A stretch of 64,000 bases of DNA, taken from Allocoleopsis franciscana PCC 7113 (GTDB taxonomy: Bacteria; Cyanobacteriota; Cyanobacteriia; Cyanobacteriales; Coleofasciculaceae). Shown here piece after piece: positions 1-64,000 of the stretch (position 1 is its first letter; every line of letters starts with the position of its first letter). The stretch covers positions 5,048,001-5,112,000 of the forward strand of contig NC_019738.1 in NCBI RefSeq assembly GCF_000317515.1, in the 5' to 3' direction. The position numbers and the translations under genes were made by a program. Below the pieces are notes generated by a model, which did no database searches, was not told the DNA's origin, and saw only the letters and a list, made by a program, of their open reading frames with translations.

Positions 1-789
1 CGTGTCAATCTGAATGCAATCTTGATAGGGATGCTTACGACCCCCCTGGGGCGGGACATTGGCAACCGTCCCTTCTAACATTTTGAGCAAAGCTTGCTGG
101 ACGCCTTCCCCAGAAACATCTCTGGTAATGGAAGGGTTTTCACTCTTGCGAGCAATCTTGTCTATTTCATCGATATAGATAATTCCGCGCTGAGCTTCCT
201 CGACATCGAGGTCTGCCACTTGCAGCAGCCGCAGTAAGATATTCTCGACATCTTCCCCGACATAGCCGGCTTCTGTCAGCGTCGTGGCATCGGCGACGGC
301 AAAAGGCACATCCAATACACTCGCTAACGTCTGAGCCAGAAGGGTTTTCCCGCAACCGGTTGGCCCCATCAGGAGAATGTTGGACTTTTGCAGCTCTACC
401 ACATCCTCCAACCCTGCCTTGCCATTGCCCTTGGACTGAATAAAGCTCAGGCGCTTGTAGTGGTTATAGACGGCAACCGAGAGTACTTTCTTAGCGTCGT
501 CTTGACCAATGACATGCTCATCTAGGTACTTTTTCAGTTCTCTGGGTTTGGGAATTTGATTCAACGAGAGACCCGAAGCACGAGCACGACGCTTCTGCGG
601 GGGTTCTTTGGGAGGTACAGGTTGGGGAGCTGGCCCACTGGAGTCGAGCAACTCCTCATCTAGAATTTCGTTACACAGGTCAACGCATTCATCGCAGATG
701 TAGACTCCTGGCCCTGCAATTAGCTTACGCACCTGCTCCTGAGACTTGCCGCAAAACGAACATTTTAGATGGGAGTCGTATTTAGACAT
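1..789 (-). CDS. clpX: ATP-dependent Clp protease ATP-binding subunit ClpX (3' end beyond window)
   Basis: AAA+ unfoldase that delivers substrates to ClpP in the cytoplasm. Reading leftward from ATG at 789, the protein opens with [17 protein letters not shown], the zinc-binding domain with two CxxC pairs (second pair in [12 protein letters not shown]). A Pro-rich linker follows, then the AAA+ core with Walker A (GPTGCGKT) and Walker B ([10 protein letters not shown]). The frame is open to position 1, so only about 263 of the usual 430-450 residues are present. clpP lies 10 bp upstream in the same direction, so the two are surely co-transcribed (tig-clpP-clpX order). Nothing unusual was seen in the visible part. 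Confidence 0.96.
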
Positions 790-799
790 ATGAAGCCTC

Positions 800-1492
800 T
801 TACTTGATAGGAGTGACAGCCGCTTCCGACTTGGGAAGATTCTGCCTGGTGATGACCTGATCGATCAAGCCATAGTCTTTCGCCTCAGCCGCTGACATAA
901 AGAAGTCGCGCTCGGTATCTGCTTCGATTTTTTCGAGCGACTGACCCGTATGATGAGCCAGTAACTGGTTCAGCGTCCGCTTATGGTAAAGAATTTCTCT
1001 CGCTTGGATTTCAATGTCGATCGCCTGTCCCTGGGCACCCCCCAAAGGTTGGTGAATCATGATTCTGGAATTGGGCAGAGCCATCCGTTTTCCGGGCGCT
1101 CCGGCGGTCAGGAGAAATGCTCCCATGCTGGCAGCTAAGCCGAAGCATATAGTAACAACATCTGGACGAATTTGCTGCATGGTGTCATACATCGCCATCC
1201 CTGCTGTTACCGAACCACCAGGAGAGTTGATGTACAGTTGAATGTCCTTTTCGGGGTCTTCGGCATCTAAAAACAGGAGTTGGGCAATAATGGAGTCAGC
1301 GACAGTATCGTCTACCTGCGTCCCCAAAAATATGATGCGCTCTCTTAAGAGCCGTGAGTAGATGTCAAAAGCCCGTTCCCCGATACCGGACTGCTCTACC
1401 ACCATCGGGACGACGTTGCTAGGGCTAAGGGAGCCAATGTCAAAGGAACTTAAGCTCGTGAACTGGTAGCCGTTGGACTGAGATTGCAGCAT
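800..1492 (-). CDS. clpP: ATP-dependent Clp protease proteolytic subunit ClpP
   Basis: Serine peptidase that forms the tetradecameric chamber served by ClpX. The 230-residue product has the complete catalytic triad: Ser122 (in GLAASMGAF), His147 (in MIHQPLGG) and Asp196 (in ERDFFMSA). About 30 residues precede the conserved core, a modest N-terminal extension containing a likely processed propeptide. Cyanobacteria have several ClpP paralogues; the position directly upstream of clpX and downstream of tig marks this as the ClpX partner (often named clpP2 in this phylum, which is inference here). The ATG start at 1492 is kept because no later Met precedes the conserved region closely. Confidence 0.95.
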
Positions 1493-1584
1493 AGAACAGA
1501 CGTTAAAGCATTTTAGTTAGCCGTGGTGCTATCTCACCCCTGCATAAAAGGGGGAATATCACAACTATTCTTCTAGTGTTCATT

Positions 1585-1621
1585 ATGCCTCAATTGCCAG
1601 AGGACTGACGGTCTGAGGCAT
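1585..1621 (-). other. Inverted repeat between tig and clpP
   Basis: Perfect 8-bp arms (atgcctca at 1585-1592, tgaggcat at 1614-1621) separated by 21 nt, just downstream of the tig stop codon. No T-run follows on the minus strand, so it looks more like a processing or attenuation hairpin than a full terminator. The rest of 1493-1674 shows no gene. Confidence 0.4.
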
Positions 1622-1674
1622 TGGATTTGAGTTTGGGGATCGAGAGAGATAGCCCTCCCATCCCCATCTTTGGG

Positions 1675-3114
1675 CTATTCAGCGGGTTCGGCTTGTACGT
1701 CAATTGTCTGGGACGCAGCCTCAATTTCCGGCTCTTGAGGGACGGTTGCGGTTGGAGATTCTGGTTGAGTTTCTTCTCCTTGTGTCTCTTCTGGTGTCAA
1801 GGAACCTTTGGGTACCAATTCAATGGTGGCGTGTTCTTCGAGCCACTTAATCGCTTTCTCTTTAATTAAATCGGATTCAACGACCTCTCGCAGGCGCTTG
1901 GGATCGACATCTTGTCCAGAAAGCTGCTCCAACACTTCTTGGGATTTGGCTTCAATCTCCTCTGGCCCAACGGTGAGAGATTCACGTTTCGCAATTTCCT
2001 GAAGAGCCAGGGATTGCTTGAGGCGGACAACGGCATCGGGGCGCGATCGCTCTTTCATCTGTGGTAGGGTTTCGGCATTAAACAGCTTGCGTACATCCAT
2101 CCCATAGCTTTCCATCTGGATCGCCGTTTGGGTCAAAAGAGTTTGGACTTCCTGCTCAATCATCGTCTCAGGCAGATCAATCTCCACTTTCTCTAGGAGT
2201 GCCTCTAACAAGGCTTGCTCCTTACTCGCCGCCGTTTCTCGATCCGCTTTTTCCTGAAATTGCTTTTCTAAGGATTCCCGTAACTCAGCCAGCGTTTCCT
2301 TTTCACTGACTTCTTGAGCAAAGTCATCATCTAACTCTGGTAACTCTTTTTCCTTGAGTTCTTTCAGGGTGATGGTAAAAAGAGCTGCCTTGCCGGCTAA
2401 ATCTTCTCGCGGATAATCTTCCGGAAAAGTGAGTTCAACGTCTTTGGTTTCCCCAGGGTTCATGCCCACTATCCCGTGAACGATGCCCTCCAAAAACCGT
2501 CCTTCTTCGAGTTCAATTTGAAAGTCTGTGGCTTGTGCCCCTGAGATTTCTGTGGCTTCTTCTCCCTCACCCGTATATCGACCGCTGTAATCCACCACCG
2601 CAACATCTCCCATTTGAGCGGGGCGTGATTCCACAGGGATAAGAGTGGCTTGCTCGACACGACGCTGTTCTAAGAACTGATCCACCGCCTCCGGCTCAGG
2701 CTGAGTCTCCTCGGCTTTAATACTCAAGCCACTGTAATCTCCTAAGTTAATTTGGGGTGGGACATCAACAGATGCTGAAAACGTTAGAGGTTGTCCCGGC
2801 TGAAATCGACTAATTAATTCCTCATAAGTGGAGGTGAGCTTGTAGTTTCCTAGAGCCTCGATCGATTCTTGCTCAATCGCTTGTTTTAGACCATCTTGAA
2901 CCAAATCTTCGAGTGCGGCTTCTTTAATTCGTTGGTGTCCCAGCCGTTGTAGCAAAATTTGACGGGGTACCTTACCTTTGCGAAACCCAGGAATGTTGGC
3001 AGAACGTGAGAGGTTTTGCACGACCTTTTCGTAGGCTTGTTTGGTCGTTTCGGCGGGAATTTCAATCTCCAGACCGATCTGGCTCTTGGGGAGCGGTTCC
3101 TGAGTAACTTTCAT
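1675..3114 (-). CDS. tig: Trigger factor (ribosome-associated chaperone/PPIase)
   Basis: Ribosome-bound chaperone that receives nascent chains. The N-terminal ribosome-binding domain has the signature IPGFRKGKVPRQIL; an FKBP-like PPIase domain follows (VAVVDYSGRYTGEG), then the long helical C-terminal arms. The tail is acidic and rich in Pro, Glu and Gln (TPEETQGEETQPESP), typical of cyanobacterial trigger factors. The longest frame begins with TTG at 3135, but the ATG at 3114 gives MKVTQEPLPKSQIGLEIE, the usual family start, so that one is chosen (479 aa). First gene of the tig-clpP-clpX block. Confidence 0.95.
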   Translation of the reverse strand: MKVTQEPLPKSQIGLEIEIPAETTKQAYEKVVQNLSRSANIPGFRKGKVPRQILLQRLGHQRIKEAALEDLVQDGLKQAIEQESIEALGNYKLTSTYEELISRFQPGQPLTFSASVDVPPQINLGDYSGLSIKAEETQPEPEAVDQFLEQRRVEQATLIPVESRPAQMGDVAVVDYSGRYTGEGEEATEISGAQATDFQIELEEGRFLEGIVHGIVGMNPGETKDVELTFPEDYPREDLAGKAALFTITLKELKEKELPELDDDFAQEVSEKETLAELRESLEKQFQEKADRETAASKEQALLEALLEKVEIDLPETMIEQEVQTLLTQTAIQMESYGMDVRKLFNAETLPQMKERSRPDAVVRLKQSLALQEIAKRESLTVGPEEIEAKSQEVLEQLSGQDVDPKRLREVVESDLIKEKAIKWLEEHATIELVPKGSLTPEETQGEETQPESPTATVPQEPEIEAASQTIDVQAEPAE

Positions 3115-3869
3115 GGACGCTTTCGTTTCAGACAACTGTTATATAGATTTTGTAAGGATTTAGGGCGGATATTTCAATAGATGCTTAAGCAACCAAGTCC
3201 TTTAAGGGTGAAGGCGGGTCTCTCGTGGTATTCTAGTTGCAACCCGTTAAGTATAAGCATCAACCGTTTTTCCTTTGCGTTTGCCCCTTTGGGACACCGC
3301 CACGGGTGATCGTCTTTAAGACAACGCTCTAGGCAGTGCTTGTAGTTTCCGTATCTGATGATAGTACATCGGAGCGGGTATTAGGGTTAGCATGACGCAT
3401 CGATTCAACCGAACGTAGCGAACTTTACTTTGAGCGCCAAAGCGACTTAAGTAGCTACTCAATCGGGGTTTAGAGCATAAGTCGAACGATTAAGCCAAGT
3501 CTAGCCGATCGCGTAGCATCAGCCTAGACTAGAAGGAATCAAAGCTATTCCTTTCACGGCAGGCGAAGGGGTCTTGAGGTTTAACCCATTCCAGGATGAA
3601 ACCTCTGTTGTAGCCAATAGCTCTGACTATCCCTCAAATGGTAGAGTGAGAAACCAGGCTCAAGCGTGTTAAGACAGGAAATAGCAATTTATTAAATTTC
3701 ATGCCATTTTTAAAACGATGGTGCGCTAGAACGAAACAAAGTTACTAATGTAAGAGTATCCAGTAAACTTAAAAAAAATTAACGACCTATAAACCCTCAA
3801 TCCCGATCCTGTAGAAAGTATCTCTTTATTAAGTTATTAAGCTCGTTATTCAAGGTGGAGGAAATTCAT
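3115..3869. other. Divergent tig/asd intergenic region with clustered inverted repeats
   Basis: About 750 bp without a convincing gene between divergently transcribed tig and asd. Within 3490-3610 three short perfect inverted repeats follow one another: agtctag/ctagact (3498-3504/3524-3530), aaggaat/attcctt (3533-3539/3547-3553) and gaggttt/aaacctc (3576-3582/3599-3605). Both promoters must lie here. A structured non-coding RNA is possible, but I could not match it to tmRNA, RNase P RNA, SRP RNA or 6S RNA by their conserved motifs. Confidence 0.35.
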
Positions 3870-4913
3870 TTGTCTAATCCAATTCGCGTTGCTATTTTAG
3901 GCGCGACCGGTGCAGTAGGCACAGAGTTACTGGAATTACTGCAAAGCCGAAACTTCCCACTCGCTGAGTTAAAGCTTTTAGCCTCACCCCGCTCGGCTGG
4001 GCGTACCCTTTCCTTCCAGGGAGAAGAACTGTTAGTAGAGCCTGTATCCGAAAAATCGTTTGAGAATATCGATGTAGTCTTGGCCTCTGCCGGAGGGTCA
4101 ACGTCGAAAGCTTGGGCTGCCAAAGCTGTTGAGAGCGGCGCGGCCGTGATTGACAACTCCAGTGCCTTTCGCATGAATCCAGAGGTACCCCTGGTCATTC
4201 CAGAGGTTAATCCTGATGCGGCAGCGATGCATCAAGGAATTATCGCCAATCCCAACTGCACGACGATTTTGATGGCTGTGGCGGTTTGGCCCCTGCATCA
4301 AGTACAGCCTGTCCAACGAATTGTTGCTGCCACGTATCAATCGGCGAGTGGGGCTGGGATGAGAGCGATGGAAGAACTCAAAACCCAGGCGCAAGCTATT
4401 TTGCACGGTGAAACTCCGATCACAGAAAGCTTTCCTTACCCATTAGCTTTTAATCTGTTCCCGCACAACACGCCGCTGAATGAGCAGGGGTACTGTGAGG
4501 AAGAGATGAAGATGGTCAACGAAACGCGCAAGATTTTTAATGTGCCCCAGCTTAGAGTTAGCGCGACCTGTGTACGGGTTCCTGTACTTCGTGCCCACTC
4601 AGAAGCGATTAATCTAGAGTTTGCACAACCCATGTCAGTAGCCACGGCAAGAGAGGTGCTTGCCAATGCCCCTGGAGTGCGACTGGTGGAAGACTGGCAA
4701 GCCAATTACTTCCCCATGCCGATTGATGCCTCAGGTCGTGACGAAGTTCTCGTGGGTCGAATTCGTCAAGACCTGTCTCATCCATGCGGTTTGGAACTTT
4801 GGCTGTGTGGAGACCAAATTCGTAAGGGTGCTGCCCTGAACGCGGTGCAAATTGCGGAATTGTTGGTTGCGCGCAATTTACTGCGACCAGCAACCACAAC
4901 AATGGCTCATTAA
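3870..4913 (+). CDS. asd: Aspartate-semialdehyde dehydrogenase
   Basis: Reduces aspartyl-phosphate to aspartate semialdehyde with NADPH, the branch point to lysine/diaminopimelate, threonine and methionine. The N-terminal Rossmann motif is ILGATGAVGTELL; the catalytic Cys lies in ANPNCTTI (residue 130) and the acid/base His in RVPVLRAHSEAI (residue 243). The longest frame begins with GTG at 3855, but a ggagg ribosome binding site at 3857-3861 lies inside it and is well spaced from TTG at 3870, giving MSNPIRVAILGATG; I prefer 3870 (347 aa). dapA follows 161 bp downstream, consistent with an asd-dapA-rnj unit. Confidence 0.94.
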   Translation: MSNPIRVAILGATGAVGTELLELLQSRNFPLAELKLLASPRSAGRTLSFQGEELLVEPVSEKSFENIDVVLASAGGSTSKAWAAKAVESGAAVIDNSSAFRMNPEVPLVIPEVNPDAAAMHQGIIANPNCTTILMAVAVWPLHQVQPVQRIVAATYQSASGAGMRAMEELKTQAQAILHGETPITESFPYPLAFNLFPHNTPLNEQGYCEEEMKMVNETRKIFNVPQLRVSATCVRVPVLRAHSEAINLEFAQPMSVATAREVLANAPGVRLVEDWQANYFPMPIDASGRDEVLVGRIRQDLSHPCGLELWLCGDQIRKGAALNAVQIAELLVARNLLRPATTTMAH

Positions 4914-4953
4914 CAAACTGGCAAGATGAAGGGTTGAACGTTGGCAAGTTGAA

Positions 4954-4993
4954 AGTTGAAGGTTGCTCTGTTTAACCTAATAACCTTCAACCT
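4954..4993. repeat. Small inverted/direct repeat cluster between asd and dapA
   Basis: The motif agttgaaggtt (4954-4964) faces aaccttcaacct (4982-4993), forming a hairpin, and aaccttcaacctgat is repeated directly at 4982 and 4998. This is a short interspersed repeat of the kind common in cyanobacterial intergenic DNA; it could also shape an asd-dapA transcript. Confidence 0.5.
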
Positions 4994-5074
4994 GATAACC
5001 TTCAACCTGATAACCGACACTTATGGCAACGGCTACGCCGAGCAAACCTTTGACCGAGGAGGAATAAAAAAAGG

Positions 5075-5959
5075 GTGGTCAATTTTGGACGTGTACTAAC
5101 GGCGATGCTCACGCCCTTCAAGGAAGATGGCAGCGTCAATTATGAAGTTGCTGAGCAATTAGCCACTCATTTAGTGAACAATGGCACAGATACGCTTGTC
5201 GTTTGCGGGACTACAGGGGAATCTCCAACCCTGACTTGGGATGAAGAGTACCAGTTATTTCAAGTGATACAGAAAGCCATAGCCGGAAAAGCTAAGGTTA
5301 TAGCAGGAACCGGGTCAAATTCGACTCAAGAAGCCATTGCAGCGACGCAAAAAGCCGCTAAAATAGGGCTAGATGGATCGTTACAAGTCGTTCCTTACTA
5401 CAACAAACCACCCCAGTCAGGACTGTATCATCATTTCCAGGCGATCGCGCAAGCCTGTCCTGACCTTCCCTTGATGCTTTACAATGTTCCGAGCCGCACC
5501 GGTCAAAATCTCCAACCGGAGACCGTTGCCCGCTTAGCCGAAATCCCCAACATTGTGGCACTCAAAGAAGCCAGTGGTAATTTCGACCAGGCCAGTCAAA
5601 TTCGGCGTTTGACACCACCTGATTTTGCCCTTTACTCTGGAGATGATTCCTTTACCCTAGCCATGCTGGCAATTGGAGGCACTGGAGTTGTCAGTGTTGC
5701 CAGTCATTTAGTGGGTCAAGATCTGCAACAGATGATCCAAGCGTTTGAAGCGGGAAAAATCGTTAGAGCAAGGGAAATTCATCTAAAACTTTTCCCTTTA
5801 TTTAAAGTTTTGTTCTGCACGACCAACCCGATCCCTCTAAAAGCAGCGCTGAAACTGCAAGGCTGGGACGTAGGTTCTTCACGTCCTCCCCTATGTGACC
5901 TGGCAACGGAGTTTAAAGAAGAGTTAGAAAAAGTTCTGATTGAACTTGCTTTGCTTTAA
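5075..5959 (+). CDS. dapA: 4-hydroxy-tetrahydrodipicolinate synthase
   Basis: Condenses aspartate semialdehyde with pyruvate, the first step committed to lysine and diaminopimelate. TIM-barrel aldolase of 294 aa, the usual family length. The GTTGES pyruvate-binding loop is at residues 45-50, the catalytic Tyr136 in [10 protein letters not shown] with Arg141, and the Schiff-base Lys164 in VALKEASGN. Start is GTG at 5075, preceded by a strong gaggagga about 12 nt upstream; no better start is available. It uses the product of asd directly upstream. Confidence 0.95.
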
Positions 5960-6313
5960 AAAGCTCGGATATTACTATCTACAAAATTTTCACCATAACC
6001 TCATAAATGGAATAGATATTACCTATGAATGGCTCTTAATAGTCTTAATAGTCCCTTTCCTACCCTATTCAAAGATGAAAGGGTAGGGGATAGATAAAAA
6101 AAGAAAACAGATGGCTTAGGCATCATCTCTTCTGTTCGTAGTGACACTAAACAGATTAGTGCTCAAAGACGAGGAATGGAAAAGCTTTGCATGATGCCGA
6201 CGGCTTGACGTAACCATAAATTGTTATCTACCCACTCACTGTTCTTTTAGGTTTGAACGATTTTGAATTCCGTAAACAAAGATAAACCCATACCTCAACC
6301 TCAAAGGAGGCAA
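5960..6313. other. dapA-rnj intergenic region with an 8-bp hairpin
   Basis: About 350 bp without a gene. It holds a perfect hairpin cctaccct/agggtagg (6059-6066/6080-6087) with inner ttc/gaa pairing. A run of A follows on the plus strand, so it would resemble an intrinsic terminator only on the minus strand. The rnj promoter probably lies downstream of it. Confidence 0.35.
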
Positions 6314-8074
6314 ATGACTAACAACAAAAAATCTGCATCAGCCTTAAAAATTATTCCCCTAGGCGGATTGCATGAAATTGGAAAAAACACCTGTATTTTA
6401 GAGATCAACGACGAAATTATCCTTGTAGATGCAGGAATTGCTTTTCCCAACGATGAAATGCACGGGGTGAATATTGTTCTCCCAGATATGACCTATCTGC
6501 GGGAAAATCGCCACAAAATTAAAGGGATGATTGTCACCCACGGTCACGAAGACCATATCGGCGGCATTCCCTATCACCTCAAGCAATTTGATATTCCCGT
6601 CATTCATGGGCCACGTCTAGCCATGGCGTTGCTGCAAGGCAAACTGGAAGAAGCGGGAGTCGCCAATCGCACGGTATTGAAGACAGTGAGTCCTCGTGAC
6701 ATGGTACGAGTTGGCACTTCATTCGTGGTTGAATTTATTCGCAATACCCACTCCATGGCGGATAGTTTCACCATTGCCATCCACACTCCACTCGGTGTCG
6801 TGATTCATACGGGAGATTTCAAAATTGACCATACACCCGTGGATGGCGAATTCTTCGATTTCCAACGATTGGCAGAACATGGAGAGAAAGGAGTACTCTG
6901 CTTACTCAGTGATTCGACCAATGCAGAAGTCCCAGGACACACCCCTTCAGAAAGTGCAGTTTATCCCAATCTAGACCGCGTTTTCGCTCAAGCACCTGGA
7001 CGGGTACTGATCACAACCTTTGCCTCGTCAGTGCACCGGGTGAATATCATTTTGCAACTCGCGCAAAAACACAAACGGGTTGTTTCAGTGGTCGGGCGCT
7101 CAATGCTCAATGTCATCGCCCACGCGCGTAATCTTGGTTACATCAAGTGCCCGGATAACTTGTTTGAGCCATTACATGCCGTTAGCAACTTACCTCCCGA
7201 AAAGGTCGTGATTCTGACGACCGGTTCTCAGGGTGAACCGATGGCGGCAATGACACGAATTGCTAATGGCGAACACCGACAAATTAAAATCAAACAGGGC
7301 GATACGGTGGTATTCTCCGCTAACCCAATTCCTGGCAATACTATTGCTGTGGTCAATACCATCGATAAGCTGATGATCCAGGGAGCTAATGTCATCTATG
7401 GTCGCGACAAGGGAATCCATGTTTCCGGTCATGGCGCACAGGAAGACCAGAAGTTGATGTTATCCCTAACTCGACCGAAATTCTTTGTGCCGGTTCACGG
7501 TGAGCATCGGATGCTGGTGCAACATGCCAAGATGGCTCAGGCGATGGGCATCCCCCCGGAAAATACGGTGGTGATCGACAACGGGGATATCGTAGAAGTC
7601 ACGGAAAATAGCATTGGAGTCGCGGGCAAGGTGCCATCAGGGATTGAACTGGTTGATCGATGCGGCATTGTCCATGACAACGTTCTCAAAGAACGGCAGC
7701 AACTGGCAGAAGATGGTGTTGTTACCGTCGCGGCAGCCGTAGACTGGGAGGGCAAGCTGCTCGCCAAGCCAGAAATCCACCTACGAGGGGTTGTCTCCCT
7801 GGTTGAGAAATCCCTGTTGGAACAGTTGGTGATTAAGGCCATTGAAAGGACATTAACGGAGCGCTGGACAGACTTTGCCAAGTCCTTCGAGGGTAGTGAG
7901 TTGGAGATCGACTGGGCGGGCTTGCAAGTGCAAATTGAGAATGACTTGCGCCGTTTAGCCCGACGTGAACTTCAGAGTCATCCCCTCGTGGTCTTCTTGC
8001 TCCAAGCTCCGGAGGAACCCCCGGTCAAGGTCACGGGGCGACGCCGACGGTCAACAGCAAGGGTGGCTTCCTAG
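6314..8074 (+). CDS. rnj: Ribonuclease J
   Basis: Metallo-beta-lactamase/beta-CASP ribonuclease for 5'-3' exonucleolytic and endonucleolytic RNA decay and processing. The metal site HGHEDH is at residues 76-81 of the chosen product, with HTGDFK and the beta-CASP block following; a basic tail (GRRRRSTARVAS) closes the protein. The longest frame starts at TTG 6263, but the ATG at 6314 follows aaaggagg at ideal spacing and is preferred (586 aa). Clustering of rnj with dapA and asd is also known from Firmicutes. Confidence 0.95.
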   Translation: MTNNKKSASALKIIPLGGLHEIGKNTCILEINDEIILVDAGIAFPNDEMHGVNIVLPDMTYLRENRHKIKGMIVTHGHEDHIGGIPYHLKQFDIPVIHGPRLAMALLQGKLEEAGVANRTVLKTVSPRDMVRVGTSFVVEFIRNTHSMADSFTIAIHTPLGVVIHTGDFKIDHTPVDGEFFDFQRLAEHGEKGVLCLLSDSTNAEVPGHTPSESAVYPNLDRVFAQAPGRVLITTFASSVHRVNIILQLAQKHKRVVSVVGRSMLNVIAHARNLGYIKCPDNLFEPLHAVSNLPPEKVVILTTGSQGEPMAAMTRIANGEHRQIKIKQGDTVVFSANPIPGNTIAVVNTIDKLMIQGANVIYGRDKGIHVSGHGAQEDQKLMLSLTRPKFFVPVHGEHRMLVQHAKMAQAMGIPPENTVVIDNGDIVEVTENSIGVAGKVPSGIELVDRCGIVHDNVLKERQQLAEDGVVTVAAAVDWEGKLLAKPEIHLRGVVSLVEKSLLEQLVIKAIERTLTERWTDFAKSFEGSELEIDWAGLQVQIENDLRRLARRELQSHPLVVFLLQAPEEPPVKVTGRRRRSTARVAS

Positions 8075-8553
8075 TCTCGCTGGGTACAAAGGATTGACCC
8101 CTGCCCAACCGCAAGAGGCGACCGAGGTTGGCGGGAAAAGATGAAGGTTTGTAAAGAATCTAGAAAACCGGGTTGAGTCAGTTCCCTCTCTTCCTCCCTC
8201 CTACAGCCCGGTCTACTACAGGACACGTTTGATCAGACTGATTTTGTCCAGGAAGAATTATTCTCTGGCAAAGTCAGTCTTTTGTTTTATGATGTTCACT
8301 ACACAGATCGGTTATCCTGTTAAGTGATGTTACTGAGACTCTCAATCTAACTTCACAAAAGTTCAGTGAAATTACTAAGGTAATTGCCTTGTGTTTCAGT
8401 AACCATATCAATAACCAGCGATATCAGTTTAAAAGTTTAGATAGATACGTCATTCATTTTCGCCCGGATCATTTAGGTTTTTTTACTTACCCGAACCCCT
8501 GTTATTCGCGAGCGTGCATCTCAATCAATTTGGCTTTAAGATAAGCTGCTGAT
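8075..8553. other. Intergenic region downstream of rnj
   Basis: No gene found. An inverted repeat accgggttg/cagcccggt (8167-8175/8204-8212, one G-U pair, 28-nt loop) lies 90 bp after the rnj stop; it lacks a T-run. The remainder is AT-rich and unremarkable. Confidence 0.35.
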
Positions 8554-8658
8554 TCAGTAGCGATATTGACCCCAGCTACCTAGACCGAGGGTCAGACCAC
8601 CCAGAACCGCGACACCTGTAATAGTTACAAACAAGCGTTTGACTCTTTTAGCCGACAT
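8554..8658 (-). CDS. Putative single-pass small membrane protein (34 aa)
   Basis: Short minus-strand frame from ATG at 8658 to TGA at 8554-8556. The product starts with a basic MSAKRVKR, continues with a hydrophobic, Gly-rich segment of about 20 residues (LFVTITGVAVLGGLTLGLG) and ends SWGQYRY. This layout (positive-inside N-terminus, one membrane helix, aromatic tail) is typical of small cyanobacterial membrane subunits. I could not match it to a known Psb, Pet, Psa or Ndh subunit. Only a weak purine-rich stretch lies upstream, so the gene is tentative. Confidence 0.4.
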   Translation of the reverse strand: MSAKRVKRLFVTITGVAVLGGLTLGLGSWGQYRY

Positions 8659-8787
8659 GTCCGTCCCTACTAGAGTATGGCAATTCACCCAAAAGGGTAC
8701 CGGAATTTATCCGGTATTGAATGCTGAGCGGTTGTAGGTAAATGACAGGCGATCCAGTTCGCTTTTCCCAAGCACAGGAAAGGAACT

Positions 8788-9165
8788 ATGAATGTATCCG
8801 AGCATACAGCAAAGAATCTGACCATTACAAGTTGGGTTTGGACGCAGCCAGCTAAAAATTCTTCTCAATCAACCCCCTCGACCAATTTCCCCAAAGCCAA
8901 GAAAACCTTTGACCTACTTCATCCTGTAAGGCAGTGGCTTGATAGTGTTGATGTCAACAGCCCTGAAATGGCGCATCGACTCTGCCAACTCATCCCAGCG
9001 CAGTGTCCCTTTGAACGTGAGATCAAACTCTTTGGTCGTACTCTGTTTCATATTCCGCCCATGTGCAAGCTGAATCCGTTGTATGAGGAAGTCGTCGCAT
9101 TGCGCTTTCGGGCTTTGTGTTACCTCGCTGATGAATGTGGTGAAGATATCTCCGCTTACTGCTAA
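8788..9165 (+). CDS. Mo-dependent nitrogenase C-terminal-domain family protein
   Basis: 125 aa. Residues from about 44 (LLHPVRQWLDSVDVNSPEMA) to the end match what I know of the cyanobacterial 'Mo-dependent nitrogenase C-terminus' family, with the characteristic LIPAQCPFERE, LFGRTLFHIPPMCKLNPLYEE and RFRALCYLADECGEDI segments and several conserved Cys residues. The name comes from a domain seen in some nitrogenase-associated proteins; stand-alone copies are common in cyanobacteria, including ones without nitrogen fixation, and their function is unknown. No nif gene is present in the window. Confidence 0.8.
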   Translation: MNVSEHTAKNLTITSWVWTQPAKNSSQSTPSTNFPKAKKTFDLLHPVRQWLDSVDVNSPEMAHRLCQLIPAQCPFEREIKLFGRTLFHIPPMCKLNPLYEEVVALRFRALCYLADECGEDISAYC

Positions 9166-9224
9166 AATTCCAATTCAAGGATTTTAGTGGAGGGCGTCGG
9201 GAAACCGTGCATCTGTAAGACATC

Positions 9225-9995
9225 ATGGCCATCATTGCCCTGAAAGCCTGGTATCTCCAGCAATATGAACCGATTAAAGAACTGGAGAAACGCCCTCATG
9301 ATTTGCGTCTGAGCAAAAATAGCTTGCTCAAGTCAGGTTTAAGAGCTGACTTTTTAGACGATAGCCAGGATGTGAAACACTCCGTTTGGTTTGGGCGCTA
9401 CCTGGAAGGGGAAACCGTCGAGTTCTACATCGAAGGCAGTGGTGGTTATGCGATTTCCAACATTGACTTGATTTCTCACGAGATTTATTTCACAAAGCTT
9501 GAAGTGATGGCGCAACTAGAACCCATCATTTTTTTGAGCTACCAAAATGAGTACAACGGTTCTAGTGAGGCGCTGCGTAACGCCCTCTCGAAGACTCTGG
9601 AAACCTTTAACCCGCGCTCTCGCGTACCCCTCACACTGGAAGAATCCCGACGCCCTGTTGGTGAACCCATGCGCTTAAGCAGCACCCAAATGCGTAAAAT
9701 CCGCAAAAGTCTGCTGTTTGTTGCCGATGGGACATCAGTCGCTCGAATCGATGGAGACAAAACGCCTCTATTAATTCCCAGCCCTCATGTTTGTGTGGAG
9801 ATGGGCTATGCCTTAACAGCCAAGCGCACCGAACAAATTTTGCTGGTACAGATGGAACGACCAGACTTACCGGGACAATTTCCCTTTGATTTGCCCAGTT
9901 ACCAGCAATTGCGGTTTCAACAGCCAAAAGATTTACAACAAACTCTGCCTTCGGTGCTGGAAACTTTGCTGCAACGGTATAGCTTATTGTCGTGA
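9225..9995 (+). CDS. Conserved hypothetical protein with TIR/deoxyribosyltransferase-like C-terminal half
   Basis: 256 aa, ATG start 59 bp after the previous gene. The N-terminal half (residues 1-110) has no motif I recognise. The C-terminal half contains FVADGTSV, then SPHVCVEMGYALTAKRTEQILLV and PFDLPSYQQLRF. The order 'N/HV-x-x-E-x-GYA ... hydrophobic strand ... PFD ... Y' resembles the end of Rossmann-like TIR/nucleoside-deoxyribosyltransferase domains found in predicted nucleotide-binding proteins, where the Glu is catalytic. This is a motif-level resemblance only. No transmembrane segment or signal peptide is apparent. Confidence 0.65.
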   Translation: MAIIALKAWYLQQYEPIKELEKRPHDLRLSKNSLLKSGLRADFLDDSQDVKHSVWFGRYLEGETVEFYIEGSGGYAISNIDLISHEIYFTKLEVMAQLEPIIFLSYQNEYNGSSEALRNALSKTLETFNPRSRVPLTLEESRRPVGEPMRLSSTQMRKIRKSLLFVADGTSVARIDGDKTPLLIPSPHVCVEMGYALTAKRTEQILLVQMERPDLPGQFPFDLPSYQQLRFQQPKDLQQTLPSVLETLLQRYSLLS

Positions 9996-10058
9996 AGGTG
10001 TGATTTCCGCCGCCTAGTCGCTGATAATAATTGGGTTACGGATTAAGGATTGTTTTCC

Positions 10059-10310
10059 ATGCCCAGAACCCCAGATGAGTACGCCGTATACATCTTTTTG
10101 TCAAGTGGCCACCGGGAAGAAGTACGTTTTGCCACCATTCAAGAATTTCAAAAGTGGTACAGTGGTGAACTGATGCCAAAAGCCACTTCTCAGGACTTCA
10201 TTAACGTGCCGATCAAAAATATCCAAGGGGAGTACATGGTGCTGCGTCCCTCTAGCGTCACCGCGATTCGGGTGGAACCCGTTTACGCTGGAAGCGTCGA
10301 TCGCTTTTAG
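10059..10310 (+). CDS. Conserved hypothetical protein (83 aa)
   Basis: Starts MPRTPDEYAVYIFLSSG and ends RVEPVYAGSVDRF. The longest frame begins with TTG at 10050, but ATG at 10059 follows aagga at good spacing and gives a natural start. It looks like a compact alpha/beta protein with no Cys, membrane segment or recognised domain. A middle section (VPIKNIQGEYMVLRPSSVTAIRVE) suggests successive beta strands. Function unknown. Confidence 0.65.
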   Translation: MPRTPDEYAVYIFLSSGHREEVRFATIQEFQKWYSGELMPKATSQDFINVPIKNIQGEYMVLRPSSVTAIRVEPVYAGSVDRF

Positions 10311-10372
10311 TCAGGGGTCAAGGGTCAGAAGTCAGGGATCGGTTGACCAAGGCGTCATGACCCATGACCCAC
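10309..10372. repeat. GGGTCA-type repeat before mltA
   Basis: Imperfect copies of ggggtca/gggtcag (10314-10340) followed by inverted copies (catgaccc twice at 10356-10370). A short interspersed repeat; its inverted arms can pair. The first ATG of the longest mltA frame falls inside it, which argues against that start. Confidence 0.5.
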
Positions 10373-10408
10373 GAGCAATGGCTAAAGGTTGGAAAATTCT
10401 TGGTGAGT

Positions 10409-11665
10409 ATGCGAAAAACAATAACTTGGCTCTCCCTAACTGTAGGGATGGCTTTCTTGAGTGCGAATGGTTTAGCCCTTGCTGATGCGCCGCAGCAACC
10501 CGTTAACCTGAAGGCGGGTCAGAGGAATTTAGCGCAGCAACCTGTTAATCCAGCAGCGGGTCAGGTCAGTGTGCCACTGCGACCCCTAAACCTAGATGAA
10601 AGTCAGGTCAATCTAAATGCATTGGGTTTAGACGAGCAGTTGTGGGGGAATCCGGGTCAACCGGGAGATCGGCAAGCGCTGTTGAAGTCGATCGACAACA
10701 GCTTACGTTTTCTGGCTTCACCCAAGGCGGCTGAGGTTTATCGGAAGTATCCAGTACCAGGGATAACACGCGATCGCGTCCGTCGTTCCCTCGTGCGTTT
10801 CCGCCAACTCGTTCGCAATTCCCGTTCTCCTGCCGAGTTACAAGCGGCAGTCCAGCGCGAGTTTGTTTTTTACAAGTCTGTCGGGAAGGACGAACAGGGA
10901 ACAGTCCTATTTACGGGATACTTTGAACCGATTTATGCGGCGAGTCGCAGGCAAAGTGCCGAGTATCGCTATCCCCTCTACACACTGCCTGCTAACTTCT
11001 CCAGGTGGAAGACACCTCATCCAACCCGTGCTGAGTTAGAAGGGGAAGATGGTTTAGGGACAAAGAGCCAACTTAGAGGGGGCGAACTGGTCTGGCTGCG
11101 CGATCGCTTAGAGGCATTTCTTGTTCAAGTTCAGGGTTCCGCCCGTCTTCAACTCCCCGACGGCAAGCAGATGACTGTCGGTTATGCCGGCAAGACAAAT
11201 TACCCCTACATCAGCATCGGGCGAGAATTGGTTAAAGATGGCAAATTGCCCTTGGAGGGATTGACATTACAGGTTCTGATCGATTACTTCCGCGCCAATC
11301 CGAGCGAACTGAGTCAATATTTACCCCGCAATCAAAGCTTTGTTTTCTTTAAGGAAACCTACGGGGCACCTCCGACGGGTAGCATTAATGTACCTGTAAC
11401 CGCAGAGCGATCAATTGCCACAGATAAATCCCTGATGCCACCAGGAGCATTAGCGCTGATTAATGCCCCTATCCCTTACTCCAACGCCACCAATCAACTC
11501 GAAACTCGGATGGTGAATCGCTACGTACTCGATCAGGATACGGGTAGTGCGATTCAGGGAGCCGGTCGCGTCGATATCTTTATGGGAACAGGGCCAAAAG
11601 CCGGCGATCGCGCCGGGGCGATTAACGGCACAGGAGAACTTTATTACTTGCTGCTCAAAAAATAA
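10409..11665 (+). CDS. mltA: Membrane-bound/periplasmic lytic murein transglycosylase A
   Basis: Cleaves peptidoglycan glycan strands to 1,6-anhydro products in the periplasm. ATG at 10409 gives MRKTITWLSLTVGMAFLSANGLALA, a clear signal peptide; the longer frame from ATG 10364 would bury it behind 15 residues encoded by a repeat. After a Pro/Gln-rich stretch with two similar QQPVN segments, the MltA domain begins (TGYFEPIYAAS) and ends with the 3D-type catalytic motif RVDIFMGTGPKAGDRAGAI, whose first Asp is the expected catalytic residue. 418 aa. Its 3' end overlaps the convergent recombinase gene by 11 bp. Confidence 0.9.
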   Translation: MRKTITWLSLTVGMAFLSANGLALADAPQQPVNLKAGQRNLAQQPVNPAAGQVSVPLRPLNLDESQVNLNALGLDEQLWGNPGQPGDRQALLKSIDNSLRFLASPKAAEVYRKYPVPGITRDRVRRSLVRFRQLVRNSRSPAELQAAVQREFVFYKSVGKDEQGTVLFTGYFEPIYAASRRQSAEYRYPLYTLPANFSRWKTPHPTRAELEGEDGLGTKSQLRGGELVWLRDRLEAFLVQVQGSARLQLPDGKQMTVGYAGKTNYPYISIGRELVKDGKLPLEGLTLQVLIDYFRANPSELSQYLPRNQSFVFFKETYGAPPTGSINVPVTAERSIATDKSLMPPGALALINAPIPYSNATNQLETRMVNRYVLDQDTGSAIQGAGRVDIFMGTGPKAGDRAGAINGTGELYYLLLKK

Positions 11666-12965
11666 AAATGAGTTTCAGCCACCACTCCTGGTCTTGACGC
11701 ATGATTTCAATGTGTCGAATAAATTCTCGAAAGTAGAATCGGCGTTCAGATTCCGATAAATCATTCCAAAATTGGGGAATGGAAACGGCTTGGGCGATCG
11801 CTTGTAAATTGACAGGGGGTAGTGCCGCGAGTCGGGAGCGCAGTTGGGAAATTTCTGCCCGGAGTTTGTAGGCACGTAAATCAGCCGTTTCTGTATCGAG
11901 GACACCTGTTGCGGTTAAGGCCGGGAGTTGGGCTAATATTCCCTCATTTTGGGCAATTTGAAGGTCGAGCGATTGTTTTACCCCATCCAAGCTAGGGGTA
12001 TTCATACTCGCGACGGCACGAGGTAAATCTTGACATATTGCCTCAATTGTGTATAAAAGTATTTTTTCGTAAGCGATCGCACGGCATTTGGGACGCTTGG
12101 GGCAGCGAATCGGACGTAGGTAGAGGTATTCTTTGCTGGTGCGGGGTCTTGTGACACTGGTCACCGTCATGTGAGACTGGCACTCCCCGCAGACCACTAA
12201 ACCCGCCAAAGAGCGAGGGGCGCTGGCGGTACGGGGAGGAAGTCGGCGGTTGCGACGCAGCAGGCGGTCTATCTGGGCGGCTTCTTCTCGGTTGAGAATG
12301 GGGTTATGGGTATCAGAAATCACCTCACCATTGTGATAGCCTAAATCACCCCGATAGATGGGGTTGGTTAGCCAACGCCACCCAGTGGACACGGAAATTT
12401 TTTTATTGTACTTTTTTTCTAGATATCGCACGGCTCCCCGTAAGGAGCCATACAGGAGAAACTGTTCAAAAAAGTCTTTGACGACAGGGGCTGTCGAACG
12501 ATCAATGATGTAGCGATCTTTACCGCGTCGATAGCCGTAGGGTGCTTTTCCAGGTGGAGGGAGAGCTTTCAGGCGATTCCGGGCGTGTCCTTGACGAATA
12601 CGACGGCTAGATTGGTCTTTTTGAATTTCATTAATGAGTTGAAATAAATTTGCCCGAATATTCGGACTATTGGTAGTGGCGAGTTGAGAAGAGTTGTAGG
12701 ATTGCTCTGTAGCAATGACTTCGATACCCAGAGATTCGAGTTGAGTGAGGCGATCGCTAACTTCTTCTATGGTGTCCCCTAGTGCATCTAAGCGCTGGAG
12801 TAATAAGTAATTGGCTGGTTCGACATGGCAATCCGCCAACAACTGCTGCAATTGCTGACGTCCTCCCAAATCTTGATAAATTTGATCCACCTCAAATCCC
12901 CAAATCGTTGGGTTCGCTGGGGATTCAAGGAGGGGGTCACTGTAAAGGTAGGCAACAATTTTCAT
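11655..12965 (-). CDS. XisF-like large serine recombinase
   Basis: 436 aa, ATG start. An N-terminal resolvase-like domain (MKIVAYLYSDPLLESP, then LLLQRLDALGDT) is followed by a recombinase domain (KAPYGYRRGKDRY, NPIYRGDLGYH) and a zinc ribbon with CGEC and CPKRPKC. Ser9 aligns with the nucleophile, but the usual RVST box reads LYSD, so the Arg beside the Ser is absent. I recall this variant from Anabaena XisF, which excises the fdxN element in heterocysts; equivalence is inference. It may act on a chromosomal element outside the window. No att-like repeat was seen beside it. Confidence 0.8.
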   Translation of the reverse strand: MKIVAYLYSDPLLESPANPTIWGFEVDQIYQDLGGRQQLQQLLADCHVEPANYLLLQRLDALGDTIEEVSDRLTQLESLGIEVIATEQSYNSSQLATTNSPNIRANLFQLINEIQKDQSSRRIRQGHARNRLKALPPPGKAPYGYRRGKDRYIIDRSTAPVVKDFFEQFLLYGSLRGAVRYLEKKYNKKISVSTGWRWLTNPIYRGDLGYHNGEVISDTHNPILNREEAAQIDRLLRRNRRLPPRTASAPRSLAGLVVCGECQSHMTVTSVTRPRTSKEYLYLRPIRCPKRPKCRAIAYEKILLYTIEAICQDLPRAVASMNTPSLDGVKQSLDLQIAQNEGILAQLPALTATGVLDTETADLRAYKLRAEISQLRSRLAALPPVNLQAIAQAVSIPQFWNDLSESERRFYFREFIRHIEIMRQDQEWWLKLIFIF

Positions 12966-13007
12966 GCAATCGCGATCGCATCCCGTAGGGGTGTAATCCT
13001 TTATACC

Positions 13008-13370
13008 CTAAGCCTGACCTAATTCGATGATGTTACCATCTGGGTCTTGAGTAAACAGCGCAGCGCGACCCGATGCGCTCATTTGTAGAGCACAGCCATG
13101 TTCTAATAGCTGGCTTTTGGCGGCATCCAAGTCAGCAACGGATAGGGCGAGGTGGGGGTTACGTCCCCATTTTTCGGGATTTTGCAGTTTTGGTTGAATG
13201 GATGAGTCTACCATCAGGTGAATCTGAAAGTCCCCCACCTGATACCAAACGCCTGGATATTTGAGTATGCGCTCTACTTTAGATAATCCTAAAATATTGC
13301 CATAAAAATGCTCTGCCTTTTCCAAGTCAGAAACAAGAACAGCGACATGAAGACACTGGGTAATCTGCAT
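13008..13370 (-). CDS. VOC (glyoxalase/bleomycin-resistance) family protein
   Basis: 120 aa from ATG at 13370 (a GTG sits immediately before it). Typical VOC pattern: an initial metal-site His in QCLHVAVLVSDLEKAEHFYG, the GLSKVER segment, HLALSVADLDAAKSQL with a second metal His, and the C-terminal FTQDPDGNIIEL carrying the metal Glu. This fits a small divalent-metal enzyme related to glyoxalases or dioxygenases. Substrate unknown. It follows the recombinase gene in the same direction, 42 bp from its start codon. Confidence 0.85.
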   Translation of the reverse strand: MQITQCLHVAVLVSDLEKAEHFYGNILGLSKVERILKYPGVWYQVGDFQIHLMVDSSIQPKLQNPEKWGRNPHLALSVADLDAAKSQLLEHGCALQMSASGRAALFTQDPDGNIIELGQA

Positions 13371-13546
13371 CACGAGTTTGAAGGAAGGAATCGAAGGGAG
13401 GTTAGTCTGATGCCATTAATTTTGACCTAAATCACCCGCCTAGGCGAACATCGATTCAATATCAGCCTCTTTCTACTCAACAACAGGCATCCCCGCTTCC
13501 ACACTCAAGGCGCAGTTTCAAGATTTCATTTAATTATGATTAGGCT

Positions 13547-13846
13547 CTAAGTGCATAAACAAGAAGTTGTACATTCGGCGCTTTCCATGGATTCACTCAA
13601 CGGGTTGCCAATGTCAATTCTATTTACATCATGACTTGACAACGGAATTATTCCTGATGTCTCAGTGTGGTATGTATGTAAAAGGTTAATTTGTTCCAAG
13701 ATAAATTCAAATTCGTCAGTGGTTGCAGCGCTGAGGTTCATTTCCCACAGAAACGGACGAACTCTATCTTTTGTGATGGCGGCGGGTTCCCAAACTTTAA
13801 GTGTGTAGCCTGAGTCAGTTTGAGTAATGGCGTGAAGAATCTGCAT
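13547..13846 (-). CDS. Hypothetical protein (99 aa)
   Basis: ATG at 13846 gives MQILHAITQTDSGYTLKVWE; the longest frame runs from TTG at 13873. The N-terminal 60 residues look folded (alternating hydrophobic strands, then EFEFILEQINLLHTYHTE, a helix). The tail is Ser-rich and ends with three Cys (ECTTSCLCT). I do not recognise a family. A gap of about 170 bp without features separates it from the VOC gene. Confidence 0.5.
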   Translation of the reverse strand: MQILHAITQTDSGYTLKVWEPAAITKDRVRPFLWEMNLSAATTDEFEFILEQINLLHTYHTETSGIIPLSSHDVNRIDIGNPLSESMESAECTTSCLCT

Positions 13847-14169
13847 TGATTTAACTTCAATTTTTACTAACAAGCGCTTGTGTTTGAGAGTTGATTACCT
13901 TACAGACATGTGCAAGGTTCAAAAAATAGCACGAAGGCCGTTGATTTACTCTGACCAAACCTTATAAATTGGACTATTTTTGCATGGCTGTAGAGTTTTG
14001 CCCTAAGTCTTAGGAGATAATTTTAGTCTTCATTGTTAAATTGTCTTCTTTCCCTAAGAGCTGTTGCTTCAGCCATGTGTCTCAAATGATTTACGCTTAT
14101 TAGCCGATTTATTTTTTCGTCAATCTGCTATTGTCTACGCCAACCCTTTGCGGGTACCCTGAAATCAGG

Positions 14170-14194
14170 AAGGGCAGCCATAAGGGCTGCCCTT
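14170..14194. terminator. Strong GC hairpin downstream of the zinc-ribbon gene
   Basis: Perfect 10-bp stem aagggcagcc/ggctgccctt (14170-14179/14185-14194) with a 5-nt loop, about 95 bp beyond the stop of the minus-strand gene at 14291. No T-run follows on either strand, so termination is plausible, not certain. The rest of 13847-14290 shows no convincing gene. Confidence 0.5.
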
Positions 14195-14290
14195 GAATTC
14201 CTCTCAAGAGAAAAGGCGATAAGGCCATCATATTGCCCCACTCTATTGCACGAGTAGGCGAAATGAACAATTGATGAAAAGAGCTTGTCA

Positions 14291-14581
14291 TTACAGGGAG
14301 GCAAAGCCTAGACTCACGGAATCTTCGCTAGAGGAATCATGGACTTGATTGTTACCTTCTCTAACAGAAGTCCATTCTTCTTTGATATAGTTCAAATCGG
14401 CTTGTTTAGCCACATAGTTTTCTACATAACCACAACCAACACAAACATAGGTATCGAGATAGGCGTAACGATTGCCGAAGTTACCTGAACCTATCGTCAT
14501 TGTATTGAGTGCCGGAAATTTTCGATTCGTGTTGCTAAAGACTTCAGGGGAACCACACTTAGGACATTGCCCATTCTTCAT
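14291..14581 (-). CDS. Small zinc-ribbon protein (96 aa)
   Basis: ATG at 14581 with a gaggt ribosome binding site. The N-terminal zinc ribbon has CPKCGS (residues 6-11) and CVGCGYVE about 37 residues later, four Cys ligands in all. The C-terminal third (NYIKEEWTSVREGNNQVHDSSSEDS) is polar and probably flexible. Such proteins bind zinc and often contact nucleic acids or proteins, but no function can be assigned. It stands alone, divergent from sbpA. Confidence 0.7.
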   Translation of the reverse strand: MKNGQCPKCGSPEVFSNTNRKFPALNTMTIGSGNFGNRYAYLDTYVCVGCGYVENYVAKQADLNYIKEEWTSVREGNNQVHDSSSEDSVSLGFASL

Positions 14582-14793
14582 GAAATGACTACCTCAGCAT
14601 TACAACCTAGCTGAATTCTTTTTTCTTCGGTGGTGCGTCCCCATCGGGATAATTTGCTATCGTGACAAAAAAGTTGGGTAGAGGTGCTCTTGCCTAGGGT
14701 TAGACAGGCTGAGAGTCTACCTTGTGGTAAGCCAAGGCTTTTATTTTTCGACTAGAGCAATTTCCGAGGATGCCCATACGCCATTAACCCCCA

Positions 14794-14911
14794 TAATCTA
14801 CGGTAAAGTAGTCGGGTTTTAGATGAATTTTTTGGAAAACTACTTTCCAAAATTAGAGAAACATGTCAGTATTCATTAAGTCCGGTAAATCCACGCACTT
14901 ACCGTAGATTA
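14794..14911 (+). promoter_or_regulatory. sbpA leader with a 13-bp inverted repeat enclosing a 9-bp hairpin
   Basis: Perfect 13-bp arms taatctacggtaa (14794-14806) and ttaccgtagatta (14899-14911) enclose 92 nt. Inside lies a perfect 9-bp hairpin, ttttggaaa/tttccaaaa (14830-14838/14844-14852). The right outer arm ends 2 nt before the ggag ribosome binding site (14914-14917) of sbpA. It could be a regulator binding site pair, a leader RNA that folds next to the ribosome binding site, or a short mobile repeat. Sulfur-dependent control is inference from the gene served. Confidence 0.55.
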
Positions 14912-14925
14912 ATAGGAGTATTTTC

Positions 14926-16110
14926 ATGAGCAAGTGGCAACGCCTTCCCCAAGAGGGGAGGTACTTGATAGTGCAAATTATTAATAGTGTTGTTAAAGCT
15001 GTGCCAGGGAATAAGTTGGGTGGGCAGCAAAGAAGTCAGCTAAACTACAGTTCTCGGCGGGGGTTTCTGTCTCTGTTTCTGGTTGGAGTCAGCTTGAGTG
15101 TGGCAATCTCAGCTTGTTCTGGAGGAGGGAACAACAGCACAACTGCACCCAGCAATTCTGCTAATAGCGGGGCGAGTCAGAAAAAAGACGTGGAGGTAAC
15201 CCTTGTTTCTTTCGCTGTCACCAAAGCCGCCCACGACGAAATCATTCCCAAATTTGTTGAACAGTGGAAGAAAGAACATAACCAAAACGTCACCTTCAAG
15301 CAAAGTTACGGGGGTTCAGGTTCCCAAACCCGTGCTGTGATTGATGGTTTAGAAGCCGATGTGGTACACCTCGCCCTCGCCCTCGACACCAAGAAAATAG
15401 AGAAAGCTGGCCTGATTCAACCGGGTTGGGAACAAGAAGCCCCGAACGAAGCCATTGTTAGCAAATCTGTAGGCGCTATCGTCACCCGCGAAGGAAATCC
15501 CAAAAACATTACTACTTGGGCAGACCTGACCAAGCCAGATGTCAAGGTGATTACCGCTAACCCCAAAACCTCTGGAGGTGCACGCTGGAACTTTTTGGCT
15601 TTCTGGGGTGCGGTGACAAAAACAGGCGGGGATGAGGCTAAAGCGTTGGACTTTACGAAAAAAGTCTTAAAGAACGTTCCAGTCATGCCCAAAGATGCAC
15701 GGGAAGCCACCGACGTATTCTTTAAGCAAGGTCAAGGTGATGCCTTAATCAACTACGAAAACGAGATGATTCTGGCGAAACAGCAAGGTGAAAATCTTCC
15801 TTACGTGATTCCTGATGTCAATATTTCCATCGACAATCCCATTGCCGTTGTAGACAAAAACGTGGATAAGCACGGGACTCGTGAAGTTGCCGAAGCTTTT
15901 GTCAAATTCCTCTATACACCCGAAGCACAACGAGAATTTGCCAAGGTAGGATTTCGTCCGGTTGACCCCACTGTCGAGAAAGAAGTGGAAAGCCAATTCC
16001 CCAAAATTAAAACCCTCTTTACAGTTAATGATTTAGGGGGATGGGACAAAGTCCAGAAGGAATTCTTTGATGACGGTGCTGTCTTCGACAAAATTCAAGC
16101 GGGCAAATAG
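14926..16110 (+). CDS. sbpA: Sulfate ABC transporter substrate-binding protein
   Basis: Captures sulfate (or thiosulfate) outside the cytoplasmic membrane for CysT/CysW. 394 aa. About 40 residues precede SSRRGFLSLFLVGVSLSVA, a Tat-like twin-arginine signal (Arg44-Arg45) with a lipobox ending at Cys64 (ISAC), so a lipid anchor is likely. The mature part shows family landmarks: VSFAVTKAAHDEIIP, QSYGGSGSQTRAV, PKTSGGARWNFLAFWGA and DALINYENE. The start has ggag 8 nt upstream. First gene of the sulfate uptake operon. Confidence 0.93.
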   Translation: MSKWQRLPQEGRYLIVQIINSVVKAVPGNKLGGQQRSQLNYSSRRGFLSLFLVGVSLSVAISACSGGGNNSTTAPSNSANSGASQKKDVEVTLVSFAVTKAAHDEIIPKFVEQWKKEHNQNVTFKQSYGGSGSQTRAVIDGLEADVVHLALALDTKKIEKAGLIQPGWEQEAPNEAIVSKSVGAIVTREGNPKNITTWADLTKPDVKVITANPKTSGGARWNFLAFWGAVTKTGGDEAKALDFTKKVLKNVPVMPKDAREATDVFFKQGQGDALINYENEMILAKQQGENLPYVIPDVNISIDNPIAVVDKNVDKHGTREVAEAFVKFLYTPEAQREFAKVGFRPVDPTVEKEVESQFPKIKTLFTVNDLGGWDKVQKEFFDDGAVFDKIQAGK

Positions 16111-16149
16111 AAATCATCTTCATGTTTGGTTACTAATTTTTACGGGTTA

Positions 16150-16197
16150 GTTGTTGGTTGTTAGTCTGCTAATAATCAACAACTGACAACCAATAAC
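16150..16197. repeat. Imperfect inverted repeat between sbpA and cysT
   Basis: Arms gttgttggttgttagt (16150-16165) and actgacaaccaataac (16182-16197) match at 14 of 16 positions around a 16-nt loop. It can form a hairpin that may reduce readthrough so the binding protein is made in excess of the permeases. Tandem ataac copies follow up to the cysT start. Confidence 0.5.
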
Positions 16198-16216
16198 CAA
16201 TAACAAATAACAAACA

Positions 16217-17071
16217 ATGGCTATATCTTCTCCCTTCCAGCCCAATCCGGCTGGGAAAAATTCAATCGCTCCACTGAGCAAATTTTCTTGGCCTTGGGGA
16301 ATCACCATTGGGTATCTTACCCTGATGCTCTTTGTGCCAACGTTGGCTATGTTACTCAAAGCCAGTACTGAAGGGCCGGTTAATTTTTGGAGAATTGCGA
16401 CCAGTGAGGTTGCCCTATCCACTTATGATGTAACCTTTGTCACCGCCTTGCTAGCGGGAGCCGTCAATGGCGTGTTTGGCACGTTGATTGCTTGGGTTTT
16501 GGTTCGCTATAACTTTCCGTTCAAAAAAATTCTTGATGCCGTAATCGATTTCCCCTTTGCGTTGCCTACGGCGGTTGCGGGTTTAACACTAGCAACGGTT
16601 TACAGCAATAACGGTTGGATTGGTGCTTTGCTGGCTCCCTTTGGGATTAAAGTGTCCTTTACTCGCTTGGGAGTATGGGTGGCGATGGTGTTTATTTCGC
16701 TGCCATTTGTAGTCAGAACAGTGCAGCCGGTTCTATCAGAACTGGAAAAAGAAGTGGAGGAAGCCGCTTGGGCTTTGGGTGCTTCTCAATGGCAGACGTT
16801 TTGGCGAGTGATTTTACCCCCTTTAATGCCAGCCGTTTTAACGGGTGTTGCTCTGGGATTTGCACGAGCGGTTGGGGAGTATGGTTCGACGGTAATTGTG
16901 GCATCTAACATTCCCTATAAAGATTTAATTGCACCCGTATTAGTTTTTCAACGATTGGAACAGTACGACTATTCGGGAGCTACTGTGATTGGCACCGTGT
17001 TGTTAGTGATTTCGTTATTAATCCTGCTGGCTATTAATCTTCTGCAAGCTTGGGGAAAACGTTATGCATAA
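16217..17071 (+). CDS. cysT: Sulfate ABC transporter permease CysT
   Basis: Inner-membrane permease, 284 aa, with about six hydrophobic segments. The cytoplasmic EAA loop that docks the ATPase is visible in [34 protein letters not shown]-type features such as [24 protein letters not shown] match the CysT/CysU family. It partners CysW, whose start overlaps its end by 8 bp, implying translational coupling. Confidence 0.93.
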
Positions 17072-17942
17072 TTTAGAACCCTCTTTGCACCACCCTACAT
17101 CTTCCACAACCCATGCTTCCTCCAAAAAGTCAATTAATTGGGTTCCAGTCGTCCTGATTGGAGTAACCATTGTCTACCTCAGCTTATTCCTGCTCATCCC
17201 AGCTTTAAACGTGTTTGTGCAAGCGTTTAGCAAGGGAGCTGGGGTCTTTTTAGAACAACTGACTAAACCCAGCTTTCTTCATGCAGCAAAGTTAACATTG
17301 TTTTTGGCACTGATTACCGTCCCCTTAAACACGATTTTTGGTCTTTGTGCCGCTTGGGCACTTGCTCGTAAAAGGTTTCCTGGACGCGCTTTAATCCTGA
17401 GTATTATAGACTTGCCCTTTTCCATCTCACCGGTGGTGGCAGGGTTGATGCTTGTCTTGCTCTATGGACGGAACGGTTGGTTTGGGCCGTTTTTAGAGGC
17501 TCATGATATCAAGATTATCTTTGCCTTTCCTGGAATGGTATTGGCAACAGCCTTTATCTGTATGCCCTTTGTGGCTCGTGAAGTAATTCCTGTTTTGGAG
17601 GAGGCTGGATTTGACCAAGAAGAATGTGCCAAAACACTGGGGGCAAATGATTGGCAAATCTTCTGGCGCGTCACCCTGCCCAATATACGCTGGGGCTTGC
17701 TCTATGGTGTGATTTTGACCAATGCTAGAGCCATGGGTGAATTTGGTGCGATCGCGGTTGTATCGGGTAACATTACAGGTAAAACCCAACCTCTGCCGCT
17801 GTTTGTGGAAGAGGCTTACAAGCAATATGAAACTCAAGCGGCTTACTCGGCTGCTGTATTGCTGACTCTGCTAGCAGTTGTCACGCTTATCGCTAAAGAG
17901 ATTTTAGAGCGTAGAACGAGTCGTCGTTCTGGTGTTCATTAA
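17064..17942 (+). CDS. cysW: Sulfate ABC transporter permease CysW
   Basis: Second permease of the sulfate importer, 292 aa with about six membrane segments. The EAA loop reads [40 protein letters not shown] and [21 protein letters not shown] are typical of CysW. The start lies inside cysT. The ATPase gene cysA is not downstream: a terminator and unrelated kinase genes follow, so CysA must be encoded elsewhere. Confidence 0.93.
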
Positions 17943-18006
17943 AATTAAGCTAACCGATTAGCGATCGCTCATTTATTCCTAATAATTGATAAGCTTGAAG
18001 CAGTAG

Positions 18007-18026
18007 GGGCGCACGGTTGTGCGCCC
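18007..18026 (+). terminator. Intrinsic terminator after cysW
   Basis: Perfect 8-bp GC-rich stem gggcgcac/gtgcgccc (18007-18014/18019-18026) with loop ggtt, followed by a T-rich tract (ttagtctttgtatattttt). It closes the sulfate operon 65 bp after cysW. The following 310 bp up to the next gene hold no other gene. Confidence 0.75.
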
Positions 18027-18338
18027 TTAGTCTTTGTATATTTTTGTTTTAGGGGCAGATACTTGATTTAGCACACTGGCTCTATCACGAGATAGATTAG
18101 AAAAGCCCAAGTTGGCTATATATTATTTTTTCCTCAAAAGTTGAGTGCTAACCAGCCAAGCACCAACCAAAATCCTTTTAGTCAGCCACTCAATTTCAGG
18201 AAGCACAAATTTTGATTTACTTTTTCTGTAGATAGCGCTACAAAATTTCTCTAGGGCTGTTAGATCAAAGCCTACTCAATCAGATGAACACAGTAGTAGG
18301 TACATTACTTTTGGACGAGTCAATCAAAAAGCACAACG

Positions 18339-20306
18339 ATGGCTAATCAACAATTGATTTCACAGAAAGAAACGGAACGTCTTAATGCCTTGCGCCGTTA
18401 TGAAATTCTGGATACACCTCCTGATGGTGCTTTTGACCGCATAACTTCAATTGCAGCTAGACTGTTTAAAGTGCCCATTGCAATTGTCAGTTTGGTGGAT
18501 AGCGATCGCATTTGGTTTAAGTCTCATCATGGACTCGATGTTGAGCAAATTGAACGAACACCAGGATTGTGTGCATCAGCAATTCTTTCTGATGAAATCT
18601 ATGCGATTACGGATGCGAGCAAAGATTTGCGTTCCTTAACAAATCCGCTTGTGGTGGGCGAGATGGGTTTACGTTTTTATGCCGCCGCTCCGTTACGAAC
18701 TCATGATGGTCATAACTTAGGAACTTTGTGCGTAATTGACCAAAAATCACGCTCCATTTCCTCTGAAGAAATGTCAATCTTAACGGACTTAGCCGCCGTG
18801 ATTATGGATGAAATTGAGTTGCGACTGGGTGCAAAGAAAGTGGATCAGTTAAATATTGAATTAGCCAAAGCCAAAGAAGCTGCCGAAGTGGCAAACGTTG
18901 CCAAGAGTACGTTTATCGCCAACATGAGCCACGAATTGCGTTCGCCCCTCAATGTAATTCTTGGGTTTACTCAATTGATGACGAAGAGTTCAACACTAGC
19001 TCCAGAACAACGAGAAAATCTTAGTATTATTGCTCGTAGTGGTGAACATTTACTAACCCTAATCAACCAAGTCTTAGATTTATCCAAAATTGAAGCTGGA
19101 CGTACTACCCTCAACGAAACAAACTTCGATCTCCATCGCCTACTGGATGATTTGGAAGATATGTTTCAACTCAAGGCTGATGAGCGGCATTTGCAGTTAG
19201 TGTTTGAACGAAATTCTGACATTCCTCAATATGTGAGAACCGATGAAGTCAAATTACGGCAAATTTTGATTAACCTGCTGAACAATGCAATTAAGTTTAC
19301 CCAAGAAGGGGGAGTTTGCTTAAGGGTTAAACGGCAAACATCCAACGACGAAACAGAAGAGAATATTTCTCAATTCAAATTAAATTTCGAGATTGAAGAT
19401 ACGGGTTATGGTATTTGTCAAGATGATTTAGAAGCTATTTTTGAAGCCTTTGTCCAAAGCCAAACGGGTAAACAAGCCCAAGAAGGGACAGGGTTAGGCT
19501 TACCCATAGCCCGTAAATTTGTCCAATTAATGGACGGTGAAATCACTGTTAGTAGTGAAGTGGGACATGGGACAATTTTCAATTTTGATATTTCCATCAG
19601 CCCTGCTGATACTGCCAACCCCGAACCTAAATTGGCAACGCGCCAAGTCATTGCCCTAGAACCCAATCAACCCCGATATCGGATTTTGATTGTCGATGAC
19701 AAATGGAGTAATCGGCACCTATTAATGAAATTGCTTTCTCCTTTGGGTTTTGAACTGAAGGAAGCAAGCAACGGGAAAGAAGCGATTGAGGTATGGGACA
19801 CCTGGGAACCGCATTTAATCTGGATGGATATGCGGATGCCGATTCTTGATGGCTATGAAGCAACCAAACAAATTAAAGGGATAAGCAAAGGTCAAGCTAC
19901 CGCAATTATTGCCCTAACCGCTAGTACGTTAGAGGAAGATCGCGCTATAGTTCTTTCAGCAGGTTGCGATGGTTTTGTGCGTAAACCTTTCCGCGAAGCC
20001 GATATCTGGGACGCGATGAACAAACATATTGGGGTGCGCTATATCTACGATGAACCTGCTAACGAACTCCATTCAACCCCACTTGACTTTGACGCCCTCA
20101 CTCCAACTACTCTTAATGCTTTGCCTGCCAGTTGGATAGCCGAGTTACACCAGGCAGTCGCTGCGGCAGATTCTGAATTGGCTTTCAGTCTGATTGAACA
20201 ACTAGAAGCCAAGGATACAACTTTAGCAAAGGTTCTATCGAAGCTAGTTAGCGATTTTGAATTCGACAGAATTGAGGGTTGGATAGCTCAAATTTTAAAT
20301 CAATAA
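18339..20306 (+). CDS. GAF-containing hybrid histidine kinase with C-terminal receiver
   Basis: 655 aa, no membrane segment, so cytoplasmic. Order: GAF (about 25-160), a short coiled coil, HisKA with the H-box FIANMSHELRSPLNVIL (His198), HATPase_c (N-box INLLNNAIKFTQ, G-boxes DTGYGI and GTGLGLPIARK), then a receiver (about 448-565) with acidic VDDK, phospho-acceptor Asp497 in WMDMRMP and Lys in VRKPF. About 90 C-terminal residues look helical and may be an extra dimer or output piece. No Cys in a bilin-binding context was seen, so light sensing is not indicated. A second kinase follows 41 bp downstream. Confidence 0.9.
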   Translation: MANQQLISQKETERLNALRRYEILDTPPDGAFDRITSIAARLFKVPIAIVSLVDSDRIWFKSHHGLDVEQIERTPGLCASAILSDEIYAITDASKDLRSLTNPLVVGEMGLRFYAAAPLRTHDGHNLGTLCVIDQKSRSISSEEMSILTDLAAVIMDEIELRLGAKKVDQLNIELAKAKEAAEVANVAKSTFIANMSHELRSPLNVILGFTQLMTKSSTLAPEQRENLSIIARSGEHLLTLINQVLDLSKIEAGRTTLNETNFDLHRLLDDLEDMFQLKADERHLQLVFERNSDIPQYVRTDEVKLRQILINLLNNAIKFTQEGGVCLRVKRQTSNDETEENISQFKLNFEIEDTGYGICQDDLEAIFEAFVQSQTGKQAQEGTGLGLPIARKFVQLMDGEITVSSEVGHGTIFNFDISISPADTANPEPKLATRQVIALEPNQPRYRILIVDDKWSNRHLLMKLLSPLGFELKEASNGKEAIEVWDTWEPHLIWMDMRMPILDGYEATKQIKGISKGQATAIIALTASTLEEDRAIVLSAGCDGFVRKPFREADIWDAMNKHIGVRYIYDEPANELHSTPLDFDALTPTTLNALPASWIAELHQAVAAADSELAFSLIEQLEAKDTTLAKVLSKLVSDFEFDRIEGWIAQILNQ

Positions 20307-20347
20307 CTTGTTAAATAATGAACTATTAACTGTTAGGCTATTGTTCA

Positions 20348-22705
20348 ATGAACGCCAATATTTTAATTGTCGATGACACTTTACCTAGCTTGCAGCTATT
20401 ATCTAATTTGTTAACCGGGCAAGGCTATAAAGTCCGTGGAATCCTTAAGGGTCAAAAAGCTCTTTCTACAGCCCGCTTAGCAAAGCCAGACCTAATTTTG
20501 TTGGACATAAAAATGCCTGATCTGGATGGCTATGAAGTCTGCAAACAGTTAAAAGCCGATGAACAGACATCCCATATCCCTGTAATTTTTATCAGTGCCT
20601 TGAATGAAGCGTTAGATAAGGTTAAAGCCTTTGCGCTTGGGGGTGCAGACTACATCACAAAACCGTTCCAAGTGGAAGAGGTTTTAGCGCGGATTGAAAA
20701 TCAACTAAAAATTCAGTTGCTCTCTAAACAACTCATTGAAAAAAATACACAGCTTTCACAGAAAATTGTCATGTGTCAAAAACTTCAAGTTGAGTTAAAC
20801 AACCAAAATAAACTCAGGCAATCCATCCTTAATTCCGCCCCGGTCGGAATTTGCCTGACTGATGAGAATGGATGTTTTGTGGAAGTTAATCCCGCCTATT
20901 GTAAACTTTATGGATTTACTCCAGAAGAACTCATCGGACAATCCTTTACGGTACATTTTCCCCATGCACCGGCTGAACATAAACTCGAACTCATGCAACA
21001 GTATCGAGATTTTATTCAAGATGTCCAGAATAATGATAAAGGAGAGTTCACCGTATGGAGGAAAGATGGTACGGAGTTAATGGTTGATATTAGGCGAAAC
21101 GGCTTCCAACAGAATGACGGAAAGTATTTTGTTGTGACTACCGTTATGGACATCACTGAGCGCAAACGCATGGAGGAAACACTCCGTACTACACTTCATA
21201 CTGCTTTCCTGGCAGAAGCCAAATTAGCCGCCGCTCAGAGACTTGCTCATCTCGGTAATTGGGAATTTGATGTACTCACTCAAAAGTTTATTTGGTCAGA
21301 AGAGCTATTTGATATTTTTGGTCTTGACTGGATGCAACCAGAACCAAGTTTTGTCACCTTTCTTCGATTAATTTATCCCGATGATCGTCCACTTTTGCAA
21401 AAAGCCTTTAAGCAAATGCTCGCCACTGGGACATCAGACGAAATAGACTATCGGATTGTGCGACTCGATGGTCAAATCCGGTATGTTGTGGGCAGAGGAG
21501 AGGCTATTTTTGATGAGTTTGGACAAGTCCAGAAACTCTTCGGGACAGCGATGGATATTACTCAGCGTAAACAGGTAGAAGAAGCTGTGCGACAAGCCTC
21601 AGCAAGAGAACGAGAAAAGGCGCAACAGCTAGAACTGACTCTGTCTCAATTAAAACGAACCCAAGTCCAACTCATTCAAACCGAAAAAATGTCCAGTTTG
21701 GGACAGATGGTTGCAGGAGTTGCTCATGAAATTAACAACCCTGTTAGTTTTATTTATGGCAATCTGGCTCCAGCCAATGAATATGCCCAAAATTTGATTC
21801 GACTGACTCAACTTTACCAAAAAACTTACCCCGCTCCTACTCCCGAAATTCAGGCATTCATTGAGGAAATCGACTTAGATTTTCTGGTGGAAGATTGGCA
21901 GAAACTCATGCATTCCATGCAGATAGGCACTGAGCGTATCCAAGAAATTGTTCTCTCACTACGAAGCTTCTCTAGGCTTAATGAATCTGAACTCAAACCA
22001 GTTGATATTCATGAAGGAATTGACAATACTTTAATCATTTTGCAGCACCGACTCAGAGCAGTAGGCGATCGCCCTGAAATTGAAGTTATTAAAAATTACG
22101 ATAAACTGCCAAAAGTTACCTGTTATGCCAGTCAATTGAATCAGGTATTTATGAATCTATTAAGTAATGCCATTGATGCTTTAGACTGTCAATCTAGTCC
22201 ACGTCGAATTACCATCCATACTTCACTGAAAAATCGTGGACTTGAACAGGAAACCAAGTATCGCAAAACACTCGAATTTCCTTTACAACCTGTGAATTAC
22301 AGCATCCAACGTGGTCAAAAATCAATGGTAAAAAGTAAGCCCTTAAGGGTTAGCCTGAAGCGAAGTTACCCCTTCGTATTGGCGGCTTCATCAGCCTTAG
22401 TGAAGCGAAGCAAGTTAGCACAAAAGCGGGCAGCCAATACCCTCCAGGAACTAGGGAAAGGAAAACAGCCCAATTCCCCAGTGGTAGTGATTCGCATTAC
22501 TGACAATGGTTCTGGGATGAGTGAGGAGGTACGTAATCAAATATTCGACCCATTTTACACAACAAAACCTGTGGGAAGTGGTACAGGTTTGGGATTAGCA
22601 ATCAGCTATCAGATTGTAGTTGAAAAACATCAGGGTAAACTGACTTGTTTTTCTTTGCCTGGAAAAGGAACAAAGATGATTGTAGAGATTCCGGTAAAAT
22701 CCTGA
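20348..22705 (+). CDS. Receiver-PAS-PAS histidine kinase
   Basis: 785 aa, cytoplasmic. An N-terminal receiver (1-125, Asp53 in LLDIKMPDLDG) is followed by two PAS/PAC modules (about 155-275 and 285-415), a coiled coil, HisKA with MSSLGQMVAGVAHEINNPVSF (His460) and HATPase_c ending near 780. Between the N-box (NLLSNAIDAL) and the G1 box (ITDNGSGM) lies an unusually long, basic stretch (about residues 617-715); part of its DNA is an inverted repeat. The receiver at the N-terminus suggests that the preceding hybrid kinase, probably co-transcribed, feeds phosphate to it. Confidence 0.9.
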   Translation: MNANILIVDDTLPSLQLLSNLLTGQGYKVRGILKGQKALSTARLAKPDLILLDIKMPDLDGYEVCKQLKADEQTSHIPVIFISALNEALDKVKAFALGGADYITKPFQVEEVLARIENQLKIQLLSKQLIEKNTQLSQKIVMCQKLQVELNNQNKLRQSILNSAPVGICLTDENGCFVEVNPAYCKLYGFTPEELIGQSFTVHFPHAPAEHKLELMQQYRDFIQDVQNNDKGEFTVWRKDGTELMVDIRRNGFQQNDGKYFVVTTVMDITERKRMEETLRTTLHTAFLAEAKLAAAQRLAHLGNWEFDVLTQKFIWSEELFDIFGLDWMQPEPSFVTFLRLIYPDDRPLLQKAFKQMLATGTSDEIDYRIVRLDGQIRYVVGRGEAIFDEFGQVQKLFGTAMDITQRKQVEEAVRQASAREREKAQQLELTLSQLKRTQVQLIQTEKMSSLGQMVAGVAHEINNPVSFIYGNLAPANEYAQNLIRLTQLYQKTYPAPTPEIQAFIEEIDLDFLVEDWQKLMHSMQIGTERIQEIVLSLRSFSRLNESELKPVDIHEGIDNTLIILQHRLRAVGDRPEIEVIKNYDKLPKVTCYASQLNQVFMNLLSNAIDALDCQSSPRRITIHTSLKNRGLEQETKYRKTLEFPLQPVNYSIQRGQKSMVKSKPLRVSLKRSYPFVLAASSALVKRSKLAQKRAANTLQELGKGKQPNSPVVVIRITDNGSGMSEEVRNQIFDPFYTTKPVGSGTGLGLAISYQIVVEKHQGKLTCFSLPGKGTKMIVEIPVKS
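22376..22440. repeat. Repeat-like insertion inside the ATPase domain of the second kinase
   Basis: Arms gtattggc (22376-22383) and gccaatac (22433-22440) enclose about 49 bp with two similar tgaagcgaag motifs (one more lies just outside at about 22355). It encodes part of the basic stretch between N-box and G1 box and looks like an interspersed repeat that entered the reading frame. Confidence 0.45.
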
Positions 22706-22804
22706 ATTGAGTGGTTATGCCGAGGAAATACAAGCTGTATAAAATTAAAATTTCAATTGCTAATTCATAATTTATTCCCTAAATTCATAACTATTAATTT
22801 CTCA

Positions 22805-23084
22805 GTAATCGCAAACCATTCAATGTTACTAAACCTGACGCCATAATCCCAAACCAGCGGCACCCAATGCCGCAACAATCATCAATAGGTCAACATCAAG
22901 CTGTTTGTCTTTAAATAGGGTAGTGAGTCCCTCACGCGCACTTGGATAGCCACCAATCACGTAAGCCGCTGGTAAAATAAGCAAGCCGAATCCCATCCAA
23001 TTGAGCTGAAGTGATAACCAACCCAGAAATACAAGGATTGCACAAACCGCAGCGGCTAAAGTATCGGTATGTTGTTGATATAGC
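22805..23084 (-). pseudogene. Relic of a heavy-metal P-type ATPase
   Basis: Reading leftward from about 23084, a frame gives QHTDTLAAAVCAILVF, then NWMGFGLLILPAAYVIGGY, AREGLTTLFKDKQLDVDLL and MIVAALGAAGLGLWRQ, ending at a stop at 22829-22831. This is the N-terminal membrane region of a cadmium/zinc/cobalt P1B-type ATPase. A short piece in another frame (ASGLVTLNGLRLL) resembles the last membrane helix of the same family. The whole catalytic centre (DKTG, ATP site) is missing, so an internal deletion plus truncation is inferred. There is no start codon in context. Confidence 0.7.
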
Positions 23085-23155
23085 TAATTCAGGCGAGAGA
23101 TAAATACAGAACGTTGAGCTATCGAGTGCGAGTAGATGCAGACGATTCCTTTACT

Positions 23156-24301
23156 TTAAACCTTGACTAAACAAGTGAGGTATTTCTGAACCATTTGCAG
23201 TAATTCTTGAGGCTGTGGGGGCTTAGCTAAAAACTCAGTTGCGCCAGATTGAATGGCACGAAACCGATCCAATTGAGTATTTCGAGCAGTCAGAATAATA
23301 ATGGGTGTTTTCTTAAACACGGGAGTTTCCCGCAAAAATTTACAGATGCTATAACCATCCGCATTGGGCAAGTGTAAGTCTAGCAAAATGAGATCTGGTT
23401 TGTGTTCTATGAGTTGGGAGAATCCGTGCATGGGTTCTGGAATAATTAACACTTGATATCCAGCAGGCATCAAGATTTTTTTTAAAGTGTGAGCCAACAC
23501 AGGACTATCTTCAATACAAGCGATTACAGGCTGTTTCTCGGTCGATTTGATCGCTGTAGTTTCTAATGGGGGGGGATTGGTGGCAGTCGCCTGTTTAACC
23601 GTGGGTACGGGTAAATCAGAAACTTCTTGGAATTGCAGTATGCCCTTCTCAACAAAAGGGATTAAGGAGCGAGTGACCTCAGCGACTGATTGGTGCAGTT
23701 GTAAGGCAATATCCCATAGGGTGAACTGACCGTTGAGATAGCTGTCTGAAACGGGGAGGAGTTGAGGGTCTGCCCCCTGCCGCAACGTTGGCGCGAGGGT
23801 TGGACTGAGGTGATCTAAACCCGTCGCTTGCCATTTTTGCTCCATCTGTACTGTGTTATTGAGGAGTGTTTGTATTTCTTTGCTAGACAAGGCGACAGTC
23901 TGGTAGAACACCGATGTCGTTTTTTGGCTCGGTTTCCAATCACTGTTCCAGTCTGTGCAGTTACTGAGTTCAAACAAACATTCTTGAACAATATTACGAA
24001 TCACTAATTTGGCTTGAATCAGACTCAATTGCTTTTGGCTGAATCCTTGAGTGAGGAGCTGACTTTGCCAAGATTGATTATCCAATAACTCGGAGCAATC
24101 AACACTCCAGTTCCAGTTAGGGCACTGATGTTTTAACGCTCTATGCCACCGTCTTACAGGATGGATTTTATCTATAGCATAGAGCAACTTACCCCGAACA
24201 AGATGAAGATGCCAAACAATTGTATCGTTGTGTAGGATGAGTTCTCCGTCACTCAGTTTACTGAAGTTTTTGAATTCTTGAATCAGGTTTGTTGGTATCA
24301 T
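23156..24301 (-). CDS. PatA-like response regulator (PATAN-type N-terminus, receiver C-terminus)
   Basis: 381 aa from ATG at 24301 (the longest frame uses TTG at 24310). The N-terminal 100 residues (FSKLSDGELILHNDTIVWHL and following) match the DUF4388/PATAN region of cyanobacterial PatA-type regulators. A central helical part follows, then a receiver (about 262-378) with VIACIEDSP, the acceptor Asp in LILLDLHLPNADGY and Lys in FLAKPPQ. PatA proteins act in pattern formation, motility and phototaxis; this copy lies divergent to the chemosensory operon and is a candidate output for it. That link is inference. Confidence 0.85.
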   Translation of the reverse strand: MIPTNLIQEFKNFSKLSDGELILHNDTIVWHLHLVRGKLLYAIDKIHPVRRWHRALKHQCPNWNWSVDCSELLDNQSWQSQLLTQGFSQKQLSLIQAKLVIRNIVQECLFELSNCTDWNSDWKPSQKTTSVFYQTVALSSKEIQTLLNNTVQMEQKWQATGLDHLSPTLAPTLRQGADPQLLPVSDSYLNGQFTLWDIALQLHQSVAEVTRSLIPFVEKGILQFQEVSDLPVPTVKQATATNPPPLETTAIKSTEKQPVIACIEDSPVLAHTLKKILMPAGYQVLIIPEPMHGFSQLIEHKPDLILLDLHLPNADGYSICKFLRETPVFKKTPIIILTARNTQLDRFRAIQSGATEFLAKPPQPQELLQMVQKYLTCLVKV

Positions 24302-25321
24302 TTCTAACAAAATTCCAGAATATTTTTAGGGATTGAGATGAGGATGATGCATTCCCCTCAAACTTAAAGGCGATGCAATTTACTCCTATGGAGTGGCTTT
24401 TTGTTGAATTCACACCCCATGATCAAGGCCAAATCCGTCCGTACAGCAGAAAAGATGAATTTCCGGTGAAAAAATCAATGCTTGTGAGTTTATAGAGACG
24501 GGAGATCAAAGCGTATCCGTCTTGTTGTCGTTGTTGTTAACTGGGAATCAAGCCTAAAACAGTAGATGCCTTCGAGTTGCTCAGCGTGTAGATAAAGTTA
24601 GGCAACTATCGTTGCTGTCTGTGAAGAACCTATCTCACATTCGAGTTATTTTTTAGTATCTTATGATACATTTTTGCGAACGAAAGCATCTACCTTCTCT
24701 ATATTTGTCTATATTAATGGGTTATTCCGGAGAATGTTGAATCAATTCTCAAAAGTTAATTCAATCATGCTACTTTTCTACATCGAATTATAAATAATTA
24801 ATGAATATCACCTCAATCTGTTGCGGATATTAGCGAACTGAAATACTATTAATATAAAGCGTCATACACCGTAGTACGACTTCAGAGATTGGGTAGCATA
24901 TACTCGTAGTAAGCTAGTTCTTACAATTATCTTACTTCAGCTATATTACGAGTTAGATACGCCAGGGCTATCTATTTTAAAAGCTTCAATTAGATGAATT
25001 TTCAATTCCGCCTAATTCTTCTCTAAGTCTTCAGAGAAGATAAAAATCAAGCTAGGACGGGGTGTAATTAATTGACCAAATTCTTGATGCTAAATATAGC
25101 ATTTCTATTCGATTGGTGAACAATCACCTATACGGATATTGGATTGCCGCAGGAGCAGAAGAGAGAACTCATATCTCATTTTATTATGGATTGCTATATC
25201 AAGGTAAAAACACCAGGAAACCCGTAAAATCCAGGGTGCCAATTGATCAAGCCAGTAATCAAGTATTTGCGGAGAGAGCAGATTCCGACGTTTTGCACCT
25301 AATGGAGAGGAAGACTTGTCA
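24302..25321. other. 1-kb AT-rich gap before the chemosensory operon
   Basis: No convincing gene. The region separates the divergent PatA-like gene and mcp and must hold both promoters. A weak inverted repeat actcgta/tacgagt (24902-24908/24957-24963) is present. Short frames here are low-complexity and lack ribosome binding sites. Confidence 0.4.
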
Positions 25322-26707
25322 ATGAATAAAGCTATCAATCAATTACGAATCATCAATCAACTACGGATTACAGTTTTAGTTCTGCTTGTATTCGCTCTGT
25401 TTAATTTGGTAACCATTTATCGTCAAATTGACAGTATGACGATTGACGGTAGAATTGTGAATTATGCCGGTATCGTTCGAGGAAATAGTCAAAGATTAAT
25501 CAAATTAACTCTCTTAGAACAAAATACAGATAGCGTAGTTTCTAAGTTAGATAAAATAATTCAAGGGCTTATAAAAGGAGATAAAGAACTTAATTTAGTT
25601 AAGGTTGAATCCCCAGACTTTCAGGCCAAAATGTCCCAAATCGAACAGTCTTGGACTCAACTTAAGAACACCCTAAGAGACTATAAAAATAATCCTAATA
25701 CTTCAGAAAGAGGGCGTCTTCTCAAAGCAAGTGAGGATTACTGGGATTTAACGAATGCCGCCGTATCATCAGCCGAATCTTTTGCCAAACATCATGTACA
25801 ACTTTCTAAAAACTTGGCGATTATTTTGTTCATTGCCAACCTTGTAATCCTGGTCGTCATTTGGAATATTTCTCAATATATTAAATCGAGGCTGACGAGG
25901 ACGATCAATACCCTGGCTAGTTCTTCAACTCAGATTTCTGCCACCATCGAGGAACAAGAACGCATTGCGAGTCAGCAGGCGGCTTCAGTGAATGAAACCA
26001 CAACCACGATGGATGAATTAGAAGCCTCTTGCCGACAGGCGGCAGAGCAAGCCAAAGCGGCTGTTACCGCTGCACAACAAGCACTGGGACTCGCACAGGG
26101 AGGTACCCAAGCGGTAGAGGAAACATTGGAAGGGATGTTTACTTTAGAAAGCAAAGTAGGAGCGATCGCAGAACAAATTGTGTATCTGAGCGAACAAGCC
26201 GATCAAATTGGCAGTATTTCCCAACTTGTTTCTGACTTAGCCAACAAAACAAACATGTTGGCATTTAATTCATCTGTAGAAGCGGTTCGCGCTGGAGAAC
26301 ATGGCAAAGGTTTTTCTGTAGTAGCTAATGAAATTCGTAAATTAGCTGATCAAAGTGAAAAATCGGCTGAGAAAATTAGTGACTTGGTATCAGAAATTCA
26401 GAGCGCCATTAATTCAACGGTGATGGTTACGGATGAAGGGACGAAGACAGTCGCGACGGGAGTACAAAGTGCTAGAAAAACCAATCAAGCCTTCACTGGG
26501 GTAGCAGATGCCGTCAATAAAGTGGTTTTGAACAATCAACAAATTTCACTCAATCTCAAGCAACAGGTTGATGCCATGCAACAAATTGTCGAAGCGATGG
26601 AGACAATTAACAAGGGAGCAAAAGAAACCGCGACTGGCATTAGTCAAACCAAATCAGGTACCGCACAACTGAATGAAGCGGCGTTGGTTCTTAAACGGAT
26701 TGTTTGA
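25322..26707 (+). CDS. Methyl-accepting chemotaxis protein with PilJ-type sensor
   Basis: 461 aa from ATG 25322, which has gaggaag at good spacing (the longest frame begins 6 nt earlier at TTG, too close to it). Membrane segments at about 14-33 and 157-180 flank an extracytoplasmic four-helix sensor resembling the PilJ N-terminal domain (YAGIVRGNSQRLIKLTLLEQ). The cytoplasmic signalling coiled coil has the hairpin tip NMLAFNSSVEAVRAGEHGKGFSV and VANEIRKLADQSEKSA. No HAMP domain is obvious. First gene of mcp-cheA-cheB-cheR. Confidence 0.9.
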   Translation: MNKAINQLRIINQLRITVLVLLVFALFNLVTIYRQIDSMTIDGRIVNYAGIVRGNSQRLIKLTLLEQNTDSVVSKLDKIIQGLIKGDKELNLVKVESPDFQAKMSQIEQSWTQLKNTLRDYKNNPNTSERGRLLKASEDYWDLTNAAVSSAESFAKHHVQLSKNLAIILFIANLVILVVIWNISQYIKSRLTRTINTLASSSTQISATIEEQERIASQQAASVNETTTTMDELEASCRQAAEQAKAAVTAAQQALGLAQGGTQAVEETLEGMFTLESKVGAIAEQIVYLSEQADQIGSISQLVSDLANKTNMLAFNSSVEAVRAGEHGKGFSVVANEIRKLADQSEKSAEKISDLVSEIQSAINSTVMVTDEGTKTVATGVQSARKTNQAFTGVADAVNKVVLNNQQISLNLKQQVDAMQQIVEAMETINKGAKETATGISQTKSGTAQLNEAALVLKRIV

Positions 26708-26861
26708 AACGTGAAAAGCTCACCTCTTTTTATGAGTTCCGGCTCAATGTGCCCTTAGCCAGGAAGGAAGCAAGAAGATAGAGTGGTGTAGCAGAGGGGA
26801 TGCAGTGGAAGAAAAATTATGCCGGGGAATTACAAATTAGTCTTAATCAGGACTGATCGTG

Positions 26862-29800
26862 ATGATAGAAGACGAAGAACTCCGGAATCTGTATCAGATT
26901 TCAAGTGAAGAACGTTTGCAGCAATTGAAATCTGGATTGCAGTATTTACAAAAATACCCGGATGATGAAACAACCTTAAAAGAATTGCGGCGAGAAGCTC
27001 ATAGTCTGAGAGGAGATTCTAGAGGTGTCGGGGTAGAATCTGTAGAAACTCTTGTTTATTGGGTTGAGAAAATTTTTGGACACCTCATCCGTCAACAAAT
27101 CGTTTTCACTCCACAATTGAACAATCGACTCGAACAAGGATTAGCGGCAATTAATCGTTTGGTACAGGAAGCCGTCACTGAGCAACCAAGTGGGGTGGAT
27201 ATAGATGGAGTGATTGAAGGATTGACTGGGATTATTTCGGAGGCACAAAAACCACCGTCAGATGCTTCTTTAGACGCCAAAGTAGATCAAAAATGGGAGC
27301 TAACTTTGCATCAAGGAGCTGTACCTTTTGCGATCGCCCCTGGAGACGCTGCGCTTAGCGAAATCGCAAACATTAACAACGAAACTGCTCAATCTGTATC
27401 CGCTCTGATAGAAGACGAAACACTCCGGGAGTTATACCACATTACCAGCCTAGAGCGTTTGCAGAATTTGGAAGCTGGCTTACGCAATTTAACATTGTAT
27501 CCGGCAGATGAAACGATTTTAGAAACATTACAACGGGAAGCCCACAGCCTTACCGGAGACTCGAAAAGTGCTGGGGTAGAAACAGTAGAAATCCTCGCCC
27601 GTTCTCTGGAAGAGATTCTCTTAAACCTCAAACATCAACAGATTGTTTTAACCCAAAAATTGATCGATTGCCTTGAGCAAGGATTAACAGCTATTCATCG
27701 TTTGGTAGAAGAATCCGTTACCGGTCAACCCAGTGGAGTTGATGTCACTGAAGTTTTTGATTACTTGATGGAAGTAGTTTTGGAGTTACAACAGCTACAA
27801 CCGGATGCTGTTCCCAGCGATGAAGAGGAAAAAGAAGATCAGGAAGATTTTCACTTTCAACCCACGATTGATGACCATACCCATCCATTTATTACACCCC
27901 TATTAAAATCAGAGTTCAAGGGTAACGTTACCCAAATTCCTTCCACCTTTATCGAAGATGAAGAGTTTCGAGACATTTATAGAACGACAAGCGAAGAACG
28001 CTTACAGAAACTCGAAGCTGGGTTGCTACATTTAGAAAAACATCCCGATGACGAAACCACGTTAGAAGAATTGCTGCGGGAAGCGCACAGCCTTAAAGGT
28101 GATTCAAGAAGTGCAGACTTGGAATCGGTAGAAACCCTGACTCATGCTGTCGAAGACGTTCTTTTATGCATCAAAAAACAACAAATTATCTTAACGTCAG
28201 AAGTCAGCGATCGCCTTTATCAAGGATTGGATGCGATCGCTTTTTTGGTACACGAAGCCGTAACAGGTCAACACAGTAATGTTGATACTCCAGCGGTATT
28301 AAAACAGTTGATGGCAGTCGTTGCGGCACTTCCCCTTCCAGAGTCCCTATCGGTTCCTCCTGAAACCCCTGCTGCCATTCCCACAATTGCAACTCAAGAT
28401 ATACCCACTCCCTCTATCGGAGCAAGTGAACCCTATCGCATCGATACCATTCGCGTTCCCACTCGCGAACTCGATGCCTTAATGACACAAGCGGAGGAAT
28501 TAACCGTCACCAAAATCCAAATTGCTCACGCTACCGCTGAAATTGAAGAATTAGCACGCCTGTGGAATAAGTGGAAAGCCTTTAATAAAAAGCAACATCG
28601 TCAGTCTTCCTCTTTGGCAACTAATCCTTATCAAGAGAGTATACAAAAAGCAATCGACAGCTTGAGTCTATTGGCTCAGGATAATAGCACCAAACTAAAC
28701 TTAATTGCTGAGGACTTAAAAGAAAAAATTGGTAATTTACGACTTCTTCCTCTATCTACCTTATTTCAGTTTTTTACCCGTACCGTGCGGGATTTAGCCA
28801 AACAGCAAGGCAAAGAAGTGGAATTAATCATTGAAGGAGGAGAAACAACAGCCGACAAGCGCATTCTCGAAGAAATGAAAGACTCCTTGATGCACCTGAT
28901 CCGTAATGCGATCGACCATGGTATCGAGACTCCCGCCGAACGCGAAAAATTGGGTAAACCTCCCATCGCTACGATTTGGTTAAGAGGTTACCAAAGTACT
29001 CACCATATCGTTATTGAAATAGCAGATGATGGGCGAGGATTAGACATCAAAAAAATTAAACAAACTGCCGTTAAACGCAAGCTTTACCATCCAGAACAAC
29101 TGGAAAATATGACTTCCAGTCAAGTCTACTCTCTAATCTTTGCTCCTGGGTTTTCAACCCGAACCTTTATTACAGAAATTTCTGGTAGAGGCATTGGATT
29201 AGATGTAGTCCGCACTAATGTTGAGCGGCTAAAAGGTAGCATTCAAATTGAATCAACCCCCGGTCAAAAATGTACATTCCGCCTACAGTTAGGCAAGTCA
29301 CTGGCAACCCTTAATACATTGTTATTGAAGGTACAAGGCATTATCTATGCTCTACCAATGGAGTATGTGCCGGGGAGTTTATTAGTTTCCCAAGATGAGA
29401 TTTCTATCATTAAAGGTCGAGAAATGATTACTTGGGATGGTGAAAAAGTTCCGGTTGTTGATTTAGGCGATTTGCTACAACTCTCCAACTCCCCTGGTTA
29501 TATATCCAGACCCAAGGTTGAACAACAAACGAGCGAGTTACGTACTTGTATTATACTCAAAGTTGGAGAAGAACAAGCGGGATTTTTTGTTGATCGCCTG
29601 TTGGATACACAAGAGGTGGTCATCAAACCTCAGAGCCAATTATTGAAGCGAATGCATAACATCCTTGGCGCAACAATTCTTCCTTCTGGGGAAGTATGTA
29701 TGATTCTGCATCCTCCAGATTTGCTTAAGTCATTGCAAAAACAATCTCCATCCACTGTTCAAATTAAACCCAATAAAATCATTCCCCGAAAGCCTAGCAT

Positions 29801-30152
29801 TCTCCTCGTAGAAGACTCTATTTATGTTCGTACTCAAGAACAACGGCTATTAGAGAAAGCGGGCTATGAAGTAGTGATAGCTGTTGATGGATTAGATGGT
29901 TATCGCCAACTCAAAAAACGTAATTTTGATGCGGTAATTTCTGACGTGGAAATGCCCAATTTAGATGGACTTTCGCTCACTACCAAAATTCGGCAACATC
30001 CAGAATATCAGGATTTGCCCATTATTCTGGTAACTACACTTAATTCAGATGAAGACAAAAGAAGGGGAGCAGATGCAGGAGCCAATGCTTACGTTATCAA
30101 AGGTAAGTTTAATCAAGAGTTTCTTTTAGAAACATTAGAAAAATTTGTTTAA
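26862..30152 (+). CDS. cheA: CheA hybrid histidine kinase with three tandem HPt domains
   Basis: 1,096 aa from ATG 26862 (GTG 26859 directly precedes). Three HPt domains, each with REAHSL and the phospho-acceptor His at residues 47, 228 and 409, spaced exactly 181 residues. Then a dimerisation region (from about 525), a HATPase_c (LIRNAIDHGIETPAER, ADDGRGLD), a CheW-like domain (about 810-940) and a receiver (about 970-1090; LVEDS, Asp in ISDVEMPNLDG). The fused CheW-like and receiver parts can replace separate CheW and CheY, neither of which is in the operon. Repeats 1-3 share EDE..R.LY/IY and ERLQ.L..GL.. motifs but have diverged in their linkers. Confidence 0.92.
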   Translation: MIEDEELRNLYQISSEERLQQLKSGLQYLQKYPDDETTLKELRREAHSLRGDSRGVGVESVETLVYWVEKIFGHLIRQQIVFTPQLNNRLEQGLAAINRLVQEAVTEQPSGVDIDGVIEGLTGIISEAQKPPSDASLDAKVDQKWELTLHQGAVPFAIAPGDAALSEIANINNETAQSVSALIEDETLRELYHITSLERLQNLEAGLRNLTLYPADETILETLQREAHSLTGDSKSAGVETVEILARSLEEILLNLKHQQIVLTQKLIDCLEQGLTAIHRLVEESVTGQPSGVDVTEVFDYLMEVVLELQQLQPDAVPSDEEEKEDQEDFHFQPTIDDHTHPFITPLLKSEFKGNVTQIPSTFIEDEEFRDIYRTTSEERLQKLEAGLLHLEKHPDDETTLEELLREAHSLKGDSRSADLESVETLTHAVEDVLLCIKKQQIILTSEVSDRLYQGLDAIAFLVHEAVTGQHSNVDTPAVLKQLMAVVAALPLPESLSVPPETPAAIPTIATQDIPTPSIGASEPYRIDTIRVPTRELDALMTQAEELTVTKIQIAHATAEIEELARLWNKWKAFNKKQHRQSSSLATNPYQESIQKAIDSLSLLAQDNSTKLNLIAEDLKEKIGNLRLLPLSTLFQFFTRTVRDLAKQQGKEVELIIEGGETTADKRILEEMKDSLMHLIRNAIDHGIETPAEREKLGKPPIATIWLRGYQSTHHIVIEIADDGRGLDIKKIKQTAVKRKLYHPEQLENMTSSQVYSLIFAPGFSTRTFITEISGRGIGLDVVRTNVERLKGSIQIESTPGQKCTFRLQLGKSLATLNTLLLKVQGIIYALPMEYVPGSLLVSQDEISIIKGREMITWDGEKVPVVDLGDLLQLSNSPGYISRPKVEQQTSELRTCIILKVGEEQAGFFVDRLLDTQEVVIKPQSQLLKRMHNILGATILPSGEVCMILHPPDLLKSLQKQSPSTVQIKPNKIIPRKPSILLVEDSIYVRTQEQRLLEKAGYEVVIAVDGLDGYRQLKKRNFDAVISDVEMPNLDGLSLTTKIRQHPEYQDLPIILVTTLNSDEDKRRGADAGANAYVIKGKFNQEFLLETLEKFV

Positions 30153-30205
30153 ATAATTTTGTTCAAGCTTTATTTTTGACTTTTGTAAAATATAAACTAC
30201 AGCTA

Positions 30206-31288
30206 ATGTCTATACGAGTTCTATTAGTTGAAGATTCACCCATTACCCTAGTCATTTTAAAAAGAATTCTTAATTCATCACCAGAGATTGAAGTGGTGGG
30301 AGAAGCTCGTACTGGCTTAGAAGCTTTGCAACTGATTCCCCAAGTTCAACCCGATGTCATTTGCACAGATCTGCACATGCCTCACATGGATGGTTTAGAG
30401 TTTACCTCTGAAGTTATGGCACTCTATCCTCGACCGATTTTAGTGATTAGTTCCTGGGTGCAGGAAGAAGATGCTCTTCATGTTTTTCAGCTTTTAGAAG
30501 CAGGAGCATTGGATATTTTCCCCAAGCCAGCCGCTGGACTATCAACGGAGAATCAATTAATCAATCAAGAGTTAATTAATAAGATTCAAATTTTATCGGG
30601 AGTCAAAGTCTTTAAGAAAAAGCGAAAGTCTCCCTCTCCAGTAAAAAGCTTAGATAATTTTTCTTTTCAGCCTTATGTAAAACCAGAAATCGTAGTCATT
30701 GGTGCCTCTACAGGTGGCCCACAAGCCATCAACGAACTGTTCACTCAGCTCCCCTCAAATTTATCCGTGCCAGTGATTTGCGTACAACATATTTGTGTAG
30801 GTTTTTTACAGGGATTTCTGGATTGGTTATCCAGCAGTTGTCGGTTGCCTATTCAAATTGCTAAACCTGGAACTATACCCAAGCCAGGAACGATTTATTT
30901 CCCCCCAGAACAGCAGCATTTAGAATTAGATAAACAAGGACGCTTTATTTGCTCTAATTCACAGCCATTAGACGGACATCGCCCTTCTGTAACGGTTACC
31001 TTTAAGTCGGTATCTAAGTTCTATGGCAGGGCAACAGTGGGAATATTATTAACAGGTATGGGTAAAGATGGAGCCGAAGGAATGCATTCTATCGCCAAAG
31101 CTGGCGGTTTAACCATTGCCCAAGATGAAGCCACTTCTGTAATTTTTGGAATGCCGAAAGAAGCAATCGATTTGGGAGCCGCTCAACTCGTTTTACCAAT
31201 TCATGCGATCGCGCCAAAATTACTAGATATTTTACATCAACAGTCCCTCTTATCTGGAAAGCAGATTGGGATTTATAAGATTTGTTAA
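30206..31288 (+). CDS. cheB: Protein-glutamate methylesterase CheB
   Basis: Removes methyl groups from the MCP to reset adaptation. 360 aa from ATG 30206 (MSIRVLLVEDSP); the longer frame from TTG 30176 adds ten residues without support. Receiver with Asp55 (ICTDLHMPHMDG), a basic linker, then the esterase domain with Ser168 (IGASTGGPQ), His195 (VQHICVGF) and Asp288 (GMGKDGAEGM), so the triad is complete. It follows cheA by 53 bp. Confidence 0.93.
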   Translation: MSIRVLLVEDSPITLVILKRILNSSPEIEVVGEARTGLEALQLIPQVQPDVICTDLHMPHMDGLEFTSEVMALYPRPILVISSWVQEEDALHVFQLLEAGALDIFPKPAAGLSTENQLINQELINKIQILSGVKVFKKKRKSPSPVKSLDNFSFQPYVKPEIVVIGASTGGPQAINELFTQLPSNLSVPVICVQHICVGFLQGFLDWLSSSCRLPIQIAKPGTIPKPGTIYFPPEQQHLELDKQGRFICSNSQPLDGHRPSVTVTFKSVSKFYGRATVGILLTGMGKDGAEGMHSIAKAGGLTIAQDEATSVIFGMPKEAIDLGAAQLVLPIHAIAPKLLDILHQQSLLSGKQIGIYKIC

Positions 31289-31382
31289 ATTGCTAAATTA
31301 GCTTATAAAATACCCGCCCTTAAAGGTTATCTTTTTCCAAAAATCCAGTCATTGTGTAAATCAAATATTATCGGAAATTAAA

Positions 31383-32495
31383 GTGTTAAATTCAAAGTCT
31401 TTAAGCAAAGAGTTAATAGAAGCTTTTATCCAATTAATCGCCAAGCATACGGGGCTGGAAATTCGAGAACGAGACAAAGCGACCTTAAGCGAAAAAATTG
31501 CCTTAAGAATGAAAGACATCAAATTAGATGTCCCCGAAAGTTACTATCAACTGTTAAAATCATCAACTTCTGAAAGCTATCAAGAATGGAAAAAACTTGT
31601 TAATTTATTAACTAATAGTGAGAGTTATTTTTTTAGAGATAAAGACCAATTTGATTTATTGCGAAATCACCTTTTACCTGAATTAATAAAATGCAAAGAA
31701 AATAGCAAAACACTTCGTGTTTGTAGTGCAGGATGCTCGTCTGGAGAAGAACCCTATTCTCTAGCTATTCTTCTTGAAGAGCTTCTTCCTAATCCCGAAG
31801 AATGGAATCTCACAATTTTAGGAATAGATATCAATCAAGAAGCACTACACAAAGCTGAATTAGGAATTTATAGACCTTGGTCATTTAGACGGGTTGAGAA
31901 AGAAATCATGCAGCAGTACTTCCAACTAATTAACCATCAATATCACATCAATACCTCAATTAAGCAGATGGTAAAGTTTCAAAATCTCAATTTATTCAAA
32001 GAGGTATTTCCTTGTTCTAACTCTGAGCTACAAGACCTTGACTTAATTCTTTGCCGTAATGTTTTTATCTATTTTGAACCTTCAGCTATAGCTAAAGTCT
32101 TAGAAAAATTCTACAAGGCTCTCCAGCCTTTAGGGTATCTGATTACAGGTCATGCTGAACTCTCAGGACAGAATTTAAGTCAGTTTCAAACAAAGGTATT
32201 TCCAGAATCAGTAGTGTATCAAAAAATAACTGATCATTTGATTGATACGCCTAAACTATTGTCCCCCGCTGAACAAAATCATATACCTGAAAAACAATCA
32301 TTGTTGCAATTAAATAAGGAAGACCTTGGAAATGCTTTAGAAAAAAATAATATAAAAATGCAACAAGTTGCGCTTAATCTTCTTAAACAATTACCGCCTG
32401 AAACTCAAATTCCAAAATTAGGGAATCTCACGGCAGCTCAGCTTATCCTCCAACTTGAAAAAGGCTTAAAACCCGTTTATCAGGAACCCCAATAA
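31383..32495 (+). CDS. cheR: Chemotaxis protein methyltransferase CheR
   Basis: Methylates glutamates of the MCP with S-adenosylmethionine. 370 aa, start GTG 31383 with gga about 10 nt upstream. An N-terminal helical domain (residues 1-75) precedes the SAM-binding fold: NSESYFFRDKDQFDLL, RVCSAGCSSGEEPYSLAILL and DLILCRNVFIYFEP. About 95 extra C-terminal residues after the catalytic domain are polar with a predicted helical end (AAQLILQLEKGL); no TPR is clear. Last gene of the chemosensory operon. Confidence 0.92.
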   Translation: MLNSKSLSKELIEAFIQLIAKHTGLEIRERDKATLSEKIALRMKDIKLDVPESYYQLLKSSTSESYQEWKKLVNLLTNSESYFFRDKDQFDLLRNHLLPELIKCKENSKTLRVCSAGCSSGEEPYSLAILLEELLPNPEEWNLTILGIDINQEALHKAELGIYRPWSFRRVEKEIMQQYFQLINHQYHINTSIKQMVKFQNLNLFKEVFPCSNSELQDLDLILCRNVFIYFEPSAIAKVLEKFYKALQPLGYLITGHAELSGQNLSQFQTKVFPESVVYQKITDHLIDTPKLLSPAEQNHIPEKQSLLQLNKEDLGNALEKNNIKMQQVALNLLKQLPPETQIPKLGNLTAAQLILQLEKGLKPVYQEPQ

Positions 32496-32753
32496 AAGAG
32501 CCATACTATTTTCTGGGAAGGCATTAAGGTGGGGTTTGCTTTAGAAGCAAAAAGGGGATGTGCCTGTTCTGCTGAATGTCCCTAACCTCCTCCTCAGTTT
32601 CAACAGCGAGGATAAAAACTGCATAAGTGTCATTGAGTCAGAGATAGAAGATACTAGTCAAGCCGAATGGCTGAACTAGAGCCATCCTTGGCGGCTGACA
32701 TGGCTAGAAATCTTTAACGTCACGACTCTCACCTGACACGAAGGCGAAATCCT

Positions 32754-33791
32754 ATGTCCTTAAGAGCATCTTTACCCAACTCCCAATCTTCGCAAAACCT
32801 ACAGATGAAGATTGCACTCACCCTTCTTGTTATGGCAGTTGTTTATAGTGCCGCTCAATTTTTTCGAGACCGGAGCAACTATAACAAAGGATATGAAGCT
32901 TACCGCCAAGTCAATTGTTCAGTGGCATCTGCTCATTTTGATCGCGTGAAAAATGGCTGGCGTATCATCGACTTCGGTGACTTCGTATCCCGTGCTCAGC
33001 AGGAACAATCTGAATGTCTTGCCTTTAAAGCCGTGCTGGAGCAAGAAAAGAAGGGAAATGTAGCTCAAGCGATTGTTGCTTACAATGGCTTCATGAACGA
33101 GCATACTTCAGGTAGTTATCTCGTGAATGCTGCTCGCGATCGCGTCAAATCTTTATTTGAAAAAAACAAACCTGAAAAGTTAGCCACAAAAGAATTCTGC
33201 AATAATTTGAGGCAATTTCAACCAGATCTGATTCCTCAGAGTGATACAAACTTACCACTCCTCCACTTTGCCTGTGGTGAGACATACACCAGCCTGAAAG
33301 ACTATCCAAAGGCAACACTGATGTATGAAACGTTTGTCGATGAATATCCCAATCACTCTTTATTATCCCAGGTAAAAACGGCATGGGCAAAAACACTGGT
33401 TGCTCAAGCCAAAGCAGAAGGTGCAGGAAACTTGCCGGCCCCCCAACGAAGTGGCACTACAGGTAATGGGTCATCCGTTGTTACCATTCGCAATGATTCA
33501 CCAGAACCCATGCGGATTGTTTTCAGTGGGCCAGAAGGTCGGATTGAAGAGTTGGAAGCCTGTAGTACTTGCCAAAAATATGTGGGTCAAGGCCCCAAAT
33601 CTTGTCCTAATCAAGGGCCGACTGGAGATTACACCCTCAAACCGGGTGAATATGATGTGGTAGTCAAGTCCAGGGGTGATAAATTAGTCCGTCCTTTTAA
33701 AGGCACTTGGAGTATGAATCAGGGCTGGACTTATACCAACTGTTTTTATATTGTCACGAACCCAACCCCAGAAGAGCGTGAACAACAATAA
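32754..33791 (+). CDS. Membrane-anchored TPR-like protein with C-terminal Cys-containing beta domain
   Basis: 345 aa. One membrane segment at about 18-36 (MKIALTLLVMAVVYSAAQFF) is followed by a helical region with TPR-like repeats (AQAIVAYNGFMNEHTSG, PKATLMYETFVDEYPNH) typical of proteins tethered on the outer face of the membrane. After a Gly/Ser linker, residues 238-345 form a beta-rich domain with Cys pairs (ACSTCQKY, KSCPNQGP) and a late Cys (YTNCFYIVT). Function unknown. The 258 bp between it and cheR contain no gene, and it probably has its own promoter. Confidence 0.7.
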   Translation: MSLRASLPNSQSSQNLQMKIALTLLVMAVVYSAAQFFRDRSNYNKGYEAYRQVNCSVASAHFDRVKNGWRIIDFGDFVSRAQQEQSECLAFKAVLEQEKKGNVAQAIVAYNGFMNEHTSGSYLVNAARDRVKSLFEKNKPEKLATKEFCNNLRQFQPDLIPQSDTNLPLLHFACGETYTSLKDYPKATLMYETFVDEYPNHSLLSQVKTAWAKTLVAQAKAEGAGNLPAPQRSGTTGNGSSVVTIRNDSPEPMRIVFSGPEGRIEELEACSTCQKYVGQGPKSCPNQGPTGDYTLKPGEYDVVVKSRGDKLVRPFKGTWSMNQGWTYTNCFYIVTNPTPEEREQQ

Positions 33792-33874
33792 CGGGTTGCC
33801 TCGGTGGGTGCTGATTTTAGATTTCGGTGGGTTTTCGCTGTTGTTTTTGTGCACATAGAAGCCAGGTTATCATC

Positions 33875-35050
33875 TCATTTTTCCGCAGCTAAAATGCTTT
33901 GGATTCCCCTAACTAATCGCTCAATTCCTTCTACCGCCGTCTCTTTTTGTAAGGCACCATAGGCAATTCGCAGATAACACCCCTTATTCATACCAAAGGT
34001 TGTACCGGGCATCACTGCCACGCGATGTTCCTGGATAAGTCGTTGTGCCAACTCAAACGCACCTAACTGGGTGTGAACCTTCAGCAGGAAATAAAACGCA
34101 CCATCCGCAGGGGCAATGGTACATAAACCTTCTAAGCGTTTTAACGAGTCTAGTGCTAATGGTCGGACAGATGCGATCGCACAAATCTTCTCTCGACAGT
34201 AGTTAGCCCCCACCTGCAACGCCCCTAACGCCGCGTACTGGGAGATGACTGGAGGACAAATCACAATCGTATCCTGAATTTTCTTCACTGGGACGAGTAA
34301 GTGTTCTGGAATCACCATATACCCGATGCGCCAACTGGCAAAACCATAAGCTTTGGAGAGGGAGTAGAGGGAAATGGTATGTTCCTGACTGTGGGGAAAT
34401 GCTCCCGGCGAAGTGTGTTTCACCCCGTTGTAGGTAAAGTATTCGTAGGCTTCATCACTGATGTGGTAAATGCCGCGATTGCGACAAATATCATTAACTT
34501 CTTGCAAGGCTTCTGCCGGATACACGACACCCGTGGGATTATTAGGAGAAATGGTGACAACAGCTCGTGTTCGTTCTGTAATAGCTTGAGCGATCGCATC
34601 CGGACGTAGCTGGTAATTTTCATCCGTTGCTACTAATACTGGACGACAACTTGCCATCACAATCGCCATTTCGTGGTTGAAATAATAAGGCGTTTGGAGA
34701 ATAATTTCATCACCGGGGGAAGTAATGGCGAGAACGGCATTCATAAACCCCATATTGCTGCCGGCTGTAACAACGATGGAGTTTTGCTCATCCACCTCGA
34801 TAGCGTTATCCGTTTGCAGTTTGGCGGCAATGGCAGACACTAAAGGTGGAATCCCTTGGATGAGTTTGTATTTATGATTTTCGGGATCGGCGAGGAACTC
34901 CGGCAAACGTGCGATCGCTTCTGGGGGTGGGCCATAATAAACAACACCTTGCCCCAAAGAAATCGTTCCGGGGTTGTTGCGAATCAGTTCGCCAATAATC
35001 GGGATCAGTGGCGACTGCACCGCCTGCATACGAGAAGTTAAAGTAGACAT
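33875..35050 (-). CDS. Class I/II pyridoxal-phosphate aminotransferase
   Basis: 391 aa, ATG 35050. Fold-type I aminotransferase: substrate-proximal SLGQGVVYYGPPPEAI, the Asn in ISPNNPTGVVYP, the Asp/Tyr pair in HISDEAYEYFTYNG, and the PLP Lys in ISLYSLSKAYGFASWRIGY. The C-terminal substrate Arg is likely in YLRIAYGA. It resembles aspartate/aromatic aminotransferases of subgroup I-gamma; the substrate cannot be told from sequence alone. Convergent with the TPR-like gene. Confidence 0.88.
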   Translation of the reverse strand: MSTLTSRMQAVQSPLIPIIGELIRNNPGTISLGQGVVYYGPPPEAIARLPEFLADPENHKYKLIQGIPPLVSAIAAKLQTDNAIEVDEQNSIVVTAGSNMGFMNAVLAITSPGDEIILQTPYYFNHEMAIVMASCRPVLVATDENYQLRPDAIAQAITERTRAVVTISPNNPTGVVYPAEALQEVNDICRNRGIYHISDEAYEYFTYNGVKHTSPGAFPHSQEHTISLYSLSKAYGFASWRIGYMVIPEHLLVPVKKIQDTIVICPPVISQYAALGALQVGANYCREKICAIASVRPLALDSLKRLEGLCTIAPADGAFYFLLKVHTQLGAFELAQRLIQEHRVAVMPGTTFGMNKGCYLRIAYGALQKETAVEGIERLVRGIQSILAAEK

Positions 35051-35443
35051 TCACCTGAAGGATGAAGTGTAAGGACAAAGTCATTGCAGTTGAACGCTAG
35101 AGCGTCAATCCATTACTGAATATTGACAAAAGCGACATACTGTGATTATTCATAAACCCCTTGTTGAAGGTGAAGCCTTCCGACTGAAAATTGTAGACGA
35201 TCGCGATAAATTGCTCCCCAAATGCTTCGCCCCTATGGAGGAAGGAGGAGGCTTCTCTGTCTTTAGATTGATTTTGTCACACAAAAAATGAGGCTAACCT
35301 CCAAACAGGGACTCTTGAAACTCAGGAGTTATTGCTCTATGTCTATTAGATCTTTATTAAATATCCCGTTCGGCAGTTGAATTGCCCAGATAATTTCTCA
35401 GGACTACCCTCATTTCACTGTCACTGGATTTTTCTGAAAACCT
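35051..35443. other. Intergenic region before the oxidase operon
   Basis: About 390 bp between the divergent aminotransferase and DUF2231 genes. A 49-codon frame from GTG 35142 to 35291 exists but lacks a ribosome binding site and recognisable features. No repeat of the GGCAGAA type occurs here. Confidence 0.35.
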
Positions 35444-35941
35444 GTGTTTAAGTATCTTCCGCCTCTCAACGAGCATAACCTTCCTTATCCCGATACCATT
35501 CACCCAATCGTGGTGCATTTCGTGATTGCGATGGTGCTGTTTGCAGTGTTTTGCGATCTCCTGGGGTATTTCACAAAAAATTCCAAATTGTATGAAGTCA
35601 GTTGGTGGAATCTGGCCTTCGCAACCGTTTCGATCTTCATTTCAATTATTTTTGGACAGATTGAAGCTGGTCTGGCAGAACCTTACGCGGCATCGGTTTC
35701 AACGCTGAATATCCATACAATTTTGGGCTGGTCGCTTTCGGGAATTCTGGCAATCGTCACCGCATGGCGCTATGTGATTCGGTTGCAGGAAAGACCGCAG
35801 TTACCCATTCCTTATCTGGCAGCAAGTGTACTCCTAGTTGGCGTCGTTTGTATTCAGACATACCTGGGCAGCTTACTCGTGTGGGTCTATGGCTTGCATA
35901 CAATTCCTGTTGTAGATGCAATCAGAGAGGGCTTGTCATGA
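35444..35941 (+). CDS. DUF2231 family membrane protein (first copy)
   Basis: 165 aa from GTG 35444, with four hydrophobic segments. The family signature is the early HPIVVHFVIAMVLFAVFCDLLGYF, with two His facing a membrane helix that could bind haem or metal; a further His occurs in LNIHTILGW. Such pairs of DUF2231 genes accompany the alternative terminal oxidase operon of cyanobacteria, which is recalled knowledge. The start of the second copy overlaps its stop by 4 bp. Confidence 0.82.
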   Translation: MFKYLPPLNEHNLPYPDTIHPIVVHFVIAMVLFAVFCDLLGYFTKNSKLYEVSWWNLAFATVSIFISIIFGQIEAGLAEPYAASVSTLNIHTILGWSLSGILAIVTAWRYVIRLQERPQLPIPYLAASVLLVGVVCIQTYLGSLLVWVYGLHTIPVVDAIREGLS

Positions 35942-36534
35942 ATCCAGACCTGCTGAAAGAGTGGAGTAGTTTGGGCGTGAATGGATTGCCCTACCTAATT
36001 CCCATCCATCCCAACCTGGTACATCTAACGCTAGGGTTATTTATCGTAGCGATCGCCTTTGACATTGTAGGGGTGCTGTATCCCCTCGACAAAGCGGCGT
36101 TTAAGTTTCTGGCGATTCCCGTTACCCGCTCCTCGCTGTTTGATGTTGGTTGGTATAACCTACTGGCATCAGCAATCATTACCTTTTTTACAGTCATGGC
36201 GGGTTTGTTTGAAGTTTCTTTAGCCGTACCGCTTACCGATGTCACCAGCGCCTGGGGGCTTCATGCCCTGGAAACGATGATTCTACACGGCGTAGGCGGG
36301 GTACTGATTTTGACCTTGATTGTGGGAATGACCGTTTGGCGGGGCTTTCAACGCTATAGCTGGCGTAAAGACATGGCAAGACAGGTGCAGTGGAGTTATC
36401 TCGCTGCTGGTTTATTTGTTTTTGCTTTGATGTTTGTGCAGGGAACACTGGGTGCACATCTAGGTGCTGAGTTCGGCATTCACGTTACAGCCGATCAAAT
36501 GCTGCACTTAGGCGAAAATCCTAATCAACTATAG
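35938..36534 (+). CDS. DUF2231 family membrane protein (second copy)
   Basis: 198 aa from the ATG at 35938, which overlaps the previous stop (atga); the longer frame from 35764 only reads through the first gene and is rejected. It contains IHPNLVHLTLGLFIVAIAFDIVGV, the same His-containing first helix as its neighbour, then three more membrane segments with further His (WGLHALETMILHG, GAHLGAEFGIH, VTADQMLHLG). The two proteins probably form a heterodimer in the membrane and may bind cofactor for the oxidase; this is inference. Confidence 0.85.
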   Translation: MNPDLLKEWSSLGVNGLPYLIPIHPNLVHLTLGLFIVAIAFDIVGVLYPLDKAAFKFLAIPVTRSSLFDVGWYNLLASAIITFFTVMAGLFEVSLAVPLTDVTSAWGLHALETMILHGVGGVLILTLIVGMTVWRGFQRYSWRKDMARQVQWSYLAAGLFVFALMFVQGTLGAHLGAEFGIHVTADQMLHLGENPNQL

Positions 36535-36535
36535 G

Positions 36536-36684
36536 GAAGGCAGAAGGCAAAGGGCAGAAGGCAGAAGTAACCCTTCGTTTTTCCTGCTTTCTCCTTTTAA
36601 TTAAAGGCAAAGGGCAAAAGGCAAAAGGCAGAAGAACCCTTACCTTTCTCCTCCTTCTGCCTCCTACCTCCTGCCTCCTGCCTT
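36536..36684. repeat. GGCAGAA heptamer repeat block between DUF2231 and coxB
   Basis: Copies of ggcagaa/ggcaaag/ggcaaaa (36540-36570, 36605-36632) are followed by inverted copies tgcctcc/tacctcc (36658-36684), so the block can fold into a large hairpin. This is the short tandem repeat class known from filamentous cyanobacteria. Confidence 0.75.
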
Positions 36685-36726
36685 ATCCTCTCAGTTCACT
36701 GTTCTAACTATGATGCGATCGCTCTC

Positions 36727-37713
36727 ATGCTCAAACTCCGCGCAATTCTAATAATGACGGTCTATGCCATCCTGGCTGCCTTGGCTAGCTTTTGGATGGC
36801 GAAACAATCCTATTCCTGGTTTCCGCCAGAAGCGGCAGCAGAAGCAAAGTTGCAGGATGATTTATTCAGTCTCTTCACTGGGTTAGGTACATTCATTTAC
36901 TTAGGGGTGATCGGCCCTTTCCTCTACTCGTTGGTCTTTCATCGCGCCAGTAAGTATGACATGAGCGATGGCCCCCCGATTGAAGGCAACCTCTGGCTGG
37001 AGATTGTCTGGACGGGAATACCATTGGTTTTGGTGTTAACGCTTTCCTTTGTGAGCTATCGGACTTACGAAAAAATGGCGGTACGAGGGCCGATGGAACT
37101 GGTGCATTTGCACATGCCTCAGGTGATGCAGTCTGCTTACGCCGAACCCTTTGATAGCAGCCCTCAACAGCAAATTCAGAATGCAGCCCAAACGGCTCCC
37201 ATTGAGCAAATTGACGTGACGGCTAAGCAATGGGCATGGGTTTTCCATTATCCACAACAGAATATCACTAGCACTGAGTTACATTTACCGGTCGGTCGCC
37301 GGGTGCGGTTCACGTTGCGATCGGAGGATGTATTGCATGGGTTTTACATTCCGGCATTTCGGCTGAAGCAAGATGTCGTTCCCAATCGCGAAATCGATTT
37401 TGAACTGACTCCCGTAAAAGAAGGAACCTATCGCCTGCGCGATTCCATGTTTAGTGGCACTTACTTTGCGGCAAATCAAGCAGATGTCGTCGTTCAGCCA
37501 TTCGACGAGTATCAACAATGGCTTGCCGATGCTGCTGCTCAATCGCCCACCCCTGCCTTTAATCAGGCTGCTTTTGAGTACAGCCAAGAAAGCGATCGGG
37601 AGGGTGCAACAAAAGGCAAGGTAGCCATTCGTGGTTGGAACAGCATCCCACCTGCACCGCCACCTGTAGTGAATTATGCGCCCAAGCCTGAACCGGATAG
37701 CCCACCAGCGTAA
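36727..37713 (+). CDS. coxB: Alternative terminal oxidase subunit II (CoxB/CtaC, lacking the CuA site)
   Basis: 328 aa. Two N-terminal membrane helices (about 8-28 and 50-70, with a third hydrophobic stretch at 92-110) precede a cupredoxin domain (IDVTAKQWAWVFHYP, DVLHGFYIPAFRLKQD). His204 is kept, but the CuA box normally CSELCG..H..M reads RDSMFSGTYFAANQ at 239-250, and the whole protein has no Cys. It therefore cannot bind CuA or take electrons from cytochrome c in the usual way. This matches the cyanobacterial ARTO-type subunit, thought to accept electrons from quinol. The tail is Pro-rich. Confidence 0.92.
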   Translation: MLKLRAILIMTVYAILAALASFWMAKQSYSWFPPEAAAEAKLQDDLFSLFTGLGTFIYLGVIGPFLYSLVFHRASKYDMSDGPPIEGNLWLEIVWTGIPLVLVLTLSFVSYRTYEKMAVRGPMELVHLHMPQVMQSAYAEPFDSSPQQQIQNAAQTAPIEQIDVTAKQWAWVFHYPQQNITSTELHLPVGRRVRFTLRSEDVLHGFYIPAFRLKQDVVPNREIDFELTPVKEGTYRLRDSMFSGTYFAANQADVVVQPFDEYQQWLADAAAQSPTPAFNQAAFEYSQESDREGATKGKVAIRGWNSIPPAPPPVVNYAPKPEPDSPPA

Positions 37714-38035
37714 ATAAGGCAGAGGGCAAAGGGCAGAAGGCAGAAGGAAGGGAGGAGGAAGAGGGCAAAAGATAGAAGTTTTAAGTTTTCGAGATATTCC
37801 TCAGATAGTGTTCCCTGTCATCTTCCTAGTGCAGCATGGCGGAAATAAGTGACCAGTTAATGAAAGAGCCAAAAGTAGAAGGTATAAGCCTTTCAACCTT
37901 CTGCCTTCTGCCTCCTGCCTTCTGCCTTCTTGTACTAGTTCGTTCTCTTACCTTCATCGCCTTTTCCTCAATTCATCTTCTCTTCTTCCCCTTCTGCCCT
38001 CTGCCTCCTGCCTTCTACCTTCCCCCTCAAAACAA
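37714..38035. repeat. GGCAGAA-type repeats between coxB and coxA
   Basis: Forward heptamers (ggcagag, ggcaaag, ggcagaa) at 37722-37748 and inverted ones (cttctgcc, tcctgcc) at 37899-37930 and 37998-38022. An open frame that starts at 37836 runs through the second block in frame with coxA and would prefix it with Leu/Pro/Cys-rich sequence; it is rejected as the coxA start. Confidence 0.7.
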
Positions 38036-38042
38036 GCAAACT

Positions 38043-39752
38043 ATGACCAACATTTCTCTTGAACCGATCAAAGGCGTTCGCGGACAGCCGTATCCCGGTG
38101 CGCCCGACAACTGGAAGCGATTCTTCACCTTTAGCACCGATCACAAAGTCATCGGCATTCAATACATCGTCACATCGTTCTTCTTTTTCTTGATTGGAGG
38201 CTTGTTGTCGATGGTGATGCGGGGTGAACTCATTACCCCCGACGCCGATCTGGTCGATCGCACCGTTTATAATGCCCTGTTCACGATGCATGGCTCGATC
38301 ATGCTGTTTATGTGGACATTCCCCGTTTTAGTAGGACTGGGAAATTATCTAGTTCCGCTAATGATTGGGGCACGAGATATGGCATTTCCCCGACTCAATG
38401 CGGTTTCTTTCTGGATGGTTCCCGTGGTGGGAATTCTCATGCTGGCCAGTTTTCTGGTGCCGGGAGGCCCGTCGCAGTCAGGATGGTGGGCATATCCGCC
38501 TGTGAGTTTGCAAAACCCAACCGGAAATCTGATTAACGGGCAAGTGTTGTGGATTTTGGCAGTGGCAATTTCGGGCGTGTCTTCGATCATGGGCGCGGTG
38601 AATTTTGTCACTACCATCTTCCGGATGCGAGCACCAGGAATGACCTGGTTTAAAACACCTGCCTTTGTCTGGTCAGTGCTGGCGGCGCAGTTAATTCAAC
38701 TATATGGGCTACCTGCGCTAACTGGGGGTGCGGTAATGCTGTTGCTCGATATCACGATTGGTACGAGCTTTTTTGCACCAGACCGAGGCGGCAACCCTAT
38801 ACTCTATCAACACTTTTTCTGGTTTTACTCCCATCCAGCAGTCTATGTGATGGTTCTGCCCGTGTTTGGGATATTTTCTGAAGTTTTACCTGTTCATGCC
38901 CGTAAACCTCTATTTGGCTATCGGGTGATTGCGGCATCATCCATCCTCATCACGATTATCAGCGCTTTCGTGTGGGTACATCATATGTTTGCCAGTGCCA
39001 CTCCAGGTTGGATGCGGATGTTTTTCATGGTGACTACGATGCTGGTAGGCGTTCCCTCTGGTATTAAGGTGTTTGGTTGGGTGGCAACGATATGGGGTGG
39101 CAAGATTCGCTTCACCACGCCAATGCTATTTGCGCTAGGTGGCATTAGTAACTGGCTATTTGCTGGCATTACTGGAATTTTTCTGGCTTCTGTGCCGATC
39201 GATATTCACGTTAACAACACCTACTTTGTGGTTGGACATTTCCATTACGTGTTGTATGGTGCGATCGTTATGGGCATCTATGCCGGAATCTATCACTGGT
39301 TCCCCAAAATGACCGGACGCATGTATTACGAAGGGTTGGGCAAACTGCACTTTGCCTTGACTTACCTGGGAACGGCGTTAACCTTCCTGCCCATGCACCC
39401 CGCTGGGTTGATGGGAATGCCCCGTCGTGTCGCATCTTATGACCTAGAATTTGCCTACTGGAATGTCTTAGCGAGTCTGGGCGGGTTTCTCTTGGGGCTG
39501 TCTACGCTACCGTTTATTCTCAACATGGTGAGTTCCTGGATTCGGGGCGATAAAGTGGGCAACAATCCCTGGCGGGCTTATGGCTTAGAGTGGCTCACCT
39601 CTTCACCACCCACAGTCGAAAACTTTGAAGAAACACCGATTGTGGTTTCGCGTCCCTACGGCTACGGTAGCAACGAACCATTGGTCGGGAACGTTCCTAA
39701 CCCAGGCTTAACTGAATTTCCTGAATCGTTTACTCAGGAGCAAACATCATGA
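38043..39752 (+). CDS. coxA: Alternative terminal oxidase subunit I (A2-type haem-copper oxidase)
   Basis: 569 aa from ATG 38043 (MTNISLEPIKGVRGQPYPG), about 12 membrane helices. Haem and CuB ligands: His83 (FTMHGSIMLF), His264 (FYSHPAVYVM) with cross-link Tyr268, His313-His314 (VHHMFAS), His399 and His401 (GHFHYVLYG). The usual HPEVY Glu of the D channel is Ala266 and is preceded by Tyr262-Ser263, the YSHPxVY pattern of A2-type oxidases, so proton loading uses the Tyr-Ser pair. It forms the catalytic core with CoxB and CoxC. coxC starts inside its stop codon. Confidence 0.94.
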   Translation: MTNISLEPIKGVRGQPYPGAPDNWKRFFTFSTDHKVIGIQYIVTSFFFFLIGGLLSMVMRGELITPDADLVDRTVYNALFTMHGSIMLFMWTFPVLVGLGNYLVPLMIGARDMAFPRLNAVSFWMVPVVGILMLASFLVPGGPSQSGWWAYPPVSLQNPTGNLINGQVLWILAVAISGVSSIMGAVNFVTTIFRMRAPGMTWFKTPAFVWSVLAAQLIQLYGLPALTGGAVMLLLDITIGTSFFAPDRGGNPILYQHFFWFYSHPAVYVMVLPVFGIFSEVLPVHARKPLFGYRVIAASSILITIISAFVWVHHMFASATPGWMRMFFMVTTMLVGVPSGIKVFGWVATIWGGKIRFTTPMLFALGGISNWLFAGITGIFLASVPIDIHVNNTYFVVGHFHYVLYGAIVMGIYAGIYHWFPKMTGRMYYEGLGKLHFALTYLGTALTFLPMHPAGLMGMPRRVASYDLEFAYWNVLASLGGFLLGLSTLPFILNMVSSWIRGDKVGNNPWRAYGLEWLTSSPPTVENFEETPIVVSRPYGYGSNEPLVGNVPNPGLTEFPESFTQEQTS

Positions 39753-40357
39753 CAGTAGAAAAAGCGATTGCACAAGACGTTGAAGCTAACGTTCGACAGC
39801 ACCAGGAGCATGACGAAGCAGGAAACAGTAAATTTGGCTTTATCGTGTTTCTGCTGTCGGAAAGTGTCATCTTCCTGAGCTTCTTTGCGGGTTACATCGT
39901 CTACAAAACCACTAGTCCTGACTGGTATCCGCCTGGTGTTACTGGCTTAGAAACCAGAGAGCCACTGATTAATACAATCGTGCTGGTATCCAGTAGTTTT
40001 GTAATCTACGTGGCTGAACGTTATTTACACGATAAAAAGCTGTGGGGCTTTCGCCTATTTCTGTTAGCCACGATGGCGATGGGTAGCTATTTCCTATGGG
40101 GGCAAGCGGTGGAATGGCGCAGTTTATCCTTCAGCATTCAGTCAGGATTGTTTGGCGGCACTTTTTATTTACTCACCGGATTTCATGGCTTGCACGTTCT
40201 CACCGGTATTCTGCTGCAAACCTTGATGTTGGGGCGATCGTTTATCCCTGGTAACTACGAAAACGGTTTTTTTGGTGTTGAAGCAACGTCTTTATTCTGG
40301 CACTTTGTCGATGTCATTTGGATCGTGTTGTACACATTGATTTATGTTTGGCAATGA
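39749..40357 (+). CDS. coxC: Alternative terminal oxidase subunit III
   Basis: 202 aa with five membrane segments, typical of the short bacterial subunit III. The ATG at 39749 overlaps the coxA stop by 4 bp (atga), so translation is coupled. Landmarks are GFIVFLLSESVIFLSFFAGY, LLTGFHGLHVLTGILLQ and LFWHFVDVIWIVLYTLIYVW. It closes the five-gene DUF2231-DUF2231-coxB-coxA-coxC unit; repeats follow directly. Confidence 0.94.
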   Translation: MTVEKAIAQDVEANVRQHQEHDEAGNSKFGFIVFLLSESVIFLSFFAGYIVYKTTSPDWYPPGVTGLETREPLINTIVLVSSSFVIYVAERYLHDKKLWGFRLFLLATMAMGSYFLWGQAVEWRSLSFSIQSGLFGGTFYLLTGFHGLHVLTGILLQTLMLGRSFIPGNYENGFFGVEATSLFWHFVDVIWIVLYTLIYVWQ

Positions 40358-40360
40358 GTG

Positions 40361-40420
40361 AAGGCAGAAGGCAGAAGGTGATGTGCATTTAAACTCTATC
40401 ATCTTCTCCCCCTGTCTTCC
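40361..40420. repeat. GGCAGAA repeat after coxC
   Basis: Two forward heptamers (aaggcagaaggcagaagg at 40361-40378) and a C/T-rich inverted counterpart at about 40400-40425 that may form a hairpin at the end of the oxidase transcript. The remaining 200 bp before the next gene contain nothing recognisable. Confidence 0.6.
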
Positions 40421-40631
40421 ACTTTGCAACTAGAATGCTGATTAGCTTATCAACGCTTTCGGCAATAACGCATGGATGGAACTTGGCAACGCATTAACAA
40501 AAAGCTACAGCAGTGCTGAGTTTTAGACACTAAAATCTGTCCTGGGTTCAATTCAAGCAACAATCCTGTCTGTCCTTTCGTACTGACTTATCCTATGTAA
40601 TTATTGAGGTATACATAAATTATTGCAATTC

Positions 40632-43600
40632 ATGCTTTTACTCAATAATATCACCGTTAAAGCAACAATTTATGAAAGTGCCAATTCCCTAGTTTATCGA
40701 GGCATAAAAAACTATGATAACACACCTGTAATCCTCAAGGTTCTTAAAGAAGACTATCCAAGTCCCCAGGAAATTGTTCGCTACAAAAAGGAATATGCCA
40801 TTACTCACTCTTTAAATCTAGAAGGAGTGATTAAGGCTTATAGTCAACAGGAATATCAGAGAAGTTTAGTGATCGTTCTTGAGGATTTTGGCGGGGAATC
40901 CTTAAAGAAATGGATGAAGCTCTCGCCACAGGGGTATTACCCGATGCCCTTACCCGAATTCTTAAGCCTCGCGATTAAAATTACCAAAATTTTGGGCAAT
41001 ATTCACAGCAGCAACGTCATACACAAAGATATTAACCCAGGTAATATTGTCCTCAATCCAGAAACGGGGCAAGTTAAAATCATCGACTTCGGTATTTCCA
41101 CTCGCTTACCGTCCAATAGTCCTCCTCTAGTTCATCCTCATGGATTAGAAGGGACTTTAGCCTATATGTCGCCGGAGCAAACCGGACGGATGAATCGCAC
41201 TCTGGACTATCGCACAGATTTTTACTCCCTTGGTGTTACGTTCTACGAATTGCTTACCGGGAAGTTGCCTTTTACTACGGATGATGTTTTGGAACTGGTG
41301 CATTGTCATATCGCCAAACAACCCGTTCCACCCAAAGAAGGCAGAAGGCAGACCGGAGCTTTAGTGAGGACAGGAGGCAGAAGGGAAGAAGTTCCTCAAT
41401 CTGTTTCAGATATTGTCATAAAATTGTTGGCGAAAAATGCCGAGGATCGATATCAAAGTGCTTGGGGAATTCAAGCGGATTTAGAGGAATGCCTGCGACA
41501 GGTAAAGGCAACGGGTAGAGTAGAAAATTTTCGTCTTGGTTCTCAGGATATTTCCAACAAGTTTCAAATCCCGCAAAAACTGTATGGACGTGAAGCGGAA
41601 ATTGAAACTTTGCTGGCGGCATTTAAACGAGTAGCTGGAGGCGAGTTAACCTCTCCTCCTATCCCTCTCCTACCAGAAGAGGGGAGTCCAACTTCCCCCT
41701 TCCATAAAGAAAAGGTTTCTTCCTCTGTCCTCCCCCCGCGTCGGATGGATAGAGGGGGGTTGGAAGGGCGAGGGGGGTTAGGTTGCGTCGAAATGATGCT
41801 CGTCGCTGGTTATTCCGGTATTGGTAAATCAGCACTGGTACAAGAAATTTATAAGCCGATTACCGAAAAACGCGGCTATTTCATCTCCGGTAAATTTGAC
41901 CAGTTGCAGCGCAATATTCCCTACTCTGCCGTTGTTCATGCCTTTGGTGGATTGATGCGGCAACTCTTGAGTGAAAGTGAAGCACAATTGCGACAATGGC
42001 AAGAAAAAATTTTAGCGGCTTTGGGGCCAAACGCACAGGTCATTATTGATGTGATTCCCGAAGTGGAACTGATTATTGGCAAACAACCGCCCGTGCCAGA
42101 GTTAGGCGGTGCTGAGTCTCAAAATCGCTTTAATTTGGTCTTTCAAAACTTCATCAGGGTCTTTTGCACAAAAGAGTATCCCTTAGTCATCTTTCTGGAT
42201 GACTTGCAGTGGGTAGACTCGGCAACTCTCAAGTTAATTGAACTGATGATGACGGATATAGATACGCAATACCTCTTGTTAATTGGGGCGTATCGGGATA
42301 ACGAAGTCAACTCAACCCATCCCTTGATGATGGTGCTTGATGAATTGCGCCGTCAAGAAGCAACGATTAATCAGATTACCTTAGCACCTTTAAAACTAGA
42401 GCATATTAGTCATCTCATTGCCGATACATTACACAGCGATACTGATTCGGTAAAACCTTTGGCAGAATTGGTGAAGGGGAAAACTGAAGGGAATCCTTTC
42501 TTTGTTAACGAATTTCTGAAAACTCTCTATGCTGAGAATTTACTAGTGTTTACCCCCCCAACCCCCCTTGTTAATGGGGGAGTAAGAGAGGACTCCCTTT
42601 TTAAGGGGGAAGAAAGAGAGCATTCACTTACTTCGGGAGGAGTACAAGAGAAATTAATCAATTCCCCCTCTTACCAAGGGGGGGTTAGGGGGGGTAGGAG
42701 TCTTTGGCAGTGGGATATTGCTCAAATCGAGGCACAAAACATTACTGATAACGTAGTGGAATTAACCATCGCTAAGTTGAAAAAACTGCCCCAATCCACT
42801 CAGGAAGTTTTACGCTTGGCGGCTTGTATTGGTGCTAATTTTGACTTAAACACCCTCTCCATTATTTGCCAAAAATCGGAAGCGGTAATTTTCCAAGACT
42901 TATTGATAGCAATTGAGTCAGGGTTAATCTTGCCTGTATCTGAGTTTAATACAGAACTGTTAATCCAAGATTATAGATTCCTGCACGACCGAGTGCAACA
43001 AGCGGCTTATGCTTTGATTGATGAATCGCAAAAACAGGTTGTTCATCTCCAAATCGGTCGCAATTTGCTCGAAAAAACTTCACCAGAGCAACGCTCCGAG
43101 CGGTTGTTTGAAATCATCGATCATCTCAATCAAGGACTTGAGCTAGTCACGGCTCGATCAGAACGAACTGAAATTGCCAGATTGAATTTAATGGCAGGTC
43201 AGAAAGCAAAGGCAGCAACGGCTTATGACGCAGCTTTTAAGTATTTCACGACAGGGATTCAACGCCTCAATTCAGAGAGTTGGCAGAGTGAGTATGATCT
43301 CACCTTAGCGCTGTACTCAGAAGCAGCAGAAGCGGCGTATCTCCAGGGTTGCTTTGATGAGATGGAACAGTTGATAGAAGTGGTACTCGTTCACGCTAAG
43401 ACAGTGGTTGACAAAGTGCAGGTTTACGATAGCAGCATTCAAAGATATTTGTCACAGGGCAATCTGAAAGAAGCACTCAAAACTGGATTGGAAGCGTTAA
43501 AGCTCCTGGGAATAGATTTAATAGAAAATCCAAGTCAGGCAGATACTCAGAGGGAATTGGAGTCAACGGCTGCATTACTCGCTGAACGAGAAATCGAAGA

Positions 43601-46600
43601 CTTGATTAATTTACCAGAGATTGCTGCACCAGAACCACTGGCAGCTATAACAATCCTATCGAATATGGGGTCTGCTGCATTTATAACGTTACCAGCACTG
43701 TGGATACTGATTATATGCAAAACAGTAAATTTATCAATCACCTACGGTAATACTATCTGGTCACCGATGTATTATGCTGCCTACGGATTTGTTCTATGTG
43801 GAGTTGTTCAAGACATTGAACTCGGCTATAAATTTGGTCAATTGGCTATTACCTCGGCAGAACGATTGAATAACAAAAGAGGCAAGGCTAGAACCCTAAG
43901 GTTTTCGGGTACCCATATCATGCAATGGAAGGTGCATCTTAGCAACACAATACCAATGCTGGCTGATGCCTATCAAAGTGGAGTGGAAACTGGAGACTTT
44001 GAATGTGCTGGTTATGCTGCCTATAACCTATGCTATAACTCGTTTTCTGCTGGAGAGGAACTCACCCAACTGGAACAAAAAACAGCAACCTATAGCAAAG
44101 CGACCAATCAAATCAGACGGGAAAGCCCCTCGAATTGGCTTGCAATAGTGTGGCAGACAATTCTTAATTTGTTAGATAGGTCTGAGAATCCCAGTCGCTT
44201 AGTTGGTCGGGTGTGTAATGAAGAGGAGGCGTTATCACACGCTATTGCAGTTAAAGATGGAACTGTAATTCAAATACTCTATTTACACAAAGTCATGTTG
44301 TGTTATCTATTTGAAGAACACCATCAAGCTGTACAGACTGCTATTTTGGCAAGGAAACATTTTGAACAGGTGTCAGCAATAATGATTCTACCTGTATTCT
44401 GTTTCTATTATTCTCTAGCGCTTTTGAGCCTATCGCTCGATGCTTCAAACTCTGAAAAAGCAGCTTGGCTAAACTGTGTTAACACCAACCAAGAAAAAAT
44501 GCAGAAATGGGCAGAACACGCCCCAATGAATTATTTACATAAATTTTATCTAGTCAAGGCAGAGAAAGCACGAGTCTTAGGGCAATTTCTTGAAGCTGAA
44601 GAGTTTTATGAACGGGCGATAGACGGAGCAAAGGAGAATGGATATCTTCAAGAAGAAGCCTTAGCGTATGAGTTAGCAGCCAAGTTTTATTTAGAGCGTG
44701 GTAGATTGAGGTTTGCCCGAACCTATATGAAAGAGGCACACTACACCTACACAATCTGGGGGGCAAAGGCAAAGGTCAACGATTTAGAAGCAAAATACCC
44801 GCAGTTACTCACAAAATCATCGACAGCGAAAAGCATTACTTCCACACGCACGACACATCCGACAACCACCACTGGCAGTCAATCTGGCGAAACATTGGAT
44901 TTAGCCACCGTGATGAAAGCGTCCCAAGCAATTTCCGGTGAGATTGTGCTGGATAAATTACTCAGTTCCTTGATGAAGATTCTCATCGAAAATACTGGGG
45001 CGCAAACGGGCTTTCTCCTTTTAGAGAAAGCAGGACAATGGGTTATTGAAGCTTCGGGTACTGTTAATTCAGATAATGTCCCCGTGTTTCAGTCACTCTC
45101 TATTGACAACCACCTACCTACATCCATCATCAACTACGTTGTCCGAATGAAGGAAATAGTTGTTTTCAACGATGCTGCCAGTGAAATCCAAAATCCACCC
45201 CCCAACTCCCCCCTTGGTAAGGGGGGAACCAAAATACCAAATCTAAACGATCCTTATATCAAAGCGCATCAAACTAAATCTCTCTTGTGTACACCGCTGA
45301 TTAACCAAGGTCAATTAAGGGGTATTGTTTATTTAGAGAACAATCTCACCATCGGTGCTTTTACGCCTGAGCGGTTGGAAATTCTACAACTATTATCCGG
45401 GCAAGCGGCGATCGCAATTACCAATGCCAAACTTTACGCCGAAGTACACGCAAGTGAAAGAAGGCTGACTCAATTCCTAGAAGCCATACCTGTAGGCATC
45501 GGAGTGCTGGATGCTAGCGGTAAACCTTACTACGCCAATCGCACGGCTATAGAGTTACTGGGTAAGGGAGTTGTGCCATCAGCTACCGCCGAGCAATTGG
45601 GAGAGGTGTATCAAGTCTATATCGCGGGAACCGATCAACAGTACCCCAGCGAACAAATGTCAATCGTGCGAGCGTTGAGGGGGGAATGCGCTACCATAGA
45701 TGATGTAGAAATCCACCATCCGGATCGGGTTATTCCGATAGAGAGTCGGGGAACACCCATCTTTGACGAAAAGGGGAACGTTGCTTATGCCATCGGCGCT
45801 TTTCAAGACATCACCGATCGCAAACAAGCACAAAAACTTTTAACGGATTACAATCACATCCTAGAAGCTCAAGTTGCCGAACGGACAGAAGCATTGCACC
45901 AGCAAGCACAAGAGCTAAAACTGACCCTAGAACGCTTGCAACGCACCCAAAGCCAACTGATTCAAGCCGAAAAAATGTCGAGTCTGGGGCAAATGGTAGC
46001 GGGTATTGCCCACGAAATCAACAATCCCACGAGCTTCATCTACGGCAATATCAGTCCCGCAACGGGATACGCACAGGACTTGCTCCACCTCATTGCACTC
46101 TATCAGCAGTACTACCCCGAACCTGTTGCAGAGATTGCTGCACAAATCGACGCGATCGAACCCAATTTTATTGCAGAAGACTTCCCTAAACTGCTGGCAT
46201 CAATACGACAAGGTGCCGAACGGATTATGCAGATCGTCCTGTCTTTACGAAACTTTTCCCGCCTTGATGAAAGGGAGTGCAAGCGAGTCGATATTCATCA
46301 AGGCATCGATAACACCCTGGTCATCTTACAACATCGCCTAAAACAACAGCCCAATCGCCCGGAAATTCAAGTGATTAAAGAGTATAGCGAACTGCCCAAT
46401 GTTGAGTGTTATGCCGCTCAACTCAATCAAGTTTTTATGAATATTTTGAACAATGCAATAGACGCTTTAGAAAATGTTCGTAGTTCATCGTACTCGCTAG
46501 CACAAGAAGCAAGCTACATCGTTCATAGCAAAGTTGCTGAACTTGGTCGAAGCAATGAACAATCAACAATGAACTACGAACAATCTCCAACAATTTGGAT

Positions 46601-46865
46601 TAGTACTGAAGTAGTCGAACAAAACAGAGTAGTCATCCGCATTGCTAACAATGGTTCTGCGATCGACCCTGCATTGCACTCTAAAATATTTGACCCATTT
46701 TTCACCACGAAACCTGTCGGTAGCGGTACGGGTTTGGGGTTATCTATCAGTTACCAAATTGTGGTAGAAAGACATGGGGGCGAACTGACGTGTCATTCAA
46801 CTCCGGAGCAAATAACAGAGTTTGCGATCGCGCTGCCCATTACTCAAGGCAAAAAGTCTATGTAA
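40632..46865 (+). CDS. Giant Ser/Thr kinase-ATPase-GAF-PAS-histidine kinase
   Basis: 2,077 aa from ATG 40632 (TTG 40623 precedes in frame). Order: Ser/Thr kinase (1-290; catalytic His131-Lys-Asp loop with KDINPGN, DFG at 152-154), AAA-type ATPase (Walker A GYSGIGKSA at about 393, Walker B VIFLDDLQWVD at about 520), a long helical TPR-like region (about 800-1400), GAF (about 1421-1605), PAS (about 1611-1735), HisKA (His1794 in AGIAHEINNP) and HATPase_c. This layout is known in cyanobacteria and fungi-like multisensor kinases. The frame contains at least five repeat-derived insertions, listed separately. No membrane segment is evident, so it is probably cytoplasmic. Confidence 0.92.
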   Translation: MLLLNNITVKATIYESANSLVYRGIKNYDNTPVILKVLKEDYPSPQEIVRYKKEYAITHSLNLEGVIKAYSQQEYQRSLVIVLEDFGGESLKKWMKLSPQGYYPMPLPEFLSLAIKITKILGNIHSSNVIHKDINPGNIVLNPETGQVKIIDFGISTRLPSNSPPLVHPHGLEGTLAYMSPEQTGRMNRTLDYRTDFYSLGVTFYELLTGKLPFTTDDVLELVHCHIAKQPVPPKEGRRQTGALVRTGGRREEVPQSVSDIVIKLLAKNAEDRYQSAWGIQADLEECLRQVKATGRVENFRLGSQDISNKFQIPQKLYGREAEIETLLAAFKRVAGGELTSPPIPLLPEEGSPTSPFHKEKVSSSVLPPRRMDRGGLEGRGGLGCVEMMLVAGYSGIGKSALVQEIYKPITEKRGYFISGKFDQLQRNIPYSAVVHAFGGLMRQLLSESEAQLRQWQEKILAALGPNAQVIIDVIPEVELIIGKQPPVPELGGAESQNRFNLVFQNFIRVFCTKEYPLVIFLDDLQWVDSATLKLIELMMTDIDTQYLLLIGAYRDNEVNSTHPLMMVLDELRRQEATINQITLAPLKLEHISHLIADTLHSDTDSVKPLAELVKGKTEGNPFFVNEFLKTLYAENLLVFTPPTPLVNGGVREDSLFKGEEREHSLTSGGVQEKLINSPSYQGGVRGGRSLWQWDIAQIEAQNITDNVVELTIAKLKKLPQSTQEVLRLAACIGANFDLNTLSIICQKSEAVIFQDLLIAIESGLILPVSEFNTELLIQDYRFLHDRVQQAAYALIDESQKQVVHLQIGRNLLEKTSPEQRSERLFEIIDHLNQGLELVTARSERTEIARLNLMAGQKAKAATAYDAAFKYFTTGIQRLNSESWQSEYDLTLALYSEAAEAAYLQGCFDEMEQLIEVVLVHAKTVVDKVQVYDSSIQRYLSQGNLKEALKTGLEALKLLGIDLIENPSQADTQRELESTAALLAEREIEDLINLPEIAAPEPLAAITILSNMGSAAFITLPALWILIICKTVNLSITYGNTIWSPMYYAAYGFVLCGVVQDIELGYKFGQLAITSAERLNNKRGKARTLRFSGTHIMQWKVHLSNTIPMLADAYQSGVETGDFECAGYAAYNLCYNSFSAGEELTQLEQKTATYSKATNQIRRESPSNWLAIVWQTILNLLDRSENPSRLVGRVCNEEEALSHAIAVKDGTVIQILYLHKVMLCYLFEEHHQAVQTAILARKHFEQVSAIMILPVFCFYYSLALLSLSLDASNSEKAAWLNCVNTNQEKMQKWAEHAPMNYLHKFYLVKAEKARVLGQFLEAEEFYERAIDGAKENGYLQEEALAYELAAKFYLERGRLRFARTYMKEAHYTYTIWGAKAKVNDLEAKYPQLLTKSSTAKSITSTRTTHPTTTTGSQSGETLDLATVMKASQAISGEIVLDKLLSSLMKILIENTGAQTGFLLLEKAGQWVIEASGTVNSDNVPVFQSLSIDNHLPTSIINYVVRMKEIVVFNDAASEIQNPPPNSPLGKGGTKIPNLNDPYIKAHQTKSLLCTPLINQGQLRGIVYLENNLTIGAFTPERLEILQLLSGQAAIAITNAKLYAEVHASERRLTQFLEAIPVGIGVLDASGKPYYANRTAIELLGKGVVPSATAEQLGEVYQVYIAGTDQQYPSEQMSIVRALRGECATIDDVEIHHPDRVIPIESRGTPIFDEKGNVAYAIGAFQDITDRKQAQKLLTDYNHILEAQVAERTEALHQQAQELKLTLERLQRTQSQLIQAEKMSSLGQMVAGIAHEINNPTSFIYGNISPATGYAQDLLHLIALYQQYYPEPVAEIAAQIDAIEPNFIAEDFPKLLASIRQGAERIMQIVLSLRNFSRLDERECKRVDIHQGIDNTLVILQHRLKQQPNRPEIQVIKEYSELPNVECYAAQLNQVFMNILNNAIDALENVRSSSYSLAQEASYIVHSKVAELGRSNEQSTMNYEQSPTIWISTEVVEQNRVVIRIANNGSAIDPALHSKIFDPFFTTKPVGSGTGLGLSISYQIVVERHGGELTCHSTPEQITEFAIALPITQGKKSM
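41336..41390. repeat. GGCAGAA heptamer repeat inside the giant kinase gene
   Basis: Degenerate ggcagaa/ggaggcagaag copies read in frame as EGRRQTGALVRTGGRREE within the C-lobe of the Ser/Thr kinase domain. The same repeat class lies between the oxidase genes and at 63074. Confidence 0.7.
41650..41782. repeat. C/T-rich and G-rich inverted repeat inside the giant kinase gene (ATPase entry)
   Basis: ctctcctcctatccctctcc and its G-rich counterpart gaggggggttggaagggcg flank about 90 bp, coding for a Pro/Gly/Arg-rich loop just before Walker A. It resembles interspersed repeats that carry opposed C- and G-runs. Confidence 0.65.
42551..42696. repeat. CCCCCC/GGGGGG palindromic repeats inside the giant kinase gene (after ATPase)
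   Basis: Three opposed C-run/G-run units (around 42552-42585, 42594-42630 and 42662-42696, the last containing ccctcttaccaaggggg) read in frame as Pro/Gly-rich sequence between the ATPase and the helical region. Confidence 0.7.
45208..45226. repeat. CCCCCCTT-ggt-AAGGGGGG palindrome inside the GAF domain
   Basis: Perfect 8-bp arms around a 3-nt loop, read in frame as NSPLGKGGT in a GAF-domain loop. The same core occurs at about 42665-42685 in the same gene. Confidence 0.75.
46476..46581. repeat. 106-bp element with perfect 13-bp terminal inverted repeats inside the HATPase domain
   Basis: Arms gttcgtagttcat (46476-46488) and atgaactacgaac (46569-46581) bound a 106-bp segment that stays in frame. 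It sits right after the N-box (NAIDAL) of the histidine kinase, the same place where the kinase at 20348-22705 carries its own insertion. Confidence 0.75.
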
Positions 46866-46929
46866 GTAATACCAATTCTCTAAATTAAGACAGAGAATGC
46901 ACATGAGCATCCCATAACAGGAGGCCTAT

Positions 46930-48432
46930 ATGATCATTGACGACCAATACTATGACGTAATTATTGTTGGCACGGGTGCAGGCGGCGGAACGCTGGCGCG
47001 AAAGTTGGCACCGACTGGCAAAAAGATTTTGCTTCTAGATAGAGGAGAACTAATCTATCGCGAAAGCTCAGAATTGGTCGATACAGAAGTTTTTAAGAAA
47101 GAGCAATTTCATGCACCTGAACCCTGGTACGACAATTCCGGGGAACCGTTTTATCCGCAAACCTATTATGCCGTTGGTGGCAATACAAAAATCTGGAGTG
47201 GCGTTTTGCAGCGAATGCGCGAACGTGACTTCGAGCAAGTGCAGCATCAGAGTGGGGTTTCTCCTGCATGGCCACTAAAATATCAGGACTTTGAGCCTTA
47301 CTACACAGAAGCTGAGAAGCTGTATCAAGTACACGGTAAACTCGAAGATGACCCCACTGAGCCGCCCCATAGTGAAGCCTATCCGTTTTCAGAAGTAGCT
47401 CATGAGCCAATGGTGCAACGCATTGGGGAGACTCTTTCTCAGCAGGGGTTGCATCCTGTACATTTGCCGCTAGGGTTGGGCGAACACGGTAGAACCGATG
47501 CTGAAGACACGGGAGTGACCCCAATCCTCAACAATGAGAACGTGACGCTGAAAACGTCTGCCAAAGTCGTTTGTCTGCATACCAACCCATCAGGCTCAGA
47601 GATTAAAGCAGTTGAGGCAAAAATTGGGGAGCAGTCCTATTTATTTTTAGGCGATATCGTAGTGCTTGCCTGTGGTGCCGTGAATTCGGCGGCATTGCTG
47701 CTGCGATCGGCTAACGAAAAACACCCCAACGGGCTTGCGAATGGCTCTAATCAGGTCGGGCGAAATTTAATGAAACAACTGCTGTCGGTTGTGGTGCAGT
47801 TAACCTCGACGGCTAATTCTGGGTCATTTTCCCGCACATTAGGGCTAAATGATTTTTATTGGGGAAACAAGGATTTTCCCTATCCGATGGGTCATGTGCA
47901 AAACTCTGGTGGCATTTTTCAAGATGTCATTTTTGCAGAAGCACCCCCTGTTTTATCGGCATTGTCTAGGCTTATGCCCAATTTTGGCTTGCGGCAGTTG
48001 GCAACCCATTCCATCGGTTGGTGGCTGAAAACGGAAGACTTGCCCCATCCCGACAATCGCGTTCGCTATGTGGGAGACAAACTGCGAATTGATTACACGC
48101 CGAATAATGTAGAGGCGCACGATCGCTTGGTGTATCGTTGGGTTGATGTATTGAAAAGCGTTGAGCAGTCTCAGCCCAATGTATTTAACCGCACAACTCA
48201 TCCTCGCAGTGATATGCCTGTACAGGTTGTTGCTAATCAGTGCGGCACCTGTCGGTTTGGAGAAGACCCAGCGACTTCGGTGTTGAATCTGGACTGTCGT
48301 GCCCACGACGTGCATAATCTCTATGTGGTAGACAGCAGTTTTTTCCCCTCTCATGCCAGTGTGAGTCCTGGTTTAACAGTGATTGCCAATGCTTTGCGAG
48401 TTGGCGATCGCTTAATCGAGCAGTTGAAGTAG
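46930..48432 (+). CDS. GMC family FAD-dependent oxidoreductase
   Basis: 500 aa, ATG 46930 with aggagg at ideal spacing. The N-terminal dinucleotide fold is VIIVGTGAGGGTLARKLA; AVGGNTKIWSGVLQRMRERDF matches the GMC cofactor loop and VLACGAVNSAALLLRSA the second FAD strand. The C-terminal block has NQCGTCRFGEDP, a variant of HxxGT, and LYVVDSSFFPSHASVSPGLTVIANALR, typical of GMC members that oxidise sugars, alcohols or sterols. Substrate unknown; a cytoplasmic enzyme, as no signal peptide is seen. Its last 9 codons are part of a direct repeat that reappears at 50579. Confidence 0.88.
   Translation: MIIDDQYYDVIIVGTGAGGGTLARKLAPTGKKILLLDRGELIYRESSELVDTEVFKKEQFHAPEPWYDNSGEPFYPQTYYAVGGNTKIWSGVLQRMRERDFEQVQHQSGVSPAWPLKYQDFEPYYTEAEKLYQVHGKLEDDPTEPPHSEAYPFSEVAHEPMVQRIGETLSQQGLHPVHLPLGLGEHGRTDAEDTGVTPILNNENVTLKTSAKVVCLHTNPSGSEIKAVEAKIGEQSYLFLGDIVVLACGAVNSAALLLRSANEKHPNGLANGSNQVGRNLMKQLLSVVVQLTSTANSGSFSRTLGLNDFYWGNKDFPYPMGHVQNSGGIFQDVIFAEAPPVLSALSRLMPNFGLRQLATHSIGWWLKTEDLPHPDNRVRYVGDKLRIDYTPNNVEAHDRLVYRWVDVLKSVEQSQPNVFNRTTHPRSDMPVQVVANQCGTCRFGEDPATSVLNLDCRAHDVHNLYVVDSSFFPSHASVSPGLTVIANALRVGDRLIEQLK
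48404..48431 (+). repeat. Left copy of the 28-bp direct repeat (3' end of GMC gene)
   Basis: Identical to 50579-50606 over the first 23 bp (starting gcgatcgcttaatcgagc), then one mismatch and four matches. The first 8 bp are a HIP1 octamer, but the next 15 bp are not explained by HIP1. It encodes the last residues DRLIEQLK of the GMC protein. Confidence 0.8.
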
Positions 48433-48529
48433 GCGTTGCTGGAGGATTTGCAGTTCATTATCCACAGGGGTATCGTTCGGGCAGTTCTTCAGCACTGGGA
48501 AGATACTGCAACGGGTTGTACTGTACCAT
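48432..48529 (-). pseudogene. Frameshifted remnant of a Uma2 (DUF820) family gene
   Basis: From ATG 48529 leftward the frame reads MVQYNPLQYLPSAEELPERY and stops early. A shift of one nucleotide after EELP gives NDTPVDNELQILQQ. Together these match the beginning of Uma2 family nuclease-fold proteins (LPSAEELP..DTPVDNELQ), recalled from cyanobacterial genomes. Only about 35 of some 200 residues survive, so the gene is dead. It abuts the left direct repeat. Confidence 0.6.
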
Positions 48530-48646
48530 GACAATTCCCTAGGAGTGACTTACTGCTTGTATCTTAACTAAGTAAGACAAGATGATGATTGCTCCTGGAT
48601 TCAGCACCAGTGGCATAATGGCAGCTAGTGGACTGGATTCTTTACG

Positions 48647-49300
48647 ATGGAACTTTTTACGATTGGGCACTCCAATCACAGCATTGAAGCGTTTATTGCC
48701 CTACTACAACAACATGATGTAACGGCTTTGGTAGATGTGCGATCGCACCCCTACAGCCGCTATTTGCCCCACTTTAACCAGACACAACTTAAAACAGCAC
48801 TATTTGATGTAGGAATTCGCTATGTTTTCCTAGGTCGTGAATTAGGAGCAAGACCCAGCGATCCAAGCTGCTATGTTGACGGCAAAGCTTTGTACGAAAG
48901 AATTGCCTCGACTGACTTATTTTCACAGGGTATTCAGCGGATATTGAAAGGTGCAGCAACCTACAAAATTGCACTGATGTGTGCTGAAAAAGATCCCATC
49001 ACCTGTCATCGGGCTGTTTTAGTATGTCAACACTTACGCGAGTTTGACTTAGATATAAACCACATCTTGAGGAACGGTAATTTAGAGACTCATCAACATC
49101 TTGAAGAAAGACTTTTAGAGCTACATGGGCTAAAGCAACCAGAATTGCTTGAGCCAGTTCAACTGTCGCTATTTAATGATTTATCACTTCCTGCTCACTC
49201 TTCTATTCAATATTCAACCAAAGATTCTCTAAAAGAAGCATACAAGCGACAGGGTAATCAGATTGCCTATGTAGAAAAAGCGGTAATTCAGGATGAGTAA
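48647..49300 (+). CDS. DUF488 family protein (first of two)
   Basis: 217 aa, ATG 48647. MELFTIGHSNHSIEAFIALL and VTALVDVRSHPYSRYLPHFN are the DUF488 hallmarks, followed by LGRELGARP and the Cys motif LMCAEKDPITCHRAVL (Cys112, Cys120-His121-Arg122). The conserved Cys/His/Arg suggest a catalytic or metal/thiol role, but the biochemical activity of the family is not established to my knowledge. About 70 residues after the domain are polar. It overlaps the next gene by 8 bp, so the two are coupled. Confidence 0.85.
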   Translation: MELFTIGHSNHSIEAFIALLQQHDVTALVDVRSHPYSRYLPHFNQTQLKTALFDVGIRYVFLGRELGARPSDPSCYVDGKALYERIASTDLFSQGIQRILKGAATYKIALMCAEKDPITCHRAVLVCQHLREFDLDINHILRNGNLETHQHLEERLLELHGLKQPELLEPVQLSLFNDLSLPAHSSIQYSTKDSLKEAYKRQGNQIAYVEKAVIQDE

Positions 49301-49739
49301 CTCAGTTAATTTATTTACAATTGGTTTTACTAAAAAGACGGCTCAGCAATTCTTTGATACTCTTGTTAACGCTGGAGTAAAAAGAGTTATAGACACGCGC
49401 CTTAATAATATATCCCAATTAGCAGGATTTACTAAACGCAGCGATTTAGAGTATTTTTTACGCAAAATTGGTGATATAGAATACGTTCATATGCTAGAGC
49501 TGGCACCGACTAAAGATATTTTGGATGATTATAAAAAAAATAATGGGAATTGGGAGACTTATGAAAAGAAATTTTTGAATTTAATGAGCGAACGCAAAAT
49601 TGAAAAAAAAATTCCCCCAGAAGTGATTACTGGTAGTTGTCTACTCTGTAGTGAATCAAAACCTCACCATTGCCACCGTCGTCTAGTTGCAGAGTATTTG
49701 AAGGATAAGTGGTCAAACATAAATATATATCATCTCTAA
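49293..49739 (+). CDS. DUF488 family protein (second, short)
   Basis: 148 aa, ATG 49293 inside the end of the preceding gene. It shares NLFTIGFTKKTAQQFFDTL, VKRVIDTRLNN and the Cys motif GSCLLCSESKPHHCHRRLVAEYL (Cys119, Cys127-His128-Arg129) with the first copy, but is shorter and clearly diverged (VDVRSHP is replaced by IDTRLNN), so the pair is an old duplication or two distinct subfamilies working together. Dimer formation with the first is plausible. The third gene of the cassette starts 19 bp downstream. Confidence 0.85.
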   Translation: MSNSVNLFTIGFTKKTAQQFFDTLVNAGVKRVIDTRLNNISQLAGFTKRSDLEYFLRKIGDIEYVHMLELAPTKDILDDYKKNNGNWETYEKKFLNLMSERKIEKKIPPEVITGSCLLCSESKPHHCHRRLVAEYLKDKWSNINIYHL

Positions 49740-49758
49740 AAATTGATGAATCAAATTT

Positions 49759-50556
49759 ATGGCTCAAATTATCTGCTTTGCAAATTCCAAGAAACATGGT
49801 GAACGATGTATTGCAGGTATTGAAATTTCTACAGGTACATGGATTCGCCCTGTGTCCAATTTGGATGATGGTCGGATTCCTAGGAGTATGTGTTTAGTTG
49901 ATGGTGAAGAGCCAAAATTGCTAGACATTCTAGAAATTCCTCTAGCAACTACTGGTTCTGGCTACGAGTGTGAAAATCGCTCGCTCTTGCCTGGAAGATG
50001 GCAGCGAGTAGGACGCGCTTCACTGACAGATATAGTTCTGTACTGTGAACAAGAAATTATTCATAGTCAATGGCTAAATGCTGTTCCTTTTTCCTTCCTA
50101 CAATCACTGCCACCCGATCAGAGACGCACCTTACAACTTATTAGAACAACTGGACTTAATGTACGTCAGTATCCAGACACTCGAAAGTGGGAAGCTTCCT
50201 TGCCAACAGTTAATGGACAACGGATGAGGTCTAAAATTACAGACTTGACTCTTATTGACAAACTTAACCAAGGTATAACTATTGGAAATGAATGCTTAGT
50301 TACTATCAGCCTAGGACAACCTTGGCGCAGGAGTAATTCAGAAGAATTATCCTGCTGGAAATTGGTTGCGGGGGTCATCGAATTGTCAGAATCTGACTTG
50401 ATCTTAGTTGAAATGAGGCGACTTGGCTGGAGTATTGATCAAGGACGGGAATATTTGCAGCGAACTTACAATAAGCAATTACGCAAGCAGTTGACTGCTA
50501 CTGAAATGACTCAGTTCTTGAGCTACCTAAAATCCCTTCCTACAAGCAGTCCATGA
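49759..50556 (+). CDS. Dual OB-domain-containing protein (DuOB-like)
   Basis: 265 aa, ATG 49759. The N-terminus MAQIICFANSKKHGERCIAG, followed by GTWIRPVSN, and a second similar beta-rich part (GNECLVTISLGQPWRRS, CWKLVAGVIEL) match what I recall as 'dual OB domain-containing' proteins, predicted nucleic-acid or nucleotide binders. Further back, RRLGWSIDQGREYLQRTYNKQLRKQL is a C-terminal helical part rich in Arg/Lys. It is the last gene of the three-gene cassette with both DUF488 genes. A shared role in nucleic-acid sensing or genome defence is inference only. Confidence 0.65.
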   Translation: MAQIICFANSKKHGERCIAGIEISTGTWIRPVSNLDDGRIPRSMCLVDGEEPKLLDILEIPLATTGSGYECENRSLLPGRWQRVGRASLTDIVLYCEQEIIHSQWLNAVPFSFLQSLPPDQRRTLQLIRTTGLNVRQYPDTRKWEASLPTVNGQRMRSKITDLTLIDKLNQGITIGNECLVTISLGQPWRRSNSEELSCWKLVAGVIELSESDLILVEMRRLGWSIDQGREYLQRTYNKQLRKQLTATEMTQFLSYLKSLPTSSP

Positions 50557-50578
50557 GGACTTCCTCTAGGAACTTACT

Positions 50579-50606
50579 GCGATCGCTTAATCGAGCAGTT
50601 GCAGTA
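50579..50606 (+). repeat. Right copy of the 28-bp direct repeat
   Basis: Repeats the end of the GMC gene (see 48404-48431) and would encode DRLIEQLQ and a stop in the plus frame, one residue different from the original. It lies 23 bp after the dual-OB gene and 45 bp before the convergent CHAT-protein gene. Together the two copies bracket a segment of about 2.15 kb. Confidence 0.8.
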
Positions 50607-50650
50607 AGACCGCTGAGGAGAGAGTTTTAGCCATATCCCGTATTATGGGC

Positions 50651-53600
50651 TTACCAAGGACTACCAATCATCGTAAATCCAGACCAGTAATTGGGATGTG
50701 AGAAATCCCGATCTCCCAGCTTTGCCAGTTCCGGCGGCAGAGGCAGCTTCTCCCCCGTCGTAGTGCGTAACTCCCCACCCTGCAAGCGAACCTCTCCCCT
50801 CAGCATTGCCAGTTGCGCCTGTTGTAGCGCCTGCGCTTTGATCGGTGCCTGCTTCAACTGTTGATAAAATTCCGTCATCAGCGCCAACGTCCCTTCATCG
50901 CTGATGTTCCACACACTCCCCAAAACCGACTTAACCCCCGCTTGTGCCGCTAACCCAGCAAAGCCCAACTCGGCTTCGCGATCGCCCAATGCCGTGCGAC
51001 AAGCACTCAATACTAATAACTCCACCGGTGGGTTATTCCAGCCTAACTGCGGCAACTCACCCAGGGATAGCTTACTGTTCCACAGACGAATGTAAGTATT
51101 ATCCCGTGTCCCCGGTCTAAAGCGGGCATGAGTCGCTAGGTGAACAATACCAAACGGCTTCTGGCGGCGTTGGGCTTTCAGATTATTCAACGTAAAGCCT
51201 TGATTGAGGTAAGACTTACCCTGCCACAACCGTGAAGTAATCAAGGACAACTCCACGGGTACCGCCGGTAAGGGGTTTTCATCCGTGAATTGGGACGCCC
51301 CCATCGCCAGCACTTGAGAATTTTTGATGTCTTGGTATTGGGTATTGGTTAAGCCCAAACTGGGCATCATCCCGATACTATACCGTTCCACTAAAAATTT
51401 CCGACCGTCGTAAAGAGCCGCCATCGGCAGCGAACGCAAACCCACATCCATGATATAGACGAGATTTTGGATGCCCTCAGTTTGTAAATCTTTCTTAATC
51501 GGTGCCACCAGCCATTGATCCAGTTGCTCTGCCATAGGAATGTAGCGATGGCGCGGTTGCCTGGGATCAGTAATGCGACTTCGCAAAAGGCTTGCCATTG
51601 CCACCACCTGAGCTCGTGTCGTATTGGGCACGCGCCGCCCAATCGCTTTCCCATCTGCCGTCACCACGAGCAGTTGTAATTGATCAGTATCTTTGGGAAT
51701 GCGCTGGAGGAGGCGTTGAGTTTGAGTCTCTAGTCCTGAATTAGCTGTATCCTCTGTTGCCTCCGGGACTTGGGTATCGGGTACAAATACGGCATAAACT
51801 AGAGCTGATTTTACACCTGTGGCGGCCTGATTTTTCCGCAGTGTCGCACGAGCTTGTTCTAAAGAGACAGTTTCACTCAACGGGAGTCCTAGATACTGCT
51901 CGAATTGGTAGGTGAAGAACTCCTCCATTTCCGCAAAAGCGGCATCAATCTCCAGCCAGCCGATACTTGGTGGTAGTTCGAGTAGCGCTAAGGTTTTGTC
52001 ATTATCCGGGATATTACCCTGGTAGTCACGATTGAACAAGACGTTTTGGTCTAGGAAAAATGACGGAGTAACCAGACTAATATCGCCCAACTTGAATGGG
52101 CCGGGGAATGTCCGAAAGGGAGAAAGGGTATCAATTCCATTGGTAATTGCGCTAGATGTACCATTCAATCCTGCATTTCCCACATCAAAGGGAGTGTTCA
52201 AGCTACCACCGCCATGCCGGATTGTAATTGAACCGCCTCCCACACCCCCAGCCGTAGAAATGCTGGCGGTTATGCCATTTTGAGCCGTGAAACTGCCCGT
52301 TGCCCGGAAAAACTGGTCAGTCGTAATATCAACGGTGCCCCCGGTGCCCCCTGTTCCCCCTTGGGCATTAATCGAAACCACTTGGATATCATTGAGAGGG
52401 TCAAGGAAAACATTACCCCCATTGCCAGAACTGGCGCTGGAATCGATCGCCCCAGTCGTCATCTGAGTCCGAGCTGAAATTGCGATCGCGCCTCCTCCAG
52501 TGACTCCTGAAGCGTTGAGGTTACCTGTAGTAATTGCTCCCTCAGTACTCTTCAGGGTAATATCTCCTCCATTGCCAGTCGTGGAGCTAGTATTTAGCGT
52601 TCCGGCACGAGTATCAATATTGCCACTATTGCTAGTTATCGTAATCTGCCGACCTGGATTGATGATAGAGCTAGTGGTAATCCCTTGATTGGCGATTAGC
52701 GTAATGTCACCCGCTCCAGTTATCGTAAAACCGTTGGTGTTAATCGAGCCATTGGCTGATTGCAGCGTGACTGGGGTATTAAATGTGACATTATCGCTCA
52801 GGGTAATATCACCACTGCTGTCATTGCCTCCAATAGCCATAGAAGAAAAGCCATTGAATTGTGCCAGGGCGGCGGCACTCAGGAAGGTTCCGCCGATGTC
52901 CAGATTCAGATTGGGGGTAACCGGCTGCAACCGTAAATTGCCCGTACCAGTCCCAGCAGAAGTACCGTCAAAAATCATTTTGTCAGCAGACAGGGTAAGA
53001 TTGCCGCTTCCTGAAGCGATATTTGCATTGGTTACATAAATACCCGTATTGCTGCTATTTCCTGTGAACTCAACGTTGCCGTTTTCTGAAGTAATATTCC
53101 CATTAACAAAGATGCCTATGGCAGAGTCGTTAGTTCCCTGCGTCGTGCTGTTGAAGGTAATGTCTCCTCCTTTGGAATCGATCTCATTATTGTTAAAGAT
53201 GCCAATTTCAGTAAGGCTATTCCCTGTAAAATTGATATCTCCACCCTGTGAGAGAACAACTCCTTCCGAACTAATTCCCCTACCGGGTTCACCCATACCC
53301 ATACCCATGCCCGTACTCGTCCCATCAAAGGTGATTGTTCCCCCTCCGGAGTCGATTGTGCTGGCGTCTTTGTTCAAAATGCCAACATAACTGCTGCTAC
53401 TGCCAGTGAAGACGATATTCCCACCCTCCGAGGTGATACTCTCATTCTCATTAACGAAGATGCCAGCAGATAGGCCAGATCCGATACTCGTCCCGTTAAA
53501 GGTGATGTTCCCACCTCCGGAGTTGATCGAACTGTTGACGAAGATGCCATGTATATCGGTGCCGTTGCTGGTTCCATTGATAGTGATATTTCCACCTAAC

Positions 53601-55237
53601 GTGGAGATGGCATCATTGATTTGAACTCTGCCTGCACCGCTATTATCTCTGTTGGCATTTAGATTCAAATTCAGCTTGCCACTCGTAGAACTGATTCCCG
53701 CATTCAGAATAATGTCATTGTCAGCATCCAATGTAAGAGTCGCCTCTCCACCGACTGTCTTGTTGATCGGTGCATCGGTATTTTGAGTGATGTTGCCTTG
53801 GTCAGTGCCTCCAATATCCGTTGTAATCGTAACGTTAGTGCCAGTGTTAAGTGCGGTATTGATGTTGGCGACATCCACCTGATTGGTGCCAATCGCACCG
53901 CCCCCGCCATTGACAATCGTGATATCCGTTGGGTCAATCAACCAAGTGCCACCTGTACCATTAAAAGCAGAAGCATCGGGAGTACTGGTGAGATTGAGAA
54001 ACTGCTTACCAGAGGTTTCAATCAATCCGCCATTCCCAGAAAATACTCCTCCCCGTGCAGTTAAGGTTCCGTGGATGCTGGCAGTATCCGTGGCAAACAC
54101 GATCACTCTCCCACCATCACCGCTATTCAGGGCGTCGGCAGTAATCATCGAGTCATGACTGACAAGGGTTTGGGACGCATTCGGAACAGTGCCTGTACCC
54201 CGATAATCCCCGCCCATTCGCACCGTGCCACCGCCATTAGAACCATTGGCGCTAATATGGGCACCCAAAACTTCCACTTGGTTGCCCAAGACATTCACGA
54301 CACCGCCAGTTTCACCCGCAGCATCCAAAGTACCAGAGGCAGTAGCGGTTCCCGCTTCAGTGGAAATTACTTGTCCAGAATTAGTTAGTACTACCTGTCC
54401 TGAAGAATTAACTGCAACACCCGATGCCACAGTCCCACCGCTTCCAGTCAGCAACTGGGGCAAAGAAAGCGGTGTAATTCCGGAAGTAGCCGCAGTTGCT
54501 GTTGGGTCAATCTCCAAACTGAGTAGATGTCCCGCTTGACTCAGGCGAACTAAATTCGACCCAGGCACAGCCGCCATCATAATTTGTCCCCCTGGTGCCG
54601 AAAGTTGCCCGGTATTGACAACAGTGCCACCCAATAAGGTTAAATTCTGTCCCTGACTAACTGCCAAATTGCCAGCATTGATAATACTTCCTGGCTGATT
54701 TGTGGTGAAGGCAAATGTACTCGGTGTTCCGACTAATGCCGTGTAATTATTAACACCTGTAGCATTAAACCAATTATCCTTAAAACCAATTCCATCAGCG
54801 GTCGTTGCGGTAAAGGCAGCAGGTACATTTAAGCTAGCATTTGTGCCAAAGACAATTCCGGCTGGATTCATCAAAAATAAGTTGGAATTGCCCCCTGTTA
54901 CCTGAATTAAACCATTAATAACTGAAGGGTCACCACCAGTTACACGTCCCAGGATATTCTGGATATTCGGGTTCGAGAGAAAATTTGCAGTCTGATTGGC
55001 GTTAAGACCAAACTGAGAGAAACTATGAAAGAGATTCGCTCCATCTCCTGATAAACGACCCCCCGTGATATCAATGCGGTTGCCATCAGGAGTAACCTGG
55101 GTGTCAGTGCCATCGGCAGCAGGAATAATCGGTTGAGCAGATACCGATTTAGCGGCTTTCAATGTTAAAGTAGTGGCTGTGAAAGGAATACATCCTACCA
55201 GAGATAGAACTATCAGTAAATGTTGAGTTCTTTTCAT
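50651..55237 (-). CDS. Two-partner-secretion haemagglutinin-like protein with C-terminal CHAT domain
   Basis: 1,528 aa, ATG 55237. A signal peptide (MKRTQHLLIVLSLVGCIPF, cleavage near SVSAQP) is followed by a TPS/filamentous haemagglutinin domain (DGNRIDITGGRLSGDGANLF, FLSNPNIQNILGRVTGGDPS, GLIQVTGGNSNLFLMNPAGI) that guides export through an outer-membrane TpsB pore. A long beta-helix-type region rich in Gly, Asn, Thr (GGNI.F.G-like repeats) runs to about 1000. The C-terminal 350 residues form a CHAT caspase-like peptidase with His1370 (HLATHARF) and Cys1413 (LVLSACRTALGD). No TpsB gene is adjacent. Many apparent plus-strand frames inside are shadows of this gene. Confidence 0.92.
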   Translation of the reverse strand: MKRTQHLLIVLSLVGCIPFTATTLTLKAAKSVSAQPIIPAADGTDTQVTPDGNRIDITGGRLSGDGANLFHSFSQFGLNANQTANFLSNPNIQNILGRVTGGDPSVINGLIQVTGGNSNLFLMNPAGIVFGTNASLNVPAAFTATTADGIGFKDNWFNATGVNNYTALVGTPSTFAFTTNQPGSIINAGNLAVSQGQNLTLLGGTVVNTGQLSAPGGQIMMAAVPGSNLVRLSQAGHLLSLEIDPTATAATSGITPLSLPQLLTGSGGTVASGVAVNSSGQVVLTNSGQVISTEAGTATASGTLDAAGETGGVVNVLGNQVEVLGAHISANGSNGGGTVRMGGDYRGTGTVPNASQTLVSHDSMITADALNSGDGGRVIVFATDTASIHGTLTARGGVFSGNGGLIETSGKQFLNLTSTPDASAFNGTGGTWLIDPTDITIVNGGGGAIGTNQVDVANINTALNTGTNVTITTDIGGTDQGNITQNTDAPINKTVGGEATLTLDADNDIILNAGISSTSGKLNLNLNANRDNSGAGRVQINDAISTLGGNITINGTSNGTDIHGIFVNSSINSGGGNITFNGTSIGSGLSAGIFVNENESITSEGGNIVFTGSSSSYVGILNKDASTIDSGGGTITFDGTSTGMGMGMGEPGRGISSEGVVLSQGGDINFTGNSLTEIGIFNNNEIDSKGGDITFNSTTQGTNDSAIGIFVNGNITSENGNVEFTGNSSNTGIYVTNANIASGSGNLTLSADKMIFDGTSAGTGTGNLRLQPVTPNLNLDIGGTFLSAAALAQFNGFSSMAIGGNDSSGDITLSDNVTFNTPVTLQSANGSINTNGFTITGAGDITLIANQGITTSSIINPGRQITITSNSGNIDTRAGTLNTSSTTGNGGDITLKSTEGAITTGNLNASGVTGGGAIAISARTQMTTGAIDSSASSGNGGNVFLDPLNDIQVVSINAQGGTGGTGGTVDITTDQFFRATGSFTAQNGITASISTAGGVGGGSITIRHGGGSLNTPFDVGNAGLNGTSSAITNGIDTLSPFRTFPGPFKLGDISLVTPSFFLDQNVLFNRDYQGNIPDNDKTLALLELPPSIGWLEIDAAFAEMEEFFTYQFEQYLGLPLSETVSLEQARATLRKNQAATGVKSALVYAVFVPDTQVPEATEDTANSGLETQTQRLLQRIPKDTDQLQLLVVTADGKAIGRRVPNTTRAQVVAMASLLRSRITDPRQPRHRYIPMAEQLDQWLVAPIKKDLQTEGIQNLVYIMDVGLRSLPMAALYDGRKFLVERYSIGMMPSLGLTNTQYQDIKNSQVLAMGASQFTDENPLPAVPVELSLITSRLWQGKSYLNQGFTLNNLKAQRRQKPFGIVHLATHARFRPGTRDNTYIRLWNSKLSLGELPQLGWNNPPVELLVLSACRTALGDREAELGFAGLAAQAGVKSVLGSVWNISDEGTLALMTEFYQQLKQAPIKAQALQQAQLAMLRGEVRLQGGELRTTTGEKLPLPPELAKLGDRDFSHPNYWSGFTMIGSPW

Positions 55238-55431
55238 AGAGAATTCTTATCCTTTTCGCTTTATACCCCATTCCTCGATAGGAGGAACGCAGGTAAAATC
55301 CCTGATTTCAAAGCTGATTAAACGGGGTAGAAGTGGATAACGGATAAAATTGTGTAATGGATAGTCTTAAACGTGAAGCGCTCCGTTGGAGAGCGATCGC
55401 AAATTTCAGCTTTTGGATGAGAGTAACTTGA

Positions 55432-55644
55432 TTGAAGAAAGCCTATTACTTTAAAGTACAAAAATTATCAATTCGTGCATCAGGGATACAAGCTATCCAG
55501 CTCATCCAACGCGAAATGGCAATGGAACTCGAAGAACAAGAGCCATTACGAATAAAGCGCTTGCCGGATGGCAGCGCTCAATTATTGCTCCGTTCACAAA
55601 GATATAGCAGTCCCCAAGGCGATGAGGACAAAGCAAAATACTGA
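55432..55644 (+). CDS. Possible small protein (70 aa)
   Basis: TTG start at 55432, MKKAYYFKVQKLSIRASGIQ, ending SSPQGDEDKAKY. No ATG is available near the start and no clear ribosome binding site is seen; an internal ATG begins MAMELEEQEPLRIKRLPDGS. The sequence has the composition of a real protein with helix (IQLIQREMAMELEEQ) and strand parts. It is divergent from the CHAT gene. Unknown family. Confidence 0.35.
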   Translation: MKKAYYFKVQKLSIRASGIQAIQLIQREMAMELEEQEPLRIKRLPDGSAQLLLRSQRYSSPQGDEDKAKY

Positions 55645-55839
55645 AACCTTTACCAGTCAAACTTCTGCCTTGGAGCCTTCTGCCTTCTGTTATAAGTTCT
55701 GAGCGTACAAAGTGATGTGTTGAAGGGATGAAGAATTAAAAGCGATCGCATCCCGATAAAAACCCAGTTCTACTCACTTGGATGCGATCGCTATTTTGGA
55801 CACTGAAGAGGGAATAGATACACTACCCTGGTTTTTGCC
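55645..55839. repeat. Gap with GGCAGAA-type heptamers and HIP1 sites
   Basis: Inverted heptamers (cttctgcc, agccttctgccttctg) occur at 55663-55690, then two HIP1 octamers (55742 and 55784) within inverted gcgatcgc context. It holds no gene. Confidence 0.45.
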
Positions 55840-56439
55840 TTAAAAATCATCTAAGAATGCACTAAGGCGGTTTAGCAAGGGGTCGTCAATTTCTGCTGGG
55901 GGAGCAGTCGGAGTCACAACTTCTGCCTGTTTTACTTCTGGTACGAACGGGCGAGAAGACTCAGATTTCGGCTGCTGATTGACGATTTGGCTCAACTGCG
56001 CCAATTGCCCAGAGAGTTGATTGAGCTGACGTTCAATTGCATCTAATCGGCTGGATTCTCTGTTCAAAAGTTGATGGAGTTGGGGTTCTATTGCCTCCAA
56101 TCGACTAGATTCTCTGTTCAAAAGTTGATTCAGCTTGGGTTCTATCGCCTCCCATCGACCAGATTCCTGACGCAAAAAACGCTGCTCAAACTCAGCCAAT
56201 TGGCGCTTGAGTTCAGCCACGGGTTGTTCCATCTGCCCCGCTTTGGGCGTTGTCGGTCTTACAGATTCGGGTACGCACAAAAATTGCCATAACGCTTCTT
56301 TACAAAGGTCGCTAAACGTTTTGTGCGGTTGTTTCATTAACTCCGTTTCCACAACCGCTAACAATGTTTCGTCAGCCACCTCTGAATTGAACGTAACCGG
56401 TTTAGTGATCTTTTTCGACCAAGGGAACATTAGTTTCAA
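55840..56439 (-). CDS. Coiled-coil ParR-like partner of the ParM-like actin
   Basis: 199 aa, ATG 56439, overlapping the upstream actin gene by 4 bp. The N-terminus contains FSDLCKEALWQFLCVPE, a helix with the look of a DNA-binding ribbon-helix-helix/ParR region. The middle has about three 17-residue repeats of the type LNRESSRLEAIEPQLHQL forming a coiled coil. The C-terminus (DDPLLNRLSAFLDDF) is an acidic, hydrophobic tail of the kind ParR uses to cap ParM filaments. Function by position and design only; no homology to plasmid ParR is claimed. Confidence 0.55.
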   Translation of the reverse strand: MKLMFPWSKKITKPVTFNSEVADETLLAVVETELMKQPHKTFSDLCKEALWQFLCVPESVRPTTPKAGQMEQPVAELKRQLAEFEQRFLRQESGRWEAIEPKLNQLLNRESSRLEAIEPQLHQLLNRESSRLDAIERQLNQLSGQLAQLSQIVNQQPKSESSRPFVPEVKQAEVVTPTAPPAEIDDPLLNRLSAFLDDF

Positions 56440-57620
56440 ACCTTAGCAGAGCGAGTAGCCGATGCTGCCAACTGAGCTTCACCATAAATATACTGCCCTA
56501 AGGCATTGGCTTGCCGCGAGGGTGCAGCTAAGTGGGCATTAATCTTAGCCTCTTTCAGTAAACGTTGGATGTCATCCCAGAAGAACTCACCACCCCCTCC
56601 GGTGAGAATCACATCCGTGACGCGCTCCGGCAGCCATGCTAGCACGCGGCTACACATTTCGCGAGAGAAACTCTCTTTCAGGTTAGGCAGAAAATCGTCT
56701 AAATTGGTCGGCTTGGTTGCACCTCTGGGACGGTAAAAGCGATCGCCTTTGGGTCGGTTCACTGCCGTAATCAGAGATAGAGATTGACTGTCTGCGCCCT
56801 CAATCTCGGCGGCAACTTGCTCATAAAACTGACTCATGGCAAAGGCTTCGCTCTTAGAAGCTCCTCGCGCAAACCGGAAGCTATCCACCATCAAACAATC
56901 TGTGGTTTGATGCCCAATGTCTACAATTGCCACGGAGAGTCTCGTAAAGTCTGGTCCTGGCCCTTTCTTGGGTTGAGATTCACACCACAAGAGACTGCCA
57001 TATCCTTCTGGCATGACCCAAACTTTGTTAATGTTAATCGACACCGACTCGCCCCGATAAGTCATAATATGAGGCCCACTCAGAAGGCTAACCAACTGAG
57101 CCTTTTCCCGTTCAAACTGATCCTGGGAAAGATAAGGCAGACCGAGTATAACGGATACCTCATCTTTAAAATTGAAGTACCCGATACAGGCCAATACTTT
57201 TGCGAGTGCATCCTCAACTTTCGATTGACCTACGCCAAGATTTGCCCCAAAGTCTGCTGCCAGTTGACCAACAGCATAGCCCTTTCCTTGATACTCCAGC
57301 CACATATCTAATAGTGGATCAGTGGTGCGAGCTTCAAAAATACCCCCACGAGCCTGTTCCATCGATAATTGCTTCACGTTGGCAGGAATGAAGACTACAT
57401 TGTTGGGTTCGCGTGACACACAAGTCTTTGTGGATGTTCGACCTAAGTCCACGCTGAGAATCGATTTCCCCATGTTGGTCGGTTGTCTGGGATTCGCCGG
57501 AGTCGTCGCCGACTTCGGGTTATTCATTGGGGTAGCTGCCGAATTCATCGGCGTAGAAGCCGAATTCATCGGCGTAGAAGCCGAATTCATCGGGGTAGCA
57601 GCAGACTGTTGAACCGTCAT
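56436..57620 (-). CDS. ParM-like actin-family ATPase
   Basis: 394 aa from ATG 57620 (aggag 10 nt upstream; the GTG at 57626 is earlier). After a 45-residue linker of tandem repeats, the actin fold starts with phosphate-1 ILSVDLGRTSTKTCVS. Further motifs are AIVDIGHQTTDCLMVDSFRF (phosphate-2) and VILTGGGGEFF (adenosine). The family matches plasmid-type ParM/StbA and archaeal-like actins that segregate DNA. The downstream coiled-coil gene is its likely adaptor. A centromere-like parC could lie upstream (57621-58147); I see only AATTTGG repeated twice. Being chromosomal, it may be a plasmid relic or have a cellular role. Confidence 0.75.
   Translation of the reverse strand: MTVQQSAATPMNSASTPMNSASTPMNSAATPMNNPKSATTPANPRQPTNMGKSILSVDLGRTSTKTCVSREPNNVVFIPANVKQLSMEQARGGIFEARTTDPLLDMWLEYQGKGYAVGQLAADFGANLGVGQSKVEDALAKVLACIGYFNFKDEVSVILGLPYLSQDQFEREKAQLVSLLSGPHIMTYRGESVSININKVWVMPEGYGSLLWCESQPKKGPGPDFTRLSVAIVDIGHQTTDCLMVDSFRFARGASKSEAFAMSQFYEQVAAEIEGADSQSLSLITAVNRPKGDRFYRPRGATKPTNLDDFLPNLKESFSREMCSRVLAWLPERVTDVILTGGGGEFFWDDIQRLLKEAKINAHLAAPSRQANALGQYIYGEAQLAASATRSAKV
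57517..57600. repeat. 21-bp tandem repeat at the 5' end of the ParM-like gene
   Basis: About four copies of gccgaattcatcggcgtaga plus one base (57538-57558, 57559-57579, 57580-57600, and a degenerate copy at 57517-57537). They encode repeated TPMNSAS units forming a flexible N-terminal tail outside the actin fold. Confidence 0.8.
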
Positions 57621-58147
57621 GAACACTCCTAATCTCTCTTAGCTTCAACAAATTATCATGCAATCCTAACAAGATGCTATACCTTGGACGGACGCAAGTT
57701 CTTGAGAAATTTATTACAACCACCTAGAGCTGGCATCCGTAAATTTGGTTCCTAAATTCCTGTTAATTTGGCTATTTTGTCAAAACTAAGGATATTACTC
57801 TATACAGAATTGGGTGGAATTGTATTTTTCTCATCAATAAATCCTAGCGAAGGTTGTGCTGTAATGGTCGAGCGCCAGCCTACAGACTGTACTGGTGCAA
57901 GCTGTCAGCCTCTAACAGACCCATTGCCTCCGCAACGAATATAAGAAACACAGTTAGCTAAAATTCTTCACCCATAAAGGTTTTAGCCTCTTAACATTTA
58001 TTTACATACTGGCGTTTATTTCTACATACCTAATTAACGCATAACCTCATTACGATGATCGTCTAGCCAATTCCAGCGAGAAGTCCAGAAAAGGCCAGTC
58101 ATCCATCGGGCAATACTCATCTCCAAGATTAAACTTTGACAAATCAC
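57621..58147. other. Gap between the ParM-like gene and the retropepsin gene
   Basis: About 525 bp without a gene on either strand. It is AT-rich and holds the promoter of the ParM-like operon. The word aatttgg occurs at about 57739 and 57764. No iteron array typical of a centromere is obvious. Confidence 0.4.
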
Positions 58148-59167
58148 CTATTGTCCATATCGGCGAAATTCAATGATATTTTCTTTAATGGCAATATCGT
58201 AGCCTTCGTAGAAATCTTGTCCTAATAGACCTTCTTCCATTGCAGGTGGCGCGACAACGACTGACATATTTCTTTTGACACGACCATCAATTTCCATCGA
58301 TTTGAGAATGGTTTTCGAGACTACAATAGCTGCACCATCGGCTACAGTCACTATTGTTGAGCCTTGCGGTTTCAATTGCAACGAAAGGGCAATACTTTCG
58401 GGAATGAGAGTAATAGTAGCCCCTGTATCAAACAGCATGTCAAATTTACGTTGATTATTAAAGCTAACTTCTATAATCGGTGTTCCGTTTCTTCGTCCTT
58501 TGATCGGTATGGAGAAAAATGATGGATTGACATCACCCACAGTGTTCTTTTTCGGTAGTGGTGCCGATTTTTGCTTCGCATCTGCTAAAAAACGCTGATA
58601 TTGGGACAGTTTTGTCTTAGCGACGGCGTGCTGAGGACTAGAAGCCGGCACTTGTTTTAAGAAGTCAATCGCCTGTTGCCAGGAGTTTGCCACCAGTTTC
58701 CAGTCATCGCGAGACACAGCAGATTTACTGATGGTAGACGCACCCATCGCAATATCGATGGCGCGATTATAGGCTTCGGGATTGGCAGAGGGTGATACTG
58801 TCGGAGAGGGAGCTACCTTTGAGGCAAGCGCAAGCTTGGGTTTGAGTACGGGAGCTAGCTTAGCTGATGGACTGGCTGATGGATTGGCTGCCGGACTAGC
58901 TGATGGATTGGCTGATGGATTGGCTGCCGGACTAGCTGATGTACTGGCTACCGGACTGGCTACCGGACTGGCTACCGGACTGGCTGATGGACTGGCTGAT
59001 GGACTGGCTACCGGACTGCCTGATGGACTGGCTGACTGACTGACTGACTGACTCGTTGATGGATTGGCTGAGCTCTCAGAGGAATCACCTGAGCAGCCCA
59101 CACTACTCAATGCCAAAATACCGGACATAATCAGCAGGCTGCCAGGATAGGTAGAAAATTTCCACAT
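58148..59167 (-). CDS. Retropepsin-like aspartic protease lipoprotein
   Basis: 339 aa, ATG 59167. A signal peptide ends in a lipobox (LALSSVGCSG, Cys25), so the protein is lipid-anchored. About 80 residues of Ser/Pro/Ala/Asn repeats (SPSASPVASPVA) form a stalk. A helical region follows (WQQAIDFLKQVPASSPQHAV), then a single-lobe aspartic protease domain with FDMLFDTGATITLIPES, the catalytic D-T-G, and a C-terminal GLLGQDFYEGYDIAIKEN. Such proteases need to dimerise. The exported position suggests a role at the cell surface. Substrate unknown. Confidence 0.85.
   Translation of the reverse strand: MWKFSTYPGSLLIMSGILALSSVGCSGDSSESSANPSTSQSVSQSASPSGSPVASPSASPSASPVASPVASPVASTSASPAANPSANPSASPAANPSASPSAKLAPVLKPKLALASKVAPSPTVSPSANPEAYNRAIDIAMGASTISKSAVSRDDWKLVANSWQQAIDFLKQVPASSPQHAVAKTKLSQYQRFLADAKQKSAPLPKKNTVGDVNPSFFSIPIKGRRNGTPIIEVSFNNQRKFDMLFDTGATITLIPESIALSLQLKPQGSTIVTVADGAAIVVSKTILKSMEIDGRVKRNMSVVVAPPAMEEGLLGQDFYEGYDIAIKENIIEFRRYGQ
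58858..59052. repeat. 12-bp tandem repeats coding for the Ser/Pro/Ala stalk
   Basis: Tandem ggctgatggact/ggctaccggact variants in the retropepsin gene, with a run of gact at the right end (59031-59050). Length polymorphism by slippage is expected. Confidence 0.8.
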
Positions 59168-59396
59168 GATTAATGGCTTTGTGTGAAGAGAGGAGATTGA
59201 ATAGATTTCTCAGTCTTATCTCTTTCGCTAGATAGATGTCAATCGCCAATTTTGCCTAGCTGTGAGGAATTCAAGATAAATGATCAGTACATGCCCCACC
59301 CACTCATTGAGTGACAAAGACTGATTCTTTCAGGATTCCTGAGTATCTCTAATCGGAGCTAGCCAAGGAAAGCGGTTTAATTTCATACTTTATAAT

Positions 59397-59942
59397 TCAT
59401 AATTCATCTTTAGCTTTCTTGGAATCGTGAGTGAGAAGATCGGTTTTGTAGATAACATAGACGCGGAGATTCTTGTCCCACTTCGTTATATTTTTTTCGT
59501 AAGTCAGGCCGTTTTTCATCGCAACCTTTTGAGAGGCAATGTTGTCGTGATCAACCAGGGAAATAAGGCGATTATAGCCAAGTTCCAAGCAACCATAATC
59601 CCGTATGGCGCGTGCCGCTTCTGTTGCTAAACCTTGCCCCCAATATCTCTGATGGAGGGCGTAGCCAATCTCAATTTCTGGCTGATCATCAATTTCTAGA
59701 GCAATTAACCCACATCGGCCTATAAACTGATTATCCGCTTTGTGAATGGTTGCCCACAGACCAAAGCCATGTTTTTTGTAGCTATCCAATATCCCATCCA
59801 ACTGTTGTTTGGTGTCTTCATCGGTTCGCGTACTGCCTAAGAATCTCATCACCTGTGGATCGGCATAAAGCGCAGCTAAATTATCTAAGTCGTTCCAGGT
59901 TAAGTGCCGAAGGATTAGCCGAGGAGTTTCAATCACAATCAT
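59397..59942 (-). CDS. GNAT family N-acetyltransferase (RimJ/RimL type)
   Basis: 181 aa, ATG 59942. MIVIETPRLILRHLTWNDLDNLAALY is the classic start of the RimJ/RimL group. The acetyl-CoA loop appears in EIGYALHQRYWGQGLATEAARAI (Q/RxxGxG/A), and SQKVAMKNGLTYEKNI is the conserved C-terminal motif. It acetylates an amine, possibly the N-terminus of a ribosomal protein or a small molecule; the target is unknown. It stands alone between the retropepsin and era genes. Confidence 0.88.
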   Translation of the reverse strand: MIVIETPRLILRHLTWNDLDNLAALYADPQVMRFLGSTRTDEDTKQQLDGILDSYKKHGFGLWATIHKADNQFIGRCGLIALEIDDQPEIEIGYALHQRYWGQGLATEAARAIRDYGCLELGYNRLISLVDHDNIASQKVAMKNGLTYEKNITKWDKNLRVYVIYKTDLLTHDSKKAKDEL

Positions 59943-60119
59943 TAGAGTTTAAGTTAATCATTTCTAGCAAGATAGGATGATCATAGTTGTTGTCTCTCTA
60001 CTGTTTGAGGATTTAGGAGAAATTTCCTGCTCACTGCGCCAGCAACAGCAGTAAATTGAAGGAGACGGACAACTGGTGTCTGGGCGTATAGAATGATGCC
60101 GTTGGCAACTTCAGAAAAC

Positions 60120-60193
60120 TTAACCCCTCAACGCCTTCCTAACACCCTGGCTTCTTCACAAAGGAACAGGGAAGGGGGAGCGATAAGGGTTAA
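60120..60193 (+). other. Nested inverted repeat upstream of era
   Basis: Outer arms ttaaccc/gggttaa (60120-60126/60187-60193) enclose an inner pair ccctg/caggg (60145-60149/60167-60171). It lies about 80 bp before the era start. It may be a leader structure, a terminator remnant or an interspersed repeat. The remaining 59943-60273 shows no gene. Confidence 0.4.
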
Positions 60194-60273
60194 ATAGCTG
60201 AATTAATTGACCAACAAAATCGTTTCAACCGCCAGGGATAAATGATTAATTTGAAATAAAAAACGCGCACAGC

Positions 60274-61263
60274 ATGGAAGACGATAACACAACAAACCCA
60301 TTGTTAGACACTAACTTAGAGGACATCCTACACGGGTCGATTATTCCCCAAGCCCCAGAAGGATTTAAATCCGGTTTTATCGGCATCATTGGACGCCCTA
60401 ATGTGGGCAAATCAACTTTGATGAATGAATTGGTGGGGCAAAAAATCGCTATCACTTCGCCTGTCGCCCAAACAACGCGCAACCGTCTGCGGGGTATCCT
60501 GACGACGCCAGAAGCGCAGATGATTTTTGTGGATACTCCAGGAATTCACAAGCCACATCACCAACTGGGTAAAGTATTAGTCCAAAATGCCCAAATTGCG
60601 ATTGACTCCGTGGATGTGGTGCTGTTTGTGGTGGATGGAACGGTAGAAGCGGGAGGCGGCGATCGCTTTATCGTCGAACTCCTCACCCATACCCAAACCC
60701 CTGTGATTCTGGGCATCAACAAATCTGATTTACAGCCTTCCCAGCCATCAATTCAGGGGAAATCAATCGATGAAAGTTACAATCAACTCGCGGCACCTCA
60801 TAACTGGAACGTTACGAAATTCTCGGCTCTTACGGGTAACGGGATTGAAGCTTTACAACAACGTTTAATCGATCATCTCGAATTGGGGCCTTATTATTAT
60901 CCCCCTGATTTAGTGACCGATCAACCGGAACGATTCATTATGGGGGAATTAATTCGAGAGCAAATTTTACTGCTTACTCGTGAAGAAGTACCCCACTCCG
61001 TAGCTGTTACGATTGATATCGTCGAGGAAGACCCAAAAATTACCCGTATTCTTGCGACGATTCATGTTGAACGTGATTCCCAAAAAGGAATTGTCATCGG
61101 CAAAGGTGGCAGTATGCTCAAACAAATTGGCAGCGCGGCTCGTGAACAAATGCAAAAATTAATTGCGGGTAAAGTTTATCTAGAATTATTTGTCAAAGTC
61201 GTACCTAAATGGCGACAATCTCGCCTTCAACTGGCAGAATTTGGTTATCAGATAGAAGAATAA
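60274..61263 (+). CDS. era: GTPase Era (16S rRNA maturation, 30S assembly)
   Basis: 329 aa, ATG 60274. G1 is at 40-48 (GRPNVGKS), the switch region PVAQTTRNRL, G3 in FVDTPGIHKP, G4 INKSD and G5 SALTGNG. The C-terminal KH domain (from about 230) has VERDSQKGIVIGKGGSML, the GxxG RNA-binding loop, and closes with KVVPKWRQSRLQLAEFGY. The N-terminal extension of about 33 residues before the G domain is typical of cyanobacteria. Cytoplasmic/membrane-associated. Confidence 0.95.
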   Translation: MEDDNTTNPLLDTNLEDILHGSIIPQAPEGFKSGFIGIIGRPNVGKSTLMNELVGQKIAITSPVAQTTRNRLRGILTTPEAQMIFVDTPGIHKPHHQLGKVLVQNAQIAIDSVDVVLFVVDGTVEAGGGDRFIVELLTHTQTPVILGINKSDLQPSQPSIQGKSIDESYNQLAAPHNWNVTKFSALTGNGIEALQQRLIDHLELGPYYYPPDLVTDQPERFIMGELIREQILLLTREEVPHSVAVTIDIVEEDPKITRILATIHVERDSQKGIVIGKGGSMLKQIGSAAREQMQKLIAGKVYLELFVKVVPKWRQSRLQLAEFGYQIEE

Positions 61264-61347
61264 AAGTTTTTGATGTCAAACATTAACTGAATGTTTGGGT
61301 ACAGATTCATGGACTCAGTTTGTTCCTCTATCCGACAATACCCAAAC

Positions 61348-61384
61348 AAAACCCGCCCTGACTTCTGGAGAAAGGACGGGTTTT
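61348..61384. terminator. Terminator between era and the anti-sigma gene
   Basis: Arms aaaacccg (61348-61355) and cgggtttt (61377-61384) extended by two further pairs after one mismatch. The symmetric A and T flanks allow termination in both directions, which suits the convergent era and anti-sigma genes. Confidence 0.75.
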
Positions 61385-61514
61385 AAGTTATTTTTGTCCG
61401 TGTACCCATCGATTTAGGTCTCAACCTGTCTCTGTAACAATTTAGTCGAGTTCTTGTCAAATCAACAAGACGTTGGTTCTGTTCACCAAACACCAAGCTC
61501 AAGGTTCAACTCGA

Positions 61515-62039
61515 TTAGTTAAGGTCGGGTAGTCTCAATGGCTGCACTCCCTTCTCTGGATCGACGACCGCCGCTTTAGGAATCTCGATCACGGGTTGAT
61601 TGAGTGCAATCTCTAGGGTTTCAGCCGTAGCATCGGGATTTTGAGCCAATTGGGGCACTAATGAGCGACCACCGGGTAAAATTCCTGATACAGCACTGAC
61701 AAACAGAGCAGCGATCGCAGCTCCACCCCAGAGTACTGTTCTTCGGTTCCGGCGTCTATCAATGCGTGAGAATACTTGCTCGGCTGTCTGTTGCGCTGTT
61801 ACGGCAGGGGTTGGTACGGGAAGCTGATGCATTCCCTGACGCAGCTTTAGGAGTCGAGTGTACAAGTGCTGCATCGTTGAGTCCGTAGACAGCAACTCTT
61901 GCACTTGTTTACGCTCTTGTGCGGTTACCTCACCATCAATGTAAGCGCTGAGCAATTCAAAGCGATCGCGCTGCAAGCTATCCATTTGTGTGACAGCTTC
62001 CTGTTTAGACTGTTTACCAGCTTCAAAATTGGAGGTCAT
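61515..62039 (-). CDS. Anti-sigma factor for the ECF sigma factor SigG (SapG-like)
   Basis: 174 aa, ATG 62039. The N-terminal part (RDRFELLSAYIDGEVTAQERKQVQELLSTDSTMQHLYTRL) is a zinc-less anti-sigma domain of the RseA/ASD type, binding the sigma factor in the cytoplasm. One membrane helix follows (TVLWGGAAIAALFVSAVSGI), then a periplasmic tail. The upstream gene encodes the sigma factor, 112 bp away. In Synechocystis a similar pair is slr1545-slr1546, recalled knowledge. Confidence 0.85.
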   Translation of the reverse strand: MTSNFEAGKQSKQEAVTQMDSLQRDRFELLSAYIDGEVTAQERKQVQELLSTDSTMQHLYTRLLKLRQGMHQLPVPTPAVTAQQTAEQVFSRIDRRRNRRTVLWGGAAIAALFVSAVSGILPGGRSLVPQLAQNPDATAETLEIALNQPVIEIPKAAVVDPEKGVQPLRLPDLN

Positions 62040-62151
62040 TTTCGTATCACCACCGAGTCATAGCAAGCGCCTATTGTACTGATATTTTATAGATTCCGTC
62101 ATAAACCAACAACCCCCTAGGGGTAAGCGCTATTAGGAATCAGATGGATGC

Positions 62152-62832
62152 TCAGGCTTCCAAATAGGTTTGGAGCTGAGATTGTAGTCTCGATCTGGCT
62201 CTGGCAATTCTCGACTTTACAGTCCCCAAAGAGACACCCGTGATTTCGGCAATCTCTTCATAAGCCATGCCTTCAATTTCTCTTAGGACGATGGTGGTGC
62301 GGAACACTTCTGGCAAGTCTGAGATTGCCTCGCGGAGCTGTTCATAAAACTCCCGTGTCGTCATGTCTTCTTCTGGATTGGGTGTTTCCGAGGCAATTTC
62401 CCAATCCATTTCACCGTCATCTAGGCGACGTGGAGCATCTAACGACAGAGGATTCGCCACTCGTTTGCGTTTACGCAGTTCATCGTAGAAGAGATTGGTG
62501 GCAATTCGACTCAACCATCCCCGGAACTTCACAGGCTCATTTAACCGCTTGATGTTCCGGTAAACTCGAATCCAGACTTCTTGCGCCAAGTCAGCTCTGT
62601 CCTGCCAGTCTGGAGCCAGATGGTACAAAATCTTATCAACATGAGATTGGTACCGTCGTAAAAGCTCAGCAAAGGCAGTCCGATCAGGGCTTAGTCCGTC
62701 CTGACAGCGCAAAATTAAGTCATAGTTAGAGAGTTTGTCAGGTTGCACCGATACTTGAGGAGGTGTGACTTCACCTAATTGAGGAAGCGTTACCTCACCG
62801 GTTGACCAGGATAAAGAAATCGATTGGCTCAT
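62152..62832 (-). CDS. sigG: ECF RNA polymerase sigma factor SigG
   Basis: 226 aa from ATG 62832 (MSQSISLSWSTG), chosen over the longest frame that begins with TTG 62871. Region 2 covers LLRRYQSHVDKILYHL to LAQEVWIRVYRNIKRL, and region 4 has LREIEGMAYEEIAEITGVSLGTVKSRIARARSRL, with the helix-turn-helix. The acidic linker between 2 and 4 (DDGEMDWEIASETPNPEED) is typical of cyanobacterial SigG. Its activity is held by the membrane anti-sigma factor downstream, so it likely responds to envelope or photooxidative stress. Confidence 0.9.
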   Translation of the reverse strand: MSQSISLSWSTGEVTLPQLGEVTPPQVSVQPDKLSNYDLILRCQDGLSPDRTAFAELLRRYQSHVDKILYHLAPDWQDRADLAQEVWIRVYRNIKRLNEPVKFRGWLSRIATNLFYDELRKRKRVANPLSLDAPRRLDDGEMDWEIASETPNPEEDMTTREFYEQLREAISDLPEVFRTTIVLREIEGMAYEEIAEITGVSLGTVKSRIARARSRLQSQLQTYLEA

Positions 62833-63073
62833 GGATGGAATGGGTGCTAGAACATCCTTCTTCTTCCCCAAGACGCCCGACTTTCAGCAAGAGTTCCCGC
62901 ATCAACAAGTAAATCTTTTATTTTACAAGGAATTGCTCAAAGTGTAACTAGTAAACTACTCATTATGACTTTTAGAGAAGTTAGCCGCATCCCCCAAAAG
63001 GATAGTATTAGAAATTTTTGAGGTCGGTTTCGGAAAAAACAGTGAGTGCCGACTTTCTACATCCCCCATATAT

Positions 63074-63155
63074 GGCAGAAGGCAGAAGGCAGAAGGCAGA
63101 AGGCAGGAGGCAGGAGGCAGGAGGCAGGAGGCAGGAGGCAGGAGTAGGCAGAAGG
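63074..63155. repeat. Heptamer tandem repeat GGCAGAA/GGCAGGA (about 11 copies)
   Basis: Uninterrupted ggcagaa (four copies) then ggcagga (six copies) and a last ggcagaa after a two-base interruption. A shorter open frame through it (63018-63230) is an artefact of the period-7 repeat and is not a gene. Lies in the promoter-side gap 62833-63265 between sigG and the response regulator. Confidence 0.9.
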
Positions 63156-63265
63156 TTTTTTACTGGTACGTGGTCATTTACAGCCGTTCAATCTGTCCTA
63201 AGCTTTATGGCGACAGCTATAGGTCGTTGAGGCAGAGGAGTATTGTTGAGTATCGTTGAGAAAGT

Positions 63266-63763
63266 ATGCCGACCAAATATCCCTGTGGAGTTAGGGCGAA
63301 AGTGACTAATCCCAGAAAGCGAATCACAATTCTCTTAGCAGAAGATACGATTGCAGACCAAAGCTTGATGAAACAAGCCCTAAAAATAAGTCGAATACTC
63401 AACAATTTGTATATTGTCAATGATGGGGAGGAACTGCTGGACTATCTACACCGTCGGCACCAGTACAGCGACATAGCCAGTTCTCCCCGGCCCGATTTAA
63501 TCTTGCTGGATTGGCACCTCCCGAAAATAGACGGGCCAGAGGTGTTACAAGCGATTAAGGCTGACTCAAACTTACGGCGTATCCCGATTGTGGTGCTGAC
63601 TTCCTCAAGTTCTGAGCAAGATATCCGTCGTAGCTATGAACTAGGAGCCAGTTCTTATTTCATCAAACCCATGACCTTTGACGCACTCGTTGAAGCCGTT
63701 AATACATTAGGAGAATACTGGTTTCATATCGTAGAACTGCCGCCTGCTAACGGTAATGCGTAA
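63266..63763 (+). CDS. Single-domain response regulator (Rcp type)
   Basis: 165 aa, ATG 63266. A receiver of the Rcp1 class that usually partners cyanobacterial phytochromes: ITILLAEDTIADQSLM, the acceptor Asp in LILLDWHLPKIDGPEVL, TSSSSEQDI and FIKPMTFDALVEAV. A 20-residue basic N-terminal extension precedes. No output domain, so it acts in a phosphorelay or by protein contact. No kinase is adjacent. The next gene begins 2 bp after its stop. Confidence 0.9.
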   Translation: MPTKYPCGVRAKVTNPRKRITILLAEDTIADQSLMKQALKISRILNNLYIVNDGEELLDYLHRRHQYSDIASSPRPDLILLDWHLPKIDGPEVLQAIKADSNLRRIPIVVLTSSSSEQDIRRSYELGASSYFIKPMTFDALVEAVNTLGEYWFHIVELPPANGNA

Positions 63764-63765
63764 CA

Positions 63766-64000
63766 ATGGCTATCAATTACTCCCTTAAGACAAGCTGGAT
63801 GGTAGTGTGCTTCGGATCAGCGATCCTCTGGTTTTCAGCGGTACAACCTAGGCTGAAACCCTTGTCCGTCATTCCTAAAGTCAAACCTAAACCCAAAATG
63901 GCGCAGGTTTTACCTGCCACCGATTCTCTAAAAATGGCGATCGCAGGGATGAGTTCTCGAATTGTGGTGGATTTGAGTGAAGCCCGCGTTTACAGTTACT
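63766..64000 (+). CDS. L,D-transpeptidase (YkuD family), N-terminal part
   Basis: The frame from ATG 63766 stays open to the end of the window (78 codons). It begins MAINYSLKTSWMVVCFGSAI, a hydrophobic signal/anchor segment, followed by a basic Lys/Pro linker (VIPKVKPKPKMAQVLP) and IVVDLSEARVYSY, the first strand of YkuD transpeptidases that crosslink peptidoglycan. The catalytic Cys lies beyond the window. It follows the response regulator by 2 bp and may share its transcript. Confidence 0.75.
   Translation, partial: MAINYSLKTSWMVVCFGSAILWFSAVQPRLKPLSVIPKVKPKPKMAQVLPATDSLKMAIAGMSSRIVVDLSEARVYSY

Follow-up and report, generated by a model that had tools for sequence, protein, structure and literature searches.

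Here we report that the first DUF488 protein of an already catalogued candidate module, PDC-M45, carries a conserved peptide of the sliding-clamp-binding type, which is the new element here and is predicted from sequence. The module lies in a 64-kb stretch of DNA analysed as a whole (the window), where its three genes are adjacent on the forward (+) strand in the order B-C-A. M45B (48647-49300, 217 aa), the first DUF488 protein, matched PF04343 (8e-25) and the PADLOC model PDC-M45B (PDLC04657, 9.3e-78). M45C (49293-49739, 148 aa) matched PF04343 (6e-24), the DUF488-N3a family PF22751 (2.6e-9) and PDC-M45C (PDLC04658, 1.1e-71). M45A, or DuOB (49759-50556, 265 aa), which has a tandem OB-fold followed by a C-terminal helical part, matched the DuOB family PF22557 (3e-39) and PDC-M45A (PDLC04653, 5.4e-27). 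The start of M45C overlaps the stop of M45B by 8 nt and DuOB begins 19 nt after M45C. Promoter and terminator scans were uninformative, with fewer sites than in shuffles. The Pfam matches confirmed the three reading frames of an earlier note on this DNA as two DUF488 genes and a DuOB gene. The same note had proposed an undescribed system, a reading that was ruled out because all three proteins match models of PDC-M45, a candidate anti-phage system in the PADLOC database of 2023 with the same operon logic. Membership was judged from the PADLOC HMM matches together with gene adjacency. A literature search found no paper using the term PDC-M45, and the descriptions of PF22751 and PF22557 record no biochemical function.

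Clamp-type peptide and conserved motifs

The peptide QLSLF (residues 172-176 of M45B, codons at 49160-49174, + strand) agrees with the sliding-clamp-binding pentapeptide consensus QL[S/D]LF (PMC3919608, PMC4549789). It lies in a variable, disordered-looking linker, in which the motif is conserved at 93% (its residues at 89-97%) as compared to about 30% for the linker, and a clamp-type motif was present in 33 of 35 cyanobacterial M45B homologues. The B-C-A order was accompanied by QLNLF in Rhodothermus and by QLDLL and QMTLF in viral sequences. No clamp-type motif was found in seven viral and three proteobacterial systems in which DuOB comes first, nor in G060. M45B of DuOB-first systems keeps [DE][LMF]F in place of SLF, so that the LF pair may bind another component of the complex instead of the clamp. 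As a putative sliding-clamp client, M45B shares the exact consensus in a flexible linker with clients such as PolC and transposases, but has no polymerase, mismatch-repair or transposase domain.

Both DUF488 proteins keep the motif C-x-E-x-x-P-x-x-C-H-R, with little or no variation across 36-41 sequences, as C112-A-E-x-D-P-x-x-C120-H-R122 (invariant) in M45B and C119-S-E-x-x-P-x-x-C127-H-R129 in M45C. The AlphaFold model of M45B had a pLDDT of 86 overall (linker, 55-72) and a C-terminal helix (191-206), and the model of DuOB a pLDDT of 94. Both halves of DuOB aligned to OB folds such as those of the BrxL N-terminal region (second half, best Z 7.4), telomere end-binding protein, SSB and PriB (Z 6-7), and also RecO. 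As to the Rossmann-like fold and active-site cysteine loop that mark the rhodanese/phosphatase superfamily, structure comparison of DUF488 gave laforin phosphatase (Z 8.6), tied with methyltransferases of another family. In absolute terms, these Z values of 7-9 indicate weak structural similarity for both OB and DUF488. Among solved structures, none was close to M45B by sequence, and M45C and DuOB gave chance-level matches only.

Distribution and defence context

Of 194 class genomes in which co-occurrence was determined (Fisher p 3e-30), 34 had any member (DuOB in 30, M45C in 29, M45B in 29) and 24 all three; presence is patchy, at about 15% of the class genomes. DuOB and M45C were adjacent in every pair (28/28), and the possibility, raised earlier as one that would speak against a module, that the three genes occur mostly apart was not borne out in these genomes. 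The suggestion of a transferable module gained support from this strong adjacency and co-occurrence, from patchiness, and from relatives on phage-like contigs, on plasmids, in BREX operons and beside CRISPR genes. On viral contigs, DuOB-M45C was found on 33 of 38, with DuOB first in 31, and 21 neighbour proteins formed one DUF4326 cluster; one viral contig (L189) encoded a B-C fusion of 377 aa with two DUF488 stretches. Trio loci also showed decay by transposase insertions. A pattern search of genome contigs with DuOB, a protein probably too divergent for this approach, returned a single locus, in a MAG labelled Calothrix. The window trio differs from PDC-M45 of mobile elements, which has DuOB first and often an mSLOG-DUF4326 protein for M45B, whereas the window has the B-C-A order with the clamp-type motif, and a second DUF488 protein instead of mSLOG-DUF4326.

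BREX operons enclose some of the trio's relatives. Viral contig L154 carried DuOB-DUF488-DUF488-PglZ-BrxL (PglZ E=0, BrxL 1e-293), BrxL was also present in L156, and in genome G088 DUF488-DuOB lay between PglX and BrxC. CRISPR genes were found beside relatives on two plasmids. In contrast, the window cassette has no BREX gene as a neighbour, and the trio alone is not a BREX system; next to it lie GMC, a kinase-like ORF and a TPS-CHAT protein (50651-55237, - strand; PF12770 1e-68, PF05860 1e-44) that converges on the cassette. Among 140 proteins neighbouring 20 cyanobacterial trio loci, 109 PADLOC families were matched, as compared to 132 among the 133 proteins near 19 control loci, a weak test since the counts are by family and not by locus. 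BREX matches occurred at trio loci, and Cas12k, Septu-like and methyltransferase matches at control loci. No excess of PADLOC families was thus seen near the 20 chromosomal trio loci over controls, and no experiment showing defence by this family was found in the literature examined, points that would count against a conflict module.

A probable cargo site at the GMC 3' end

The cassette lies behind a GMC oxidoreductase gene (46930-48432, + strand; PF05199 5e-19, PF00732 5e-10), the source of the repeats around it, whose orthologues are 88-92% identical in G001, G004, G010 and G035. The direct repeat at 48404-48431 and 50579-50606 (both + strand) was confirmed as described earlier, with 27 of 28 positions identical (23 nt exact, one mismatch, four matches). 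Its left copy is formed by the last codons of the GMC gene and starts with HIP1 (GCGATCGC), whereas the right copy lies outside any gene and, in the GMC frame, would read DRLIEQLQ-stop, again as had been noted. HIP1 is a palindrome over-represented in cyanobacteria, with 39 copies in the window. The informative part of the repeat is therefore 20 nt, as the first 8 nt are HIP1. The chance of a pair sharing HIP1 and 15 more exact bases in the window was estimated at about 1e-6, by which a chance pair was ruled out. A third copy (34-35 nt) is present in G000, the genome of the window, at an unrelated intergenic place.

One relative, in which the GMC gene lies close to cytochrome oxidase genes just as it does in the window, carries only one GMC 3' end and lacks the cassette. 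The insertion proposed in the earlier note gains partial support from this, but a simple reading of the 28-bp repeat as the clean boundary of one insertion did not hold. In G001, of the same genus, the right-hand copy is longer (57 bp), several GMC-end copies of 53-109 bp surround the same cassette, and an extra Spo0M gene lies between copies; a genome of the same family has other cargo beside a 131-bp copy. In G001 and G004 the copies are longer and more numerous, by which a clean insertion that duplicated a 28-bp target was ruled out. The cargo between or beside GMC-end copies comprises Spo0M, a PIN toxin-antitoxin, the DUF488-DUF488-DuOB trio and HNH. The locus looks like a cargo spot beside the GMC gene, at which pieces of the GMC 3' end were repeatedly duplicated and reshuffled, and the short right repeat of the window, a shortened form of the 57-bp copy, is by comparison with G001 the remainder after a deletion. 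An inner 55-bp direct repeat with a CTTGTATCTTAACTAGGTAAGACAAG core (48526-48579, + strand) flanks the trio on both sides in G001 and has only its left copy in the window. A remnant of a Uma2-family gene (48442-48570, - strand, antisense to the cassette; 5' end and upstream region) is 88% identical to G030 C12, where the counterpart is the start of a 236-aa Uma2 ORF (PF05685 4.9e-17).

The same repeats could instead be attachment sites of a site-specific integrating element, with the trio as non-autonomous cargo. They lie at the 3' end of a gene which is left intact, and this would fit, as would the variety of cargo and the right copy running on into GGAGAGAGTTTTAGCCAT, which in G004 comes after the intact GMC gene. 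We nevertheless consider it unlikely: the window repeats enclose only M45B, M45C, DuOB and the Uma2 remnant and no recombinase gene, the left ends of copies vary (window positions 48310, 48333, 48375 and 48404) so that the core edge is not constant, and the third G000 copy, only 34 nt, lies at an unrelated place. Less probable still is an accident of HIP1-rich DNA, that is, short template switches or deletions that happened to start at GCGATCGC. Two short G000 copies do start exactly at HIP1, and a deletion relative to G001 explains the right junction, but copies in G001, G004 and G039 reach about 28-100 bp left of HIP1, and the original duplications therefore did not start there.

Proposed action of the module and its alternatives

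We put at about even the chance that the trio is a chromosomal PDC-M45 conflict module in the B-C-A order, combining nucleic-acid binding by DuOB, cysteine chemistry of the DUF488 proteins and a clamp tether. DuOB would bind single-stranded or abnormal nucleic acid from an invading or damaged replicon. The DUF488 pair would act on this nucleic acid, or else on a nucleotide signal, by the cysteine-dependent chemistry of the rhodanese/phosphatase superfamily. QLSLF may tether M45B to the DnaN sliding clamp, by which the module would act at replicating DNA. M45B and M45C are likely to form a heterodimer, as they are translationally coupled and are fused in one viral contig. On phages and plasmids, the work of M45B would often fall to an mSLOG-DUF4326 protein of the rhodanese-phosphatase superfamily.

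A DNA-repair or damage-tolerance module working at replication forks, whose spread by transfer would be due to the better survival of mobile DNA that carries it, would use much the same parts: DuOB would hold single strands, the DUF488 enzymes would process a damaged base or DNA end, and the clamp motif would recruit them to the fork. Clamp-binding peptides are a typical feature of polymerases and repair enzymes (PMC3919608), and the DuOB halves resemble the OB folds of SSB, PriB, RecO and telomere-end proteins. M45C-like proteins (51-59% identical) stand alone beside uvrA or uvrB in formaldehyde-resistance clusters on plasmids, and therefore point to DNA repair. We regard this as somewhat unlikely, since the BREX embedding, CRISPR neighbours, 15% patchiness and transposase decay resemble conflict genes and not housekeeping repair. 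The mobile-element partner suggests a different role, in which DUF488 and DUF4326 proteins remove phosphate or ADP-ribose derivatives from NAD-dependent immunity, with DuOB as sensor; on phages and plasmids such a module would be an anti-defence device. The phage mSLOG-DUF4326 proteins, encoded beside DuOB-M45C on phages and plasmids, belong to the rhodanese-phosphatase superfamily, and for DUF4326 the processing of ADP-ribose phosphates has been predicted (PMC9503650), as has a role linking NAD signalling to DNA modification and replication (PMC7824862). However, neither a SLOG nor any other NAD domain is present in the chromosomal B-C-A form, and a clamp motif together with a tandem OB protein speaks for DNA as the target rather than a soluble nucleotide. 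We regard this role as improbable.

Returning to the clamp-tethered module, it is possible, and we propose it tentatively, that B-C-A M45 is a nucleic-acid sensor and enzyme held at forks by QLSLF and DnaN, with the OB protein reading single-stranded DNA, in conflict or in repair. The mobile form would then be a re-wired sister with a nucleotide-signal subunit in place of the clamp-tethered one.

The GMC locus offers a small worked example of a cyanobacterial cargo site rebuilt around duplicated gene ends with no recombinase gene at the site. Proteins of the DUF488 and DuOB families occur widely, in bacteria and phages and on resistance plasmids. As mobile elements replace M45B by mSLOG-DUF4326, DuOB and M45C may form a core with interchangeable partners. 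A consensus clamp peptide confined to one gene-order subtype would provide a direct and cheap test of where the module acts.

Identity and distribution of the three-gene module

Two overlapping DUF488 ORFs, M45B (48647-49300) and M45C (49293-49739), and the tandem OB-fold ORF M45A, or DuOB (49759-50556), were confirmed to lie between the two copies of a direct repeat derived from the 3' end of the GMC oxidoreductase gene. An earlier note had proposed these genes as an undescribed system, but all three proteins match a single PADLOC candidate defence system, PDC-M45 (9e-78, 1e-71 and 5e-27, respectively), and that claim is not supported. Its idea of a three-gene module was supported. Among 194 genomes taken evenly across the class, DuOB was present in 30 and M45C and M45B in 29 each (one M45B genome holds fragments only, and linkage of M45B was counted over 28); 34 genomes carried at least one gene and 24 the complete trio, B-C-A being the usual order. 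DuOB and M45C were adjacent on the same strand in 28/28 genomes having both (Fisher p 3e-30). DuOB is interrupted by transposase genes in two genomes (G230 and G088) and truncated in others, and therefore the module has been gained and lost. The 8-Mb genome that holds the window (G000) was taken as cyanobacterial on the strength of HIP1, of photosynthesis genes close to the loci of relatives and of a Calothrix match.

History of the GMC site

The repeat copies at 48404-48431 and 50579-50606 are identical at 27 of 28 positions, as the earlier note described. They open with the eight-base HIP1 palindrome GCGATCGC, found 39 times within the 64-kb window, and thus the informative length is 20 bases; chance is a very unlikely source of the 28-bp pair. 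The same genome holds a third GMC 3'-end copy, together with bases from downstream of it (34 nt; L002:1501-1535, G000:C1:7046462-7046496), at a place unrelated to the cassette. It starts precisely at a HIP1 site and is intergenic, with a small HTH-like gene on one side and an opposite-strand ORF on the other. The window also keeps an antisense remnant of a Uma2 gene start (48442-48570). An inner 55-bp direct repeat of a second type lies on both sides of the trio in the same-genus genome G001 (L040:3843-3790 and 5894-5825), and the left copy alone is left in the window (48526-48579).

In G001, the same trio again has this GMC gene on one side and, on the other, a CHAT gene that is damaged; the order is GMC, Spo0M gene, partial 53-bp copy, ~109-bp GMC 3'-end copy, trio, 57-bp copy and CHAT. 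An arrangement of this kind can give rise to that of the window if the Spo0M segment is lost from between two copies and about 90 bp are deleted at the right copy, leaving 28 bp there; for the Spo0M segment, change in the opposite direction is also conceivable. In G004, the GMC gene continues straight into GGAGAGAGTTTTAGCCAT, the sequence found after the right copy in the window; beyond it lie a toxin-antitoxin-like pair with a PIN domain, a GMC 3'-end copy of 131 bp and an AIPR gene. In G039, a 125-bp copy adjoins an HNH gene, and there is no long GMC match. G035 has a single GMC 3' end and no cassette. Its GMC gene lies near cytochrome oxidase genes; the two are also close in the window, with one large kinase-like ORF in between.

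The insertion at the GMC 3' end proposed earlier is supported in part by G035, but the copies in G001, G004 and G039 show a more complicated history than a single footprint. A site-specific element flanked by GMC 3'-end repeats is not supported, because no recombinase gene lies between the window repeats and the left ends of the copies are not constant. We read the site as a cargo spot, several times rebuilt via recombination between GMC 3' ends. The two rival readings of the repeats, a site-specific element and an accident of HIP1-rich DNA, are a question separate from mechanism and were scored apart.

Relatives and neighbours on mobile elements

Relatives of M45C, at 42-61% identity, occur on 38 viral contigs, arranged as DuOB-C (23), DuOB-B-C (8), B-C-A (2), C alone (4) and B-C (1). 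Twenty-one of their neighbours formed one BLAST cluster, the one member tested being an mSLOG-DUF4326 fusion. In the phage and plasmid variant DuOB - DUF488C - mSLOG-DUF4326 (L163:4345-6022 and about 20 like viral loci; L223 and L227), this different cysteine-motif protein takes the place of M45B. The DuOB-DUF488-DUF4326 order is also present on Leclercia and Acinetobacter plasmids. DUF4326 has been placed in the rhodanese-phosphatase superfamily and tied to ADP-ribose processing and DNA modification (PMC9503650, PMC7824862). An 8-kb Salmonella plasmid carries a DUF488-DUF4326 pair (L226:4787-5820), with no DuOB annotated beside it, downstream of an ISEcp1 beta-lactamase unit. On viral contig L189 (4317-5447), a single 377-aa protein fuses two DUF488 domains, which hints at an M45B-M45C heterodimer.

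The trio occurs with BREX genes on IMG/VR contigs L154 (3566-10062; PglZ and BrxL confirmed) and L156 (3617-10067; BrxL confirmed), and M45C-DuOB is placed between PglX and BrxC in G088 (L120). These shared loci suggest that the trio is able to act as a BREX accessory. On Allochromatium and Rhodothermus plasmids the trio adjoins csx16 and csm6, or cas1-cas2. Stand-alone M45C-like DUF488 genes (L224:4001-4432, L225:4010-4441, L228:4007-4438) adjoin uvrA or uvrB in plasmid formaldehyde-resistance clusters, where a DNA-repair role is possible.

Protein features, the putative clamp motif and possible function

Alignment of 30 M45B sequences revealed invariant G7-H-S9, D30-V-R-S33, C75-Y76 and C112-x-E-x-D-P-x-x-C-H-R122; in M45C, D34-x-R36, S41-Q-L43, W87, C119-S-E121 and C127-H-R-R130 were invariant. 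As these motif residues are invariant, both proteins appear catalytically competent. The M45B model (pLDDT 86) matched a mix of phosphatases and methyltransferases, so structure does not settle its superfamily. In the DuOB model (pLDDT 94), both the segment 1-95 and the segment from about 96 to 210 align to OB folds (Z 6-7.4), those of telomere end-binding protein, PriB, SSB and the BrxL N-terminal region. These matches support the 'dual OB' name and predicted nucleic-acid binding, though not a specific partner.

M45B carries QLSLF at residues 172-176, in a linker (pLDDT 55-72) that joins the core to a C-terminal helix predicted with confidence; the five motif columns are 89-97% conserved, as against about 30% elsewhere in the linker. 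QL[S/D]LF is the published consensus for bacterial sliding-clamp binders and QLSLF is nearly universal in PolC (PMC3919608); QLxLF has been examined through mutation (PMC4549789). A clamp-type peptide was present in 33/35 cyanobacterial M45B homologues (29 QLSLF; one each of QTSLF, QLALF, QLDLF and QLSLW) and in B-C-A systems outside the class (QLNLF on a Rhodothermus plasmid, QLDLL and QMTLF on viral contigs). It was absent from the DuOB-B-C order in the seven viral contigs read, three proteobacterial plasmids and G060, and from one B-C-A system, L084. DuOB-first versions of M45B retain [DE][LMF]F at the corresponding position, so LF may serve another docking role. The two gene-order subtypes are probably clades, so the link between motif and order does not represent many independent events.

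Our preferred reading, about as likely as not, is that the trio is a conflict module that would act at replication on nucleic acid, in which DuOB would be the nucleic-acid binder, the two cysteine-motif DUF488 enzymes would act on the nucleic acid, and the clamp peptide would be the tether placing the module at replication. A DNA-repair module, for which the uvr context of M45C relatives and the clamp motif both speak, is a less likely but appreciable alternative, and a signal-processing module is more improbable still; these weightings are judgements. For the putative conflict module, what is new here is the candidate clamp motif of M45B and its link with gene order.
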